Program-made: the position numbers and the translations under genes
Notes under the pieces: model-generated
Told to the model about the DNA's origin: nothing
Database searches by the model: none
Seen by the model: only the letters and a program-made list of their open reading frames with translations
NCBI RefSeq assembly: GCF_009905615.1
Contig: NZ_JAAAKW010000002.1
Coordinates: 310,001 to 374,000 of the forward strand
Length of the DNA: 64,000 nt
Direction: 5' to 3'
Source of the DNA: Pseudomonas sp. SLFW
GTDB taxonomy: Bacteria > Pseudomonadota > Gammaproteobacteria > Pseudomonadales > Pseudomonadaceae
Shown: positions 1 to 64,000 of the stretch, piece by piece
Position numbering within the stretch: the stretch's first letter is position 1
Layout of the letters: the number at the start of each line of letters is the position of its first letter

Positions 1-23
1 GCGTCTGCCCAGGGGGAATACGC

Positions 24-1094
24 ATGAAATTCGCTGTCTCGATCAGCATGGAACGCGCGTCGCCGAACGTGCCCATGCACACTGTTATCGCCAACGTGCT
101 GGAACTGGCGCGCATGGCCGATGAAGGCGGTTTTGAAACGCTGTGGACGTCCGAGCACCACACGCTCGAATGCACCATCGCGCCCAACCCGTTTCAGACG
201 CTCGTGTGGCTAGGCCAACACACTCAACGCATTCGGCTGGGCACCGCGACGATTGCGGCCGCCTACTGGAACCCGATTCGTCTCGCGGCCGAAGCGGCGC
301 TGTGCGACCACCTTACCAACGGGCGGCTCGAATTCGGCATCGCCCGTGGCTCGTATCAGTATGAGTTCGACCGCATGAACCCCGGCGTCGTCCAGCAGGA
401 AGGCGTGGCCTACATGAAGGAACTGGTGCCTGCCGTGCAAAAGCTCTGGCAGGGCGATTACGCACACGAGGGCCATTACTGGAATTTCCCGCTGACCGCT
501 GCTGTGCCCAAACCGTTGCAGAAAGCCCCGCCGATCTGGGTCGCGGCCCGTGATCCAGGCACCTTCGACTGGGCCTTGAGCATCGGTGCGAACATTCTCT
601 CCACGCCGCTTTCCCTGCCCGCCGCCGAGATCAAGGTGCTGAGCGACAAGTTCGAAAAGGCCGTGGCCGATCACCCGGAAGTGCCGCGTCCCCGCTTCAT
701 GATGCAACGCCGCACCTGCGTGTATGCCCGGCAGGACGACTGGGAAATTCCGGTGCGTCACAGCATGGACTTCGGTCGCACTTTCGAGAACCTGATGCAG
801 AACATCGGCTCGGTTCACGACGGTTTCCCTGAGGCGGTGCCATTCGAAAGTGTGAAAGGCAAGGAGAACTACAACCCGGAAAACATCCGCCGCAACCTGA
901 TGTTCGGCACCCCCGAGGAAGTGATCGAGAAGCTGCTGGATTATGAGGCCGCCGGGGTGGATCAGTATTGCCTGGGCCTGAGCTTCAACCTGCCGTTTGA
1001 ACTGCAGAAGCAGACGCTGCGGCTGTTCATCGATGAAGTCATGCCGTTCTTCGCCGAGCGTGAACGCACTCGCCAGCGGGCCGTGAATCAATGA
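24..1094 (+). CDS. LLM-class flavin-dependent oxidoreductase
   Basis: A 356-residue protein of the bacterial luciferase-like monooxygenase family, which uses reduced FMN (usually from a separate reductase) and oxygen to oxidise small substrates. The N-terminus reads as a luciferase TIM barrel, with the family segment TLWTSEHH near residues 40-47 and the FGIARG stretch near residue 104; the C-terminal part carries the usual FGTPEEVIEKL helix. An AGGGGGAA ribosome site lies just before the ATG. Its stop overlaps the start of the next gene (ATGA), so it is co-translated with the hydrolase and NIPSNAP genes. The operon may begin left of the window. The substrate cannot be read from sequence. Confidence 0.88.
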   Translation: MKFAVSISMERASPNVPMHTVIANVLELARMADEGGFETLWTSEHHTLECTIAPNPFQTLVWLGQHTQRIRLGTATIAAAYWNPIRLAAEAALCDHLTNGRLEFGIARGSYQYEFDRMNPGVVQQEGVAYMKELVPAVQKLWQGDYAHEGHYWNFPLTAAVPKPLQKAPPIWVAARDPGTFDWALSIGANILSTPLSLPAAEIKVLSDKFEKAVADHPEVPRPRFMMQRRTCVYARQDDWEIPVRHSMDFGRTFENLMQNIGSVHDGFPEAVPFESVKGKENYNPENIRRNLMFGTPEEVIEKLLDYEAAGVDQYCLGLSFNLPFELQKQTLRLFIDEVMPFFAERERTRQRAVNQ

Positions 1095-1921
1095 ACGCCG
1101 TGGCTCAGGATCGGCAGCTGACAGTGGGACGCGTCAGCCTGAATTACCGCGTGGACGGCGAGGGCGCCGAGCGGCTGGTGTGCATCCACGGCGTCGGCTC
1201 CAGTCTGCTGGCGTGGGAAGGCGTGGTGGAACGGCTCAAGCAGCGTTTCACGATTCTGACCTTCGACCTGCGGGGCCACGGGAATTCCACCCGGCTCAAG
1301 GGTCGCTACGACATTGATGAGATGGTCGATGAGGCGCTGGCACTGGCCGACGCCATCGGGTTCTCGCGCTTTCATCTGGCGGGTTTTTCACTGGGTGGCC
1401 TCATTGCCCAGCGGCTGGCCCTGACCCACCCCGAGCGCGTGCGTCGGCTGGTGCTGCTGTCCACGGTCGCGGGGCGCAACGCGCAGGAACGTGAACGGGT
1501 CATGGCGCGCCTGGCGGCGTTGCAAGCTGGCGAACCGGGCTCGCATTACGACGCCTCCCTGTCGCGCTGGCTGACCGAGGATTTTCAGATGAAAAACCCG
1601 CAGCTGGTCGCGCAACTGCGCGAGCGCAACGCCCAGAACGACCCCGAATGTTACGCGGCGGCGTATCGAATTCTGGCCGAGAGTGATTTTGGCGACACGC
1701 TTCATCAGATTCAGTGCCCGACGTTGATTGCCACAGGCGCTGACGACGCCGGTTCCAATCCACGCATGGCGGCTTTCATGCACGAGCGTATAGCCGGTTC
1801 GCAGTTGCGGATTCTGCCGGGGCTGCGGCATTCGATCCTGACCGAGGCCCCCGAGTTGGTGGCCTCAATGATGCAAGGCTTTCTGCTGGAAACCGCGACT
1901 GAACCCGAGGCGCAATCATGA
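1091..1921 (+). CDS. Alpha/beta-fold hydrolase
   Basis: A 276-residue alpha/beta hydrolase, normal length for the family. The oxyanion-hole segment CIHGVGSS lies at about residues 31-38, the nucleophile elbow GFSLGG puts the catalytic serine at residue 100, and a late LRHS motif supplies the likely histidine. The overall pattern resembles 3-oxoadipate enol-lactonase-type hydrolases, but the substrate is not determined. It overlaps the upstream monooxygenase by 4 bases and the downstream NIPSNAP gene by 4 bases. This suggests the three products act in one pathway, the hydrolase perhaps opening an ester or lactone made by the monooxygenase (inference). Confidence 0.88.
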   Translation: MNAVAQDRQLTVGRVSLNYRVDGEGAERLVCIHGVGSSLLAWEGVVERLKQRFTILTFDLRGHGNSTRLKGRYDIDEMVDEALALADAIGFSRFHLAGFSLGGLIAQRLALTHPERVRRLVLLSTVAGRNAQERERVMARLAALQAGEPGSHYDASLSRWLTEDFQMKNPQLVAQLRERNAQNDPECYAAAYRILAESDFGDTLHQIQCPTLIATGADDAGSNPRMAAFMHERIAGSQLRILPGLRHSILTEAPELVASMMQGFLLETATEPEAQS

Positions 1922-2232
1922 TTCTTGAAGAGCGCATTTACCGAATCCGCTCGGGGCAGATGAGCAACTACCTGGCGTTGGTCCGCGAAGAAGGCCTGGC
2001 GATTCAGCAGCCGATTCTGGGCCGCCTGATCGGCTACTTCGTCAGCGAAATCGGGCCACTCAGCCATGTGGTGCACATGTGGGCCTACGACAGTTTTGAA
2101 GAGCGGGTCAGGCGCCGACAGTTGCTGGCGCAGGATCCGCGATGGCAGGTATTCATTCCCAGACTCACGGCGCTGATCGAGAGCTCGGAAAATCGTATCT
2201 TGTTACCCACTGACTTTTCACCGCTGCAATGA
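1918..2232 (+). CDS. NIPSNAP family protein
   Basis: A 104-residue protein with the ferredoxin-like dimeric alpha/beta barrel pattern of the NIPSNAP family: it begins with ILEERIYRIRSGQM and contains the GYFVSEIGPLSHVVHMWAY segment with conserved His and Trp. Family members are small, cytosolic and often encoded beside monooxygenases or other catabolic enzymes; their biochemical role is generally unknown. The start ATG overlaps the stop of the hydrolase gene (ATGA), making this the third member of a translationally coupled operon. Downstream is a 183-base gap with one weak hairpin at 2244-2263 (no T tract). Confidence 0.85.
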   Translation: MILEERIYRIRSGQMSNYLALVREEGLAIQQPILGRLIGYFVSEIGPLSHVVHMWAYDSFEERVRRRQLLAQDPRWQVFIPRLTALIESSENRILLPTDFSPLQ

Positions 2233-2350
2233 ACAAAAAACGAGCGTGGTCACGAGACCGCGCCACTGAGCCTGTTTGCTGATGCGTGCTTGCTCACCGA
2301 TCGATAAGACAGCGCCTGGAAGCCAGATTAACGGCTCCGGCGCGAATGCC

Positions 2351-2363
2351 AGCAACTGCCATC
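2351..2363 (+). repeat. 13-bp direct repeat, copy 1 (before proV-like gene)
   Basis: The sequence AGCAACTGCCATC occurs here, 52 bases before the GTG start of the importer ATPase, and again at 4641-4653, 31 bases before the substrate-binding-protein start. The two copies are identical but the flanks are not. It may be a shared regulatory site, or chance. Confidence 0.35.
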
Positions 2364-2415
2364 GCCAACAGATTACGGTTTGAATTTCCGCATCTTGGAA
2401 AAAATGGAGGCACGG

Positions 2416-3621
2416 GTGAGTGAACGTCTGAAGATTGAGAACCTGTACAAGGTCTTTTCCTCCACCCCGCAAAGAGCCATGCAGCTCTTGGCGCAAGGGG
2501 CGAGCAAGGACCGGATTCTGGCGGAGACCAGCACGGTCGTCGGCCTGAACAATGTCTCGCTGTCGGTCTCCAGTGGCGCGATCTACATGATCATGGGGCT
2601 GTCCGGCTCGGGGAAATCCACGCTCGCCCGGTGCATCAACCGCTTGAACGAGCCGACAGCGGGCAAGATCTTGCTGGACGGCCAAGACATCGTCGGCCTG
2701 AATGAAAAGGACCTGCGAGAAGTGCGCCGTACGCGCATCTCCATGGTCTTCCAGCATTTCGCGCTGTTACCTAACAAATCCATCATCGAGAACACCGAGT
2801 TCGGCCTGAAGCTGCGTGGCATTGCGCCCGCCCAGCGCCGTCAGCGGGCTGAGGAAGTGTTGTCAGTGGTCGGGCTGTCGAAGTGGGCCTATCACTATCC
2901 GCACGAACTGTCCGGCGGCATGCGCCAGCGGGTCGGGCTGGCGCGGGCGCTGACCACGGACGCCGACGTGTTGATCATGGACGAAGCCTTCAGCGCGCTC
3001 GACCCGCTGATCCGCTGCGAAATGCAGGACGAATTGTTGCGCCTGCAGCGCAGCCTGAAGAAGACCATTCTGTTCATCACCCATGATTTTCAGGAAGCGC
3101 TCAAGCTCGGCACGCGCATCGCGATCATGGCCGACGGGCAGGTGGTGCGCGAGGGCACGCCGCAATCCATCGTCATGGAGCCGGGCAGCGAGTACGTCTG
3201 CGGTTTCACCCGTGAAGTTGATCGCTCGCGGCTGTTCGACGCGCGCTCGGTGATGCAACCGGCCTCGACATTCCTGGATGATGCGCTGGGCCGTGTGGTG
3301 GGTAATCAGCAAGCGTTCCGCAAGGACGCCTTCGTGCTGACCCCGGGCAACAAAGTCCTCGGCGTGCTGGACGCGCAATCGCTGCTCAAGGTCCGCGCGG
3401 GCAGCCCGGCGAGCAATCTGGTGTCGACTAATTTCGTCACGGTCTCGGCCAACACCAAGCTGGTGGAGATCTCGCGGATGATGAAGGCCGATCAACCGGT
3501 CGCGGTCGTCGATGAAAGCGGTGCCTTCATCGGCACGCTGGAGCCGGAAAACATTCTGGAGTGCATCGGCACCGTTGCCTCTCCACGAAACCTCACACAA
3601 GAAGGTGCACACCATGCTTGA
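2416..3621 (+). CDS. Glycine betaine/proline-type ABC importer, ATP-binding subunit (ProV-like)
   Basis: Cytosolic ATPase of a compatible-solute or quaternary-amine importer. An in-frame TTG lies at 2380, but GGAGG at 2406-2410 is 5 bases before a GTG at 2416, giving a 401-residue protein of ProV length, so I choose 2416. Walker [10 protein letters not shown] is near residues 61-69, the ABC signature LSGGM near 165-169 and Walker B LIMDE near 186-190. Residues from about 285 form tandem CBS-like segments, which in the OpuA/ProV family sense ionic strength or nucleotides. The 3' end overlaps the permease gene by 8 bases. The substrate could be glycine betaine, choline, proline betaine or a related amine. 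Confidence 0.88.
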
Positions 3622-4513
3622 GGCACAAGACCTGGCCGTTTTCCCCGTCGATGAATGGGTGTCGGATGGCGTGCAGTGGCTCGGAATCCACTTCCGGCCC
3701 ATCTTCCTGGCGATCCGCTGGCCCATCGAAAACCTGCTGGCGTTCAACGACTACCTGCTGCACGCCGTCCCATTCCCGGTGATGGTGGTGCTGATGTTTT
3801 TGCTGGCGTACCGCGCCGCGAGCCTGGGCATCGCCTTTTTCAGTGCGGCGGCGCTGATCGCCATTGCCGCCCTGGGCGTCTGGGACGAAGCCATGACCAC
3901 GCTGTCGCTGATCACCACGGCGATTGTCATGTGCATGATCATCGGCATCCCGATGGGCATTCTCTGCGCTCGCAGCGAGAAGGTCTGGAGCGTCGTCCGG
4001 CCGATTCTCGACATCATGCAGACCACACCGACCTTCGTGTACCTGGTGCCGGTGGTGATGCTTTTCGGCGTCGGCACGGTGTCCGGTGAAGTGGCGGTGG
4101 TCATCGCGGCTGCGCCACCGCTGATTCGCTTTACGTACCTGGGCATTCGCATGGTTGATCAGGAAATCGTCGAGGCAGGCCTCGCGTTCGGTGCGGACAA
4201 GCGTCAGTTGCTCTGGGAAATCCAGTTGCCGATGGCTATTCCGACCATGCTCGGCGGCCTCAATCAGACGGTTCTCACGGCCATGGTGATGTCGGTCGTG
4301 GTCGCGATGATCGGCGCAGAAGGCTTGGGTCTCGTGGTGTTACAGGGCCTGGGTCGACTGGACGTGGGACGCGCCGCGGTGGGCGGTATCGCCATCGTGC
4401 TGCTGGCCATGATGCTCGACCGCATCACGCAGAAACTCGCGCTGCCGGTCAAACGCGGCAAACGCCAATCACTGTTCAAACGGCTGGTCAGCCCGAACCG
4501 GGTCAACGCCTGA
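3614..4513 (+). CDS. Glycine betaine/proline-type ABC importer, permease (ProW-like)
   Basis: Inner-membrane permease of 299 residues with an N-terminal cytosolic stretch followed by several hydrophobic segments from about residue 45. The EAA loop used to contact the ATPase is visible as VEAGLAFGADKRQLLWEIQLP near residues 184-204. The open frame extends upstream to 3512, but that part only overlaps the ATPase gene in another frame. The ATG at 3614 has AAGGTG 7 bases upstream and matches the N-terminus of the family. It overlaps the ATPase gene by 8 bases, indicating one transcript. It should pair with the binding protein encoded from 4685. Confidence 0.88.
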   Translation: MLEAQDLAVFPVDEWVSDGVQWLGIHFRPIFLAIRWPIENLLAFNDYLLHAVPFPVMVVLMFLLAYRAASLGIAFFSAAALIAIAALGVWDEAMTTLSLITTAIVMCMIIGIPMGILCARSEKVWSVVRPILDIMQTTPTFVYLVPVVMLFGVGTVSGEVAVVIAAAPPLIRFTYLGIRMVDQEIVEAGLAFGADKRQLLWEIQLPMAIPTMLGGLNQTVLTAMVMSVVVAMIGAEGLGLVVLQGLGRLDVGRAAVGGIAIVLLAMMLDRITQKLALPVKRGKRQSLFKRLVSPNRVNA

Positions 4514-4640
4514 TTCATTCGAGGTCCGCACTCACCGAAAATCCGTTCACCCAACGTTGTACCGATCACTGCACCGATTCGTGAAACAACTAAAACAACA
4601 ATGAGTGCCTGATCTTCATCGCCGTGCTTAGGCTGCAAGA

Positions 4641-4653
4641 AGCAACTGCCATC
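4641..4653 (+). repeat. 13-bp direct repeat, copy 2 (before proX-like gene)
   Basis: An identical copy of AGCAACTGCCATC at 2351-2363. It lies in the 171-base gap between the permease and binding-protein genes. That gap is long enough to hold a separate promoter for the binding protein. Confidence 0.35.
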
Positions 4654-4684
4654 ACTGAAGAAACGGACACGCCAAGGGGAAACC

Positions 4685-5716
4685 ATGAAACAGATGCTAA
4701 AGCGCTTGCTTGCAACGATGACCGCCGCAGTCCTTGTCAGCGCCTCGGTCCTTGCCGTGGCGGCCGACGAGCCCGGCAAAGGCAAAACGGTCCGTCTGGC
4801 GCAATCCGACAGCATGGGCGGCAACTACGTGTTGACCACCATCACCGCCGAAGCCCTGAAACAGCTGGGCTACGACGTCAAAGTGAGCACCGTCAACTCG
4901 ACGCTGTTCTTCCAGGCTGCCGCCCAAGGCGATCTGGACATCGCCATGGACCTGAACTTCCCCCAGCGTCAGCCGGGCTTCGACAAGGTCAAGGACAAGG
5001 CGCAAATGGTGGGCAAAGGCTCGATTCAGGGCGGGGGCTACAACGGCTACCTGATCGACAAGAAGACCGCCGACAAATACAACATCACTTCGCTGGAACA
5101 GTTGAAGGACCCGAAAATCGCGGGGCTGTTCGGCAAAAACGGCAAGGCTGAGCTGATCAACTGCGATCCTGGCTGGAGCTGCGGTGACGTGGTTGAGTAC
5201 CAGCTCGACAAATTCGGCCTCAAAGACACCATCACCTCCGTGCGTGGCAAATATGAAGCGCTGATGTTCGAAGTCGTCGCCCGGGAAAAACGCGGCGAGC
5301 CGGTGTTCTTCTACGCGTGGATTCCGTCGTGGATGACCAATGCCCTGGTGCCGGGCAAAGACGTCGTCTGGCTGCCGACCCCGTTCGACGCGCTGCCGCC
5401 GAACGTGCCGAATGCCGGTTCCGCATTGATTCCCGGCGTTCCTGGTTGTGCGGGCAATGCCGACCCATGCCGCATGGCAATGGCGGTCTGGAACTGGAAC
5501 GCCGTCGCCAACAACACCTTCATCGACGCCAACCCGGCTGTGAAAGCACTGGCTGAGCAGATTTCGTTCTCCCGCGAGACGTGGTCCGCTTGGGAAAAAG
5601 CCATCAGCACCGGCGGCGGCAGCGACCGCAAGATCCGCAAGATGGCCGAGGACTGGATGAACGAAAACAAGACCACTTTCGATGGCTGGGTCGCCGCTGC
5701 GAAGAACGCCGGTTGA
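4685..5716 (+). CDS. Glycine betaine/proline-type ABC importer, periplasmic binding protein (ProX-like)
   Basis: A 343-residue secreted binding protein. The first 26 residues form a Sec signal peptide (MKQMLKR, hydrophobic core, likely cleavage after LAVAA). The mature part aligns by eye with ProX: the CDPGWSCG segment, the FYAWIPSWM segment and the GKDVVWLPTPF segment match ProX signature regions, and Trp/Tyr residues of this kind form the aromatic cage that binds trimethylammonium groups. A strong AAGGGGAAA ribosome site precedes the ATG. It follows the permease by 171 bases. Two cysteine pairs could form periplasmic disulphides. The ligand is probably a quaternary amine; which one is unknown. 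Confidence 0.87.
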   Translation: MKQMLKRLLATMTAAVLVSASVLAVAADEPGKGKTVRLAQSDSMGGNYVLTTITAEALKQLGYDVKVSTVNSTLFFQAAAQGDLDIAMDLNFPQRQPGFDKVKDKAQMVGKGSIQGGGYNGYLIDKKTADKYNITSLEQLKDPKIAGLFGKNGKAELINCDPGWSCGDVVEYQLDKFGLKDTITSVRGKYEALMFEVVAREKRGEPVFFYAWIPSWMTNALVPGKDVVWLPTPFDALPPNVPNAGSALIPGVPGCAGNADPCRMAMAVWNWNAVANNTFIDANPAVKALAEQISFSRETWSAWEKAISTGGGSDRKIRKMAEDWMNENKTTFDGWVAAAKNAG

Positions 5717-5800
5717 TTCGCCCCCGCTGACGAGACTGGCCGGACATGACAGCACAGTCTGCTGCGTGACTGGCTCAGTTCAGCAGGTCCTGTGGTCCCG

Positions 5801-5837
5801 AACCGCGATACGGCATCCGCCGTTCGCGGTTTTTTTT
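5801..5837 (+). terminator. Intrinsic terminator after the betaine importer
   Basis: AACCGCGA (5801-5808) pairs with TCGCGGTT (5824-5831). An inner stem CGGC/GCCG at 5811-5814 and 5819-5822 closes on a 4-base loop. A run of T to 5837 follows. It ends the proX-like transcript before the dehydrogenase gene. Confidence 0.82.
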
Positions 5838-5872
5838 AGACTTTTTTCACCCTCCCGGATAAGGCGCTCGTC

Positions 5873-7333
5873 ATGCTCAAACTGCGACTCAAAGACCCCT
5901 CCCTGTTCGCTGATCATGCCTACGTGGGCGGTCACTGGATTCAGGCGGACAACGGCGTGACACTCCCCGTGACCAACCCCGCGACCGGCCAGGAGCTGGG
6001 GCTGATCCCCGCGCTGGGTGTCAACGAGACGCGGCGTGCCGTGGAACATGCGAACGAGGCGTGGAAAGACTGGCGCCACGTGACGCCCGCCGAGCGCGCC
6101 AAATTGCTGGAAAGGTGGCACCAGCTGATTCTGGAGAATCAGGAAGACCTCGCGCAGATCATGACGGCGGAGCAGGGCAAGCCGCTGGCAGAAGCTCGGG
6201 GCGAGATCGCCTACGGCGCCAGTTTCGTCAAATGGTTTGCTGAAGAGGCCCGGCGCATTTACGGCGACACCATTCCCGCTCCCACCGCGGATCGCCGCAT
6301 CCTCACGCTCAAGCAGCCAGTGGGTGTGACGGCTGCCATCACGCCGTGGAATTTCCCGAACGCGATGATCACCCGCAAATGTGCCCCGGCCTTGGCGGCA
6401 GGCTGCACAGTCATCGTCAAACCCTCTGAGATGACGCCGTATTCCGCATTAGCGTTGGCGGTGCTGGCGGAGCGGGCGGGGTTTCCCAAGGGCGTCATTC
6501 AGGTCGTCACCGGACTGCCGACGGAGATTGGTGCGGAGCTGACCGGCAATCCGCTGGTGCGCAAGCTGTCGTTCACCGGCTCCACCCGCGTCGGCCAGTT
6601 GCTGATGAGCCAGTGCGCCAGCAGCATCAAACGCCTGAGCCTGGAATTGGGTGGCAACGCGCCTTTCATCGTCTTTAATGACGCTGACCTTGAGCTGGCG
6701 ATTGCCGGGGTCATGCAGAGCAAATTTCGTAATGCCGGACAGACTTGCGTCTGCGCCAATCGCATTCTGGTGCAAGACGGCATTTATGAGCGGTTTGCTG
6801 AGCGGCTGGCGGCCGAAGTCGCGAAGCTCATCGTTGGCAACGGGCTGGAGCAGGGCGTGACCATTGGCCCGCTGATCAACCGTGCTGCGGTCACGAAAGT
6901 GGCGTCGCACATTGGCGATGCGCTGGAAAAAGGCGCCACGGTGCTTGCGGGCGGGATGCCGGAAGGCGAAGGTTTGTACGTGCAGCCGACCGTCCTGCTG
7001 GAAGCGACCCCCGACATGCTGATGGCCAACGAGGAAACCTTCGGCCCCGTTGCGCCGTTATTTCGGTTTACCGATGAGGCCGAAGCGATCGAAATGGCCA
7101 ATGCCACGCCGTTCGGTCTTGGGGCGTATTACTTCACCCAGGACATGCGTCGCTCGTGGCGCGTCGGCGAAGCGCTGGAATTTGGCATGGTCGGGTTGAA
7201 CACAGGGATCATTTCCATGGAAGTCGCCCCGTTTGGCGGGGTGAAGCAATCCGGCATTGGACGGGAAGGCTCCAAATACGGCCTCGATGAATTTCTTGAA
7301 GTGAAGGCTTGGCACATTGGCGGTTTGGGGTGA
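5873..7333 (+). CDS. gabD: NAD(P)-dependent succinate-semialdehyde dehydrogenase
   Basis: Aldehyde dehydrogenase superfamily, 486 residues, full length. The catalytic cysteine is C292 in FRNAGQTCVCANR, the general-base glutamate E258 in LELGGN, the oxyanion asparagine N160 in TPWNF and the cofactor lysine K183 in VKPSE. The overall pattern is GabD-like: oxidation of succinate semialdehyde to succinate in the last step of 4-aminobutyrate breakdown. The assignment is supported by a 4-aminobutyrate transaminase gene 0.9 kb away on the other strand. An intrinsic terminator separates it from the importer upstream. It is probably a second GabD-type enzyme, since pseudomonads usually carry a separate gabDT operon. 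Related semialdehydes such as glutarate semialdehyde are possible substrates. Confidence 0.85.
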   Translation: MLKLRLKDPSLFADHAYVGGHWIQADNGVTLPVTNPATGQELGLIPALGVNETRRAVEHANEAWKDWRHVTPAERAKLLERWHQLILENQEDLAQIMTAEQGKPLAEARGEIAYGASFVKWFAEEARRIYGDTIPAPTADRRILTLKQPVGVTAAITPWNFPNAMITRKCAPALAAGCTVIVKPSEMTPYSALALAVLAERAGFPKGVIQVVTGLPTEIGAELTGNPLVRKLSFTGSTRVGQLLMSQCASSIKRLSLELGGNAPFIVFNDADLELAIAGVMQSKFRNAGQTCVCANRILVQDGIYERFAERLAAEVAKLIVGNGLEQGVTIGPLINRAAVTKVASHIGDALEKGATVLAGGMPEGEGLYVQPTVLLEATPDMLMANEETFGPVAPLFRFTDEAEAIEMANATPFGLGAYYFTQDMRRSWRVGEALEFGMVGLNTGIISMEVAPFGGVKQSGIGREGSKYGLDEFLEVKAWHIGGLG

Positions 7334-7392
7334 GGGCGCTTTGGTGGTGAGTCAGTTGCCGGCGCGTTGATGGACATCCCGCCTTCGCTGCC

Positions 7393-7524
7393 GTCGTAAC
7401 CTCCGGCGTCTCCCACAGGTCACTGTTGAATGCACATCTACGGCTTGGCACACCTGCACAATTGGCGTCGGCCACAAACCTCAGGAACGCTTTAAATCCT
7501 GTGGGAGACGCCGGAGGTTACGAC
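7393..7524. repeat. REPIN-like inverted repeat
   Basis: A 27-bp sequence at 7393-7419 (starting GTCGTAACCTCCGGCG) is repeated as an exact reverse complement at 7498-7524 (GTGGGAGACGCCGGAGG). Weaker pairing continues outwards. It lies between the converging gabD and Lrp-type genes and may also end their transcripts. This REP type differs from the others in the window. Confidence 0.8.
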
Positions 7525-7568
7525 TGCAGCGAAGCGGTGCGTCTGATAAAGAGGAGGCAACTGACACA

Positions 7569-7599
7569 CCGCTATCGCGGGCAAGCGCGCTCCTACAGG
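7569..7599. repeat. Single REP element overlapping a gene end
   Basis: A single Pseudomonas REP unit (GGGCAAGCGCGCTCCTAC core at 7579-7596). On the minus strand it reads CTGTAGGAGCGCGC, and its TAG is the stop codon of the Lrp-type regulator. The same unit occurs as a hairpin at 26536-26574. Confidence 0.7.
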
Positions 7600-8090
7600 T
7601 TCGGCGGCTTGAGCAGGCTGCGCAACGGCAATGCATTTCTCATGACTGGCGACTTGATCACGATGTAGCTGAAGTACTTCTCGATGCCGATGTTCTTGTC
7701 AAGCAGCGACTCCATCAACTCCTGGTAGTACTGAATGCTGCCCGTGACGAAGCGCACGAGGTAGTCGTAACCGCCGCTGATCAGGTGGCATTCCAGCACC
7801 TCGTCGATGTTGCGGATGCACGATTCGAACTTCACGAAATCACTGCGTTTGTGGTCCGAGAGGGTGATCTCGGTGAACACCGTCACTGTGTTCACCAGCT
7901 TCGAAATGTCCACCTGCGCTTCATAACCGCTGATGTAACCCGCCGCCTCCAGACGTTTGACCCGTTGCAGGCACGGGCTCGGCGACAGCCCCACCGCCTC
8001 GGCGAGCGCGATGTTGGTCATTCGCGCATCCTTTTGCAGATGAACCAGAATGTTGATGTCGATCCGGTCCAGCTTCATGCCTGCGTGCAT
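7593..8090 (-). CDS. Lrp/AsnC family transcriptional regulator
   Basis: A 165-residue regulator of normal Lrp length. The N-terminal winged helix-turn-helix (LDRIDINILVHLQKDARMTNIALAEAVGLSP) is followed by an RAM-type ligand-binding domain (GYDYLVRFV near residues 112-120). The frame is open up to 8201, but AGGT at 8096-8099 on the minus strand suits the ATG at 8090. Lrp-type proteins usually control a neighbouring amino-acid gene. The obvious candidate is the 4-aminobutyrate transaminase gene directly upstream on the same strand, or gabD. The last codons run into a REP element, which supplies the stop. Confidence 0.87.
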   Translation of the reverse strand: MHAGMKLDRIDINILVHLQKDARMTNIALAEAVGLSPSPCLQRVKRLEAAGYISGYEAQVDISKLVNTVTVFTEITLSDHKRSDFVKFESCIRNIDEVLECHLISGGYDYLVRFVTGSIQYYQELMESLLDKNIGIEKYFSYIVIKSPVMRNALPLRSLLKPPNL

Positions 8091-8193
8091 CTGACTACCT
8101 CGAACACCAAAAGTGAATGGCACCGCGCGAACCCCGGCGCTGGCGTAGTTGTACTGTGTCGAAGGGATGCCCTGCAAACAGAAGCTTGCCAGC

Positions 8194-8220
8194 CCCGGCA
8201 ATCGTTATCGCCTTGCCGGG
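8194..8220. other. GC-rich hairpin between transaminase and Lrp genes
   Basis: CCCGGCAA (8194-8201) and TTGCCGGG (8213-8220) form an 8-bp stem with an 11-base loop just downstream of the transaminase stop. No T tract follows on the minus strand. It is at best a weak or factor-dependent terminator. Confidence 0.4.
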
Positions 8221-8236
8221 ACCGGCGACGGGAAGA

Positions 8237-9529
8237 TCAGGCCCCGGCCTTCAGTAATGCCTGCTTGAGTGCCTGAAGGGCTTCGTCGATCTGTTCAGGC
8301 GTGGTCGTCAGCGGCGCCAGGAAGCGCACGGTGTTGCGATGCACGCCGCACTTGATCACCAACAACCCGGCTTCGCGCGCGTGATCGATGACGTTTTGCG
8401 CCAGCACGGCATCCGGGGTTTGCGCCGCATCCGCCGCCACCATTTCAATCGCCAGCATGAACCCCCGCCCGCGCACTTCCCCAATGCGCGAGTGGCTTTT
8501 TTGCAAGTCCAGCAAGCCCGCCCGCAATTGCGTCGCGAGGCGTTCGCCCTGGGCCAGCAGGTCTTCCTGTTCGAACAGATCGAGCACCGCGAGCGCCGCC
8601 GCGCACGCCACCGGGTTCCCGCCGTAGGTGCCGCCCAAGCCTCCGGGCGTCGGTGCTTCCATGATCTCGGCGCGTCCGACCACGCCGGACAGCGGCAGAC
8701 CGCCCGCCAGGCTTTTCGCCGTGGTCACCAAATCAGGCTGAATTCCAGAATGCTGGAAACCGAACATCGTACCGGTGCGACCGAACCCCGCCTGAATCTC
8801 ATCGCAAATCAGCACGATGCCATGCCGCGTGCAGCGTTCTCTGAGCGCTCGCATGAATTCCACCGGTGCCGCGAGAAATCCACCATCGCCCTGTACCGGC
8901 TCGACGATGATCGCCGCGACCCGCTCTGGCGCCACATCAGTCGCGAACACCTCGTCCAGCGCCTGCAAGGCTTTTTCGGTGGTCATGCCACGAAACGCAT
9001 CAGGGTAGGGCGTGTGGAAAATGTCTGCGGGAAACGGACCAAAGTTCTGTTTGTAGGGCTGGCTCATCCCCGTCAGCGTGACGCCCAGCAACGTGCGGCC
9101 ATGAAAGCCGCCGCGAAACGAAATGATGGCAGGGCGATTCGTGTAGCCCCGCGCAATCTTGATCGCGTTCTCCACCGCCTCCGCGCCGGACGTGAACAGC
9201 ACGCTTTTGTAGTGTTCGTCGCCGCCGACCAGCTTATTCAACCGGGCACAGACGTTGATGTAGCTCTCATACGCCACCACCTGAAAGCTCGCGTGGGAGA
9301 CTTCACCGACCTGCTTGCGCACGGCTTCCACCACCTGGGGATGGTTATGGCCGGTATTCAACACCCCAATGCCGCCCACGAAATCAAGATAGCGCTTGCC
9401 ATCGACGTCCCATAACTCGGTGCCTTGGGCGCGGGCGACGACAACCGGATGTGCCGTCGCGACGCCGCGCGCCACATGCTGCTCGCGCAGGGCCAGAAGT
9501 TGGTCATTTCGCGTGTTTGCAGAAGTCAT
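8237..9529 (-). CDS. gabT: 4-aminobutyrate--2-oxoglutarate transaminase
   Basis: Class III pyridoxal-phosphate aminotransferase, 430 residues. The cofactor lysine is K272 in TTAKSLAGG, the ring-nitrogen aspartate D243 in CDEIQAGFGRTG, and the phosphate-binding SGAEAVENA starts near residue 114. These features and the length match GabT, which moves the amino group of 4-aminobutyrate to 2-oxoglutarate, giving succinate semialdehyde and glutamate. The product would feed the GabD-type enzyme encoded nearby. The Lrp-type gene downstream on the same strand probably regulates it. A 5-aminovalerate or beta-alanine specificity cannot be excluded. Confidence 0.86.
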   Translation of the reverse strand: MTSANTRNDQLLALREQHVARGVATAHPVVVARAQGTELWDVDGKRYLDFVGGIGVLNTGHNHPQVVEAVRKQVGEVSHASFQVVAYESYINVCARLNKLVGGDEHYKSVLFTSGAEAVENAIKIARGYTNRPAIISFRGGFHGRTLLGVTLTGMSQPYKQNFGPFPADIFHTPYPDAFRGMTTEKALQALDEVFATDVAPERVAAIIVEPVQGDGGFLAAPVEFMRALRERCTRHGIVLICDEIQAGFGRTGTMFGFQHSGIQPDLVTTAKSLAGGLPLSGVVGRAEIMEAPTPGGLGGTYGGNPVACAAALAVLDLFEQEDLLAQGERLATQLRAGLLDLQKSHSRIGEVRGRGFMLAIEMVAADAAQTPDAVLAQNVIDHAREAGLLVIKCGVHRNTVRFLAPLTTTPEQIDEALQALKQALLKAGA

Positions 9530-9688
9530 GTCGCTCTCCCTTACGGGCCGCCGGAATGGCTGCCAACCTGCTAAGAGGGTAAGCAGACGGCCGCGTGGAG
9601 GACGCTGAAGTTGACTGGGCGACTGATCGAATTGGCCGTTTTCATGCCGTCAAACAGCATAAATGACTGGATGATCGATGGGCGCGAT

Positions 9689-10612
9689 TCAGTACCCTCT
9701 GAGCCGTTCGATGACACCTGTCATCGCCTCGCCTCGCTGATGCCGTCGGATGTTGTCCAGCAACGCGCCGAAGGCCGATTGCGGGAATGTCATCGCGCCG
9801 ATATGGGGCGTCAGCCAGATCTTGGGGTGATCCCAGAAAGGATGCTCTTCGGAAGGTGGCTCCTGCTCCAACACGTCAATGACCGCTTGATCGAGGTGCC
9901 CGCTGTTCAAGGCCGTCAGCAGATCGGCGTCGACCAGTTGAGCGCCGCGCCCCAGATTGATCACGCTGGCGCCAGAGGGCAACGCTGCGAACAGGTCGGC
10001 ATTGAGGATCCCTCGGGTCTCGTCGGTCAACGGCAGCAGGCACAGCAGAATGTCGCACTGACTCAGAAACGCGGTCAGTTGCGCTTTGCCCGCATAACAT
10101 TCGACGCCTTCGATGTGATGCGCCGACCGCGCCCACCCCAAACGCTTGAACCCATAGGCACCCAAGTGCTGCAGCACCGCAGTGCCCAGATTGCCCAGGC
10201 CCATGACGCCAATCCGACGCTCGCTGGGCGGCGTCAGCGCATGGGCTGTCCATTCATGATGGTGTTGTTGGCGCAGGTACAGCGGCACCTGTCGATGCAG
10301 GCTGAGCACCGCGAGGCTGGCGTATTCGACGATGCCTTGCGCAATGCCAGGGTCCAGCACGCGAACCACCGGCACATGGGCGGGCAGTTCGCTCAGATCG
10401 AACTGATCGACGCCAGCGGACAGCGCATAAATGACTTCCAGGTTGCTGAATTCCGCCAAGTTTTCCGGCGGCAACCACGCCGCCAGATAACGAATCTCGC
10501 TCGGGTCGCCCACGTCGGGCCACAGGCGGACTTCGATATCGGGCGCGTGCTCCGCAAACAGAGCTTTCCAGGTCGGGCCACGGCTGGGGTCGGACTTATA
10601 AAGCAGGGCCAT
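9689..10612 (-). CDS. ghrA: 2-hydroxyacid dehydrogenase, glyoxylate/hydroxypyruvate reductase type
   Basis: A 307-residue cytosolic NAD(P)H-dependent reductase of the D-isomer-specific 2-hydroxyacid dehydrogenase family. The Rossmann motif GVMGLGNLG lies near residues 137-145, and the catalytic set appears as the arginine in NLGRGAQLV, the glutamate in VLEQEP and the histidine in LTPHIGAMT. It is closest by eye to GhrA, which reduces glyoxylate and hydroxypyruvate. The frame is open to 10687, but AAGGAG lies 7 bases before the ATG at 10612, so I use that start. It is transcribed alone, between gabT and the ComM-like gene. Confidence 0.85.
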   Translation of the reverse strand: MALLYKSDPSRGPTWKALFAEHAPDIEVRLWPDVGDPSEIRYLAAWLPPENLAEFSNLEVIYALSAGVDQFDLSELPAHVPVVRVLDPGIAQGIVEYASLAVLSLHRQVPLYLRQQHHHEWTAHALTPPSERRIGVMGLGNLGTAVLQHLGAYGFKRLGWARSAHHIEGVECYAGKAQLTAFLSQCDILLCLLPLTDETRGILNADLFAALPSGASVINLGRGAQLVDADLLTALNSGHLDQAVIDVLEQEPPSEEHPFWDHPKIWLTPHIGAMTFPQSAFGALLDNIRRHQRGEAMTGVIERLRGY

Positions 10613-10711
10613 CGGTCGCTCCTTAAGGGTGAGTCCCGGCATAGTGCCCCGTTTGCACAGAATGTTTGCCTGAATGGTCAGGATCAAACGGCAGATTACG
10701 CGGACCGATCC

Positions 10712-12205
10712 TCAGTTGACGGCTGGCCGATACTGCAACGCCTCCGCAATGTGGCTTCTGGAAATCGCCTCGACCCGCTCTAGATCCGCCAGCGTGCGCG
10801 CGACTTTCAGCAGTCGATGGGCTGAACGAAGTGACAGGCTCAAGCGCTCGCACGCGGTTTCGAGCCAGGCTTCGTCTTCTGGCAGCAAGGCGCAGTGTTG
10901 GCGTAAGGCGGGAAGGTCAAGGAAGGCGTTGGCGCAGCCTTGGCGCTTTTGCTGGCGCTCGCGAGCTTCGGAGACCAGCCGTGCGGCGCTGGCACTGCTT
11001 TCGCCGGTTTGAGCGGTGGCGGCCAGCGACGTCGCTTCGCGGGCGACGGTCAGGTGCAGGTCGATGCGATCCAGCAACGGCCCGGACAGCTTGTTGCGAT
11101 AACGCTGAATCTGATCGGTGGAGCAGCGGCAACGCCCGGTCGGCTCGCCGTGATAGCCGCACGGGCAGGGGTTCATTGCGGCGACCAATTGAAAGCGCGC
11201 CGGAAAGCGCACGCGATCCCGGGCGCGGGAAATCACGATATGGCCGGACTCCAGCGGCTCACGCAGCACCTCCAGCACGCGCCGATCAAACTCGGGCAAT
11301 TCATCGAGAAACAGCACGCCGTGGTGAGCCAACGTGATTTCGCCGGGTTGCGGACGACTACCACCGCCAACCAGCGCTGGCCCGGACGCCGAATGATGGG
11401 GTTGTCGAAACGGCCGCTGGGGCCAACTGGTGAGGGGCGCATGACTGGCCACCGACTGAATCGCCGCGACCTCCAGCGCCTCACGCTCGTCCAGCGGTGG
11501 CAAAAGACCGGGAAGACGACTCGCCAGCAGGGTTTTGCCCGTCCCCGGCGGACCGCTGAACAGCAGGTTATGCGCCCCGGCAGCGGCGACCAGCAACGCA
11601 CGTTTGGCGGCGGGCTGGCCCTGAACCTCGCTCAAGTCCGGATAAGGCTGGGTTTGCAGAATCAGGCCGTTGGATTTATACGGCGCAATCGGGGTATGGC
11701 CGTTGAGGTGAGACACCAATTCCAACAGATGACTGACCGCAATTACCTTCAAACCCGACGCCAGACACGCCTCTTCAGCGTTCACCGCCGGGACGATCAG
11801 CGTATGCCCCGCCTCCCGCGCCGCCAACGCCGCAGGCAACACACCCTGCACCGGACGTATCGCGCCCGACAGCGCCAGCTCGCCCAGACATTCCACGCCA
11901 TCGAGGGCCAGCGTGGGTAGCTGCCCACTTGCCGCCAGCAAGCCCAATGCAATCGCCAGATCGAAACGCCCGCCATCCTTGGGAAGATCGGCGGGCGCCA
12001 GATTCAACGTGATCCGCCGCGCCGGAAAGTCCAGTCGACAATTCAGAATCGCCGAACGTACCCGATCCTTACTTTCCCTCACCGCCCCCTCCGGCAACCC
12101 CACCAGCGTCAACGCCGGCAGGCCGTTGGCGAGATGAGTTTCGACGGTCACCGCAGGGGCTTCGACCCCGACTTGAGCGCGGCTGAGAACGATGGCGAGG
12201 GACAT
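10712..12205 (-). CDS. comM: YifB/ComM family magnesium-chelatase-like AAA+ ATPase
   Basis: A 497-residue ATPase of the YifB/ComM family. The N-terminal ChlI-like domain (starts LAIVLSRAQVGVEAPAVTVE) is followed by the AAA+ core with Walker A GPPGTGKT and Walker B LFLDELPEF, then a C-terminal domain with a CPCGYHG cysteine cluster. ComM is a hexameric helicase that promotes branch migration during integration of DNA in natural transformation; it is widespread even in species not known to be competent. AAGGAT precedes the ATG. It is a single gene, 98 bases upstream of the reductase gene. Confidence 0.9.
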   Translation of the reverse strand: MSLAIVLSRAQVGVEAPAVTVETHLANGLPALTLVGLPEGAVRESKDRVRSAILNCRLDFPARRITLNLAPADLPKDGGRFDLAIALGLLAASGQLPTLALDGVECLGELALSGAIRPVQGVLPAALAAREAGHTLIVPAVNAEEACLASGLKVIAVSHLLELVSHLNGHTPIAPYKSNGLILQTQPYPDLSEVQGQPAAKRALLVAAAGAHNLLFSGPPGTGKTLLASRLPGLLPPLDEREALEVAAIQSVASHAPLTSWPQRPFRQPHHSASGPALVGGGSRPQPGEITLAHHGVLFLDELPEFDRRVLEVLREPLESGHIVISRARDRVRFPARFQLVAAMNPCPCGYHGEPTGRCRCSTDQIQRYRNKLSGPLLDRIDLHLTVAREATSLAATAQTGESSASAARLVSEARERQQKRQGCANAFLDLPALRQHCALLPEDEAWLETACERLSLSLRSAHRLLKVARTLADLERVEAISRSHIAEALQYRPAVN

Positions 12206-12377
12206 GACTGATCCTTGAAGGCAGCACCGCTTCCTGCGGCGTGCTGAAGGATAGTCAGGGGAGTGGGGTGAGGAAGGGGGTAAGTTCTACGGGGTATTTC
12301 CGCAGATCGTCTCAGGGCATAAAGCCAATCAGGCAAACGATCGTGCCCCTGAGCGGGGCACCGGGAGGGCGAATGGT

Positions 12378-12641
12378 TTATTCCTTCGGCTGCCCCGCCA
12401 ACTGCGCTTCCATCTCTGCCATCTTCGCTTCCAGTGCCTCAAGACGGGCACGGGTTCGGGCCAGGACGACCATCTGGCTGTCGAATTCTTCCCGGCTGAC
12501 CAGATCCAGTTTGCTGAAGCCGCTTTGCAGCAGGGCTTTGAACTGGGTCTCGAATTCGTTGCGGGGCAGTGGGGTCTCGCCGTTGAACAACCGCGAGGCG
12601 TGGCCGCTCAGGGCATCTAGAAAGGCTTTTGGCGGGAGCAT
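12378..12641 (-). CDS. ubiK: Ubiquinone biosynthesis accessory factor UbiK
   Basis: An 87-residue protein of the UbiK (YqiC, BMFP) family. It starts MLPPKAFLDAL, has the conserved EFETQFKALLQSGFSKLDLVSREEFD middle section, and ends in a coiled coil (heptads from about residue 58). UbiK forms trimers and helps the UbiJ-UbiK lipid-binding complex in aerobic ubiquinone synthesis. Here it stands alone, divergent from glnK across a 414-base gap. In P. aeruginosa a homologue occupies the same place. Confidence 0.87.
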   Translation of the reverse strand: MLPPKAFLDALSGHASRLFNGETPLPRNEFETQFKALLQSGFSKLDLVSREEFDSQMVVLARTRARLEALEAKMAEMEAQLAGQPKE

Positions 12642-12712
12642 CTTCGTCTTCCGGAATCAGAGGGGCGGCAGTGTATCACGCAGCGTCTATAGTCATTTCA
12701 CGCTGGCGGCGT

Positions 12713-12762
12713 TGCACGCTTTTCGAGCATTTGGTCGTGCACGTTCGCACTGTTGTTGTGCG
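12713..12762 (+). promoter_or_regulatory. Two NtrC-type enhancer sites
   Basis: The known NtrC site is TGCAC-N7-GTGCA. At 12746-12762 the sequence has GCAC-N7-GTGC exactly (12747-12761, with symmetric flanks TCGCAC/GTGCGA). At 12713-12729 it has TGCAC-N7-GAGCA, one base off. The centres are 33 bp apart (three helical turns) and about 109 and 142 bp upstream of the predicted sigma-54 start site. The rest of the 414-base ubiK-glnK gap shows nothing else I can name. Confidence 0.7.
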
Positions 12763-12836
12763 ACGGGATTGAGTGATGGCGATCTGAAGTCGCGTGGAGT
12801 GAGCTGAGGGGCCGTAATTCGCGGGTTTTCACGAGA

Positions 12837-12853
12837 TGGCAAGGTTTCTGCTT
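12837..12853 (+). promoter_or_regulatory. Sigma-54 promoter of glnK-amtB
   Basis: TGGCAAGGTTTCTGCTT has the invariant GG (12838-12839) and GC (12850-12851) exactly 10 bases apart, as needed at -24/-12. It resembles the consensus TGGCAC-N5-TTGC. Transcription would start near 12863 and leave a leader of about 190 bases before glnK. Confidence 0.72.
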
Positions 12854-12953
12854 AGTGGCATATGACCCATGCACTGATGCAGTCGCTGTGACGAATGCAG
12901 TGCGGCAGGCGGAGCGGGGAAGTGTTTCGTCAGAAGCGGTTTTCTGGAGTTGA

Positions 12954-13394
<441 letters not shown>

Positions 13395-13428
13395 GCCGCC
13401 AAACCCCAACGCCCCAGGAGAAAACAAT

Positions 13429-14775
13429 ATGACTCTGCGTCAATTCGCAGGGCTAGGAGCCCTGTTGTCCCTCGTAACCCCTGGCTTGGCCATGGCGGCA
13501 GACGAAGTGGCAGCCCCCGCAGCACCTGTACTCAACTCAGGCGACACCGCCTGGATGCTGACGTCTACCGCGCTCGTACTGTTCATGACCGTTCCCGGTC
13601 TGGCACTGTTCTACGGCGGCATGGTTCGTCAGAAAAACGTGCTTTCCGTGATGATGCAGTGCTTCGCCATCACCGGCCTGATCAGCATCCTGTGGTGCAT
13701 CTACGGTTACAGCCTGGCCTTCGACACCACGGGAATGGAAGCCAACGTCATCAATTTCAACTCCTTCGTCGGCGGTCTGTCGAAGGCGTTCCTGGCGGGC
13801 ATCACACCTGCCAGCATCACCGGTGCGACGGCGCTGTTTCCTGAAGCCGTGTTCGTCACCTTCCAGATGACCTTCGCCATCATCACCCCGGCTCTGATCG
13901 TCGGCGCCTTCGCAGAACGCATGAAGTTCTCCGCGATGCTGATTTTCATGGCCATCTGGTTCACCCTGGTTTATGCGCCAATCGCGCACATGGTCTGGAG
14001 TGGCGTGGGTGGTCTGCTGTGGGACTGGGGCGTTCTCGACTTCGCGGGCGGCACCGTTGTTCACATCAACGCCGGTGTGGCTGGCCTGGTAGCGTGCCTG
14101 GTACTGGGCAAACGCAAAGGCTTCCCGACCACCCCAATGGCTCCGCACAACCTGGGTTACACCCTGGTCGGCGCAGCAATGCTGTGGGTAGGCTGGTTCG
14201 GCTTCAACGCAGGCTCGGCTGCTGCAGCCAACGGCACTGCCGGTATGGCGATGCTGGTCACTCAGATCGCAACCGCCGCCGCTGCACTGGGCTGGATGTT
14301 CGCCGAGTGGCTGACCCACGGTAAGCCAAGCGCACTGGGCATCGCCTCGGGCGTGGTTGCCGGTCTGGTTGCCATCACCCCGGCGGCCGGTACTGTCGGC
14401 CCAATGGGCGGCCTGATCATCGGTCTGGCGGCGGGCGTGGTCTGCTTCTTCTGCGCCACCACCCTGAAACGCAAACTGGGCTACGACGATTCGCTGGATG
14501 CCTTCGGCGTTCACGGTATCGGCGGTATCCTCGGCGCGATCTTGACCGGTGTCTTTGCAGCCCCTTCGCTGGGCGGCTTCGGCACTGTGACTGACATCGC
14601 GGCACAAGTCTGGATTCAGTGCAAAGGCGTTGGTTTCACGATCATCTACACCGCGATCGTGACCTTCATCATCCTCAAGGTGCTGGACGCTGTCATGGGT
14701 CTGCGTGTCACTGAGGAAGAAGAAGCGGTCGGCCTCGACCTCGCGCAACACAACGAGCGTGGCTACAACCTGTAA
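13429..14775 (+). CDS. amtB: Ammonium transporter AmtB
   Basis: A 448-residue inner-membrane channel for ammonium. The start at 13429 has CAGGAG 8 bases upstream and gives a cleavable signal peptide (cleavage near AMA-AD, residue 23), as in other AmtB proteins. Eleven hydrophobic segments follow. The pore twin histidines are visible in VVHINAGVAG and FGVHGIGG, and the phenylalanine gate region is in VFVTFQMTFAIITPALI. The 5' extension of the open frame overlaps glnK and is not coding. It is co-transcribed with glnK, and an intrinsic terminator follows 11 bases after the stop. Confidence 0.96.
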   Translation: MTLRQFAGLGALLSLVTPGLAMAADEVAAPAAPVLNSGDTAWMLTSTALVLFMTVPGLALFYGGMVRQKNVLSVMMQCFAITGLISILWCIYGYSLAFDTTGMEANVINFNSFVGGLSKAFLAGITPASITGATALFPEAVFVTFQMTFAIITPALIVGAFAERMKFSAMLIFMAIWFTLVYAPIAHMVWSGVGGLLWDWGVLDFAGGTVVHINAGVAGLVACLVLGKRKGFPTTPMAPHNLGYTLVGAAMLWVGWFGFNAGSAAAANGTAGMAMLVTQIATAAAALGWMFAEWLTHGKPSALGIASGVVAGLVAITPAAGTVGPMGGLIIGLAAGVVCFFCATTLKRKLGYDDSLDAFGVHGIGGILGAILTGVFAAPSLGGFGTVTDIAAQVWIQCKGVGFTIIYTAIVTFIILKVLDAVMGLRVTEEEEAVGLDLAQHNERGYNL

Positions 14776-14786
14776 TCACGACTCTG

Positions 14787-14818
14787 AAAAAAATGCCCGG
14801 GTTTCCGGGCATTTTTTT
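14787..14818 (+). terminator. Intrinsic terminator after amtB
   Basis: AAAAAATGCCCGG pairs with CCGGGCATTTTTTT across a 4-base loop. The T run gives a strong terminator. Confidence 0.93.
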
Positions 14819-15014
14819 GCCTGGCGTTTGTCGATAGGCAAGACCGCTGACGAGTGATGCGCGAAGCCTGTTCCGGCCCCGTTTCAGGGCGTCCTTTGCA
14901 ATGTTTGCAACGGCTTGCAGTTCCGGGCTTTCGGCTTACAAAAAACGTCACTCATTACGCGCTTTGTTTTTTTTTCCAGCGCGTTAGAATGCGCGCCGAA
15001 GGGCGGAGAACGGT

Positions 15015-15446
15015 ATGTGGCAACAGACCAGAATCATGCTGCGGGCCAGGCCTCGCGGATTCCATCTGGTAACCGACGAGATCGTGGCAGGGCTTCCGTG
15101 GCTGCGTGAATGCCGAGTGGGCCTGCTGCATGTGTGGCTGCAACATACGTCGGCCTCGTTGACCATCAACGAGAATGCCGACCCGGCGGTGCGCCGTGAC
15201 TTCGAGCGTTTTTTCAACCGGCTCATTCCGCAGGATCAGACTGGTTTTGAACACGACGACGAAGGACCCGACGACCTGCCCGCGCACTTCAAAGCCAGTT
15301 TGCTAGGCTGCCAGCTGACCCTCCCGGTAACGGACGGACGGTTGGCACTCGGGACCTGGCAAGGTGTTTATTTAGGAGAGCATCGCGATTCAGGCGGTGC
15401 GCGTAAAGTCCTCGCAACCCTTCAGGGCGAGCCGTACGACCGCTGA
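15015..15446 (+). CDS. YjbQ family protein (secondary thiamine-phosphate synthase type)
   Basis: A 143-residue protein of the YjbQ/UPF0047 family. The conserved [20 protein letters not shown] block lies at about residues 37-56, and the C-terminal [13 protein letters not shown] carries the metal-site glutamate and histidine. Family members form trimers with a His-rich metal site; E. coli YjbQ has weak thiamine-phosphate synthase activity, and the true function is unsettled. The ATG is preceded by GGCGGAGAA. It lies 93 bases before sutA on the same strand and may share its transcript. Confidence 0.85.
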
Positions 15447-15539
15447 GGGTTGGCGGTGGTTGAATTTTTTCTGGCTGTCTTAGAAATTATGTGCAGCTGG
15501 GCTATAACTAATCTGCTTTCGCAAGTCATGAGGTAGAAC

Positions 15540-15869
15540 ATGAGCGACGACGACAACGACGATCTGGTTGAAGACGGTCTGGAAGACGAGGATGACGGTG
15601 AGGAGCTTGCAGCTGCTCCCGAAGACGACGGCTCCGAGATAGACGACAGTCCTGAAGCGGCGGCCACCCCCACCAAAGGCAAGGCCAAGGCTGCGGTCTC
15701 GGTCGATGAGCTGCCTAGCGTTGAGGCCAAGAACAAAGAGCGTGATGCTCTGGCTCGCGCGATGGAAGAGTTCCTCGCCCGTGGCGGCAAGGTGCAGGAA
15801 GTGGAGGCCAACGTGGTCGCCGATCCGCCCAAGAAGCCTGACAACAAGTACGGTAGCCGCCCTATCTAA
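15540..15869 (+). CDS. sutA: Transcriptional regulator SutA
   Basis: A 109-residue acidic protein matching SutA of P. aeruginosa. The first 45 residues are almost all Asp, Glu, Ala and Gly (disordered acidic tail), followed by the conserved core LPSVEAKNKERDALARAMEEFLARGGKVQ and the C-terminal NKYGSRPI. SutA binds RNA polymerase and alters expression, including ribosomal RNA, during slow growth and starvation; it is known mainly from pseudomonads. A strong terminator follows 19 bases after the stop. Confidence 0.92.
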   Translation: MSDDDNDDLVEDGLEDEDDGEELAAAPEDDGSEIDDSPEAAATPTKGKAKAAVSVDELPSVEAKNKERDALARAMEEFLARGGKVQEVEANVVADPPKKPDNKYGSRPI

Positions 15870-15888
15870 AGGGTGTCAGATACCTGCT

Positions 15889-15922
15889 GAAAAAAGCCCG
15901 CTGTCGCTGCGGGCTTTTTTTT
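15889..15922 (+). terminator. Intrinsic terminator after sutA
   Basis: AAAAAAGCCCGC pairs with GCGGGCTTTTTT over a 7-base loop. Eight T follow. Confidence 0.93.
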
Positions 15923-15945
15923 GGCTGGGGTTTGACCTGGAATAC

Positions 15946-15976
15946 TTACTCTGTTGCCCGCAGGGCAACAGAGTAA
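15946..15976. repeat. Perfect 14-bp hairpin with 3-base loop
   Basis: TTACTCTGTTGCCC (15946-15959) and its exact complement GGGCAACAGAGTAA (15963-15976) flank the loop GCA. It lies between the converging sutA and yigB genes, just beyond the yigB stop. No T tract follows on either strand. It could end the lptM-to-yigB transcript or protect its 3' end. Confidence 0.75.
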
Positions 15977-15993
15977 GAATCTCCAGCCAAGCG

Positions 15994-16689
15994 TCACCCC
16001 CAACGCGCCAGAACCCCAGGCAAATCCGTCAAGCTCCTGATCTCCGCATCCGGCAATTTGTCGGCCTCCCACGCCTTGCCACTCGGGTTGTACCAGATGG
16101 CGCGCAAGCCAGCCTGCTGGGCGCCTGCGATGTCGTCGCCGGGGTGATCCCCAACATGCACGGCATGGGCGGCTTCGGACTTTCCGCGTTTCAGCGCTTC
16201 GAGAAATGGCGCTGGGTCGGGTTTGCCGATGCCCAAGTCTTCCGCGCACAGCGCGAACGCGAAATAATCGGCCAGCCCCAGTCGGCGCACGTCGGCGTTG
16301 CCGTTGGTGACCACACCCAAAGTGTAGGACTTGGTCAGAATCTCCAGCGTTGGCACCACCTCCGGGAAGATATCCAGCTTGTGCCGCCCTTGAAGAAACA
16401 CTTCGAAGCTCTGCTCGGCCAGATCTTCAGCTTCGGCATGGCCGTAACCGGCATCCTCCAGCGCGTGAAACAGTACGCGACGACGTAGCGCACTGATGCG
16501 GTGCTTGAAGCTTGGGTCCGCGTCCACCAGCCGCGAGCGGATTTCCCACAGGTGTTCCACCGGGACCGGACCCAATTTAGGGGCGTTCTCGGCCAGCCAA
16601 TCCCGCAACATGGCCTCCGCGCTGACGATAGCCGGTGCGGTTTCCCACAGGGTGTCGTCCAGGTCGAAGGTGATCAGCTTGATGCTCAT
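15994..16689 (-). CDS. yigB: HAD-family hydrolase (YigB-like phosphatase)
   Basis: A 231-residue haloacid-dehalogenase-family phosphatase. Motif I is FDLDDTLWE (nucleophile D9 and D11), motif II the VVTNGN segment, motif III the lysine in [10 protein letters not shown], and motif [15 protein letters not shown]. Order and sequence match E. coli YigB, which dephosphorylates FMN and the riboflavin intermediate ARPP. Its start overlaps the xerC stop by 4 bases (ATGA), closing the lptM-lysA-dapF-DUF484-xerC-yigB operon in the same order as in enterobacteria. The substrate here is inferred from synteny only. Confidence 0.88.
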
Positions 16690-17582
16690 TCGGAAGAATC
16701 CTTGCGTTTGGCCCTTGGATGGGCGCGGTCGTACACCGTCGCCAGGTGCTGGAAATCCAGGTGGGTGTAGATCTGAGTCGTTGTGATGTCGGCGTGGCCG
16801 AGCAATTCCTGTACGCCACGCAGGTCTTGAGAGGACTCCAGCAAGTGGCTGGCGAACGAGTGACGCAGCATGTGCGGGTGCAGATTCTGCCCCAACTCGC
16901 GCTCACCTGCCGCCTTGACCCGCAGCTGAATCGACCGCGGCCCGAGGCGTCGGCCCTGTTGGCTGATGAACACAGCATCGTCTTTGGGATTGGCCAACTC
17001 GCGTTGTTTCAGCCATGCCTCCAGCGCTTCGCGAGCCTTGCGGCCCACGGGTAACACGCGGGTCTTGCTGCCCTTGCCGAGCACTTCGACCAGCCCATCG
17101 GCCAGGTCCAACTGGGCGCAATTCAGCCCTGTCAGCTCAGAGAGGCGCAGCCCTGACGAGTAAAACAGTTCGAGAATCGCGTGATCACGACGGGCCAGAA
17201 ATTCGTCCTCAACGCCGCCTTCCAGCAGCTGCAAGGCGCGGTCGGCGTCCAGCGTCTTCGGTAACCGGCGTTCGCCTTTGGGTGGCGACAAGCCGTTGGC
17301 CGGGTCGTGCTCGCACAGGCCTTCGCGATTGAGGTAGTGATAGAAGCCGCGCACCGCCGACAGGAGTCGGGCAATGCTGCGCGATGACTGACCGTCCTGA
17401 TGCAGACGCGCAACGAGGCTGCGCATGGACTGAACGTCCAAAGCTTTCCAGCTCTCGATGCGTTGTTTTTCACAGAACCCAAGCACTTTGCTCAAGTCAC
17501 GACGATAGGCTTCCAGCGTGTGGCCCGACACTTGACGCTCACTGCGCAGGTGCGTGCAGTAAGCGTCCAGCTGCCGTTCCAT
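16686..17582 (-). CDS. xerC: Tyrosine recombinase XerC
   Basis: A 298-residue site-specific recombinase that, with XerD, resolves chromosome dimers at dif. All catalytic residues are present: R146 in [10 protein letters not shown]170 in the GKGSKTR region, H237 and R240 in HMLRHSF, H263 in LLGHAD and the nucleophile Y272 in IYTHL. The N-terminal SAM-like DNA-binding domain occupies about residues 1-85. Known as sss in P. aeruginosa, where it affects root colonisation and phase variation. It starts 2 bases after the DUF484 gene stop and overlaps yigB. Confidence 0.95.
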
Positions 17583-17584
17583 GA

Positions 17585-18319
17585 CTAGCGAACCGAGCGC
17601 AGGGCGTTGGTGAAACGCGGCAGCAGGCGGCTCAGCACATCGGCGATGTAAGTGAGAAACAGCGTGCCCACCGAGCTTTTGTAGTGCTGCGGATCGCGGC
17701 TGCCGATGGCCAGAACGCCGTGCAGGCCCTGATGGTTCAGCGCGACGATGGCGGTGGAGCCGACCTCCTTGCTCTGTTCGGCACCAAACAGAAACTCCAG
17801 CTCATGCTCGCGCAACGCGCCGCACACCGTCTTGCCGCCAGAAATCAGGCCGCCGATGGCTTTTTGCGCTTCGGCGCTGCTGACCCAGCGGCCCACGGTC
17901 ATCGGGTTATCGCTGAACAGAATCAGGCTCACGAACGGCACCTGGAATTCCTGGCGCAGACTGTCTTCTACAGCGATGACAATCTCTTCAAGGCTGGTGG
18001 CGTCCATCAAGGCGAGGATCAGACGACGGGTCTTCTCAAACAGACGGTCGTTGTCCCGCGCGACGTCCATCAGCTGCGACAGGCGATGGCGCATCTCGAT
18101 ATTGCGTTCACGCAAAAGTTTGAGCTGGCGCTCGACCAGCGAAACGGTGTCGCCGCGCTGGTGGGGGATGCGCATCGCGGTGAGCAAATCGTCGTGCTCG
18201 GCGAAGAAGTCCGGATGTTGTTGCAGCCAGGCCGCAACGGCCTCGGCTTCAAGGGCAGGCACTTTGGTATCGGCAGGTTCGCCGGGCGTGTCGGTTGAAG
18301 TCTGAGGCAAATCGGTCAT
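17585..18319 (-). CDS. DUF484 family protein
   Basis: A 244-residue protein of the DUF484 (YigA) family. The N-terminal [26 protein letters not shown] is the family signature, followed by a coiled-coil stretch ([23 protein letters not shown]) and a GAF-like domain to the C-terminus ([38 protein letters not shown] type segments). The function is unknown; the gene is almost always found between dapF and xerC. Here it is 13 bases after dapF and 2 bases before xerC, so it is part of the same transcript. Confidence 0.9.
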
Positions 18320-18332
18320 CGGATACTCTCAC

Positions 18333-19163
18333 TCATAGACGTACTTGGCCTTCGTAGACCCGGACAGCCGGGCCGGTCATCACCACCGGATGGCCCGGAC
18401 CCGCCCACTCGATGGACAGACGCCCACCCGGCAGATCGATCAGCAGTGGCGAATCCATCCAACCCTGGCTGATGGCGGCGACGGCAGCGGCACATGCGCC
18501 GGTGCCACACGCCTGGGTTTCGCCCGCGCCACGTTCCCACACGCGCAATTGTGCACGCTGGCGATCGACGACGTGGAGGAAGCCCACGTTCACCCGCGCC
18601 GGGAAGCGTGGATGGTGCTCGATCTTCGGACCGAGGCTGTGAACCGGCGCATTGTTAATGTCGTACACCCGGAGCACGGCGTGGGGATTGCCCATCGACA
18701 CGGCGGCCAGTTCAACGCTCTCGCCCTCGACATCCAGTGTGTAACTGAGTGCCTGTTGCGGCGCCTCGAAGGGGATGTCCGCAGGGACCAGACGCGGTGC
18801 GCCCATGTCGACGCTGATCTGGCCGTCGTTACGGATGTCCAGCTCGATGATGCCGCCTTTGGTCTCGACGCGGATCTGCTTTTTGGCCGTCAGGCGCTTG
18901 TCCAGCACGAAGCGGGCAAAACAGCGCGCGCCGTTGCCACACTGTTCGACTTCAGAGCCGTCGGAGTTGAAAATCCGATAGCGAAAGTCCACGTCGGGGT
19001 TGCTCGGCGCTTCAACCAGCAGCAGTTGATCGAAACCGATGCCGGTGTGCCGGTCGCCCCATTGCTTGGCGTGCTTGGGCAGAATGTGCGCGTGCTGGCT
19101 CACGAGGTCCAGCACCATTAAATCGTTGCCCAGGCCATGCATCTTGGTAAAACGCAGCAGCAT
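18333..19163 (-). CDS. dapF: Diaminopimelate epimerase
   Basis: A 276-residue pyridoxal-independent epimerase converting LL- to meso-diaminopimelate for lysine and peptidoglycan. The two catalytic cysteines are in [13 protein letters not shown] and in [12 protein letters not shown]. The start [15 protein letters not shown] is the standard N-terminus. It lies 5 bases downstream of lysA, which uses its product. Confidence 0.96.
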
Positions 19164-19168
19164 GGGGA

Positions 19169-20416
19169 TTACTCCGGCAGCAGGCTTTCGCCGGCATACA
19201 GCTCAGTCACGGTTTCACGACGACGCACTTCGAACGCCTGATCGCCATCGACCAACACCTCGGCGGTGCGGCCGCGCGTGTTGTAGTTGGAGCTCATGAC
19301 AAAGCCATAGGCGCCTGCGGAATGCACGGTCAGCAGATCGCCTTCGGCCAGTGCCAGTTCGCGCTCTTTGGCGAGGAAGTCACCGGTCTCGCAGATTGGG
19401 CCGACGATGTCGTAGCTGCGCGCAGCGCCGTCGCGGGGTTGCACGGCCTTCACGTCCATCCAGGCTTGATACAGCGCTGGGCGGATCAGGTCGTTCATCG
19501 CCGCGTCGACGATGGCGAAGTCTTTGTGTTCGGTGTGCTTGAGGTATTCGATGCGGGTCAGCAACACGCCAGCGTTGGCGACGATGAAACGGCCCGGTTC
19601 GAACATCAGCGCCAGGTCGCGACCGGCGATGCGTTCACGCACGGCCTTGATGTAATCGCCCGCCAGTGGCGGCTCTTCATCGCGGTAACGCACGCCCAGA
19701 CCACCGCCCAGATCAAGATGGCGCAGATGAACACCGCAATCGCTCAGGCGATCAACCAGATCCAGCAGGCGATCCAGCGCATCGACGAACGGGGAAAGCG
19801 TGGTGAGTTGAGAGCCGATATGGCAATCGACGCCGATCACTTCCAGGTTCGGCAACTGCGCGGCGCGAATGTAAACGTCTTCGGCGTCAGCGATGGCGAT
19901 GCCGAATTTGTTTTCTTTCAGGCCGGTGGAAATGTACGGGTGGGTGCCCGCATCGACGTCCGGGTTGACGCGCAGGGACACCGGGGCGCGTTTGCCCATC
20001 TCGGCGGCCACGATCTGCAGGCGTTCGAGCTCGTCGGTGGATTCGACGTTGAAGCAATGAACGCCAACTTCGAGTGCGCGGCGCATGTCGTCACGGGTCT
20101 TGCCGACGCCGGAGAACACGATCTTGTCCGCCTGACCGCCTGCGGCCAGAACACGCTCCAGCTCGCCACGGGACACAATGTCGAAACCGGCGCCGAGGCG
20201 CGCCAGGACATTGAGTACACCCAGGTTGGAGTTGGCCTTGACCGCGAAGCAGACCAGGTGCGGCATGCCGCTCAACGCGTCGGCGTAAGCGAGGTACTGG
20301 GCCTCGATGTGGGCTCGGGAGTAGACATAGGTCGGCGTGCCGAAACGCTCGGCAATGGCAGACAATGCAACTCCTTCCGCGAACAGCTCACCGTCGCGGT
20401 AGTTGAAGGCGTCCAT
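19169..20416 (-). CDS. lysA: Diaminopimelate decarboxylase
   Basis: A 415-residue pyridoxal-phosphate enzyme of the alanine-racemase-fold group, making lysine from meso-diaminopimelate. The cofactor lysine is in CFAVKANSN near residue 60, the glycine-rich HLDLGGGLG follows, and the other subunit's active-site cysteine is in [12 protein letters not shown] two codons upstream (20422) is possible, but AGGGAT suits the ATG at 20416, which gives the usual [11 protein letters not shown] start. It is preceded by lptM with 9 bases between. Confidence 0.95.
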
Positions 20417-20425
20417 GGTCAATCC

Positions 20426-20590
20426 CTAGTAGGTCGAGGTCTGATGCTTGTGCGAGTGCGATGAGGTCTCGCTGCCAGGCGCATTGGACGTTTCGCCATC
20501 GGGCAGGTACAGCGGACCTTTTTGACCGCAGGCAGAGACCAGGCACGCAACAGCGAGGAGCGCGGCCAGGGAGGAAATCAGGCGCTTCAT
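20426..20590 (-). CDS. lptM: LPS translocon maturation chaperone LptM
   Basis: A 54-residue lipoprotein (formerly YifL or LppL). The signal sequence MKRLISSLAALLAVACLVSAC ends in the lipobox VSAC, with acylation at C21, followed by the family motif GQKGPLYLP. The tail is short and His/Ser-rich. LptM helps LptD form its correct disulphides in the outer membrane. The open frame continues far upstream, but only the ATG at 20590 gives a proper lipoprotein signal. It heads the six-gene operon running to yigB and diverges from cyaY across a 238-base gap. Confidence 0.93.
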   Translation of the reverse strand: MKRLISSLAALLAVACLVSACGQKGPLYLPDGETSNAPGSETSSHSHKHQTSTY

Positions 20591-20828
20591 GGCGAAATCC
20601 TTTGTATAAGCATTAATTGCGCCCGAGTATACCGACCACCCGACAGATTGCCTATGCGCCACGGCTCCCGTCCGGCGGGGCTTTGACGCAACTGCCGGAT
20701 ATGTTGGCGATGGTCGCGCATTTTTTGGCGCGTCGACCTGCAAATGGGCGGGTATGCTTTGCAATTGGCTGGAAGCGACCGTATCTTGCGTCGCTGCGCC
20801 GTCCGTAGACACTTTCGAGGTTCCTGCA

Positions 20829-21188
20829 ATGAGTTTGACCGAAGCCCGCTTTCACGACCTGGTCGATGCGACCCAAGAAAAGCTCGAAGACATCTTTGAC
20901 GAGAGCGATCTGGACCTGGACCTTGAGAGTTCGGCCGGCGTGTTGACCGTCAAATTCGAAAACGGCACGCAATTCATCATCAGCCGCCAGGAGCCACTGC
21001 GTCAGCTGTGGTTGGCGGCGCCTGCCGGTGGTTTCCACTTCGATTACGACGAAGAAGCAAAACGTTGGGTCTGCGACAAGAGTGAAGAGCTGCTGGGCGA
21101 GATGCTTCATCGTCTGGCGTTGAAGCAGGCCGGTGTCGAGATCGAGTTCGACGATGTTGACGGTCATGAAGACGGAAACCGCCAGTGA
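20829..21188 (+). CDS. cyaY: Iron donor protein CyaY (bacterial frataxin)
   Basis: A 119-residue frataxin. The acidic first helix (TEARFHDLVDATQEKLEDIFDESDLDLDL) provides iron-binding carboxylates; the sheet contains GVLTVKFENGTQFIISRQ and the conserved LWLAAPAGGFHF. It regulates iron-sulphur cluster assembly by binding IscS. The start MSLTEARFH matches the family; the frame upstream is not conserved. Its stop overlaps the GTG start of the next gene. Confidence 0.94.
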   Translation: MSLTEARFHDLVDATQEKLEDIFDESDLDLDLESSAGVLTVKFENGTQFIISRQEPLRQLWLAAPAGGFHFDYDEEAKRWVCDKSEELLGEMLHRLALKQAGVEIEFDDVDGHEDGNRQ

Positions 21189-21403
21189 CCAACGCTGCAC
21201 CTGCCAAAGCACCCAAGCCGTTGTTCAGCAACGTCAGCCCTGCCGTACCGTCGCCCTGCATCAGCGTTTGCCGGCTCGATGAGCAGAAGGTCTGTACCGG
21301 CTGTCATCGCCATGTCGAAGACATCCGCGAATGGCGTGCGGCGACGGATGAGCGCAGACGCGAGATTGTGAGTCAGGCCGATCAACGCCGGGCTCAATGC
21401 TGA
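21185..21403 (+). CDS. DUF1289 domain protein
   Basis: A 72-residue protein with a GTG start whose GTGA overlaps the cyaY stop. It has the DUF1289 cysteine pattern: SPCISVCRLDEQKVCTGCHRHVEDIREW, four cysteines likely to bind a metal or iron-sulphur centre. The function is unknown. Coupling to cyaY hints at a role near iron-sulphur metabolism (inference). Confidence 0.85.
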   Translation: MTNAAPAKAPKPLFSNVSPAVPSPCISVCRLDEQKVCTGCHRHVEDIREWRAATDERRREIVSQADQRRAQC

Positions 21404-21423
21404 TTCAAGGTTGCAGCCGAACG

Positions 21424-21702
21424 GCCGCGGGAGCGAACTGGCTCCCGATTGGTCGTTACAGCCGATACGTCTCCGCCGCCTGATCTACCTTCGCGAATGA
21501 ATTCGCTCCCACAGGATTCGCAGGCACCTCAAATCTCCGGCCTGCGACAGGTGCCATCTGTGGGAGCGAATTCGCAGGCACCTCAATTCTTCGGTCTGCC
21601 ACCGGAGCCATCTGTGGGAGCGAATTTATTCGCGATTGGCCAGTACAGCCGATACATCTCTGTGGTCGGTCTACTTTCCCGAATAAATCCTCTCCCACAC
21701 GG
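21424..21702. repeat. REP cluster in the DUF1289-cyaA gap
   Basis: This 332-base gap between converging genes is mostly REP units of the GTGGGAGCGAATTCATTCGCG type. Units lie at about 21490-21514 (minus sense), 21559-21573, 21613-21640 and 21679-21699 (degenerate). A partial, diverged unit starts at 21424. I see no gene in it. Confidence 0.8.
21516..21623. repeat. Tandem duplication, 2 x 54 bp
   Basis: Positions 21516-21569 and 21570-21623 are direct copies differing at about 6 of 54 bases by eye. Each starts ATTCGCAGGCACCTCAA and ends CATCTGTGGGAGCGA. The duplication has expanded part of a REP unit and its spacer. Confidence 0.85.
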
Positions 21703-21735
21703 GTCAGCGTTCTCGGATATCGACGCCCTGGCCGC

Positions 21736-24585
21736 TCAAGCCTCTTCCATCGCATCATTCAGCGACTTCTCAAGCTCGGCCTTGTAACGCAGGAACAGGA
21801 TCGTCTGCCCCCGCGTATCCGCCAGAACCCCCGACAAATCCAGGTCCGTGATGTAGCAGCGATAGCGTTGCGGCTCTCGGCGCTGATCGAGAATCTGCCG
21901 CGCCACGACGCTGAACAGTTGTTCGCCAAACTCCAGCTCCGAAAACTCCATGCCGTCGCAATACAGCGTGACGCTCACCTGACCCGGTGACGCCTCTTCG
22001 ACGATGGCCTGCACGTCGTAAAACGGCTTGTCGGTGGACATGACCGGCCCCAGCCGTTGCTCGATGCGCCGCGCCCGACCCGCGCCATCCGGCATCACGC
22101 GGTAATACAGGGTTTCCAGGTTTTGCGGCTCAAGCGTGTTGTCCAACGGTAACAGCGCACCACGCCGAAACATCAGCGATTGCAGAAAACGTTGCAGCGG
22201 CACCAGCAGGCTTGGCTCGTCGTGATACGGCAAACGCTGATGCCACAGCGCGTTGTGCTCATCCAGCACGTACAGGTCCGCGTTGGGTTCGCTGATCCGG
22301 TAAAACACTTGAGTGCATTCCGGCTGACCATGGGGAATGATGAGCGAGAGGTCACTGTCGTCCAGCGCCTGGGGGTCCAGATGAATCGGGCTGTAAGCGG
22401 GCAGCTCTTCACCGAGGTATTCATAGAGCGTGGGCAGGTCATGGAGCGTGACATGCGAAACTTGGCCCGGCGTCATCTCCATGACGTGATAGTGATGCTG
22501 AACCTGAATCAGATAGCGATGGTTCAGGCCGCGAGACAGCAACAATTGCGCCGTCTGAATCAGCTCTTCGACCCGTTGGGCAATGGCCGGGGCGCGGTTG
22601 TGGCAGAAGCAGCGCACGCTGATCACCGGTTTTGGCAACGTCGCGGGCAGGTTGTTGAGCAAGTCGGTCATGCAATCCAGCAACGCATCGGGCCCGTCGA
22701 ATCGATTGACCAACACCTCGTTCCAACTGTTGAGCGCGATCTGGTCGAAGGTCAGCACCAGGTTCTCCCGGACCCCGGCGTAACTCAGGGAGTCGGTCCG
22801 CTCGGTGGTCATCAGGATGTTCAGGTCCTTGTGGTGTTTGAGCGGATCGACGCCAACGTTCACCAGCAGCAGGATTTCGCTCGGCACGCTGGGGCGCAGC
22901 AGCACGTCTTCGGCCACCGTGCCCAGCGGCATGGGGATGCTGTGCTGCAGCGCGCCCTGGAGGTTGAACAGCTCGAACTCGGTCAGGTCGCTGCTGCCGG
23001 GGTGCAAGGCCAGGCGGGTGCTGCTGTCGATCACGTTATTGCGGTGGCACCACGCGAGCAGCTCCAGCAACTCGCGGCTGCGCTTGATCGGCGCGAAAGA
23101 TTCCCACTCGTGGGCGCCAAGATTGCCGTTGTACAGGCCCCACTGATATTTGCCAGGCTCGCGTTTGTTCGGCGACTGCACCAGCGTCAGCGTGTCTTCG
23201 GCCAGGTCCGGCGAAATCCCGGGATTGATGAATTCGACCTTGCCCGCCTTGCGTTCAAACGCGGCGTACAGCCGACGACCCAGGATGTTGAGGTCGCGTT
23301 TGTTGATCGAGTTAACCGTGTTTTGCTCGCGGGCAAATTGGGTCAGGAAGCGGTAGCTGTAATTCAGCTCGCTGACCAATGCGCGGCGTTCGCTGGCCAC
23401 CTGACGCACCTTCCACTGGCTGCGGCTATCGAGCAACGCCAGTTGGCGCTCATCCCACTTCCATTCTTTCGCCAGACGCTCCAGCAACAGACGCTGCCAG
23501 CTCGTGGTGCGCTGGCGGGGCAAGCCGGTGAGCTTCTTGTTCACTTTCAGGTACAGGCTGCGGCGCACCAGTTCGAGTCGTTCCGGTTCGCCTCGGGCCA
23601 GCAGATATTCCTCAATCCGGCGATACACCATCATGTACGGGTCAAGCTCGTCGAGGTCCACGCGATTGGCGAACACCTCTTTTTTCAGGCGCATGCTCAA
23701 GCACTGCACCTGTGGGTGCTCACTGGCGTAGGCCTCAGTCAGCAGCAGCTTGAGGACGGACTTGTAGGGCGATTCGATCCCTTTGAACAGCTGCCAGAGG
23801 CCTGCGCCGAGGAATTCCCCCGGCGGGATGTGGGACAGGTTGCCAAGGTCCAGCACTTCATCCTCCCGGATGAAGCGCTTGGACAGCAGCGTGTGGGTGT
23901 ATTCCGCGTAGCGCGTTTCTTCGTAGACCGGCACCAACCACCAGATGGGGGTGCGCCCGGCCAGCCAGATCGCAGTGCGGTAGAACTCGTCGAGCAACAG
24001 GTAATGCTGAGTCGTTCCGCAATCCTCGCCACTGAGCTGCGCATCGCGCTCGCCGAGCACGAAGCGTTCAGGGTCGATCAGGAAAAAATGCGCTTCTGCC
24101 CCCATCGTGGCGGCCCAGACTTCCAGCGCGTGGCACTTTTTGCGCAGCTCCAGAATGTCTTCGGGCGAGAGGTTCGTGTCGTGGCAGATCCACACGTCCA
24201 TGTCGCTGTCGTCAGCCTGCGCCAGTGTGCCCAGGCTGCCCATCAGGAAAATGCCGTGGATCGGCTGCGGCGGGTTGCCTCGGCGGGGCTTGTAGGAAAA
24301 CGAGCGCGTCAGCCGTTGCGCTTCGGCGAGGGCCTGGGCGTCCGGTTCGTAATGTGAAACCCCGGCCGGGGTTGCGCCGGAAACGTAGCCAGGCAACAGC
24401 GGATGGTTGACGTGGAAAAACAGCGGCAGCAGCGCCAAAACTGATTGCTGGCGGGTGGACAGCCCTTCGTTGGCGCGGCCGAGCCGCCCTTCGTTGAGGG
24501 TCAGAAATCGGTTGCGCAACTGGCTGAGGACCTTACGGTCGATGCCCTCATCCAGATCGGGGCGGATCTCGAAACTACGGGTCAT
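21736..24585 (-). CDS. cyaA: Class I adenylate cyclase
   Basis: A 949-residue cytosolic class I adenylate cyclase, making cAMP from ATP. The N-terminal catalytic half holds the nucleotidyltransferase motif GSLGTLAQADDSDMDVWICHD (GS and the DxD aspartates near residues 112-130). The C-terminal half is the regulatory region known in enterobacteria to respond to the sugar phosphotransferase system. In P. aeruginosa the homologue CyaA contributes to the cAMP-Vfr virulence network, CyaB being the main enzyme. Codon use matches its neighbours, and length is normal for the family. Confidence 0.93.
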   Translation of the reverse strand: MTRSFEIRPDLDEGIDRKVLSQLRNRFLTLNEGRLGRANEGLSTRQQSVLALLPLFFHVNHPLLPGYVSGATPAGVSHYEPDAQALAEAQRLTRSFSYKPRRGNPPQPIHGIFLMGSLGTLAQADDSDMDVWICHDTNLSPEDILELRKKCHALEVWAATMGAEAHFFLIDPERFVLGERDAQLSGEDCGTTQHYLLLDEFYRTAIWLAGRTPIWWLVPVYEETRYAEYTHTLLSKRFIREDEVLDLGNLSHIPPGEFLGAGLWQLFKGIESPYKSVLKLLLTEAYASEHPQVQCLSMRLKKEVFANRVDLDELDPYMMVYRRIEEYLLARGEPERLELVRRSLYLKVNKKLTGLPRQRTTSWQRLLLERLAKEWKWDERQLALLDSRSQWKVRQVASERRALVSELNYSYRFLTQFAREQNTVNSINKRDLNILGRRLYAAFERKAGKVEFINPGISPDLAEDTLTLVQSPNKREPGKYQWGLYNGNLGAHEWESFAPIKRSRELLELLAWCHRNNVIDSSTRLALHPGSSDLTEFELFNLQGALQHSIPMPLGTVAEDVLLRPSVPSEILLLVNVGVDPLKHHKDLNILMTTERTDSLSYAGVRENLVLTFDQIALNSWNEVLVNRFDGPDALLDCMTDLLNNLPATLPKPVISVRCFCHNRAPAIAQRVEELIQTAQLLLSRGLNHRYLIQVQHHYHVMEMTPGQVSHVTLHDLPTLYEYLGEELPAYSPIHLDPQALDDSDLSLIIPHGQPECTQVFYRISEPNADLYVLDEHNALWHQRLPYHDEPSLLVPLQRFLQSLMFRRGALLPLDNTLEPQNLETLYYRVMPDGAGRARRIEQRLGPVMSTDKPFYDVQAIVEEASPGQVSVTLYCDGMEFSELEFGEQLFSVVARQILDQRREPQRYRCYITDLDLSGVLADTRGQTILFLRYKAELEKSLNDAMEEA

Positions 24586-24716
24586 CGTGACTCAAGGCCG
24601 ACGAACGGCACTGCTGGGGAACAAGAATGGCGACGGCAAGAAGACCCAGCATCAGGCGGCTGTGAGTTTTTATGGCGCCAATTTTTTATCGGCGCAGCAT
24701 CTTACAAATGAAGGGT

Positions 24717-24759
24717 TCGCGAAACCTTTATTTGATGCCTCTTGGTAAAGGTTTCGCGA
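24717..24759. repeat. Perfect 14-bp inverted repeat
   Basis: TCGCGAAACCTTTA (24717-24730) and TAAAGGTTTCGCGA (24746-24759) are exact complements with a 15-base spacer. They lie between the TIGR02647 gene and cyaA, both on the minus strand. No T tract follows. It may be a regulator site, an attenuator or a weak terminator. Confidence 0.65.
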
Positions 24760-24769
24760 GGCGACGATG

Positions 24770-25018
24770 TCAGGCCGCTTCCTGGGTCGTGGCAAGGATG
24801 ATCAGCAGGGATTGCGCGTGTTCGGCGGCATCCAGTCCCAGACTGGTGAGGTAGCCCCCGTCGACCTGAGTCGTCAGGCCTTTCTCGAAAAGACGTTTGG
24901 CGGCGGCAACGGCAGAAGGCGCGGCCACGTGATGGACCTTGAGGCCCTCCTGGGTATTGCGCAGATTGAACAGTGACAGGATTTCCAGTTCGGCAACCAA
25001 CTCAGGGGTATACGACAT
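24770..25018 (-). CDS. TIGR02647 family protein
   Basis: An 82-residue protein that fits the conserved gammaproteobacterial family TIGR02647: it starts MSYTPELVAELEILSLFNL, has the QEGLKVHHVAAPSAVAAAKRLFEKGL middle section and a GGYLTSLGLDAAEHAQ end. The layout looks like a small winged-helix-like fold, but no function is known. GGAG lies 5 bases before the ATG. It is a lone gene upstream of cyaA on the same strand. Confidence 0.8.
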   Translation of the reverse strand: MSYTPELVAELEILSLFNLRNTQEGLKVHHVAAPSAVAAAKRLFEKGLTTQVDGGYLTSLGLDAAEHAQSLLIILATTQEAA

Positions 25019-25180
25019 AGAGGCTCCAGACTTTTTGTAATGGATGACGCGGCGAAGGAATCGCAGACGTGACAGCCCCGTAGGTCAAGCGGCAGCGAGG
25101 CCTCTGCAGTGTAGTTAGGGTCTGGGGATTTTGCAGGAAGTATCTGGCCGGTCGTCAGGTGAAGCTTAGAGCGCATGTAT

Positions 25181-25317
25181 CTGTAGGAGCGTGGCTTGTC
25201 CCGCGATCGACGGGGAACCCGTCGTAAACCCTGCGCATTCGGTGTATCAGGTATACCGCGTTAATCCGATTGGCTGCCGCTTCGCGGCAGGTCGCGGGAC
25301 AAGCCACGCTCCTACAG
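25181..25317. repeat. REPIN with 26-bp perfect arms
   Basis: The arm at 25181-25206 (CTGTAGGAGCGTGGCTTGTC...) is repeated as an exact complement at 25292-25317. The 85-base centre contains smaller palindromes. It fills most of the 364-base gap between two minus-strand genes; I see no gene there. The same family recurs at 47161-47296. Confidence 0.9.
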
Positions 25318-25382
25318 ACCTGCGCAATTAGCGATTTCAATGACATCGCTGTCGGCAAGCCGGACTGCCACGGGGCTGGATG

Positions 25383-25673
25383 TCATTCTTCTTCCAGCTT
25401 CACGCCCGGTGGCAGTTCTGGCAGGGCGCGAAGGGCTTTTTCATACCATTCGGTGTTGAACGGGCGGTCTTCTTCGAGAATGCCGTCAATCTCGACGGCC
25501 AGCACGTGAGCCATCATTTCCAGAATGTCGTCACGTTCGTAACCCACCAGTGTCAGCTTGTTGAACGTGGCTTTGGCGGCAGGCGGTTTGTCGCTCTCGA
25601 TCTGGTTTTCGATGGCCTGGATCAGGGTCGATTCAGCGAACTCTTCTTCGTCGTTGTCGATGCGGTCGCTCAT
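25383..25673 (-). CDS. Conserved hypothetical protein (acidic, 96 residues)
   Basis: A 96-residue protein I recognise only as a conserved Pseudomonas hypothetical. It starts MSDRIDNDEEEFAE, is strongly acidic, and contains a helical stretch LTLVGYERDDILEMMAHVLAVEID and a proline-rich end ALPELPPGVKLEEE. No catalytic motif, signal or membrane segment is visible. GAGGAG precedes the ATG. It is a single gene diverging from the glutathione transferase gene. Confidence 0.75.
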   Translation of the reverse strand: MSDRIDNDEEEFAESTLIQAIENQIESDKPPAAKATFNKLTLVGYERDDILEMMAHVLAVEIDGILEEDRPFNTEWYEKALRALPELPPGVKLEEE

Positions 25674-25855
25674 GGCGGACTCCTCAGGAAAGGCCGGCAG
25701 TTTAACTGCAATCGGGGGTCAGGTGATCGTCAGTGCGCATGATGCACGTCAAGCCCGACGACGTAACCGGTTGTTAGGGTTCCTCCGCTCAGGTCCGGCA
25801 ACGCGTGTCGGACAGGGCTGAAATGACCGCTTCAAAAGGCCAAGGAGGCCTGCCA

Positions 25856-26524
25856 ATGCTCAAGCTTTACGGATTCGCCTCAAGCAACTATTTCAACATG
25901 GTCAAACTGGCGCTGCTGGAGAAGCAACTCCCGTTTGAAGTCGTGTCCATGCACGGCTGCCAGAACCCGGACACCCTCGCCGTCAGCGCGCGGGGCAAGG
26001 TACCGGTTTTGCAGACGAACGAGGGGTTCATCAGCGAAACCGACGTTATCCTGCGCTACCTCGAAGACACACACCCTCACATCCCCTTGTTGCCCGCTGA
26101 CCCGTTCCTCCGTGCTCAGGTCTGGACGACCGCAAAGGAAATCGAGCTCTACATCGAACTGCCCGCACGGCTGTGTTACGTCGAAGTGCTGTTTGGCGGG
26201 CGGGCAACGCCGGATGCGCTGAAGGCCAAGGCCAAACGGGATCTGATCAAAGGCTTTGCCGCGCTGGCGAGGCGGGCGCGATTCGCCCCCTATCTGACGG
26301 GCGCCGACTTTACGCTGGCGGACATCTATTTCATGTACAGCGTGGATCTGGCGCAGCAGGTGGGCGAGCGCCTGATGGGCTTGAACCTGCTGGATGAGGT
26401 GAAAGGGGCGAGGGAGTTGCTGGCGCGACTGAATGACCGGCCGAGTGCGCGCATCGTGGCGGCGGATCGGGAGGTGGATTATCCGGTGTTTCTGGAAAGG
26501 GTCAGGCCCACAGGGGTAGCGTAG
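25856..26524 (+). CDS. Glutathione S-transferase family protein
   Basis: A 222-residue glutathione transferase. The N-terminal thioredoxin-like domain (MLKLYGFASSNYFNMVKLALL) contains the cis-proline segment KVPVLQTNEGFISETDVILRYLE that binds glutathione; the helical C-terminal domain has the N-capping FTLADIYFMYSVD motif. The frame is open from 25805, but AAGGAGG at 25842-25848 is 7 bases before the ATG at 25856. The electrophile substrate is unknown. It converges on argH across a REP hairpin. Confidence 0.87.
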   Translation: MLKLYGFASSNYFNMVKLALLEKQLPFEVVSMHGCQNPDTLAVSARGKVPVLQTNEGFISETDVILRYLEDTHPHIPLLPADPFLRAQVWTTAKEIELYIELPARLCYVEVLFGGRATPDALKAKAKRDLIKGFAALARRARFAPYLTGADFTLADIYFMYSVDLAQQVGERLMGLNLLDEVKGARELLARLNDRPSARIVAADREVDYPVFLERVRPTGVA

Positions 26525-26535
26525 CGGGGCCTTTG

Positions 26536-26574
26536 AGGAGCGCGTTTGCCCACATCTTGGGCAAGCGCGCTCCT
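26536..26574. repeat. REP hairpin between converging genes
   Basis: AGGAGCGCGTTTGCCCA (26536-26552) and TGGGCAAGCGCGCTCCT (26558-26574) form a 17-bp stem with one G:U-type mismatch and a 5-base loop. It sits 12 bases from each of the GST and argH stops. It probably stabilises or ends both transcripts. It is the same REP type as 7569-7599. Confidence 0.8.
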
Positions 26575-26586
26575 ACTGAGCCAGGG

Positions 26587-27981
26587 TCAGCGGGTAGCGA
26601 GCAGTTGCTTGCCGCGTCCGACTGCCGCTTTTACCTGCGCAGGCGCAGTGCCACCGATGTGGTTTCGGGCGTTGACCGAACCTTCCAGCGTCAGAACAGC
26701 GAACACGTCCTGTTCGATCTGATCGCTGAATTGACGCAGTTCTTCCAGCGTCATTTCCGCCAGGTCCTTGCCGGTTTCCACGCCGTATTTAACGGCATGG
26801 CCCACGATTTCGTGGCAGTCACGGAACGGCAGGCCACGGCGAACCAGGTAGTCGGCCAGGTCGGTCGCGGTCGAAAAACCACGCAGGGCCGCTTCACGCA
26901 TGATCGCGGGTTTAGGCTTGATCGCAGGAATCATGTCGGCGAAGGCTCGCAGCGAGTCGCGCAGGGTATCGGCAGCATCGAACAACGGTTCTTTGTCTTC
27001 CTGATTGTCCTTGTTGTAGGCCAGCGGTTGGCCCTTCATCAAGGTCAGCAGGCCCATCAGCGCGCCGAACACGCGGCCGCTTTTGCCACGGACCAGCTCC
27101 GGCACGTCAGGGTTTTTCTTTTGCGGCATGATCGAGCTGCCGGTGCAGAAGCGGTCCGGCAGATCGATGAACTGGAATTGCGCGCTGGTCCACAGCACCA
27201 ACTCTTCGGAGAAGCGCGACAGGTGCATCATCGCCACGCTGGCCGCCGAGCAGAATTCGATGGCGAAGTCGCGATCGGACACGCTGTCCAGCGAGTTGCC
27301 GCCCACGGCTTCGAAACCCAGCAACTGGCAGGTCAGTTCGCGATCAATCGGATACGTAGTGCCGGCCAGCGCCGCGCTGCCCAGCGGCATGCGGTTGGTG
27401 CGTTTGCGGCAATCGACCAGACGTTCGTAGTCGCGGCTCAGCATCTCGAACCAAGCGAGCATGTGATGCCCGAAGGTCACAGGCTGTGCGGTTTGCAGGT
27501 GGGTGAAGCCCGGCATGATGGTGTCGGCTTCGCGTTCGGCCAGACCCAGCAGGCCTTCTTGCAGGCGAGTGATCTCAGCCAGAATCAGGTCGATTTCATC
27601 ACGCAGCCACAGGCGAATGTCGGTGGCTACCTGATCGTTACGGCTGCGACCGGTGTGCAGCTTCTTGCCGGTGATGCCGATGCGGTCGGTCAGACGCGCT
27701 TCGATGTTCATGTGCACGTCTTCCAGGTCCACGCGCCAGTCGAACGCACCTGCTTCGATTTCGCCCTGAATAGTCTTCAGGCCATCGATGATGGTGTCGC
27801 GTTCGGCATCGGTCAGCACGCCTACTTTCGCCAGCATCGTGGCGTGGGCGACGGAGCCCATGATGTCGTGGCGGTAAAGGCGTTGATCGAAGGTGACGGA
27901 GGCGGTGAAGCGTGCGACGAAGGCGTCGACGGGTTCACTGAAGCGGCCGCCCCAGGACTGGTTGGTCTTGTCGGTGCTCAT
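26587..27981 (-). CDS. argH: Argininosuccinate lyase
   Basis: A 464-residue fumarase/aspartase-superfamily lyase, splitting argininosuccinate to arginine and fumarate, the last step of arginine synthesis. The family signature [12 protein letters not shown] lies at residues 281-292, with the catalytic serine in it, and the general histidine is H161 in [11 protein letters not shown]. The frame is open to 28257, but the ATG at 27981 gives the known N-terminus [14 protein letters not shown]. It diverges from algZ, as in P. aeruginosa, so the upstream 126 bases must hold both promoters or overlap the algZ start. Confidence 0.96.
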
Positions 27982-28107
27982 GGTTTCGCTCGCTGCTCTG
28001 CTGATGGCTGTGCTGATTTGAAAAAGGCGCGGGCGATGATAACAGCATTGCCGCTTTTTTATCCCGGACAGCTTGCCCACCGGGGTGCGAGCGCAGAGAC
28101 TGGGCCC

Positions 28108-29190
28108 ATGCAAACCGAGCGCAACAAACCGGGCCAGAGCGCTTCTCCCGGCAAAGAGTTCTTCCTTCCGGAGCTGTGCCTGCCTCAGGCGCTGCTGGTG
28201 CTGGTCGTGCTCGCCGAGCTGCTGGTGCTGGTCCTGGTGCTGGTGGAACCGATGCATCCGGGCTTCGATTGGGTACGGCTGGCGCTGATTTCACTGTTCG
28301 TGCAGTGGATCGTGTTGCTGTCGGCGGCGCTGCTGTGCGGTTTGCGCCCTTGGTTGGCGCGTCTGAAACCCGGCGTGGCGGGAGCGATAGGGTGTTTGTT
28401 AGTGGTGGCAGTCACGCTGGCTTGCACGGCCGTGACTGACTACTGTCAGTTGGACGGAGCCTTGCCGGTCGACAGCGACATCGAACGCTACCTTCGTTAT
28501 TCATTGATTGCGCTGATCATGTCAGCGCTGATGTTGCGCTACTTTTACTTGCAGAGTCAGTGGCGCAAACAGCAACAGGCCGAATTGCGAGCCAGGATCG
28601 AGTCGTTACAGGCCCGCATCCGGCCGCACTTTCTGTTCAACACGCTCAACAGCATTGCGAGTCTGGTCACCAGCGACCCGCTCAAGGCCGAGCAGGCGGT
28701 GCTGGATTTGTCGGACCTGTTCCGCGCCAGTCTGGGCAAGCCCGGCAGCCTGACGACATGGGGGGAAGAACTGGAGTTGGCCAGACGTTATCTGTCGATT
28801 GAGCAATATCGACTTGGCGAGCGTCTACAGTTGGACTGGGACGTCAGCGCAATTCCCGACGACTTGCCGATTCCCCAGCTAACCTTGCAGCCATTACTTG
28901 AGAACGCGTTGATCTATGGCATCGCTCCCCGTGTGGAAGGTGGCGTGGTCAGGGTCGAGGCGAACTACGAACGGGGAGTATTTATATTGCGCGTTAGTAA
29001 TCCCTATGACGAAGTCGCCCTCCGGCAGACTTCAAGCGGCACTCAGCAGGCCTTGGCAAACATCGGCGCTCGAATCACGGCACTTTTTGGCCCTCTCGCG
29101 AGTCTGAGCGTGGAGCGCCGTGACGGTCGTCACTTCACCTGTCTACGCTATCCTTGTGCGAGACTCACGCAGGAAGCCAGAGCAATATGA
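28108..29190 (+). CDS. algZ: Sensor histidine kinase AlgZ (FimS)
   Basis: A LytS-type membrane sensor kinase of 360 residues, partner of AlgR in control of alginate, type IV pili and virulence. Four to five hydrophobic segments fill about residues 20-155, then the His_kinase domain carries the phospho-acceptor in [17 protein letters not shown] and the N-box [13 protein letters not shown]. The frame is open far upstream over argH in antisense. I chose the ATG at 28108; another in frame at 28036 adds 24 residues, and neither has a strong ribosome site. The stop overlaps the algR start (ATGA). Confidence 0.9.
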
Positions 29191-29933
29191 ATGTCCTGAT
29201 CGTTGATGACGAACCCCTAGCCCGTGATCGCCTGAGCCGTCTGGTTGGCGACCTTGAGGGTTACCGGGTCCTTGAACCCAGCGCCACCAATGGCGAAGAA
29301 GCCTTGACGCTGATCGATAGTCTGAAGCCCGACGTGGTTTTACTCGACATCCGCATGCCGGGCCTGGATGGCCTGCAGGTTGCGGCCAAATTATGCGAAC
29401 GCGACACACCACCAGCCGTGGTTTTTTGCACGGCTCACGACGAGTTTGCCCTGGAGGCATTTCAGGTCAGCGCCGTGGGGTATCTGGTCAAACCGGTGCG
29501 TCCTGAAAACCTGCTTGAAGCACTGCGCAAGGCCGAGCGCCCGAACCGCGTGCAACTGGCGGCGATGACCCGTCCGGCCGCCGAAAGCGGGAACGGCCCA
29601 CGCAGCCACATCAGTGCTCGCACCCGCAAAGGTATCGAGCTGATTCCGCTGGACCACGTGATCTATTTCATCGCTGACCACAAATACGTGACCCTGCGCC
29701 ATGAAGATGGCGAGGTCTTGCTCGATGAGCCGCTCAAGGCGTTGGAGGATGAGTTCGGGGATCGCTTTGTGCGCATCCACCGCAATGCGCTGGTGGCTCG
29801 CGATCGCATCGAGCGTTTGCAGCGCACGCCTTTGGGGCATTTCCAGTTGTTCCTCAAAGGGCTTAATGGCGATGCCTTGATCGTCAGCCGTCGGCACGTG
29901 GCCGGTGTGCGCAAGATGATGCAGCAGCTGTAG
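29187..29933 (+). CDS. algR: Response regulator AlgR
   Basis: A 248-residue LytTR response regulator. The receiver domain has the acidic pair in VLIVDDEP, the phospho-acceptor aspartate D54 region in VVLLDIRMPG and the lysine in YLVKPV; the C-terminal LytTR DNA-binding domain runs from about residue 140 (FIADHKYVTLRHEDGEVLLDE, VRIHRNALV). In P. aeruginosa AlgR activates alginate, twitching and other genes. It overlaps algZ by 4 bases. A REPIN follows before hemC. Confidence 0.96.
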   Translation: MNVLIVDDEPLARDRLSRLVGDLEGYRVLEPSATNGEEALTLIDSLKPDVVLLDIRMPGLDGLQVAAKLCERDTPPAVVFCTAHDEFALEAFQVSAVGYLVKPVRPENLLEALRKAERPNRVQLAAMTRPAAESGNGPRSHISARTRKGIELIPLDHVIYFIADHKYVTLRHEDGEVLLDEPLKALEDEFGDRFVRIHRNALVARDRIERLQRTPLGHFQLFLKGLNGDALIVSRRHVAGVRKMMQQL

Positions 29934-29962
29934 CCCGCGTCTGTCTGGCGTGTGGGGATCCT

Positions 29963-30053
29963 CTGTGGGAGCGAATTTATTCGCGAAAAATAGTCCAGGC
30001 GACAACGATGTGTTGAATGTACCGCCGCTTCGCGAATGAATTCGCTCTTACAG
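29963..30053. repeat. REPIN in the algR-hemC gap
   Basis: CTGTGGGAGCGAATTTATTC (from 29963) and its near-complement ending GAATTCGCTCTTACAG at 30053 form arms of 25 bp with a few mismatches. Total length is 91 bases. Confidence 0.88.
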
Positions 30054-30211
30054 AATTGCGCGCAATGAGACGGATATTCCGCGGCGACATGCCGTCGCAT
30101 GGCTTCCGTGCATCGATTGAGAACATGATGCGAGCAGATTGACGACAGTCATTCGGCCCGATTGGGCCGAGCTGTTATTATCCGCCGCATTCACTCAGTA
30201 CGGATTGATCC

Positions 30212-31153
30212 ATGTCCACTCGCGAAATCCGCATCGCTACGCGCAAAAGCGCGCTGGCACTCTGGCAAGCCGAATACGTCAAGGCTCGTCTGCAGGAAGC
30301 TCACCCCGGTCTGATCGTAACGCTGGTGCCCATGGTGAGCCGGGGCGACAAGCTGCTGGACTCACCGCTGTCGAAAATCGGCGGCAAGGGCCTGTTCGTC
30401 AAAGAGCTGGAAACCGCGCTGCTGGAAAACGAAGCGGACATCGCCGTTCACTCGATGAAAGACGTGCCGATGGATTTTCCGCAAGGCCTGGGCCTGTTCT
30501 GTATCTGCGAGCGCGAAGACCCTCGCGACGCATTCGTCTCCAACACCTTCGCCAGCCTCGATGAGCTGCCAGCGGGCAGCATCGTCGGCACGTCGAGCCT
30601 GCGTCGTCAGGCGCAATTGTTGGCGCGGCGTCCCGACCTGAAAATCCATTTCCTGCGTGGCAACGTCAACACGCGTCTGGCCAAGCTCGACGCGGGCGAA
30701 TACGACGCGATCATTCTGGCAGCCGCAGGCCTGATTCGGCTGGGCTTCGAAGACCGCATCACGTCCGCTATCAGCATTGAACATAGCCTCCCGGCAGGCG
30801 GGCAGGGCGCCGTCGGCATCGAGTGCCGCAGCGTCGACACTGAGCTGCACGCCCTCTTGGCCCCGCTGCACCACACCGACACCGCTTTGCGCGTCACCGC
30901 CGAGCGCGCACTGAACAAGCACCTCAATGGTGGCTGCCAAGTGCCTATCGCCTGTTACGCCGTGCTCGAAAACGACCAGTTGTGGCTGCGTGGCCTGGTG
31001 GGCGATCCGGCCGGCAGTTTGCTCTTGCACGCCGAGGCCCGTGCACCCCACGCTGATGCCCAAGCGTTGGGCGTGCAGGTTGCTGAAGCGTTGTTGGCAC
31101 AGGGCGCCGCAAAAATTCTCAAAGCAGTCTACGGCGAGGCGGACGAGGAGTGA
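30212..31153 (+). CDS. hemC: Hydroxymethylbilane synthase (porphobilinogen deaminase)
   Basis: A 313-residue enzyme joining four porphobilinogens into hydroxymethylbilane for haem, sirohaem and cobalamin. The dipyrromethane cofactor attaches to C242 in HLNGGCQVP, and the catalytic aspartate is D84 in HSMKDVP, both at the positions known in E. coli HemC. It heads hemC-hemD-hemX-hemY. The closeness to algZR is the known Pseudomonas arrangement. Its stop overlaps the hemD start. Confidence 0.97.
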
Positions 31154-31923
31154 CGGGCTGGCGCCTGCTGCTGACGCGGCCAGCCGAAGAGTCGCAGGCG
31201 TTGGCCGAGACCTTGGCGCAAGCGGGCGTTTTCAGCGCCAGTCTGCCGTTGCTGGACATCGAACCGTTGCCGGTCTCGGAAGAAAATCGCTCGATCATTT
31301 ACGACCTCGCGGCCTACTGCGCGGTGATCGTCGTCAGTAAGCCCGCCGCGCGACTGGGGCTGGAAATGGTCGACGAAATCTGGCCGCAGCCGCCCATGCA
31401 AACGTGGTTTACCGTCGGCGCCGCCACAGGGCAGATTCTCGACGACTATGGCCTTCGCGTGTTCTTCCCCGAACACGGCGACGACAGCGAAGCGCTGCTC
31501 GATTTGCCTCAACTTCAAGACGCCATTTCCGGTTACGACCCCAAGGTGCTGATCATGCGCGGCGAAGACGGCCGCGAATTGTTGGCCGAGCGCTTGCGCG
31601 AACGGGGTGTTAGTGTCGATTATCTGCCGCTGTACCGCCGCAACCTGCCGCAATACCCGGCGTCTGTCTTGCCACAGAGGGTGGCGGCGGAACGCTTGAA
31701 CGGGCTGGTGGTCAGCAGTGGACAGGGTTTTCAACATCTGCGTGATTTGGCGGGCGATGCATGGCCGTCCCTGGCGCAGATGCCTTTATTCGTACCGAGC
31801 CCTCGGGTCGCTGAACTGGCGCGTGAAGCCGGGGCTCTGACCGTAGTGGACTGCCGTGGCGCCAGCGCTTCGGCCTTGCTGGCAGCGTTGCGGGCTCAGC
31901 CTGCACCTGCCTCTCAGGCGTAA
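31150..31923 (+). CDS. hemD: Uroporphyrinogen-III synthase
   Basis: A 257-residue enzyme that closes hydroxymethylbilane with inversion of ring D. HemD proteins vary widely; the recognisable parts are the N-terminal [17 protein letters not shown] and the second-domain [13 protein letters not shown] and [16 protein letters not shown] segments. It starts with GTG, coupled to the hemC stop (GTGA). It is followed by hemX after 51 bases. Confidence 0.93.
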
Positions 31924-31974
31924 TGATCGACGGGTCGGATTACGCGATTACGCCCAAATGCAAAGGATGGATAC

Positions 31975-33117
31975 GTGAGCGAAACAGTCTTGCCAAAAGA
32001 TGACGTTGAACCGGTACTGGTCAAACCTGAGCCGCTGCCTGATTCCGCGCAAAAAGAACCTTCTCCCCGCCGTTCCAGCAACGGGCTGGCCGTTTTGGCA
32101 CTCTTGTTGGGTGCGGCAGGCGTGGCGGTCGGTGGCTGGAGCGTGTGGCAACTGCGCGCGATCCAGGCCGGTCATCAGCAGCAGTCAGGGGAGCTGCAGG
32201 ATCTCGGTTCGCAAACCCGCTCCCTCCAGCAAAGCGAGCAGCAATTGTCGGCACGTCTGGCGCAACTGCCGCCTGCGCAGGAGCTTGAAGACCGCCGCCG
32301 TCTGGTCACTCAATTGCAGGGCGATCAGCAGCGTTTGAGCCAGCGCGTCGAGACCGTGCTGGGCGCGAGCCGCAAGGATTGGCGTCTGGCCGAGGCCGAG
32401 CATCTGCTGCGTCTGGCAAGCCTGCGATTGTCTGCGCTGCAGGACATCAACAGTGCCCAGGCGCTGGTGCAGGGTGCAGACGAAATTCTGCGCGAACAGG
32501 ATGATCCGGGTGCCTATGCCGCACGTGAGCAGTTGGCGAAGAGCCTGGCGGCTTTGCGCAGCGTCGACCAACCGGACCGCACCGGGCTGTTCCTGCAACT
32601 GGCCGCCCTGCGCGATCAAGCCCTCCAATTGAACGCGCTGGCGCCGGAATACAAGGACAAAGGCGAGTCGTTGCTGGGCCTGACCGATGGCAGCGAAGAC
32701 AGCTATTGGGCGAAATGGTGGGACAAGATTTCCCAATACATCCGTCTCGACTTCCACGCCGACAAAAACATTCGTCCGCTGTTGGCGGGCCAGAGCCTGA
32801 CCCAAGTACGACTGGCGTTGAGCCTGACGCTGGAACAGGCGCAGTGGGCCGCGCTCAATGGCGAGCAGCCGGTTTACGCCAAAGCCGTTGCCGAAGCGCG
32901 TAGCGTGCTGGACGCCAACTTCAATCAGGACAACCCACAAAGCAAGATCCTGGGCGAGCGTCTGGACGAACTGGCCAAACAGCCTGTGGCAGTCATCACG
33001 CCTGACCTGACCCAGAGCCTGAGCTCGGTGCAAGCCTATTTAGAGCAGCGGCACACCCCGGTGGGCGGAGCATTGGAGCAACCTGCTGAAGGGGCGCAGC
33101 CGGGGAGCAAACCATGA
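31975..33117 (+). CDS. hemX: HemX family protein (uroporphyrinogen-III C-methyltransferase-like annotation)
   Basis: A 380-residue membrane-anchored protein. After a charged, proline-containing cytosolic N-terminus there is one transmembrane segment near residues 39-57 (LAVLALLLGAAGVAVGGWSVW), then a long periplasmic coiled coil (repeated QLSARLAQLPPAQELEDRRR type heptads) and a helical HemX domain. Despite a common database name, it lacks methyltransferase motifs. The exact role in haem synthesis is unknown. The start is GTG with AAAGGATGG upstream. It overlaps hemY by 4 bases. Confidence 0.9.
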   Translation: MSETVLPKDDVEPVLVKPEPLPDSAQKEPSPRRSSNGLAVLALLLGAAGVAVGGWSVWQLRAIQAGHQQQSGELQDLGSQTRSLQQSEQQLSARLAQLPPAQELEDRRRLVTQLQGDQQRLSQRVETVLGASRKDWRLAEAEHLLRLASLRLSALQDINSAQALVQGADEILREQDDPGAYAAREQLAKSLAALRSVDQPDRTGLFLQLAALRDQALQLNALAPEYKDKGESLLGLTDGSEDSYWAKWWDKISQYIRLDFHADKNIRPLLAGQSLTQVRLALSLTLEQAQWAALNGEQPVYAKAVAEARSVLDANFNQDNPQSKILGERLDELAKQPVAVITPDLTQSLSSVQAYLEQRHTPVGGALEQPAEGAQPGSKP

Positions 33118-34361
33118 AGCGCGGCTATGTGATCGTCTTCGTCCTGATCGTCGTCGCGGCATTGGTCGGCCTGGCGATTTCCCGTCACGCCGGTTACGTG
33201 CTCATCGCCTATGACACCTTCCGCTACGAGTCCAGCCTGTGGGCAGCTCTGGCGTTGCTGGTCGCCATTGCGATCGTGGTCTGGCTGGTGCGGGGGCTGA
33301 TACGGCTGCTAACGACCTCGGGCGGTGTGGTCAATCCGTGGTCGCGCCGTAACCGCAGCCGTCGTGCACAGATTGCTATCGAGCGTGGTCAGATGGACCT
33401 CGCCGAGGGTCGTTGGGCCAGCGCTCAGCGTCACCTGCATCGCGCCGCCGAGGCTGAACCTCAACCGCTGCTGTATTACCTCGGTGCCGCCCGTGCGGCG
33501 AACGAGCAAGGCCGGTATGAGGAGAGCGACAACCTGCTTGAACGCGCCCTTGAACGTCAGCCTCACGCCGAGCTAGCGATTGCCCTGAACCATGCGCAGT
33601 TGCAGCTCGACCGTGGAGACAGCGACGGTGCGCTGAGCACCCTGCAGGCGATGCACGAACGCCATCCGCATAACCCTCAGGTGTTGCGTCAGTTGCAGCG
33701 TCTCTATCGTCAGCGCGGCGAATGGTCTGAGCTGATTCGACTGATGCCTGAGCTGCGCAAGGACAAGGTTTTGCCTGCGCAAGAACTGGCTGAGCTGGAA
33801 AAGCGCGCCTGGGGCGAGAACCTGTCGCTGGCGGCTTATCACGGAAACGATAGCGAGACGGGTCCGGCGGGTCTGCCTGCGCTGGAAACGGCTTGGCAGC
33901 AACTAACCTCGGCTCAGCGACAAGAACCAGCGTTGATCCTGGCGTACGCCGAGCAGCTGCGTCGCCACGGCGCTGACGTGCAGGCCGAAGAGGTTCTGCG
34001 CAACGCGATGAAGCGTGACTACAACAGTCATTTGGCGAGACTCTACGGCCTCGTCAGAGGGAGTGATCCCGGCAAGCAATTGCACACGGCGGAGGGCTGG
34101 TTGAAGCAGCATTCAGACGATCCTGGTCTGTTGCTGACGCTGGGGCGCCTCTGTTTGCAGAGCAGCCTGTGGGGCAAGGCGCGGGATTATCTTGAAGCGA
34201 GCCTTAAGCTACAACGCAATCCCGAAGCCTGTGCCGAGTTGGCACGGTTGCTCGGTCAGTTAGGGGAAACCGACCGCAGCAATCTGTTGTTTCAGGAAGG
34301 TTTGGGCTTGTTGGACGAGCGTTTATTGGCGCGACCGCTTCCCGCACTCGCGCGCGCCTGA
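33114..34361 (+). CDS. hemY: HemY protein, TPR-containing
   Basis: A 415-residue inner-membrane protein. Two N-terminal hydrophobic helices (residues about 5-23 and 42-62) form the HemY_N domain, and the rest is built of tetratricopeptide-type helical repeats (for example RYEESDNLLERALERQPHAELA). It is proteobacterial HemY, unrelated to the Gram-positive protoporphyrinogen oxidase of that name; its role is unclear but tied to haem synthesis by operon. An intrinsic terminator follows 19 bases after the stop. Confidence 0.92.
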   Translation: MKRGYVIVFVLIVVAALVGLAISRHAGYVLIAYDTFRYESSLWAALALLVAIAIVVWLVRGLIRLLTTSGGVVNPWSRRNRSRRAQIAIERGQMDLAEGRWASAQRHLHRAAEAEPQPLLYYLGAARAANEQGRYEESDNLLERALERQPHAELAIALNHAQLQLDRGDSDGALSTLQAMHERHPHNPQVLRQLQRLYRQRGEWSELIRLMPELRKDKVLPAQELAELEKRAWGENLSLAAYHGNDSETGPAGLPALETAWQQLTSAQRQEPALILAYAEQLRRHGADVQAEEVLRNAMKRDYNSHLARLYGLVRGSDPGKQLHTAEGWLKQHSDDPGLLLTLGRLCLQSSLWGKARDYLEASLKLQRNPEACAELARLLGQLGETDRSNLLFQEGLGLLDERLLARPLPALARA

Positions 34362-34380
34362 TCCTCGGCAGGTTTGCCGC

Positions 34381-34406
34381 AAAAGGCCCGCTCTGCGGGC
34401 CTTTTT
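34381..34406 (+). terminator. Intrinsic terminator of the hem operon
   Basis: AAAAGGCCCGC pairs with GCGGGCCTTTTT over a 3-base loop. The T run gives a strong terminator. Confidence 0.93.
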
Positions 34407-34608
34407 GTTGGGTTGTCGCCAATTCGTGTAGGGCGTTTCTCAAAATGCGACAGGATTTTTTCTCGCTTGATGCCAGTTAGCGTAAATTCCTATTTGTGTG
34501 GTCGGTAAATCCTTACTCACGCTAAGAAATATCCTCCTCTGGTTGCCTTGAAAGCGAGTCTCGCTTTCCTCTACCGTAACCGCCTTCGTCTTTTGTTACG
34601 GATTTTCC

Positions 34609-35136
34609 ATGCATCTGGCCCGCACCCGCACCCTGTTCTTTCTGGCGTTTATCGCCTGTGCGTTGATCGTGTGCGCGACGTTTTATCTGGAGCGTGTGGT
34701 GGGAAATGCCCCATGCCCACTCTGTTTTGCTCAGCGCGTGCTGTTGCTCAGTTGCTCGGTCGTTTGTCTGGTGGCTGCGGTCCACGGGCCTCGCGCGCTC
34801 GGTTGGCGTATCTATTCCGGCGTTCTTCTGCTGGCTTCCTTGACGGGAGCGGGGCTGGCAGGACGGCAAGTCTGGCTGCAGGCTTCACCGCCAGAAAACC
34901 CTGCCGCTTGCCTCGTGAACCTTCAATACCTGCTCGATACCCAGCCTTGGCTGAAGGTGTTGGCCATGATTTTCGCAGGCCACGCCGGATGCTCGGAAAT
35001 CACCTGGTCGTTGTTCGGCATCAGTCTTCCGGAGTGGAGCCTGCTGGCATTTTCGGGTGTCGCGCTGTTCGCGATGTATTACGTGTTCATCGAATTTTGC
35101 CGATTCAGATCAATGGATACGGACATGACAGATTAA
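34609..35136 (+). CDS. dsbB: Disulphide bond formation protein B
   Basis: A 175-residue inner-membrane quinone reductase that reoxidises DsbA. Four hydrophobic helices are visible. The first redox pair is in NAPCPLCFAQR (first periplasmic loop), the second in the AACLVNLQ and AGHAGCSEI segments. P. aeruginosa has two DsbB proteins; the one encoded beside algQ and hemY is usually called DsbH or DsbB2. It is transcribed alone after the hem operon terminator. Confidence 0.93.
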   Translation: MHLARTRTLFFLAFIACALIVCATFYLERVVGNAPCPLCFAQRVLLLSCSVVCLVAAVHGPRALGWRIYSGVLLLASLTGAGLAGRQVWLQASPPENPAACLVNLQYLLDTQPWLKVLAMIFAGHAGCSEITWSLFGISLPEWSLLAFSGVALFAMYYVFIEFCRFRSMDTDMTD

Positions 35137-35319
35137 ACACTTGTATGAACTTTATCGTCTGCGTACCTTGAAGGCCTGGTCGCACGGGCATAATCTGGCC
35201 CGCACGCGTCATCGGAATAATGCTGCTGTCGACGTATTTCAGAGCCGGTTTTCATACGCATCCGGCCGTATCGCCAAGCGATTACAGGCAGCATGCCCCT
35301 GAAGGGAAGAGAGAACATC

Positions 35320-35778
35320 ATGCTCGAAAGTTGTCAGAACGCTCAGGAACGCTGGGGTGGGGTTCACAAGCTGATTGATCGTTGGTTGCTGGAGCGCAAC
35401 GAACTGATCAAGGCTTACGATGTTCTAGGTGCCGAGCCGAACGCGTTGTCTGAAACCACGAAGCAGCTGCAGGAATTTTGCGGCACGCTCGTCGACTATG
35501 TGTCGGCCGGTCATTTTGAAATTTATGAGCAGCTTACAGGCGAAGCCAAGGCGTTCAATGACCAGCGTGGGCTTGAGCTGGCGGACACCCTTTACCCTCG
35601 CATCGATGTGATCACCGAGAAGCTGCTGGCTTTCAATGATCTGTGTGATGAAGGGAAGTGTGTGGCGGAGAAGTTCAAGGAGCTGGGTGGTTTGCTCCAT
35701 GAGCGCTTCGAGCTGGAAGATTGCCTGATCGAAGTGCTGCACAACGCGCACAAAGAACAGGACGCGGTTCAGGCCTGA
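35320..35778 (+). CDS. algQ: Anti-sigma-70 factor AlgQ (Rsd family)
   Basis: A 152-residue Rsd/AlgQ protein, starting [23 protein letters not shown], the standard N-terminus, with GAGAGA upstream; the frame from 35293 adds nine unconserved residues. It is all helical, with the conserved [14 protein letters not shown] and [16 protein letters not shown] segments. Rsd proteins bind region 4 of sigma-70 and favour alternative sigma factors in stationary phase; in P. aeruginosa AlgQ affects alginate and siderophore genes. A bidirectional terminator follows. Confidence 0.94.
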
Positions 35779-35791
35779 TTCGTTTCACGTT

Positions 35792-35822
35792 AAAAAAGGG
35801 CGCCATCGAGGCGCCCTTTTTT
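35792..35822. terminator. Bidirectional terminator between algQ and FKBP gene
   Basis: AAAAAAGGGCGCC pairs perfectly with GGCGCCCTTTTTT over ATCGA. A and T runs on both sides let it work on both strands, serving the converging genes. Confidence 0.94.
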
Positions 35823-35836
35823 ATTGTGTGGGGTTT

Positions 35837-36514
35837 CTACTGAGAGACCGCCAGCAGTTCGATCTCGAACACCAACGGGGTGTAAGGATCGATCAAGTCG
35901 CCTGCGCCCTCTGCGCCGTAGGCTTGTGCGGAAGGGATCACCAGTCGCCATTTCGCACCGACCGGCATGTCCACCAACGCGGTGGTCCAGCCCGCGATGA
36001 CGCTGTCCAGACGGAACCATTGAGGCTGTTGGCTCTGATCGAAGATCGTGCCGTCAGGCAGGCGTCCGACGTATTTCACTTGGACGCGGCCATTGATATC
36101 GGGCTTGGCACCGCTGCCGGGCGTCAGTTCGGTCATCAGGATGCCGTCGGCCAACTGGCGAACGCCAGGCTTGGCTTTTTCGGCGTCCATGAATTTGCGT
36201 TCTTCTTTCAGCGCGGCTTCGGTCTGGGGTTCGGACTGCCCGGAATTTTCCGCTTGCGCGAGCGCCGCATCGTGATCGCTGAGGATTTGCTCCATGCGCT
36301 CCGGCTTGATGGCGAGCGGTTTGTTTTGATACGCCTGTTGCAGGCCTTCGATCAGCGCAGGCAATTGCAGGTCCGGCGCTTCCTGACGCAGCCGTTCACC
36401 CAGGCTCGCCCCCAGGCTGTACGACAGATCGTGGGCGTTGTCGGAAGCGGGAGCGTCGGTCGCGTGGGCAAGGTTTACCAAGAGGAACAACGACATTAAC
36501 AAATAGCGCGACAT
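35837..36514 (-). CDS. FKBP-type peptidyl-prolyl cis-trans isomerase, periplasmic
   Basis: A 225-residue FkpA/Mip-type isomerase. A signal peptide (MSRYLLMSLFLLVNLAHA) is followed by the helical FKBP_N dimerisation domain (DLSYSLGASLGERLRQEAPDLQL) and a C-terminal FKBP domain from about residue 115. The FKBP core has VQVKYVGRLPDGTIFDQS, then VIAGWTTALVDMPVGAKWRLVIPS and LVFEIELL. It should fold proline-containing proteins in the periplasm. In PAO1 the same gene lies between algQ and algP. Confidence 0.93.
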   Translation of the reverse strand: MSRYLLMSLFLLVNLAHATDAPASDNAHDLSYSLGASLGERLRQEAPDLQLPALIEGLQQAYQNKPLAIKPERMEQILSDHDAALAQAENSGQSEPQTEAALKEERKFMDAEKAKPGVRQLADGILMTELTPGSGAKPDINGRVQVKYVGRLPDGTIFDQSQQPQWFRLDSVIAGWTTALVDMPVGAKWRLVIPSAQAYGAEGAGDLIDPYTPLVFEIELLAVSQ

Positions 36515-36694
36515 GAATGCTCTCCGGCCTGGGAAGTGGCGATTATGCCAGCGCCGGCTGCCAAATGTGATGACGATGTGAAGGGATTTTGGCCGAACTG
36601 CAACAGAGCCCGATTTGTAGTGTCAAGATGCCCTAGCGGCGGTGCGGGCAGAGGTCTAGTATGAGCCGCATTCAAATCAGCCAGGAGGTAAGTC

Positions 36695-37843
36695 ATGTCG
36701 GCCACCAAGAAGCCAGTAAACACTCCGTTGCATTTGCTCCAACAGCTTTCGAGCAGCTTGCTCGAACACCTTGAAGATGCCTGTTCCACAGCGTTGGCTG
36801 ATGCCGAGAAGTTGCTCGCCAAGCTTGAGAAACAACGCGGCAAGGCGCAGGAAAAACTGCACAAGTCCCGCATCAAATTGCAGGACGCCGCTGCCGCTGG
36901 CAAAGCCAAGGCGCAAACCAAGGCGAAGGGCGGCGTCGCGGAGCTCGAAGCTCTGCTCGACGCGTTGAAAGATCGTCAGACCGAAACGCGCGCCTACATT
37001 CTCAACCTCAAGCGCGATGCCCAGGAAAGCCTGAAGCTGGCGCAAGGCGTGGGTCGTGTGAAAGAAGCGGTAGGCAAAGCACTGAGCGATCGTGCAGCCA
37101 AGGCACCTGCCAAAGCGACCAAGCCAGCTGCTAAAGCGGCTGCCAAACCTGCCGCGAAAGCTCCGGCGAAAGCGCCTGCCAAGGCCGCTGCCAAACCAGC
37201 CGCCGCTGCCAAGCCCGCTGCGAAAACCACTGCTGCCAAACCAGCCGCTGCGAAAGCGCCTGTGAAAGCTGCCGCTGCGAAGCCTGCTTCGAAAACCGCC
37301 GCCGCTAAACCGGCTGCCGCCAAAGCGCCGGTTGCTGCCAAGCCAGCGGCTAAGCCAGCTGCCAAGGCTGCGAGCAAACCTGCTGCAAAACCCGCCGCGA
37401 AAGCACCTGCCGCTGCGAAGGCGCCTGCTAAAACTGCAGCCGCAAAACCTGCTGCCAAACCTGCGAGCGCTGCTGCCAAGCCGGCTGCAAAAACTGCCGC
37501 TGCCAAGCCAGCGGCTAAAGCTCCAGCTGCAAAAACTGCCGCCGCCAAGCCTGCTGCCAAGCCAACGACTGCTGCTGCCAAACCGGCCGTTAAGCCCGCC
37601 GCTGCCAAGCCCGCTGTCGCCAAACCAGCGGCTGCGAAACCAGCCGTGAAGCCAGCGGCCAAACCTGCCGCCGCCAAGCCTGCTGCGAAACCAGCGGCCA
37701 AGCCTGCCACTCCGGCAGCGGCTGCGAAGCCTGCGACTCCGGCTCCAGCAACGTCCGCTTCGACCACGCCAGCCGCTCCTGCTGCGCCGACCGCGCCCGC
37801 GGCTACGCCAGCGACCGGTTCGACGTCGAACAGCGCGTCCTAA
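36695..37843 (+). CDS. algP: Alginate regulatory protein AlgP (histone H1-like)
   Basis: A 382-residue protein. The first 130 residues are helical and charged (coiled-coil LSSSLLEHLEDACSTALADAEKLL). From about residue 134 to 350 it is almost only Lys, Pro and Ala in degenerate KPAA/KAPA units, resembling eukaryotic histone H1 tails, and it ends in a Thr/Ser/Pro tail. AlgP (AlgR3) of P. aeruginosa binds DNA and affects algD transcription. CAGGAGG precedes the ATG. Repeat number should vary between strains. Long frames on the complementary strand here are shadows of the repeats. Confidence 0.92.
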   Translation: MSATKKPVNTPLHLLQQLSSSLLEHLEDACSTALADAEKLLAKLEKQRGKAQEKLHKSRIKLQDAAAAGKAKAQTKAKGGVAELEALLDALKDRQTETRAYILNLKRDAQESLKLAQGVGRVKEAVGKALSDRAAKAPAKATKPAAKAAAKPAAKAPAKAPAKAAAKPAAAAKPAAKTTAAKPAAAKAPVKAAAAKPASKTAAAKPAAAKAPVAAKPAAKPAAKAASKPAAKPAAKAPAAAKAPAKTAAAKPAAKPASAAAKPAAKTAAAKPAAKAPAAKTAAAKPAAKPTTAAAKPAVKPAAAKPAVAKPAAAKPAVKPAAKPAAAKPAAKPAAKPATPAAAAKPATPAPATSASTTPAAPAAPTAPAATPATGSTSNSAS

Positions 37844-38307
37844 GTAAGATCCTCCCCGACGCGTTGCAGCACGTGCAGCGCGTCGGGAGCTTCTTTTCCA
37901 GCGTCACCTGCGAGCGCATTCAGCCAGACAGCAGCGTGCTCTGCGTCATGCTCAGGCCAGTCCTGAATCAGCCGCTGCAATCGCACCAGCAATTCCCGCT
38001 CGGCATCCAGCTCCAACCCCTTCACACGTTCCCGCAGCGCACTGAGTTCTTCGTCCGTCACTGCGGCGGCTTTCCATTGCGTGCGCACAGACCGTAGCGG
38101 CCCAACGACCTGATCGTGCCAAGGCGTCGCCAACTGTCTGATTTCTTCTGCCCGTTGCGGATTGAACGAGATGTTGCGCTGATCCAGCCAGACGCCACAC
38201 AGCAAGGCGCAGACGTTGCCGCCCCTGGCCTGCAGCGCCAGACACGCCTGCTCGACGCCCGGTCGGGCATAGAAATCGAGGGTGAAACTCCAAAGGTCGG
38301 AAGGCAT
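37840..38307 (-). CDS. TIGR02444 family protein
   Basis: A 155-residue protein matching a family of unknown function found next to this ABC ATPase gene in pseudomonads. The recognisable start is MPSDLWSFTLDFYARPGVEQACLALQ; GGNVCALLCGVWLDQR follows. Of the two ATGs (38313 and 38307), the second is better spaced from AGGTAG. The gene end overlaps the algP stop by 4 bases, converging. No catalytic motif is visible. Confidence 0.85.
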   Translation of the reverse strand: MPSDLWSFTLDFYARPGVEQACLALQARGGNVCALLCGVWLDQRNISFNPQRAEEIRQLATPWHDQVVGPLRSVRTQWKAAAVTDEELSALRERVKGLELDAERELLVRLQRLIQDWPEHDAEHAAVWLNALAGDAGKEAPDALHVLQRVGEDLT

Positions 38308-38353
38308 AGTCATCTACCTGTTTTGGACGAAGCTGGTAGACTCCGCCGCCATT

Positions 38354-40264
38354 ATGATCAGACTTCAAAGCCTTACCTTACAGCGTGGTCCGCAACGTCT
38401 GCTAGAAGACGCCGAGCTGACCCTGCACGCTGGCCAGAAAGCCGGCCTGATCGGCGCCAATGGCGCCGGCAAATCCAGCCTGTTCGCCTTACTGCGGGGT
38501 GAACTGACCCCCGACAACGGCGACTGCTCGCTGCCCGCCGATTGGCGCATCGCGCACATGCGCCAGGAGGTCGATACCCTCGAACGTCTGGCAGTGGACT
38601 ACGTGCTCGATGGCGACCTGCGCCTGCGTCAGGTGCAGCATGACCTGGCGGCGGCCGAAGCGGCTCACGACGGTGCGGCTCAAGCACGTCTGCACTCGGA
38701 GCTCGACAGCGCCGATGGCTACACCGCCGACGCTCGTGCCCGCAAATTGCTCGCGGGCCTGGGCTTCACCAACGAGCAGATGGAGCGTCAGGTCGGCAGT
38801 TTCTCCGGTGGCTGGCGGATGCGACTGAACCTGGCGCAGGCACTGATGTGCCCGTCGGACCTGCTGTTGCTCGACGAACCGACTAACCACTTGGACCTCG
38901 ACGCCATTCTCTGGCTAGAAGACTGGCTCAAGGGTTATCCGGGCACGCTGCTGCTGATTTCCCACGACCGGGATTTCCTCGACGCCGTGGTCGATCAGAT
39001 CGCTCACGTCGACCAGAAAAAGATCACGCTCTATCGCGGCGGTTACAGCGCATTCGAACGTGCCCGCGCTGAACGTCTGGCCCAGCAGCAGCAGGCCTAC
39101 GAGAAGCAGCAGGCGCAGCGTGCGCACATGGAAAAGTACATCGCCCGCTTCAAGGCGCAAGCCACCAAAGCCCGGCAGGCGCAGAGCCGGATCAAGGCAC
39201 TGGAGCGGATGGAAGAGCTGTCGGCCGCCCATGTCGATTCGCCGTTCAACTTCGTTTTCCGCGAGTCCGACAAGATTTCCAGCCCGCTGCTGGACCTGTC
39301 TGACGCACGTCTGGGCTACGGCGACAAAGCCGTGCTGCAGAAGGTCAAACTGCAACTGACGCCGGGAGCGCGGATCGGTCTGCTCGGCCCGAACGGTGCC
39401 GGTAAATCCACCCTGATCAAAAACCTCTCCGGCGAGCTTGAGCCGTTGAGCGGGCGCTTGGTGAGGGGCGAAAACACGGTCGTTGGCTACTTCGCGCAAC
39501 ACCAGCTCGATTCCCTCGACGCCAAGGCCAGTCCGTTGCTGCATTTGCAGCGCATCGCGCCGACCGAGCGCGAGCAGACGCTGCGCGATTTCCTCGGTGG
39601 CTTCGACTTCCGTGGTGCGCGTCTGGAAGAGCCGGTGCTGAATTTTTCCGGCGGCGAGAAGGCTCGTCTGGCGTTGGCCCTGATTGCCTGGGACAAACCG
39701 AACCTGCTGCTGCTCGATGAACCGACCAACCACCTGGATCTGGAAATGCGCCTGGCCCTGACCATGGCGTTGCAGGAATTCAGCGGCGCGGTACTGGTGG
39801 TTTCTCACGATCGTCATTTGCTCAAAAGCACGACCGACAATTTCCTGTTGGTCGCTGATGGCGTGGTCGAAGAATTCGACGGCGATCTGGACGACTACAC
39901 TCGCTGGCTTGCCGATTACCGTCAGCGCAACGCGCCGGTCAGCAACACCCCGGCCAACGCCGACAAGACCGACAAGAAGGCCCAGCGGCAGCAGGCTGCG
40001 GCGCTGCGTCAGCAACTCGCCCCGCACAAACGCGAAGCCGAGAAGCTGGAAAAGGAACTCGGCACGGTCCACGAAAAACTGGCGAAAATCGAAGCGGCCC
40101 TTGGCGACAGCGCGATCTACGAAGCGGCCAACAAGGACAAACTGCGTGATTTGCTGGCCGACCAGGCCAAGCTGAAAACCCGCGAATCCGAGCTGGAAGA
40201 GGCGTGGATGGAAGCCTTGGAGCTGTTGGAATCGATGCAGGCCGAGCTGGAAGCGTTGTCCTGA
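38354..40264 (+). CDS. yheS: ABC-F family ATPase (YheS-like)
   Basis: A 636-residue soluble protein with two ABC domains and no membrane segment. Domain 1 has Walker A GANGAGKSS near residues 34-42, signature SFSGGWRMRL and Walker B LLLLDEPTNHLDL; domain 2 has GPNGAGKST near residue 345, NFSGGEKARL and the same Walker B. The linker is a long charged helix pair, and the C-terminus is a coiled coil (about residues 560-636). ABC-F proteins act on ribosomes; YheS clears certain nascent-chain arrests. The start ATG at 38354 lies 46 bases from the divergent gene. The MscS gene overlaps its stop. Confidence 0.92.
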   Translation: MIRLQSLTLQRGPQRLLEDAELTLHAGQKAGLIGANGAGKSSLFALLRGELTPDNGDCSLPADWRIAHMRQEVDTLERLAVDYVLDGDLRLRQVQHDLAAAEAAHDGAAQARLHSELDSADGYTADARARKLLAGLGFTNEQMERQVGSFSGGWRMRLNLAQALMCPSDLLLLDEPTNHLDLDAILWLEDWLKGYPGTLLLISHDRDFLDAVVDQIAHVDQKKITLYRGGYSAFERARAERLAQQQQAYEKQQAQRAHMEKYIARFKAQATKARQAQSRIKALERMEELSAAHVDSPFNFVFRESDKISSPLLDLSDARLGYGDKAVLQKVKLQLTPGARIGLLGPNGAGKSTLIKNLSGELEPLSGRLVRGENTVVGYFAQHQLDSLDAKASPLLHLQRIAPTEREQTLRDFLGGFDFRGARLEEPVLNFSGGEKARLALALIAWDKPNLLLLDEPTNHLDLEMRLALTMALQEFSGAVLVVSHDRHLLKSTTDNFLLVADGVVEEFDGDLDDYTRWLADYRQRNAPVSNTPANADKTDKKAQRQQAAALRQQLAPHKREAEKLEKELGTVHEKLAKIEAALGDSAIYEAANKDKLRDLLADQAKLKTRESELEEAWMEALELLESMQAELEALS

Positions 40265-40869
40265 TGGAGGCGTTGGCGCTACCGGTTCCGGCGTACTGGA
40301 TCGAGCCGATCCTGATTGGCTTGCAGATTCTGTTGATCCTGCTGATCGGCTACACCTTGCAACGATTCGTCGCGCGTTTCCTGACCCGGATGGCCGAGCG
40401 TTATCCGCTGCTGCCGCCCGAGCTTTTGGTGATGGTTCGCGGCGGGTTGCGCTGGTTGATCATGGGCACGGCTTTCGTGGCTGTCCTCGGTCGTCTCGGT
40501 GTTTCCGCTTCGGTGTTGTGGGCGGCGCTTTCGGGGTTCGTGGCCGTGGCAGCTGTGGCGTTCTTTGCCATGTGGAGCGTGCTGTCGAACCTGCTGTGTG
40601 CGGTGTTCATCTTCACCATGGGGCCGTTTCGCATTGGCGATGTGGTCGAACTGGTGGACACCACTGACAAGCCCGGCATCAAAGGCCGAGTGACCGCCAT
40701 CAACCTGATGTTCACCACACTGGTCGAGCCCGCCGAGTTGGGCGGCACCTTGGTGCAGGTGCCTAACAGCCAGTTCTTTCAGAAGTCAATCCGCCGCTGG
40801 CGGGGCAACGACGGCATGGCGATCATCTCTGGCGAAAAGCGCTCAAGCGACGGCCCCGCGCCGAAATAG
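40264..40869 (+). CDS. Small mechanosensitive ion channel (MscS family)
   Basis: A 201-residue inner-membrane channel of minimal MscS type. Three hydrophobic helices occupy about residues 10-120; the pore helix is Gly/Ala-rich (VLWAALSGFVAVAAVAFFAMWSVLSN), and the beta domain starts with the family motif MGPFRIGDVVEL. It lacks most of the large C-terminal cage of E. coli MscS. The ATG overlaps the stop of the ABC-F gene (TGATG), so the two are co-translated, a pairing also seen in P. aeruginosa. It probably opens on hypo-osmotic shock. Confidence 0.88.
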   Translation: MEALALPVPAYWIEPILIGLQILLILLIGYTLQRFVARFLTRMAERYPLLPPELLVMVRGGLRWLIMGTAFVAVLGRLGVSASVLWAALSGFVAVAAVAFFAMWSVLSNLLCAVFIFTMGPFRIGDVVELVDTTDKPGIKGRVTAINLMFTTLVEPAELGGTLVQVPNSQFFQKSIRRWRGNDGMAIISGEKRSSDGPAPK

Positions 40870-40988
40870 CCTCACAGCTGCGTGCAAAACAGCTATTCGT
40901 GAATCTGGCGTAACAGTTAGAAATCATTGGTCTTTGGGCCGCGTAAACACTAGGTTAGACGGAGTTTCCGTTCTGCCAGAGGTGCGTC

Positions 40989-41615
40989 ATGTCGCTCGAA
41001 ACGTGGTTGGCCTTTTTCGCCGCCTGTTGGGTCATCAGTCTTTCTCCGGGTGCCGGTGCCATTGCATCAATGTCCAGCGGTCTTCAATACGGATTCTGGC
41101 GCGGTTACTGGAACGCGCTCGGCCTGCAACTCGCGTTGATCGTCCAAATCGCGATTGTTGCCGCGGGCCTCGGCGCCGTGCTGGCGACGTCGGCATTGGC
41201 GTTTACGCTGATCAAATGGTTTGGTGTCGCGTACCTCGTGTACCTCGGCGTCAAACAGTGGCGCGCCCTGCCGAGCAATTTGTCTGACGATGCAGCCATC
41301 CGCCCAATCGGCAAGCCGCTGGCGTTGGTCACCCGTGGCTTTCTGGTGAACATCAGCAACCCCAAGGCGCTGGTATTCATGCTCGCGATCCTGCCGCAGT
41401 TCATCGACACCCACCTGCCGTTGCTGCCGCAGTACCTGACGATTGGCGTGACGATGGTCACCGTGGATTTGATCGTGATGGCGGGCTACACCGGGCTGGC
41501 GTCGAAAGTGCTGCGCGCGCTAAAGACGCCGAAGCAACAGCGTCGGATGAACCGCACGTTTGCCGGATTGTTCGTGAGTGCGGCGGCGTTTCTCGCGACG
41601 TTGCATCGCGCGTAA
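40989..41615 (+). CDS. LysE/RhtB family exporter
   Basis: A 208-residue inner-membrane amino-acid exporter of the LysE superfamily. The N-terminus shows SLSPGAGAIASMSSGLQYGF, the family's glycine-rich loop, and NISNPKALVFMLAILPQF is the matching mid-protein motif. Five to six hydrophobic helices are visible. The exported compound is likely an amino acid such as homoserine, threonine or a related metabolite. It is a lone gene followed by a REPIN. Confidence 0.88.
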   Translation: MSLETWLAFFAACWVISLSPGAGAIASMSSGLQYGFWRGYWNALGLQLALIVQIAIVAAGLGAVLATSALAFTLIKWFGVAYLVYLGVKQWRALPSNLSDDAAIRPIGKPLALVTRGFLVNISNPKALVFMLAILPQFIDTHLPLLPQYLTIGVTMVTVDLIVMAGYTGLASKVLRALKTPKQQRRMNRTFAGLFVSAAAFLATLHRA

Positions 41616-41633
41616 CGTTGGATCATGAAGGAC

Positions 41634-41725
41634 CTGTGGGAGCGAATTCATTCGCGAGCGGCCGGAACATCCGAAAGAGATCGATTGGATGTACCGCCGC
41701 ATCGCGAATGAATTCGCTCCCACAG
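41634..41725. repeat. REPIN with 24-bp perfect arms
   Basis: CTGTGGGAGCGAATTCATTC (from 41634) to 41657 and its exact complement at 41702-41725 flank 44 bases. It lies between the converging LysE and LpoB-like genes. Confidence 0.93.
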
Positions 41726-41748
41726 TTGATTTGCGGAGGCCTTTAAGC

Positions 41749-42495
41749 TCAACGCAAAATCTTCGGCGCTTCATCTCGCGGCAGATTGTTCCGAGGCGCA
41801 GGCTGCTCTTGCGAATACTCGATCTCTCCCCGGAGTTGCTCTCGCAGCTGTCGCGCTACATCCAGTCCGATGGACTTCGACACTTCCTTCACCACCCGAC
41901 CCCGATTCGGCGTGACGCGTACGTCATTGCCATTCACCAGCTTGGTGTCCTGGCCTTCGCCCATCGCCGTAAACGCCGAGGTGATTTCGAAGGTGCGAGT
42001 GTTGATCAGGCTGAAGTCGCCCACCAGCGTGAGTCCCAGCACCGCAGAGTGGGCGTTGGTGTTGGCGATTTCGTTAACGTCCTGACGGAAGTCGATGTCC
42101 GACACGGTGCCGAACAGCACGTAGTCAGCCCCTTTGAAGTTACCATTCTTGATGCGCTTGATCACGTCGTACACGTCTTCCTTCGCACTGGCGGTGTAAG
42201 GCGTGCCCTGCACCAGCTGGAACATCCCGGACTTGAGAATCTCGCCCTTGATGTCGCCGCTGAATTTTCGCAGCTCGCTTTGTTCGATGTACGTGGTGCG
42301 TGCTTCGTATTCGTTGTAGCTCGACGAGCCGCTGGCACCGTAGCGATTGACCTGAACGTTGGTCTGCGCCGACACCGTGTGGATGTACTCCTCCACCTGT
42401 TGCTCGAACGCCAGATCGGTGACCGCGATTTTTGGTGCGGCCTGGGCGCCGAACGCGCACACCAGACCCAAAATGCCGATCCATGCACGCATCAT
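41749..42495 (-). CDS. LpoB/CsgG-like secreted protein without lipobox
   Basis: A 248-residue protein of the LpoB/CsgG-like group. It has a plain Sec signal peptide (MMRAWIGILGLVCAFGAQAAPK, cleavage after AQA) and no lipobox, unlike its neighbours. The mature part starts with a strand-rich domain (KIAVTDLAFEQQVEEYI) and continues DYVLFGTVSDIDFRQDVNEIANT, which follows the LpoB/CsgG core YRLEGSI-type strand. It overlaps the lpoB-like stop (TGATG) and is the last gene of a four-gene cluster. Function unknown; likely periplasmic and linked to its partners. Confidence 0.75.
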   Translation of the reverse strand: MMRAWIGILGLVCAFGAQAAPKIAVTDLAFEQQVEEYIHTVSAQTNVQVNRYGASGSSSYNEYEARTTYIEQSELRKFSGDIKGEILKSGMFQLVQGTPYTASAKEDVYDVIKRIKNGNFKGADYVLFGTVSDIDFRQDVNEIANTNAHSAVLGLTLVGDFSLINTRTFEITSAFTAMGEGQDTKLVNGNDVRVTPNRGRVVKEVSKSIGLDVARQLREQLRGEIEYSQEQPAPRNNLPRDEAPKILR

Positions 42496-43085
42496 CAGCG
42501 CTCCGTGGTCTTGCGGATTTCTTTCTCGTCCATCCACTCGGCCAGACCGCTTTCGACATCGATCAATTGCAGGCTGAATTTGTAGAAGACGTCTTTGTAG
42601 TCGCTGCTGCGCTTGACGAGGGAGCTGATCGAGCCTTCAAGGCGGTATGTGGCCGCGACCATGTTGCCGGTTTTGCTGACCGTGGACTGTTTGTACAGGC
42701 CACTCTGGTTTTGCAGCTTCAGTTGATCGACCTGGCTCTGCATGTCGGTGTTGTCGCTGGCGAAACGCGCGGTGCCGGACTTCATGAGCTGGGTCTTGAT
42801 CGACGTGGTGATTTCCCGCGTGTCGATGTATTCGCTGGTCTTGTTCTTCACGTCATAGACCTGCACCACCGGGCGCCCCTGCAAAGTGCCGGACCGCGCC
42901 AGTGAGCGGGTCATGCTCTCTGCAATCATTTGCAGGTCGGTGGAGCCGAATTCGTTGGTCACGGTTTCAACAGCCTTGGTGTCGCCGTAGCTGATGTTCT
43001 TGCTGCCCAACGTGGGCGAGTTGTTGGCGCAGCCGGTGGCCAGCAGGGCGACGGCAGCGAGCAGGGAGAGGCGAATGAATGGCAT
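42495..43085 (-). CDS. lpoB: Penicillin-binding protein activator LpoB-like lipoprotein
   Basis: A 196-residue outer-membrane lipoprotein. The signal ends in the lipobox LLATGC with acylation at C19. The mature domain matches LpoB: NEFGSTDLQMIAESMTRSL, RPVVQVYDVKNKTSEYIDTREITTSIKTQL, and the strand AATYRLEGSISSL. E. coli LpoB reaches through the periplasm to activate PBP1b; it has a longer disordered linker than seen here. The frame upstream of 43085 is not conserved. P. aeruginosa is reported to use LpoP for PBP1b, so the partner of this protein is uncertain. Confidence 0.85.
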   Translation of the reverse strand: MPFIRLSLLAAVALLATGCANNSPTLGSKNISYGDTKAVETVTNEFGSTDLQMIAESMTRSLARSGTLQGRPVVQVYDVKNKTSEYIDTREITTSIKTQLMKSGTARFASDNTDMQSQVDQLKLQNQSGLYKQSTVSKTGNMVAATYRLEGSISSLVKRSSDYKDVFYKFSLQLIDVESGLAEWMDEKEIRKTTER

Positions 43086-43120
43086 GGAAGGGGTCTCTTT
43101 TGCTGAGCGAATAAGGGGCA

Positions 43121-43492
43121 TCAAGGGGTTTTGACTTCGAGGCGGAAGTCCGTGGCCCTGGGCACGGGCGCGATGGCGGGGAGGAAACTGCTCTGCGAGC
43201 CATACAAAGTCAGGCTTTTCCAAGTCTCGGGCTCAGCGACCGGGAAGCCGTCATTACCCAGCCAGGCGAAGCGGTAGTACATCGTCTTGTTGTAGCGGCT
43301 GGTGTTGTTCAGCGAGACATTGACGGTCAGGAAGCCGTTTTCACGGGCGACCCGCATCGGCCCGATGTCGATGTTTTTCAGGTCACCCAAGGCGACCACC
43401 TTGCTGGCGGCGCTGCCCGGGGCGGGTGGCGGCGGGGTGGCGCAACCGGCGAGCAACGCCAGGGCCATCAGGGCGCAGATCTTGCGAAGCAT
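43121..43492 (-). CDS. ycfL: YcfL family lipoprotein (DUF1425)
   Basis: A 123-residue lipoprotein with the lipobox LLAGC (acylation at C17), followed by a proline-rich spacer and a single immunoglobulin-like domain, visible as FLTVNVSLNNTSRYNKTMYYRFAWLGNDGFPV. In E. coli ycfL lies directly beside lpoB, as here. Its function is unknown. It is 13 bases from the COG3014 gene and 35 bases from the lpoB-like gene. Confidence 0.86.
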   Translation of the reverse strand: MLRKICALMALALLAGCATPPPPAPGSAASKVVALGDLKNIDIGPMRVARENGFLTVNVSLNNTSRYNKTMYYRFAWLGNDGFPVAEPETWKSLTLYGSQSSFLPAIAPVPRATDFRLEVKTP

Positions 43493-43505
43493 GTTGTGTC
43501 TCCGT

Positions 43506-44909
43506 TCAAGGGGTGTTGAGGGCCACGGCTTGCGGCAGGGTCGACGGGATCACCTGCGCGGCCAGGCCGCTGGTGAACACTTGATTGCCGATGGCACGCA
43601 GGGTGACCACTTGGTAAGGGCGGTCGATGTTGAGTTGCACATGAGTACCGCCCAGCGAAGAGGGCAAAGTCACCTCGTGCGCCCCCGGTTTGAGGCGCAT
43701 GCGTGCCACCAGGGTGTGGTCCGGTAAGGTGCGCCAGGTGCGGGTGTCGGCACCTTCCGTGACGGCGGACGCGATGCCGACGGCCAACCCTGCTAGCGGA
43801 TTGACTTCGTTGAGCTTCTTCTGCGCGACACCCCGGCTGATGGCCCGCACGGTGGTGCGCAGCAAAATGCCCGGCATGTCGTCACGCAGGGCGCGGCGGG
43901 ACATGGCGGTGGTGCTGTTGAGCGACGTCAGGTTGACGGGCTGACCGTCCACGCCGACCTGATTGAAGAGCGGCGTCGAGTTGTCGGCTTTGACGACTGG
44001 AAACGACAGGGTGGTGATGACCAGATTGTCGTCGATCGGCAATGGAAGCGGGATACGAATAGAGTCACGCGCAGGTGCGAGGCCGGTCTGCACCACCAGC
44101 AACACGTCACTGCCGTCGGTGGCGGTGTTTTTGCTGCCAGCGGCATCGAGGTCCATCAGGGCCTGATCCAACAGCGGTGTGTTGGGACGTAGCTCGGCCG
44201 CCTGACGATAGCCTGGCGCTGCCAAGTCTTTTTCGCCCAGCGCTTCGTACACGAAACCGGCAAGGTAGTGGCTGAAGGCGCTCTGATAGCTGTTCTTCAG
44301 GTTTATGACTTCCGGCGCGTCGAGGGTTTCGACCGGATAGCCCTTGAGGTCTTTGTACTGAAACGCCATGCCTTGGCTTCGGGCGTCGTCTTCGCTCTTG
44401 AGGTACTGTTTGTCGCGCAGTTCGGCGATCACGGCTTCGCGCTCGTGGGTTCGCTTGATGTCAGTGCGGGCGCCATCGAAGTCGTTTTCCGCCAGCCGGT
44501 TCAGTGCCATTTGCGTGGTCAGCATGACTTTTTCGTAGTCGTAGCCTTGGTAGCGCCGCACTTTGTCGTTCATCAGGTAGCTGCCGAACTGCGCCAGATA
44601 TTTGCCCCTGTCCAGCTTGACGGCGTCTTCCCAGGCGATGACGGTCTGGTCAGCGCGGCCCCACGCCAGCTGGCTACCCGCGAGATCGCCTTTGGAGCGC
44701 AGCAGTTCGCCTTTCTCGAAGTAGTAGAGAAGGTCCTTGTCGTCCCCGGTGTTGTGTTTTTCCAGCAATAGCAGGGCGCCATCGACGTTGCCGCTGGCAA
44801 GCTGCTGATTGGTCTGCTGCAGCTCGGTGTCATAGCTGCGAAACGCAGCGCAGCCGGTCAGTTGCGCGGCAATGATCAGCACCAGTGTGCCGAGGGCGCG
44901 AGAGCACAT
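43506..44909 (-). CDS. COG3014 family lipoprotein
   Basis: A 467-residue lipoprotein heading the LpoB/YcfL cluster. The ATG at 44909 has AAGGAC upstream and gives a signal ending in QLTGC, acylated at about residue 20. The N-terminal half is helical with TPR-like pairs (LLLLEKHNTGDDKDLLYYFEKGELL, YLAGFVYEALGEKDLAAPGYRQAAEL). The C-terminal half is beta-rich. The family is uncharacterised. It tends to occur with YcfL and LpoB in gammaproteobacteria, suggesting an envelope complex (inference). Confidence 0.82.
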   Translation of the reverse strand: MCSRALGTLVLIIAAQLTGCAAFRSYDTELQQTNQQLASGNVDGALLLLEKHNTGDDKDLLYYFEKGELLRSKGDLAGSQLAWGRADQTVIAWEDAVKLDRGKYLAQFGSYLMNDKVRRYQGYDYEKVMLTTQMALNRLAENDFDGARTDIKRTHEREAVIAELRDKQYLKSEDDARSQGMAFQYKDLKGYPVETLDAPEVINLKNSYQSAFSHYLAGFVYEALGEKDLAAPGYRQAAELRPNTPLLDQALMDLDAAGSKNTATDGSDVLLVVQTGLAPARDSIRIPLPLPIDDNLVITTLSFPVVKADNSTPLFNQVGVDGQPVNLTSLNSTTAMSRRALRDDMPGILLRTTVRAISRGVAQKKLNEVNPLAGLAVGIASAVTEGADTRTWRTLPDHTLVARMRLKPGAHEVTLPSSLGGTHVQLNIDRPYQVVTLRAIGNQVFTSGLAAQVIPSTLPQAVALNTP

Positions 44910-45259
44910 CGAATCTGTCCTTGAGTGAGCCAGCCGGTTTCCATGACGCTCGGCTGTGCAATTCCTTTTTTGAGAGCGGGGGCTTCCAGCGGGGCCAGCC
45001 ATCAAGCGATAGCTGTGTGCCAAGAAGCGGCGGCGGGGGATTATAAGGACCGAGACGCTTTAAACAATGGCTTTTTGATGTCGCACGGGATTTTCGGACA
45101 TGTCTTACGCAGCCTCTATGCCGCGCTGTTTTCGGAAAAAAAATTGATGCGTCGCAGCTTGGCCTGCAAAAAACGGCGTGAAAGATGCCGTAAAACTTGA
45201 GTGCAAGTCTCTCAACATGAACAATGACAACCCTTCGCATTCCTGTTTGAGATCCACTC
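44910..45259. other. 350-base divergent intergenic region, no gene seen
   Basis: This gap separates the divergent COG3014 and cytochrome-FTR1 genes. It has A/T-rich patches (A run at 45136-45145) but no clear palindrome, REP unit or terminator. A stretch at about 45225-45240 (AATGACAA core) only weakly resembles a Fur box, so I do not call one. Promoters for both genes must lie here. Confidence 0.6.
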
Positions 45260-47155
45260 ATGTTTTCCCCTTCACGTTTCATGGCTGGCTTGGGTCTGGC
45301 GCTGCTGATCCTGCTCAGCGTGACCGCTCGCGCGGATTCCGTTGATGGCGCCGCGCAAGCCCTTCACCTGTTCAACTACGTCAGCGCCGACTACCCGGCG
45401 ACGGTGGCGGACGGCAAGGTGATCGACGAGGCTGAATATCGGGAGCAACTCGAATTTCTCGGCGCTGTTCAGGCTTTGATCGCGGGCTTGCCCGAGCGGC
45501 CGGAGCGTGCCGAACTCACGCAAGGCGCGAAGGCGCTGCTGTCGGCTGTCGAGCAAAAGGACGATGGCGCGCAGGTCGCGCATCAAGCGCGGCAGTTGGG
45601 GGCGAAGCTGGCCGTGGCGTACGAAGTGAGCCAGGCACCGATCATCACCCCAGACGCGACACGCGGTGCGCCGCTGTACGCGCAGTATTGCTCGGTCTGT
45701 CACGGTAATGCGGGAGCGGGTGATGGTCCTGCGGCTGTCGGCATGTCGCCACCCCCTGCGAACATACGTGATGCGTCGCGGTTTGATCGCCTGAGCCTGT
45801 ATGACGTCTACAGCACGTTGGGCCTGGGCATCGAAGGCACGGACATGCCGTCGTTCGCCGACCAACTGGATGACCGTCAGCGCTGGGATGTGGCGACCTA
45901 CATCGCAAGCTTCACGGCCGACCCCAAATCCGAAGCGGTCAAGACGTTCAACCTCGCGGATCTGGCCCGCCAGACTCCGACAGAAGTGCTGGTTGTGGAG
46001 GGCCCGAAAGCCGCTGCGGCTTTCCGCGCCCAGCGTGCCCAGCCACCGCAGGTCCAGCGGGGTCCCTCGCAACTGCTCGATTACACCAGCTCGACGCTGG
46101 ACAAGAGCCTGGCGGCGTACCAGGCCGGTGATCGCGAGCAGGCCTATGACCTGTCGGTGGCGGCGTATCTGGAAGGCTTCGAGTTGGTCGAAAGCTCGCT
46201 GGACAACGTCGACGCCACGGTGCGCAAGGACACCGAGAAGGCGCTGATGGCCTACCGTCAGTCGTTGCAGGACGGGCTGCCCGCTGCAGAAGCGGCTGAG
46301 AAACTGGCGGCGGCGAAGGCAAAACTCAAAGTATCTGCCGATCTGCTTGGCAGCGATGGCCTCAGCACGTCCCTGAGCTTCATCTCGGGCCTCTTGATTC
46401 TGTTGCGCGAAGGGCTGGAAGCGATTCTGGTGCTGGCGGCGATCCTGGCGTTCCTGCGCAACACCGGCCAGCAATCGGCGGTGCGCAGCGTCAACGTGGG
46501 TTGGGGTTTGGCGCTGCTGGCAGGCTTGGGAACGTGGGCGCTGGCAGCGTACGTGATCGATGTCAGCGGTTCGCAGCGGGAATTGCTGGAAGGCGCGACG
46601 GCGCTGTTCGCCAGCGTCATGGTGCTGTGGCTGGGCGTGTGGATGCACGACCGTCGTCACGCGGCGGCGTGGCAGGACTACATCAAGAGCAGCCTTGTGG
46701 GCGGTGGCGGTCGGTTCGGCTTCGCAGTGCTGGCATTCTTCTCGGTGTATCGCGAGCTGTTCGAGGTGATTCTGTTCTACGAGACGTTGTGGCTGCAGGC
46801 AGGTCCCGCCGGGCATAACGCCGTGCTGGCTGGCGGTGCCACGGCGCTGGTGCTGTTGGTGGGCCTTGCGTGGGTGATTCTGCGCGGCTCGGCGAAACTG
46901 CCGTTGGCGATGTTCTTCGGTATCAACGCTGCGCTGCTGTGCGCGTTGTCGGTGGTGTTCGCCGGGCATGGCGTCAAGGCGCTGCAAGAGGCTGGCATCT
47001 TTGGCACGCGGCCCGTGCCGTTCTTCGAGTTCGATTGGTTGGGCATTCACGCCGATGCGTATTCCTTGGGCGCGCAGGCGGTTGCGTTGCTGGCGATTGC
47101 GGTGCTGTATGGTCGCAGCCGGTTATCAGAAAAGCGCCGGGTTGCGGCTGTGTGA
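45260..47155 (+). CDS. Cytochrome c-FTR1 iron permease fusion
   Basis: A 631-residue fusion. A signal peptide (residues 1-25) precedes a periplasmic region with one class I cytochrome c domain, haem motif C144-S-V-C147-H148 and the distal Met probably in GTDMPSF. A helical stretch follows, then from about residue 375 seven hydrophobic helices of an FTR1/EfeU permease with its REGLEAIL motif near residues 383-390 and a second RELFEVIL motif. FTR1 proteins take up ferric iron after oxidation of ferrous iron. The attached cytochrome presumably accepts the electron (inference). Similar fusions occur in other pseudomonads. Confidence 0.9.
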   Translation: MFSPSRFMAGLGLALLILLSVTARADSVDGAAQALHLFNYVSADYPATVADGKVIDEAEYREQLEFLGAVQALIAGLPERPERAELTQGAKALLSAVEQKDDGAQVAHQARQLGAKLAVAYEVSQAPIITPDATRGAPLYAQYCSVCHGNAGAGDGPAAVGMSPPPANIRDASRFDRLSLYDVYSTLGLGIEGTDMPSFADQLDDRQRWDVATYIASFTADPKSEAVKTFNLADLARQTPTEVLVVEGPKAAAAFRAQRAQPPQVQRGPSQLLDYTSSTLDKSLAAYQAGDREQAYDLSVAAYLEGFELVESSLDNVDATVRKDTEKALMAYRQSLQDGLPAAEAAEKLAAAKAKLKVSADLLGSDGLSTSLSFISGLLILLREGLEAILVLAAILAFLRNTGQQSAVRSVNVGWGLALLAGLGTWALAAYVIDVSGSQRELLEGATALFASVMVLWLGVWMHDRRHAAAWQDYIKSSLVGGGGRFGFAVLAFFSVYRELFEVILFYETLWLQAGPAGHNAVLAGGATALVLLVGLAWVILRGSAKLPLAMFFGINAALLCALSVVFAGHGVKALQEAGIFGTRPVPFFEFDWLGIHADAYSLGAQAVALLAIAVLYGRSRLSEKRRVAAV

Positions 47156-47160
47156 TTGAC

Positions 47161-47296
47161 CTGTAGGAGCGTGGCTCGTCCCGCGATCGGCGACGTAGTC
47201 GTCGTGAATCCGGCAGGCGCGGTGCAACAGAAGGACTGCATATGCGGGTTTTGCGGCGGGTTCCCCGCCGTTCGCGGGACAAGCCACGCTCCTACA
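47161..47296. repeat. REPIN after the FTR1 gene
   Basis: CTGTAGGAGCGTGGCTCGTC (from 47161) and its near-complement ending AAGCCACGCTCCTACA at 47296 form the arms; total 136 bases. It is the same family and length as 25181-25317. Confidence 0.9.
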
Positions 47297-47320
47297 AAAG
47301 CAGATTGATGGAGTTCTAAC

Positions 47321-47788
47321 ATGCGCGTCTGGATCGATGCCGATGCCTGTCCGAAAGCGGCCAGGGATCAAGTGGTCAAATTCGCCCTCAAGCGCCAGTT
47401 CGAGGTCGTGCTGGTGGCGGGGCAAGCGGTGCCTCGGCCTGCGTTCGCGCTGGTCAAGCTGATCGTGGTGCCCAGCGGCCCTGATGCGGCTGACGATTAC
47501 CTGGTCGAGCATGCAGCGCCGGGCGAACTGGTGATTTGCAGCGACGTGCCGCTGGCGGATCGGCTGGTGAAAAAGGGCGTTGCGGCGCTGGACCCGCGTG
47601 GCAAGGAATTCGACGAGCAGAACATGGGTGAGCGACTGGCGGTGCGCAATCTGTTCACCGACCTGCGTGAGCAGGGCCAGGCTGGAGGCGGGCAGGGGGC
47701 GTATGGTGATCGGGAGAAACAGGCATTCGCCAATTCGCTGGACCGGATTCTGACCCGGTTGACGCGAGAGAGGAATGCACGCGGTTGA
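47321..47788 (+). CDS. yaiI: YaiI/YqxD family protein (DUF188)
   Basis: A 155-residue protein starting MRVWIDADACPKAARDQVVKFA, the DUF188 signature, with VPSGPDAADDYLVEHAAPGELVICSDVPLADRLV following. The acidic residues (D6, D8, D72 region) resemble a PIN/FLAP-nuclease-like metal site, but activity is not established. The C-terminus is rich in Gly and Arg (DRILTRLTRERN). P. aeruginosa carries the same gene next to the FTR1 gene. Confidence 0.9.
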   Translation: MRVWIDADACPKAARDQVVKFALKRQFEVVLVAGQAVPRPAFALVKLIVVPSGPDAADDYLVEHAAPGELVICSDVPLADRLVKKGVAALDPRGKEFDEQNMGERLAVRNLFTDLREQGQAGGGQGAYGDREKQAFANSLDRILTRLTRERNARG

Positions 47789-47790
47789 AG

Positions 47791-47881
47791 CTGTGGGACC
47801 GAATTCATTCGCGAAAGGCCGGTACATCCGACACATCCCTGATGCCTGGAACATTTTTCGCGAATGAATTCGCTCCCACAG
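47791..47881. repeat. REPIN (GAATTCATTCGCG family)
   Basis: CTGTGGGACCGAATTCATTC (from 47791) and its near-complement ending GAATTCGCTCCCACAG at 47881 form 25-bp arms with one mismatch. It starts 2 bases after the yaiI stop. Confidence 0.88.
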
Positions 47882-47930
47882 AGGTCTTGCGTCAGCAGTG
47901 ATAGCAGCGTGTCCGGCAGACACGGACTCC

Positions 47931-48019
47931 CTGTAGGCGCGAATTTATTCGCGATTGGCCGGAGCAGGCGACACATCGCTGCGGTCTGACCCATCTTCGC
48001 GAGTGCGTCGCTCCCACAG
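47931..48019. repeat. Degenerate second REPIN
   Basis: CTGTAGGCGCGAATTTATTC (from 47931) and GAGTGCGTCGCTCCCACAG (to 48019) form imperfect arms. It follows 49 bases after the previous REPIN, so the yaiI-elbB gap carries two in a row. Confidence 0.75.
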
Positions 48020-48053
48020 ATTGAATCCCCTGAAGTTTCGGTCCAGCGGTGTA

Positions 48054-48731
48054 TCAGGCCGAAACTTCCTCACTTTCCTGCACCAACTCCAACACCCGAT
48101 CCACCAGCTTGTTGATCCCCGACGCTGCTTCGCCAATCGACTTGGCAACCATGTACGCCGGGGTGCTGACCAGCTTGCGGGCCTTGTCTTCAACGATGTC
48201 CGTGACGTCGCATTCTTCGTGCTGGCCACCCATCTTGGTGATTTTGGCGGCAGTTTCGGGGCAATTGCCAACGGTGCAGGTTACGCCCGGGCCGTAGATC
48301 TTGGCCGCCAGCGCGGGCGACACACAGATCAATCCAATGGGTTTGCCCGCCATGGCGAAGGCTTCTGCCATGGCCAGCACTTCCGCTTGAACCTTGCAGC
48401 CTGATCCTTCTGAGGCGAAGTTCGACAGGTTCTTCGCCGCGCCAAAGCCGCCCGGGATGATCAACGCATCGAACTCAGTGACGTCCGCCTCACGGATGTC
48501 CTCAATGGCGCCCCGCACGATGCGCGCTGATTCCACCAACACATTGCGGGTTTCGGGCATTTCTTCGCCAGTGAGGTGATTGATCACGTGGTACTGAGGG
48601 ATGTTTGGCGCGAAGCACTTCACCTCGGCGCCGCGTTGATCCAGACGCAGCAGGGTGAGCACGCTTTCGTGAATTTCCGCGCCGTCCTGGACGCCGCAAC
48701 CGGAAAGAATGACGGCCACTTTTTTGCTCAT
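48054..48731 (-). CDS. elbB: Isoprenoid biosynthesis glyoxalase ElbB
   Basis: A 225-residue protein of the DJ-1/PfpI (class I glutamine amidotransferase-like) superfamily, ElbB type. It starts MSKKVAVILSGCGVQDGAEIHESVL; the nucleophile-elbow cysteine is in LICVSPALAA. ElbB (formerly ElbB/YhbL, sigma cross-reacting protein 27A) has weak glyoxalase III activity in E. coli, and was linked to isoprenoid synthesis by genetics. It is a lone gene. Confidence 0.93.
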   Translation of the reverse strand: MSKKVAVILSGCGVQDGAEIHESVLTLLRLDQRGAEVKCFAPNIPQYHVINHLTGEEMPETRNVLVESARIVRGAIEDIREADVTEFDALIIPGGFGAAKNLSNFASEGSGCKVQAEVLAMAEAFAMAGKPIGLICVSPALAAKIYGPGVTCTVGNCPETAAKITKMGGQHEECDVTDIVEDKARKLVSTPAYMVAKSIGEAASGINKLVDRVLELVQESEEVSA

Positions 48732-48919
48732 GCCTGTGTTCCCTCTCTTGAGCGATCCGGGCTAGACCGGGTACGCCGGTGATGTCGTGTTCCCTGGCGT
48801 TTACGAGCGGCTCGTCGCGCCAACGATGTCCTCAAATGTCTACTAATTTGTCATCTGTTGCCATAGGGTTTTGCCGTGGTGACGCCTAATCTTCGAGGTT
48901 TCGTTGTCGGGTGGCGTCG

Positions 48920-50158
48920 ATGAATTTCATTCTGTACGCAGTGCCGTTTTTCTTCGTGCTGATCGGTGTCGAGCTGGTCGCCGACCGTTGGCGCAAGGTC
49001 AACAATTACCGGGTCGCCGATGCGATCAACAGCCTCAGTACAGGCGTGTTATCGACGACCACGGGTCTGCTGACCAAAGGCGTGGGGCTGGTGACCTACG
49101 CCTTTGCGCTGGAGCATCTGGCCTTGTGGCGGCTGTCTGCCGAGAGCGTCTGGGTCTGGGTGTTCGCCTTCATCTTTTACGACTTCTGCTATTACTGGCT
49201 CCACCGCATGGGACACGAGCGCAACATCCTCTGGGCCGCGCACTCTGTGCATCACCAGAGCGAGGACTACAACCTCTCGACCGCCTTGCGCCAGACCAGC
49301 ACCGGCTTTCTGCTGAGCTGGATTTTCTATCTGCCGCTGGCCGTGGTCGGCGTGCCGCTGGTGGTGTTCGTGGCGGTGGCCTCGCTCAATCTGCTTTATC
49401 AATTCTGGGTCCACACTCGGCACATTCCCAAGCTGGGCTGGTTCGAATGGTTCTTCGTGACGCCATCCAATCATCGCGCTCACCACGCGCAGAACCGTGT
49501 CTACATGGATCGCAACTACGGCGGGGTGTTCATTGTTTGGGACCGACTGTTCGGCACCTTCCAGGAAGAGCTGGATGAGGAGCCGCCGATTTTCGGGGTC
49601 ACAACCCCTTTGAGAAGCTGGAACCTGCTGTGGGCGAACGTGCAGTTCTATGCTCAATTGGCAGCGGATGCGCGACGGGCCGAATCGACGTGGGACAAAT
49701 GGCGGATCTGGTTCATGCCGACCGGGTGGCGGCCTGCGGACGTGGCGCGGAAATATCCGATCAGCAAGCCGGACCTTGTGCAATTCCGCAAATTCGAGGT
49801 GCCGTTGAGCCTGACGCAGCAGCTGTACATCGGCGTACAGTTTTCGCTGTACACGCTGCTGGGGAGTTATCTGCTGTCGAACGGCGACGTGTTGCCGTGG
49901 GCTGCGCTGATCGTCGGCTGGTCATGGGTGGCGTTGGGGCTGTTCGTGTTTGGCGCGGCGTTGGAGAATCGACCTGCGGCGTTGAAGCTGGAAGGGGTGA
50001 GGCTGGTGGCGAACCTGCCGTTAATGGCGGTGGCTCCGGCAGTAGGCCTGTGGCCCGCGAGTGCGTTGGGCTGGACGGTATTGCTGACTTACATGGTGCT
50101 GAGCGCAATCGCTGTGTATTGCGCTCGGGGTCGATTCACTCGTCTGGCCGGTCCTTGA
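48920..50158 (+). CDS. Sterol desaturase / fatty acid hydroxylase family protein
   Basis: A 412-residue integral membrane di-iron enzyme. The eight-histidine pattern is visible as HRMGH (H95, H99), HSVHH (H108, H111, H112) and NHRAHH further on. Hydrophobic helices lie before, between and after, with three extra ones in the C-terminal 120 residues. Family members hydroxylate or desaturate lipids, and some cleave alkylglycerols; bacteria rarely make sterols, so the substrate is more likely a fatty acyl chain or other membrane lipid. A GTG three codons earlier (48911) is possible. Its end overlaps dedA by 23 bases, converging. Confidence 0.85.
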   Translation: MNFILYAVPFFFVLIGVELVADRWRKVNNYRVADAINSLSTGVLSTTTGLLTKGVGLVTYAFALEHLALWRLSAESVWVWVFAFIFYDFCYYWLHRMGHERNILWAAHSVHHQSEDYNLSTALRQTSTGFLLSWIFYLPLAVVGVPLVVFVAVASLNLLYQFWVHTRHIPKLGWFEWFFVTPSNHRAHHAQNRVYMDRNYGGVFIVWDRLFGTFQEELDEEPPIFGVTTPLRSWNLLWANVQFYAQLAADARRAESTWDKWRIWFMPTGWRPADVARKYPISKPDLVQFRKFEVPLSLTQQLYIGVQFSLYTLLGSYLLSNGDVLPWAALIVGWSWVALGLFVFGAALENRPAALKLEGVRLVANLPLMAVAPAVGLWPASALGWTVLLTYMVLSAIAVYCARGRFTRLAGP

Positions 50159-50759
50159 CCTCGACGGGGGCCACGGCTGAAACCGCCAGTTTGGCCTCGC
50201 GCGCAATACGGGCGTTTTTGATACGACGTCTGATCCAAAGCAGGCCACCAATCACCAGCAGGGCGCCCAGTACCCACAACTCGTATTTCTTGACGTTGCC
50301 CAGCAAACCTTCAAGCACCGCGCCGAATTTGTAGGCCGCCGCGCCCAGCGCCGCCGCCCAGACCGCAGCACCGATGCCGTTGAGCAGCAGGTAACGTCCC
50401 GGCGGATACCCGGAAAGGCCGATGGCCACCGGCATTACCGTGCGCAAACCGTAGACAAATCGGAAGCTCAGCACCCAGATGTCGGGGTGCCGACGAATAT
50501 GTTCCAGCGCGCGATCGCCCAGCAGTTGCCAGCGCGGCTTGCGTGCCAAAAGCTTGCGGCCATGCTTGCGCCCCATGAAATACCAGAGCTGATCGCCTGC
50601 GTAGCTGCCGAAGAAGGCAACCACCACGACCAGATTGATGTCCATGTACCCTCGGAATGCGAGAAATCCAGCGAGAACCAAAATGGTCTCACCTTCAAAA
50701 AAGGTCCCGAGGAAAAGGGCGAAGTAGCCAAATTCTTGTAAAAAATGCTGGAGCATCAT
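50136..50759 (-). CDS. DedA family membrane protein
   Basis: A 207-residue DedA/VTT-domain protein with the typical GETILVLAGFLAFRGYM, GSYAGDQLWYFMGRKHG and RFVYGLRTVMPVAIGLSGYP segments. The conserved arginines in FRFVYGLR and acidic E23/D-type residues are present. DedA proteins move lipids such as undecaprenyl phosphate or phospholipids across the membrane. The last residues are cytosolic and charged. It converges on the desaturase gene and diverges from ppk. Confidence 0.89.
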   Translation of the reverse strand: MMLQHFLQEFGYFALFLGTFFEGETILVLAGFLAFRGYMDINLVVVVAFFGSYAGDQLWYFMGRKHGRKLLARKPRWQLLGDRALEHIRRHPDIWVLSFRFVYGLRTVMPVAIGLSGYPPGRYLLLNGIGAAVWAAALGAAAYKFGAVLEGLLGNVKKYELWVLGALLVIGGLLWIRRRIKNARIAREAKLAVSAVAPVEVKDRPDE

Positions 50760-50901
50760 ATGGGTGCTGGCGAAATGAACGCGCAGCCTAACGCGCCGGA
50801 CACATTCAGGAAAGTGTCGAAATGTGTCACCACGTTAAAGTTTCCTACGACACCAGCAGAATAGTCGTCTAGGAAGCGCGTTTAAGTCCTGCAAGACTGT
50901 C

Positions 50902-50952
50902 TCGACATACAACTGTCATGCAGGAGTCATAATGCTGGCTTATAACTGTCAC
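50902..50952 (+). promoter_or_regulatory. PhoB-binding array upstream of ppk
   Basis: Five PhoB-like 7-base half sites repeat every 11 bases: TCGACAT (50902), CTGTCAT (50913), GAGTCAT (50924), CTGGCTT (50935) and CTGTCAC (50946). The last pair, CTGGCTTATAACTGTCAC, matches the Pho-box consensus at 16 of 18 positions, and the first pair at 14 of 18. A possible -10 (CATAAT, 50928-50933) lies 8 bases after the first box. Orientation suits ppk. The rest of the 343-base dedA-ppk gap holds nothing else I can identify. Confidence 0.75.
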
Positions 50953-51102
50953 GTTTGCCCGCACGCTCGGGCCCGCAGGTGTCCGGTGTGACCGGTCTGC
51001 GCCACTGATCGTCCCTTCTGTCGTGAAGGGACCGACAGATCGATCTCTTCGGCCGTTCTCCCGGCCCAACTGTTACAGGGCAACAGCCTTACAGGATTAT
51101 TC

Positions 51103-53325
51103 ATGAGTACCGAAGGAAGCACCGAAGCCTCAATTGAACTTGAACCCGAAGTCTCTTCTGCGGAAGTCACCGCCGTGGTCGAACCGACTATCGAGGTGCT
51201 GCCCGCCGTCGAGCCGCAGCAGCCTGCCAGCCCGGCGATCGTGATCCCCAACCTGGATGACAGCAGCCTTTATATTCACCGCGAGCTGTCGCAGCTGCAG
51301 TTCAATATTCGCGTACTTGAGCAGGCGCTGGATGAATCCTACCCGCTGCTCGAACGCCTCAAGTTTCTGCTGATCTTCTCCAGCAACCTGGACGAATTCT
51401 TCGAAATCCGCGTCGCGGGCCTCAAGAAACAAATCACCTTCGCCCGTGAGCAGGCCGGTGCCGATGGCTTGCAGCCTCATCAGGCGCTGGCGCGCATCAG
51501 TGAGCTGGTGCACGGCCACGTGGATCGCCAGTACGCCATCCTCAACGACATCCTGTTGCCCGAGCTTGAAAAGCATCAGGTGCGCTTCATCCGTCGTCGT
51601 TACTGGACCACCAAGCTGAAGACGTGGGTCCGTCGTTATTTCCGCGACGAAATCGCACCGATCATCACACCGATCGGCCTCGATCCGACGCACCCGTTCC
51701 CGTTGCTGGTCAACAAATCTCTGAACTTCATCGTCGAGCTGGAAGGCATCGATGCCTTCGGTCGCGATTCGGGTCTGGCGATCATCCCGGCCCCGCGCCT
51801 CTTGCCGCGCATCATCAAGGTGCCGGAAGACGTCGGCGGCCCGGGCGACAACTACGTGTTCCTGTCGTCGATGATCCACGCCCACGCCGATGACCTGTTC
51901 CAGGGCATGAAGGTCAAGGGCTGCTACCAGTTCCGCCTGACCCGTAACGCCGACCTGGCGCTGGATTCCGAAGACGTAGAAGACTTGGCCCGCGCCCTGC
52001 GTGGCGAGCTGTTCTCCCGTCGCTACGGCGATGCGGTGCGTCTGGAAGTGGCCGACACCTGCCCGAAACACCTGTCCGACTACCTGCTCAAGCAGTTCAA
52101 CCTGAGCGAGACCGAGCTGTATCAGGTCAACGGTCCGGTGAACCTGACGCGTCTGTTCAGCATCACCGGTCTGGACAGCCATCCGGAGCTTCAATACTTG
52201 CCGTTCACCCCGGCGATTCCAAAGCTTTTGCAGAACAGCGAAAACATCTTCAACGTGATCAGCAAGCAGGACATTCTGCTGCTGCACCCATTCGAATCCT
52301 TCACGCCGGTGGTGGATTTGCTGCGTCAGGCCGCAAAAGATCCTCACGTTCTGGCTGTGCGTCAGACGCTGTACCGCAGTGGCGCCAACTCGGAAATCGT
52401 TGATGCGCTGGTGGATGCCGCGCGTAACGGCAAGGAAGTCACGGCAGTCATCGAGCTGCGCGCGCGGTTCGACGAAGAGTCCAACCTGCAACTCGCCAGC
52501 CGCTTGCAGGCGGCCGGTGCGGTGGTGATTTACGGTGTGGTCGGCTTCAAGACCCACGCCAAGATGATGCTGATCCTGCGTCGCGAAGCGGGCGAGATCG
52601 TGCGTTACGCCCACCTCGGGACTGGTAACTACCACGCGGGCAACGCCCGTCTGTACACCGACTACAGCCTGCTGACCTCCGACGACGCCTTGTGCGAAGA
52701 CGTCGGCAAACTGTTCAGTCAGTTGATTGGCATGGGCAAGACGCTGCGCATGAAGAAGTTGCTGCACGCGCCGTTCACACTCAAGAAGGGCATGCTCGAC
52801 ATGATTGCCCGCGAGACGCAGTTCGCGACCGACGGCAAACCTGCGCACATCATTGCCAAGTTCAACTCGCTGACTGATCCGAAGATCATCCGCGCGCTGT
52901 ACAAAGCCAGCCAGATGGGCGTGAAGATCGATCTCGTGGTGCGGGGCATGTGCTGCCTGCGTCCGGGGGTTCCGGGCGTGTCGCACAACATTCAGGTGCG
53001 CTCGATCGTGGGTCGCTTTCTGGAGCACACCCGCGTGTTCTACTTCCTGAATGGCGGCGACGAGCAGATGTTCCTGTCCAGCGCCGACTGGATGGAACGC
53101 AACCTCGACAAGCGCGTCGAGACCTGCTTCCCGGTGGAAGGCAAGAAGCTGATTCTGCGCGTGAAGAAGGAGTTGGAGGGGTATCTGACCGACAACACCC
53201 ACGCGTGGCTGCTGCAGCCGGACGGGCGCTACCTTCGCAGCACGCCAACCGGCAACCAGAACGCCCGCAATGTGCAGGCGTCGCTTCTGGAGAAGTTGAG
53301 CAACCCGGTCCTCAGCGTACGCTGA
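51103..53325 (+). CDS. ppk1: Polyphosphate kinase 1
   Basis: A 740-residue PPK1, which polymerises the gamma phosphate of ATP into polyphosphate at the membrane. An acidic, unconserved N-terminal tail of about 45 residues precedes the N domain ([20 protein letters not shown]), head domain and two phospholipase D-like C domains. The autophosphorylated histidine is expected in KTHAKMMLI near residue 485, and the second histidine-region near [22 protein letters not shown] precedes the ATG. The stop overlaps the ppx stop by 14 bases, converging, unlike the E. coli ppk-ppx operon. Confidence 0.96.
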
Positions 53326-54814
53326 GGTTGATGTTGACTCGGGTCAGCCACTCCGCTTCCAGCGCGAAGTCGGCCTGAGTCAGCTGGTTGTTTTCCAGCC
53401 AGCCATCCGGGAACAGGATGTCGAGGTCGTTGCCATTGGCGGTCAGCACAGGTTGCGGCATCTCTTGGGTGCCGCGAATGTGGTGGAACAGGATCGCGAA
53501 GCGCAGCAGCACGCACAGACGAATCAGCTTCACGCCTTCATCGCCAAATTCGGCGAACTTGTCCTTTGGAATGTTCCGACGATGGCCGCGCACCAGCAGC
53601 GCGAGCATCTGTTGGTCTTCCCGCGAGAAACCCGCCAGATCCGAGTGCTCGATCAAGTACGCGCCGTGCTTGTGGTAGTGATAGTGGGCGATGTCCAGAC
53701 CCACTTCATGCACCTTGGCGGCCCAGCTGAGCAGCTCGCGATACAGATCGTCTTCCAGCTCCCACGCCGTGGCGACCTGCTCCAGCGCTGACAACGCCTT
53801 GCGCTCGACCCGTGCGGCCTGTTCCAGATCGACGTGATAACGGTCCATCAGCGAGCTGAGGGTGCGTTCGCGCACGTCTTCGTGGTGATGACGGCCCAGC
53901 AGGTCATACAGCACGCCTTCACGCAGCGCGCCTTCGCAGTGGTCCATGCGTTTCAGTTCAAGAGCGTCGAAGATCGCTTCGAGAATTGCCAGACCGGCCG
54001 GAAAAATGGCCCGACGATCGGGCTTGAGGCCGTCGAAGTCGATCTTGTCCACTTCGCCGAGCTTCATCAGTTTGCGCTTGAGCCAGGCGAGGCCTTCGGC
54101 GTTGACTTCGCCGGTGCCATGGCCGCCTGCTTTCAGGGCCAGGCCGATGGCGCGGATGGTGCCGGACGAGCCAATTGCCTCATCCCACGTCAGACGATGC
54201 AACGCATGCTCGATGCTCATGATCTCCAGCCGCGCAGCCGTGTAGGCCTGGGCATAACGGGCCGGGGTGATCTTGCCGTCTTTGAAATAGCGCTGGGTAA
54301 AGCTCACGCAACCCATTTGCAGGCTTTCGCGCAGCAACGGTTCGAAGCGCTGGCCGATGATGAATTCGGTACTGCCGCCACCAATGTCCGCCACCAAGCG
54401 TTTGCCCGGTGTGTCGGCGAGGGTGTGGGACACGCCGAGGTAGATCAGGCGCGCTTCTTCACGGCCGGAAATGACCTCGACAGGGTGGCCAAGGATTTCT
54501 TCGGCGCGGTGGATGAATTCGTTGCGATTGCGCGCTTCGCGCAGGGCGTTGGTGCCGACGATCCGCACGGCGCCCGGTGGCATGCCGTTGATCAGTTGGG
54601 CAAAACGCTTGAGGCAATCGAGCCCCCGCTGCATGGATTCTTCGTTGAGCTTGCGCTCGTCGTCGATCCCGGCGGCCAACTGCACTTTCTCGCCGAGCCG
54701 CTCAAGAATGCGGATTTCACCCTGATTCGCTTTGGCGACCACCATGTGGAAGCTGTTGGAGCCCAAGTCGATCGCGGCGATCAGCGAGAGGTTTTTGGCT
54801 GTGGATGGCGACAT
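53312..54814 (-). CDS. ppx: Exopolyphosphatase
   Basis: A 500-residue Ppx/GppA phosphatase, which removes terminal phosphates from polyphosphate and may also act on pppGpp. The ASKHA ATPase-fold P-loops are [15 protein letters not shown] and [13 protein letters not shown]; the catalytic glutamate is in the [12 protein letters not shown] region. The C-terminal HD-like domain contains [26 protein letters not shown]. The start ATG 54814 matches the conserved N-terminus; the frame is open to 54913. It converges on ppk with overlapping ends. Confidence 0.95.
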
Positions 54815-54905
54815 GGTCAAAAGGTCTCGGTCGTTAACCCCGACATCGTGCCACGAACCATCACTGCCGCCAAACGCGCATTTAAGCGTTGGGCGTGACG
54901 TGATG

Positions 54906-54928
54906 GTTCCCACGCTTCACGCGGGAAC
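54906..54928. repeat. Small palindrome (GTTCCC...GGGAAC)
   Basis: GTTCCCACGC followed by GCGGGAAC forms a short hairpin upstream of ppx. It resembles a short repeat common in Pseudomonas intergenic regions. Confidence 0.5.
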
Positions 54929-54952
54929 GATCATTACGTTCCACCGCCATCA

Positions 54953-55042
54953 CTGTAGGAGTGAGCTTGCTCGCGATAGCGGTGATCAGCCACCACAGCT
55001 TTGTCTGATCCCCCGCTATCGCGAGCAAGCTCACTCCTACAG
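54953..55042. repeat. REPIN with 30-bp perfect arms
   Basis: CTGTAGGAGTGAGCTTGCTC (from 54953, arm to 54982) is repeated as an exact complement at 55013-55042. A 30-base centre separates them. This third REP family lies between ppx and the importer operon, both on the minus strand. Confidence 0.93.
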
Positions 55043-55076
55043 ATGCGCGTTTACAGGTCGATGGCAAGCGGCATGT

Positions 55077-55811
55077 TCAAGCGTGTTCCACCGACCCAAT
55101 GAAATTCGCCAGTTCCGGCGTTTTCGGGTTGGCCATCAACTCTTTCGGGTCCCCCACTTCATGCACCTTGCCCTGATGCATGAACACCAGCTTGTCGCCC
55201 ACTTCCCGAGCGAAACGCATTTCGTGGGTCACCATGATCAGCGTCATGCCGTCTTTCGCCAGCTCGCGCACGACGCTGAGCACCTCATTCACCAGCTCCG
55301 GGTCCAGCGCCGAGGTGATTTCATCGCACAGCAGCACTTTCGGCGACATCGCCAAGGCCCGCGCAATTGCCACGCGCTGCTGCTGGCCTCCCGACAAACG
55401 ATCAGGGAACGCGTCGAATTTCTCCCCGAGTCCGACGCGATGGAGCATTTCCTTGGCGAGCTTCGTCGCTTCAGCCTTGGAGACCTTTTTCACCACCTGC
55501 GGCGCGAGCATCACGTTTTCGCCGACGGTCAGGTGCGGGAACAGGTTGAACTGCTGAAACACCATGCCGACTTTCTGCCGCAGGCTGCGCAAGTCGGCCC
55601 GCGCTGCGTCGAGGTATTCGCCATCGACCTCGATCACACCGTCGTTGATCGATTCCAGCCCGTTGAGCGTGCGCAGCAACGTGCTTTTGCCCGAGCCGCT
55701 GCGGCCGATGATCGCCACGACCTGGCCTTCCTCGACGCTGAGGTCGATGCCTTTGAGCACGTGGTGATCGCCGTAGTATTTGTGCAGGGCAGAAATTCTA
55801 AGCAGAGGCAT
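55077..55811 (-). CDS. Amino-acid ABC importer, ATP-binding subunit
   Basis: A 244-residue ATPase of the GlnQ/HisP type. It has Walker A GRSGSGKST near residues 36-44, the signature LSGGQQQRVAIARAL and Walker B VLLCDEITSALDPE. It drives the importer encoded by the three genes upstream on the same strand. The start overlaps the preceding permease gene by 14 bases. The substrate is a polar amino acid; sequence alone does not say which. Confidence 0.9.
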   Translation of the reverse strand: MPLLRISALHKYYGDHHVLKGIDLSVEEGQVVAIIGRSGSGKSTLLRTLNGLESINDGVIEVDGEYLDAARADLRSLRQKVGMVFQQFNLFPHLTVGENVMLAPQVVKKVSKAEATKLAKEMLHRVGLGEKFDAFPDRLSGGQQQRVAIARALAMSPKVLLCDEITSALDPELVNEVLSVVRELAKDGMTLIMVTHEMRFAREVGDKLVFMHQGKVHEVGDPKELMANPKTPELANFIGSVEHA

Positions 55812-56445
55812 GAAGTCTCCTTTCCAAATAACGGGCGCTGAGCGACAGCGGATAACACAGCAGGAAGTAGCCCAGGGCGACGAAGCCGTAGACCATGAAA
55901 GGCTGGAACGTGGCGTTTGCGAGCATGCCGCCGGTCTTCGTAAGTTCTGTGAAACCGATGATCGACGTCACGGCTGTGCCTTTGACGACTTGCACCGAAA
56001 AGCCCACGGTCGGGGCCACGGCGATGCGCAACGCCTGGGGCAGAATCACGTAGCGCAGTTGCTCGAAGGGGGTGAGGGCCAGGCTTGCCGACGCCTCCCA
56101 CTGACCGTTGGAAATCGACTCCACGCAGCCCCGCCAGATTTCAGCCAGGTACGCGCTCGTAAACAGTGTCAACGCGAGGGCGGCCGCGACCCAAGGCGAG
56201 ATGTCCACACCCATCAGCGCGACGCCGAAGAACACCAGAAACAGTTGCATCAGCAGCGGCGTGCCCTGAAACAGCTCGATGTAGCAGCGGGCGAGCCTGC
56301 GCCAGAAACCCTTTTCAGAAATGCGCATCGTCATGACCAGCAAGCCGATCACGCCGCCGCCGATGAACGCGACCAGCGACAGCGCCAGCGTCCATTGCAG
56401 GCCTGTGAGCAGGTTGCGCACGATGTCCCATAGCGTGAAATCCAT
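55798..56445 (-). CDS. Amino-acid ABC importer, permease 2
   Basis: A 215-residue HisMQ/GlnP-type permease. The EAA loop is GQWEASASLALTPFEQLRYVILPQALRIAVAP, and FQGTPLLMQLFLVFFG is the family motif. About five hydrophobic helices. The frame is open to 56844, but GAGGAG before the ATG at 56445 and the TGATG overlap with permease 1 fix the start. It pairs with permease 1 as a heterodimer. Confidence 0.9.
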   Translation of the reverse strand: MDFTLWDIVRNLLTGLQWTLALSLVAFIGGGVIGLLVMTMRISEKGFWRRLARCYIELFQGTPLLMQLFLVFFGVALMGVDISPWVAAALALTLFTSAYLAEIWRGCVESISNGQWEASASLALTPFEQLRYVILPQALRIAVAPTVGFSVQVVKGTAVTSIIGFTELTKTGGMLANATFQPFMVYGFVALGYFLLCYPLSLSARYLERRLHASA

Positions 56446-57110
56446 CAGCGGCTCCTCGCGATGTAGCGACGTCCGATCCACCCCAGCAACTGACGAATCA
56501 TCAGCGCCATGAACAGGTAGATCAGCGTGGTAATGATGTACGTCTCGAAGGCGCGGAAGTTGCGCGACTGAATGAAGTTCGCGGCGAAGCTCAATTCTTC
56601 CGTCGCAATCTGAGAGCAGACCGCCGAGCCGAGCATGACGATGATGATCTGGCTGCTCAGCGCGGGCCAAACCTTGCCCAAGGCCGGAATCAACACTACA
56701 TGGCGAAACGTCTCGAAGCGCGTCATCGCCAGTGCGGCCGAGGCTTCCAGCTGCCCACGAGGAATCGCCTGAATGCCTGCGCGAATGATTTCGGTCGAGT
56801 ACGCGCCGAGGTTGATCACCATCGCCAGCACCGCTGCTTGCCATTCGGAAATCTGCACCCCCAGCGACGGCAGGCCGAAGAAGATGAAGAACAGCTGCAC
56901 CAGAAACGGCGTGTTGCGTATCAGCTCGACGTAGACCCCAAACAGGGCCGAGAACGGCTGGATCTTCCAGGCCCTGACGATGGCGCCGACAATACCGACG
57001 CTGACGCCCAGCAGAGTGCCGATGGCCGTCAGCTCAAGGGTGAACAAGGCCCCACGCAGCAGCAGGTCAGCGTTTTGCAGGACCGGGATGAAGTCGAACT
57101 TATAGGCCAT
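56445..57110 (-). CDS. Amino-acid ABC importer, permease 1
   Basis: A 221-residue permease of the same family, with motif IRNTPFLVQLFFIFFGLPSLG and EAA loop GQLEASAALAMTRFETFRHVVLIPALGKVWPAL. Its stop overlaps the start of permease 2. It lies 40 bases after the binding-protein gene. It and permease 2 probably arose by duplication within the family, the usual case for this importer class. Confidence 0.9.
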   Translation of the reverse strand: MAYKFDFIPVLQNADLLLRGALFTLELTAIGTLLGVSVGIVGAIVRAWKIQPFSALFGVYVELIRNTPFLVQLFFIFFGLPSLGVQISEWQAAVLAMVINLGAYSTEIIRAGIQAIPRGQLEASAALAMTRFETFRHVVLIPALGKVWPALSSQIIIVMLGSAVCSQIATEELSFAANFIQSRNFRAFETYIITTLIYLFMALMIRQLLGWIGRRYIARSR

Positions 57111-57150
57111 CTGAAAACCTCAACCAGACGCAGTGACTAAAGCGAGGCGA

Positions 57151-57936
57151 TCAGAGATCGGCAGGCAACGGCTGTTTCAGCCAGGTCTGCGAGTTCTTCT
57201 CCAGCGCGCCATCTTGCTTCGCCGCTTCCAGAATCTCGTTGACCTTGGCCAACAGCTCCGGCTGGCCCTTGTTCACGCCGACGTAGACCGGCGAATCCTT
57301 GAGCTTCACTTTCAGCGACGGGATGCGTTTCGGGTTCTTTTCGCTGATCGCGACCATCACCACGTTGCCGCTGGCAATCAGGTCGGTCTGGTTGGCGAGG
57401 TAAGCGGCGATGGTCGAGTTGTTGTCTTCGAAACGCTTGATGGTGGCTTCTTTCGGTGCCACGGCAGTCAGCTCGATGTCTTCGATGGCGCCACGGGTCA
57501 CGCTGATGGTTTTGCCTTTGAGGTCGTCCACGCCGCTGATGGCAGCGTCAGGTGGACCGAACACGGCGAGGTAAAACGGCGCATAGGCACGGGAGAAGTC
57601 GATGACTTTCTCGCGATCCGGGTTTTTGCCCAGGCTGGAGATCACCAGATCGACCTTGCCGGTGGTGAGGAACGGGATGCGGTTGGTGCTGTTCACCGGG
57701 GTGAGTTCCAGCTTCACCTTGAGCCGGTCGGCGATCAATTGCGCGGTGTCGATGTCCAGGCCGCGTGGTTTCAGGTCCGGGCCTACCGAACCGAAGGGCG
57801 GGAAGTCTTGCGGTACGGCGACTTTCAGCGTGCCGCGCGCGGTCACATCATCCAGCCCGTTGGCGTGGGCAGGGGCCTGGCCGAGCAGGAAGCTGGCAAA
57901 CAGGGCGGCAAGCAGAGCGCTGTAACGCTGGGTCAT
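57151..57936 (-). CDS. Amino-acid ABC importer, periplasmic binding protein
   Basis: A 261-residue family-3 solute-binding protein. The signal peptide MTQRYSALLAALFASFLLGQAPAHA is cleaved near residue 25; LKVAVPQDFPPFGSVGPDLKPRGLDIDTAQLIADRL is the usual N-lobe opening. GGAGA precedes the ATG at 57936; the frame is open to 57975 but those 13 residues break the signal. Ligand-contact residues are not specific enough to name the amino acid. It is the first gene of the importer operon and faces the FadR-type regulator gene. Confidence 0.9.
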   Translation of the reverse strand: MTQRYSALLAALFASFLLGQAPAHANGLDDVTARGTLKVAVPQDFPPFGSVGPDLKPRGLDIDTAQLIADRLKVKLELTPVNSTNRIPFLTTGKVDLVISSLGKNPDREKVIDFSRAYAPFYLAVFGPPDAAISGVDDLKGKTISVTRGAIEDIELTAVAPKEATIKRFEDNNSTIAAYLANQTDLIASGNVVMVAISEKNPKRIPSLKVKLKDSPVYVGVNKGQPELLAKVNEILEAAKQDGALEKNSQTWLKQPLPADL

Positions 57937-58061
57937 GGGACGTCTCCGAATCGAACAAGGGTGAAGGCAATGCATGGGTGATGTTCAAGGGCCAGTGCAC
58001 AGCCCATGCCATCGCTGCGTTTGCGACCGTGGAATGAGGGCTGGCGCCCTGATCCGGTCTA

Positions 58062-58078
58062 ACTGGTCTGAACAGTTG
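58062..58078. promoter_or_regulatory. Probable operator of the FadR-type regulator
   Basis: AACTGGTCTGAACAGTT is a 17-bp near-perfect palindrome (one mismatched pair beyond the centre base). It resembles operators of FCD-domain GntR regulators such as LldR and PdhR (TGGTC-N-GACCA). It lies between the divergent importer and regulator genes. Confidence 0.62.
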
Positions 58079-58202
58079 GGCGCCGGGTCGCCCCGCTTTG
58101 GCGCGCCTGAAAGCCTCGCCGCCCTTCACTTGGGCGTCACTTGCCGAATCAGCGGGATGACTATAAAAGAAGGTTTTCCACGGTCATTGCGCCTGAAAAC
58201 CC

Positions 58203-58907
58203 ATGCACACGAGCCCGATTGCAGTACCCGAAGCCGCCTTCCAGGCGATCCGCAAATTGATCGCCGAGCAAGGCTATGGCCCTGGCGACAGCCTGCCCTC
58301 GCAGCGGGATCTCGCGGTTCGTCTGGGGGTCAGTCGCGCTTCGTTGCGCGAGGCGCTGTCGTCGTTGAGCGCGTTAGGTGTGGTCAGCGTGCAGCCCGGC
58401 AAGGGGGTTTTCGTTCAGGCGATTTCTGAACCACAACAGCGCACCAGTGGTTTTTCCTGGCCTTTTGCGGCCCACGCTTCGCCGTCGGAGACGTTTCAGC
58501 TGCGTTACGCGCTCGAAGGTTTTGCGGCAGGGCTGGCGGCTGTGACCCTGACGGCAGATGAGCGCGATGTCCTGGAGGACAACGTTGAAGCCATGCGCCT
58601 CGAACTCAAGGCCGGTGATTTCGACGGCGCCGCCAAACTGGACTTCGATTTCCACCGACGGATTCTTGTGGCGAGCGGCAATCAGGCGATTCTTGGGATC
58701 ATTACGGCCAGCGCCGACATTTTTCTGGAGAGCCAGAAGCTGCCATTCATTCGCGCGGGCAGGGCGATGGAAACCTGGCAGGAACACCGCAAGATTCTCC
58801 GCGCCCTCGCTCGCAATGCTTCAGGCCCGGCGCAGAAGGCCATGCAGGAACATATAAGAGGCGCTGCGTTGCGTACGGGGATTGTGTTCGTGGCGCCTTC
58901 GGCCTGA
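58203..58907 (+). CDS. FadR/GntR family transcriptional regulator (FCD domain)
   Basis: A 234-residue GntR regulator. The winged helix (FQAIRKLIAEQGYGPGDSLPSQRDLAVRLGVSRASLREALSSLSALGVVSVQPGKGVFV) is followed by an all-helical FCD ligand domain (ETFQLRYALEGFAAGLAAVTLT; DFDFHRRILVASGN with its metal-site histidine). Such proteins sense an acid or amino acid. It diverges from the importer operon, with a likely operator at 58062-58078, so it probably controls that importer. Confidence 0.9.
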   Translation: MHTSPIAVPEAAFQAIRKLIAEQGYGPGDSLPSQRDLAVRLGVSRASLREALSSLSALGVVSVQPGKGVFVQAISEPQQRTSGFSWPFAAHASPSETFQLRYALEGFAAGLAAVTLTADERDVLEDNVEAMRLELKAGDFDGAAKLDFDFHRRILVASGNQAILGIITASADIFLESQKLPFIRAGRAMETWQEHRKILRALARNASGPAQKAMQEHIRGAALRTGIVFVAPSA

Positions 58908-58952
58908 TTTCGGTCCCAAACGGGGCGCTTGTCTTGAATTCGAACGCATGAC

Positions 58953-59044
58953 CTGTGGGAGCGAATTCATTCGCGATGCGGTGGCACAACCGATGGAGAT
59001 CCGTCGGATGCGCTGGCCAATCGCGAATGAATTCGCTCCCACAG
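58953..59044. repeat. REPIN with 25-bp perfect arms
   Basis: CTGTGGGAGCGAATTCATTC (from 58953, arm to 58977) is repeated as an exact complement at 59020-59044. It fills much of the 306-base gap before trxA. The remaining part, 59045-59213, shows no gene and must carry the trxA promoter. Confidence 0.93.
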
Positions 59045-59213
59045 GGATCGTGCTCCACGCGCCAACGGGGCCGGCTCCTACCTGATGGGGGTCACTTCAA
59101 TAAAGCTAGTCATCCAAACCCATAGCAAGAGACAATCGCCTCTACCTTCCTGTCACGACCCGACACAGTTATGATGGTCCACGTTTTTTTGCCTATGACC
59201 TCGGAGAAATCTC

Positions 59214-59543
59214 ATGAGTAGCGACCTTATCAAACACGTCAGCGACGCGAGCTTCGAAGCCGATGTCCTGAAGGCACAAGGCCCTGTGCTGGTAGATTAC
59301 TGGGCTGAGTGGTGCGGCCCTTGCAAAATGATCGCCCCGGTTCTGGACGATATCGCTGGCACCTACGAAGGCAAACTGACCATTGCCAAGCTGAACATCG
59401 ACGAAAACCAGGAAACCCCGGCCAAGCACGGCGTTCGTGGTATTCCGACCCTGATGCTGTTCAAGGACGGCGAAGTCGCTGCCACCAAGGTTGGCGCTCT
59501 GTCCAAGTCCCAGTTGCAAGCGTTCCTCGACGCCAACATCTGA
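59214..59543 (+). CDS. trxA: Thioredoxin 1
   Basis: A 109-residue thioredoxin with active site W33-C34-G-P-C37-K, the buried aspartate D28 in LVDYWAEW, and the cis-proline in RGIPTLMLF. Cytosolic disulphide reductant. GGAG precedes the ATG. It is followed by an intrinsic terminator and then rho, the conserved trxA-rho order. Confidence 0.97.
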
Positions 59544-59549
59544 TGGCGC

Positions 59550-59578
59550 AAAGGCCCCGCAAATTGCGGGGCTTTTTT
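59550..59578 (+). terminator. Intrinsic terminator after trxA
   Basis: AAGGCCCCGC pairs with GCGGGGCTT over AAATT. Six T follow. Confidence 0.93.
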
Positions 59579-59770
59579 CTGGCGTTGTACTAGACGCTTC
59601 GAAAATCAAGTGGTACATTCGGCCCCGCAACGGCTTCTCCGTTGCCCCCTGCTAGCCGTCGCCGACGCTCTCCTTTCGATTTGTACGCGATCCTGTCGCC
59701 TTCTCTGCGGCGCGGCCTCATTAAGCCAAAAGCTTAATTTCCCCCTCATACACGATTACGTCATTCCTAT
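59579..59770 (+). promoter_or_regulatory. C-rich leader of rho (probable autoregulation)
   Basis: The region before rho is rich in C and poor in G: by hand count 44 C and 24 G in 59641-59760, with CCCCCT and CCCCCTC patches. Rho binds such RNA (rut sites), and rho genes are known to attenuate their own transcription. The ATG has no clear Shine-Dalgarno sequence (CATTCCTAT before it). Binding was not tested. Confidence 0.55.
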
Positions 59771-61030
<1,260 letters not shown>

Positions 61031-61062
61031 CACGCTCAACGGCACGCGCTGAACGGCTGTAG

Positions 61063-61096
61063 AAAAATGGTGTCCTTTTGGGGCACCATTTTTTTT
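61063..61096 (+). terminator. Intrinsic terminator after rho
   Basis: AAAAATGGTG-CC pairs with GG-CACCATTTTT. Eight T end the hairpin, and a second T run lies at 61101-61107. Confidence 0.9.
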
Positions 61097-61131
61097 GACT
61101 TTTTTTAACAAGAAAGCGGACAAGGAGCGTC

Positions 61132-63096
61132 ATGCACACCTTTGGCAATCGTCGGGACATCGACGGACTGCGCGCGTTGGCCGTCATTCCCGTGGTGCTT
61201 TACCACTTCGGGTTTGGCCTGTTCAGCGGCGGGTTCGTGGGCGTCGATGTGTTCTTCGTGATCTCCGGCTTCCTGATCACCTCGATCATCTTTCGGGAAA
61301 TCAGCGCCGGGCGCTTCAGCTTTGTGGATTTCTGGGCCCGCCGCGCCCGACGCATCATTCCCGCCCTGAGCGTCATGATGCTCGCCGCCTTGCTGGTCGG
61401 CTGGGTGCTGATGCCCGCCAACGACTATTCACAACTGGGCCGGGCCGTCCGGTATCAGGCGATGTTCGCGTCCAACATCCTGTTCATGCGTCAGGACGGG
61501 TATTTCAACCCCGCCTCCGATTTCAAACCGCTGCTGCACACCTGGTCCCTGTCGGTGGAGGAGCAGTACTACATTCTGTTTCCCCTGCTGATGGTGTTGT
61601 TGACCCGTTACCTGCGGCAGTGGCGCTGGATGCTGTTCGGGCTGTTGGTGGTGTCGTTCGCGCTTAACGTCTGGGTGATCAAGCGCAACCCTGATGAGGC
61701 GTTTTTCCTGCTGCCGATGCGGGCGTGGGAGTTGTTGTGCGGCGCGATGCTGGCGGTGCTTCCGGTCTCGGATCGCAAGATGCCGCATTGGATGTATGAG
61801 GCGGTGAGCCTGGCGGGGCTGCTGGCGGTGCTGTACGCGATTTTCGGTTTCGACAAATACACGCTGTTTCCCGGGTGGGCGGCGCTGTTTCCGGTCCTTG
61901 GTGCGACGGCGATGATCTGGGCAAATGGACAGGCCTCCACCGTCGTCGGCCGGTTGCTGAGCGTGAAAGGGATGGTTGGGGTGGGGCTGATTTCCTATTC
62001 CTGGTATCTCTGGCACTGGCCGGTATTTGTCTACGCGAATGCGGTGTCCATTGACGGCATGCAGGCGCTTGAGGCCGCAGGGTGGGTCGTGCTCACGCTC
62101 GTGCTGGCGTGGCTGAGCTGGCGTCTGGTCGAGCTGCCGTTTCGCGAAAAACGGGTGTTGGCTGGGCGCAAGCCCGTTTTGTTTGCGGGTTTGGCGACGC
62201 TGTTGATTATCGGTTTGGCCGGCCAGTTGATACGCACCACCGACGGGGTGCCGAAACGGGTCTCAGGGCAAGCGCTGCAATACGCCGAAGCCCGCGACTG
62301 GCAGCGCGGGCAGATGGACTGCCTGTTGCAACGCGACAGCCCGGACATGAGCAAAATCTGCCGCTTTGGAGGCAATGAGCAAACCGCGCCAGTGCAGCTC
62401 GTGTGGGGAGACAGCCATGCGGCGGCTTTGCTGCCAGCCATTGAGGCTGACGCCAATCGCTACGGCATCCCGGTCTGGCTCGCCAGTCTTTCGGGTTGCC
62501 TGCCGATCCTCGGGCATGAAACCCGCCAGCAATGTCAGGATTTCAATCAGGCTACGCTGCAATCCATTCGCGAGCACAAGATTCGCGACGTCGTGCTGGC
62601 GGCACGTTGGAGCCTGTATCTGTACGGCGAAGAGGACGGCGACATGCAGCACGTTCTGTATCCGGACGACAGCCGCCCGGTCGCCGAGCAGGAAGTGGCC
62701 AAAGACCTGACTGCGATGGTCCACAGCCTGCGGGACGCGGGTGCGCGGGTATGGATTTTCAAGGAAGTCCCGCTGCAACGGCAGGGCACGGTGGCGCGGT
62801 TGGCGAGCCTGGCGATGGTCGGGCGTTCTGCCGAACGATTGGGACGACCCATCGCCGAGCACCTGGCGCGCCAGCAGTTTCTGAACACGCTGTTTACAGA
62901 GCTCAGCCAGCAGGACCCGAACGTGCGCGTCCTCGACCCTGCGCCCTTGATGTGTCCCGGCGGGATTTGTCGCGCCGAATTCGACGGTTATTCGCAATAC
63001 ATGGATGAAAATCACCTGTCGGATAAAGGCGGCGAGCGCATGAAGCCTTTGCTGGCGCCGATTTATCTCAGCGAAAACGCCGCTCAGGGCAGATGA
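61132..63096 (+). CDS. OafA/YrhL-type membrane acyltransferase with SGNH domain
   Basis: A 654-residue acyltransferase-3 protein. Ten or so hydrophobic helices fill residues 1-370, with the family motif RRDIDGLRALAVIPVVLYHF at the start (the catalytic histidine in LYHF). The C-terminal periplasmic SGNH domain has GDSHA near residue 425 and DENHLSDKG at the end. Such proteins O-acetylate lipopolysaccharide O-antigen, peptidoglycan or other surface sugars. The gene lies between rho and ubiD, as in P. aeruginosa. GGAG precedes the ATG. The acceptor sugar is unknown. Confidence 0.9.
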   Translation: MHTFGNRRDIDGLRALAVIPVVLYHFGFGLFSGGFVGVDVFFVISGFLITSIIFREISAGRFSFVDFWARRARRIIPALSVMMLAALLVGWVLMPANDYSQLGRAVRYQAMFASNILFMRQDGYFNPASDFKPLLHTWSLSVEEQYYILFPLLMVLLTRYLRQWRWMLFGLLVVSFALNVWVIKRNPDEAFFLLPMRAWELLCGAMLAVLPVSDRKMPHWMYEAVSLAGLLAVLYAIFGFDKYTLFPGWAALFPVLGATAMIWANGQASTVVGRLLSVKGMVGVGLISYSWYLWHWPVFVYANAVSIDGMQALEAAGWVVLTLVLAWLSWRLVELPFREKRVLAGRKPVLFAGLATLLIIGLAGQLIRTTDGVPKRVSGQALQYAEARDWQRGQMDCLLQRDSPDMSKICRFGGNEQTAPVQLVWGDSHAAALLPAIEADANRYGIPVWLASLSGCLPILGHETRQQCQDFNQATLQSIREHKIRDVVLAARWSLYLYGEEDGDMQHVLYPDDSRPVAEQEVAKDLTAMVHSLRDAGARVWIFKEVPLQRQGTVARLASLAMVGRSAERLGRPIAEHLARQQFLNTLFTELSQQDPNVRVLDPAPLMCPGGICRAEFDGYSQYMDENHLSDKGGERMKPLLAPIYLSENAAQGR

Positions 63097-63169
63097 ATCC
63101 GCGTTCGGCTGCTGCCGTTGCCCGCCAGAGCAGGTAGGATGTGCATCTATTTGTTAAGTGGCCGGGTTA

Positions 63170-64000
63170 ATGAAATTCAAGGATCTACGGGATTTCGTGC
63201 AGCAGCTTGAGCAGCGCGGAGAGTTGAAACGCATTCAAGTGCCTATTTCTCCTGTGCTGGAGATGACCGAAGTCTGCGACCGGACCCTGCGCAACAAGGG
63301 GCCGGCCTTGCTGTTCGAAAACCCGACGGGTTTTGACATTCCTGTGCTTGGCAACCTGTTCGGCACGCCAGAGCGCGTGGCCATGGGCATGGGCGCCGAG
63401 TCCACCGAAGAGCTGCGGGAGATTGGTAAACTGCTGGCGTTCCTCAAGGAACCCGAGCCGCCGAAAGGCCTGAAAGACGCCTGGTCGAAGCTACCGATCT
63501 TCAAGAAAGTCATCTCCATGGCGCCGAAAGTTGTCAAGGACGCCCCGTGCCAGGAAGTGGTCGTCGAAGGCGATGACGTCGATCTTGGCATGCTGCCGGT
63601 GCAGACGTGCTGGCCTGGCGACGTCGGCCCGCTGATCACGTGGGGCCTGACCGTCACCAGAGGCCCTAATAAAGAGCGCCAGAACCTGGGCATTTATCGC
63701 CAGCAGGTCATTGGCCGCAACAAAGTCATCATGCGCTGGCTCAGCCATCGCGGCGGCGCGCTGGACTTCAAGGAGTGGTGCGATAAGCATCCCGGCCAGC
63801 CTTTCCCGGTTTCCGTCGCACTGGGTGCTGACCCCGCGACGATTCTCGGTGCGGTCACGCCGGTGCCGGACAGCCTGTCCGAGTACGCTTTCGCAGGTCT
63901 TTTGCGTGGCAACCGCACCGAACTGATCAAATGCCGTGGCAACGACCTGCAAGTGCCGTCGAGCGCGGAAATCGTCCTGGAAGGCGTGATTCATCCGGGC
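63170..64000 (+). CDS. ubiD: 4-hydroxy-3-polyprenylbenzoate decarboxylase, N-terminal part
   Basis: The first 277 codons of UbiD (usual length about 488), open to the window edge with no stop. It starts [19 protein letters not shown], and contains [24 protein letters not shown], the prenylated-flavin-binding [22 protein letters not shown] (Arg and Asn contacts), and the [13 protein letters not shown] segment. It removes the carboxyl group in ubiquinone synthesis using a prenyl-FMN made by UbiX. AGTGGCCGGGTTA precedes the ATG; the ribosome site is weak. The gene continues beyond the window. Confidence 0.94.

Follow-up and report, generated by a model that had tools for sequence, protein, structure and literature searches.

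A conserved candidate PhoB promoter before the polyphosphate kinase gene of Pseudomonas sp. SLFW and its likely hemB-ppk ancestry

Described systems and layout of the site before ppk

The closest described counterpart of the site analyzed here is the pstS promoter of E. coli, in which a Pho box is followed after 10 bp by the -10 element TATAAC and a further CTGTCAC half-site lies over this -10 element. In P. aeruginosa, PhoB reportedly controls the exopolyphosphatase gene ppx (Gallarato, 2014), and strain 8830 of this species reportedly carries a sigma-E promoter of ppk (described by Zago in 1999). When we searched positions 50701-51110 on the forward strand for a sigma-E/AlgU-like site (at least 8 of 11 consensus matches, spacing of 16-17), none was present. 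A review counts PpK among the proteins induced by most bacteria to store phosphate (PMC4415409), so there is a precedent for ppk genes being controlled by phosphate. Strict spacing between the Pho box and the core promoter is demanded by published structural models (PMC10294691), and the layout before ppk fits this demand.

The window, by which we mean the whole stretch of 64,000 bases that was analyzed, contains ppk at positions 51103-53325 of the forward strand. The gene encodes a polyphosphate kinase 1 of 740 amino acids with four Pfam PP_kinase domains. A divergent gene for a VTT-domain (DedA-type) membrane protein (50136-50759, reverse strand) precedes it, and a Ppx/GppA-type gene converges on ppk from behind. 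Most of the 80 loci compared below have a relative of the divergent gene upstream. Between the divergent genes, five 7-mers follow each other at steps of exactly 11 bp: TCGACAT (50902), CTGTCAT (50913), GAGTCAT (50924), CTGGCTT (50935), and CTGTCAC (50946). They match CTGTCAY at 4, 7, 5, 5, and 7 of 7 positions, respectively. An earlier note on this DNA had reported these 7-mers as PhoB half-sites, and their positions and phasing are as described. Its two pair scores were reproduced by a hand count against the Pho-box consensus CTGTCATAWAWCTGTCAY: the pair 50902+50913 matched at 14/18 and the pair 50935+50946 at 16/18 positions, and for the pair 50913+50924 we counted 13/18.

Very probably, PhoB activates a promoter at this site that has the standard layout, ancestrally served hemB and ppk, and now, after loss of hemB, serves ppk alone. 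The putative Pho box (50913-50930, forward strand) is formed by the half-sites CTGTCAT and GAGTCAT, whose starts lie 11 bp apart, and takes the place of the -35 element. A 10-bp spacer (50931-50940, forward strand) separates it from the -10 element TATAAC (50941-50946, forward strand), which is conserved among 64 relatives. The site combines a pair of 7-bp direct repeats that start 11 bp apart, a box at the -35 place, and a fixed distance to the -10 element, which are the features of a Pho-box promoter. A third conserved half-site, CTGTCAC (50946-50952, forward strand; 56/64 relatives), begins on the last base of the -10 element and covers the bases that immediately precede the predicted start (about 50953). 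At 17-bp spacing, the -35 place (50918-50923) reads ATGCAG, which is no consensus -35 element, and it overlaps the variable gap between the half-sites; columns 50920-50922 vary across relatives. Our sigma-70 scan returned no -35/-10 pair here, but it accepts only -10 hexamers whose sixth base is T and was therefore blind to TATAAC. One point against a PhoB promoter is the second half-site (50924), which in the window has only 5/7 matches. Genes for PhoB, PhoR, Pst-type proteins, and PhoU are all found in this genome.

The sequence points to PhoB binding, to a transcription start site, and to a phosphate response of the ppk promoter in the following way. Upon phosphate starvation, phosphorylated PhoB would bind head to tail to the two half-sites at 50913-50930, i.e. 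at the -35 place, and the bound protein would bring sigma-70 RNA polymerase to the -10 element TATAAC, ten bases downstream. Transcription would then start near 50953. The third half-site, which lies over the -10 element and the start, may aid loading, limit initiation, or act as a discriminator. Just after the predicted start, there is a candidate leader stem-loop (GCCCG...CGGGC, 50957-50972, forward strand), which is common to the hemB leaders of relatives. In 20 chosen sequences, 91.7% of its pair cells were formed and 3 of the 6 pairs were changed on both sides. However, out of 500 shuffles, 1, 5, 25, 69, and 92 did at least equally well on the five measures, and the covariation support for this structure is therefore mixed.

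Rank in the genome and conservation in relatives

To rank the site, we used a background of 864,000 bases, which consisted of the window and 800 kb from two chosen contigs out of the 6,493,286 bases of the genome. This background is not a random sample, since one of the two contigs was chosen for carrying the window and pst genes. Here, the four-step score of the ppk site (24/28) was the single highest on both strands, followed by a pstC-type site (23), the pstS-type site (22), and a site at a porin gene (22). The five-step score of the ppk site (28/35) was also the highest. The pattern GTCAY-N6-GTCAY-N10-TATNA occurred once in all 6,493,286 bases, namely at the ppk site, and the backwards control gave 0 matches. 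The porin-gene site is a Pho-like four-step array (22/28; G000:C1:308488-308527, L171) located 131-170 bp upstream of a gene for a Porin_5-family porin, and judging from this array the gene is a possible member of the Pho regulon.

For the comparison with relatives, we collected 80 ppk loci, all from outside P. aeruginosa. Two of them were dropped, L055 because its contig was cut and L079 because it has no array (in this Oceanospirillum locus, the best place scored 18, which was not above its next best), and 78 were used. The conservation table excludes the 11 loci without hemB at ppk and holds 67 loci, 64 of which are distinct. Half-sites with at least 5/7 matches were found at 50913 in 63, at 50924 in 63, and at 50946 in 56 of these 64 relatives, but at 50902 in 8 and at 50935 in none. 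In each relative, the site was picked as the best match to a pattern that contained half-sites 2 to 5 and the -10 element and lacked half-site 1, and the counts for the conserved parts therefore lean upwards; half-site 50935 still yielded 0/64 although it was part of this pattern. The best conserved columns were the GTCAT of half-site 50924 (1.8-2.0 bits) and the TATAA of the -10 element, and the repeat cores were about as strongly conserved as the -10 element (column frequencies T.98, A 1.0, T.91, A.98, A.97, C.84). TATAA stands exactly 10 bp from the Pho box in 58 of the 64 distinct relatives with hemB. Among the other six, five have TACAA, TAAAA, or TACAT at the -10 place, and one (L075) lacks a -10 element at the right distance. 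The layout is kept despite changes in the intervening and following letters in Stutzerimonas (L058-L061), in L072/L073, and in the P. fragi group (L012, L013, L034); in the four Stutzerimonas rows, the third half-site reads ACGTCAT. In 12 of the 78 loci (including L012, L034, L060, L068-L070, L072, L073, and L077), the site surpassed the next-best place by 3 of 36 at most and these rows are therefore uncertain.

Since the position of the site had been chosen by best match, we repeated the search for a two-site box with the start codon of hemB as the only anchor. For this purpose, 64 loci could be anchored, 61 of them distinct. The best box started 71-75 bp upstream of hemB in 49 of the 61 distinct loci. 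Ten of the remaining 12 boxes were found at 50, 61, or 83-85 bp, displaced by roughly one or two of the 11-bp steps (L075 is among these ten, at background score), one at 94 bp, and one at 134 bp. Boxes with at least 11/14 matches were present in 51/61 distinct loci, compared with 1.8% of 1,220 base shuffles. A related promoter pattern was detected in 170 of 298 genomes of the same genus, with no more than one match per genome and 0 backwards-control matches in the table. We inspected 48 of the matching loci (18 + 30, from 43 genomes, five of them taken twice) and found 43 upstream of hemB and 5 directly before ppk; these five come from 4 genomes, one of which is that of the window.

These data bear on how many half-sites would be used. 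The earlier note had read the run as an array of five half-sites that could bind at least two PhoB dimers; on this reading, at least two full dimers would sit in series upstream of a ppk promoter. It can be seen that three members of this array stand (50913, 50924, 50946) and two do not: TCGACAT (50902-50908, forward strand) is unconserved and probably a chance match, and CTGGCTT (50935-50941, forward strand) coincides with the spacer and the flank of the -10 element. At the latter, the conserved letters GCTT contradict the consensus: they differ from TCAT at two positions of the core and form part of this flank. The exact 11-bp steps of all five 7-mers and the top five-step score in 864 kb speak for an array, and so does the E. 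coli pstS promoter, which shares the four-step layout and has a weak third half-site. Since three of the five half-sites are conserved and the stretch 50935-50946 is chiefly the -10 element, two consecutive full boxes are unsupported and we regard such an array as very unlikely. Nor does a five-step run stand out in this genome, whose own pstS-type site reaches 27/35. With five half-sites the note counted too many, and the ppk promoter is a strongly conserved one of the ordinary textbook kind. The other part of the proposal, that a PhoB-type operator lies ahead of ppk, appears well founded in view of the rank in the genome, the similarity to the promoter of E. coli pstS, the conserved box, spacing, and -10 element, and the presence of phoB and phoR; the 11-bp phasing, on whose conservation in close relatives the note had let its claim depend, is retained there.

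Gene order and loss of hemB

Beyond its promoter type, the locus is of interest for its hemB-ppk ancestry and because hemB was lost repeatedly. The site is separated from ppk by hemB in 67 of the 78 usable loci, and in the three loci read for this distance (L001, L002, L005) the end of hemB is 16-18 bp away from ppk. An origin of the promoter for ppk alone was rejected because hemB intervenes in the relatives. In the window, hemB is absent between the promoter and ppk, and it is likewise missing at ppk in 11 of the 80 loci. On the ppk tree, this loss took at least 5 changes, 3 of which are forced by well supported branches. Most likely, the promoter arose for a hemB-ppk operon, and loss of hemB in this lineage would have placed ppk directly behind it, after a leader of roughly 150 nt.

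The segment 51040-51086 (forward strand, approximate boundaries) is likely a decayed remnant of the 3' end of hemB. Its local alignment scores were 61 and 69 compared with shuffle maxima of 49 and 51 (L001, L002), and with L003 score and shuffle maximum were both 51; the alignment also spans the 16 bp preceding ppk. When positions 50986-51045 were compared alone with the three loci tried, no likeness to hemB above shuffles was found. A relic of the hemB start beside the promoter would be plausible by position, but the local alignment scores (29, 27, 26) fall below the shuffle maxima (32, 31, 33) and such a relic is therefore not claimed.

We searched 24 of the 80 relatives' genomes for HemB (PF00490) and read the metal-site motif. 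All 11 genomes without hemB at ppk carry a single HemB gene elsewhere, with the motif DTCFCEYTSHGHCG. A copy with DVALDP[FY]T[TS]HGQDG was found in each of the 13 genomes with hemB at ppk; two of these genomes (L008, L022) also carry the cysteine kind. The genome of the window has one HemB gene (G000:C9:108799-109737, L089), which lies on another contig and is of the cysteine-motif kind. We take the DVALDP[FY]T[TS]HGQDG and the cysteine motif to mark the Mg-type and the Zn-type enzyme, respectively.

The promoter took different forms in the lineages without hemB at ppk. In L019 and L037, the Pho box, the spacing, and TATAAC are kept. In L012, L013, and L034, the first half-site matches at 6/7, the second is weaker (4/7), and TATAAA stands at 10 bp. 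In all six loci of the putida clade (L040-L045), the Pho box is kept, but the -10 element is a weaker one (TATCTT or TATCGT) and there is no third half-site. Persistence of the promoter in some of these loci suggests that ppk itself is worth regulating; alternatively, hemB may have been lost so recently that there was too little time for decay. For a broader picture, we see about equal grounds for and against: across the Pseudomonadaceae, hemB and ppk would form one phosphate-starvation operon, which has been pared down where a zinc-type HemB is encoded elsewhere. Some lineages, such as the present one, would retain PhoB control of ppk alone, and others (the putida clade), with a weakened -10 element and no third half-site, would complete a natural series of promoter variants.

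Published data and comparison with known systems

Related regulators of the OmpR/PhoB class bind similarly spaced repeats, and one of them, responding to a signal other than phosphate, might use the repeats instead of PhoB. Against a PhoB promoter and in favor of such a regulator, two published data sets on other pseudomonads show ppk without a link to PhoB. In the proteome of P. putida BIRD-1, Ppk had a log2 change of 1.34 in the wild type, compared with 0.89 when phoBR was mutated, and Table 2 of the report lists the protein as unaffected by PhoBR (PMC5082522). For P. aeruginosa in the blood of burn patients, another report gives Pho regulon genes as down and ppk as unchanged (PMC4774932). 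The weaker -10 element and the missing third half-site of L040-L045 could explain the BIRD-1 result if BIRD-1 shares them, but the Pho box is still present in these loci. Against another regulator, the motif agrees with that of the E. coli pstS promoter and scores alongside the genome's own pst-type sites. Moreover, the motifs of the only two such regulators compared, BfmR (TACAA-N3-GATACA) and CzcR (GAAAC-N6-GTAAT) of P. aeruginosa (PMC8025907), are different. We thus hold an alternative regulator of this class to be highly improbable. As hemB is a housekeeping gene and the -10 element is among the most conserved blocks, one might also think of a constitutive sigma-70 promoter conserved for this essential gene, with GTCAT repeats to which PhoB does not bind, but this is very improbable indeed, since the -35 place (50918-50923) takes in the variable gap between the half-sites and since the repeat cores show a degree of conservation similar to that of the -10 element and persist in some lineages without hemB.

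The PhoB-activated promoter predicts that polyphosphate kinase and, in most of the sampled pseudomonads, also an early heme enzyme belong to the Pho regulon. In the open-access literature searched, we came across no description of a hemB-ppk operon under Pho control. Species with a kept and species with a weakened promoter are marked out by our data for testing how phosphate starvation and polyphosphate are connected.

The ppx gene of P. aeruginosa studied by Gallarato in 2014, which is likewise a polyphosphate gene and said to be under PhoB, is a different gene from ppk. Ahead of the ppx of the window, no box was listed within the window (at least 11/14 with each half-site at least 5/7, or 12/14). 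The Pho boxes of the genome's own pst-type and phoB genes (C12:232903, C12:234118, C12:245866, minus strand) have the same half-sites and the same 11-bp step as the ppk site. They differ in what follows: 10 bp after the box we read by eye TACAGT, TAGGGT, and TCTAAT, -10-like hexamers that are poorer than TATAAC or unlike it, and the half-sites of the pst-type sites are arranged in other runs. When the 40 bases from position 50913 were compared with the E. coli pstS promoter (a stretch that starts 106 bp upstream of the annotated pstS), 30/40 were identical, including all of the last 12 (TATAACTGTCAC), and the next best match in the 864 kb reached 24/40, at the own pstS-type site and at one unassigned place. 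The two promoters differ in the second half-site, which is CTGTCAT in E. coli and GAGTCAT before ppk, and in the genes they precede, a phosphate transporter gene in E. coli and ppk or hemB in the pseudomonads.
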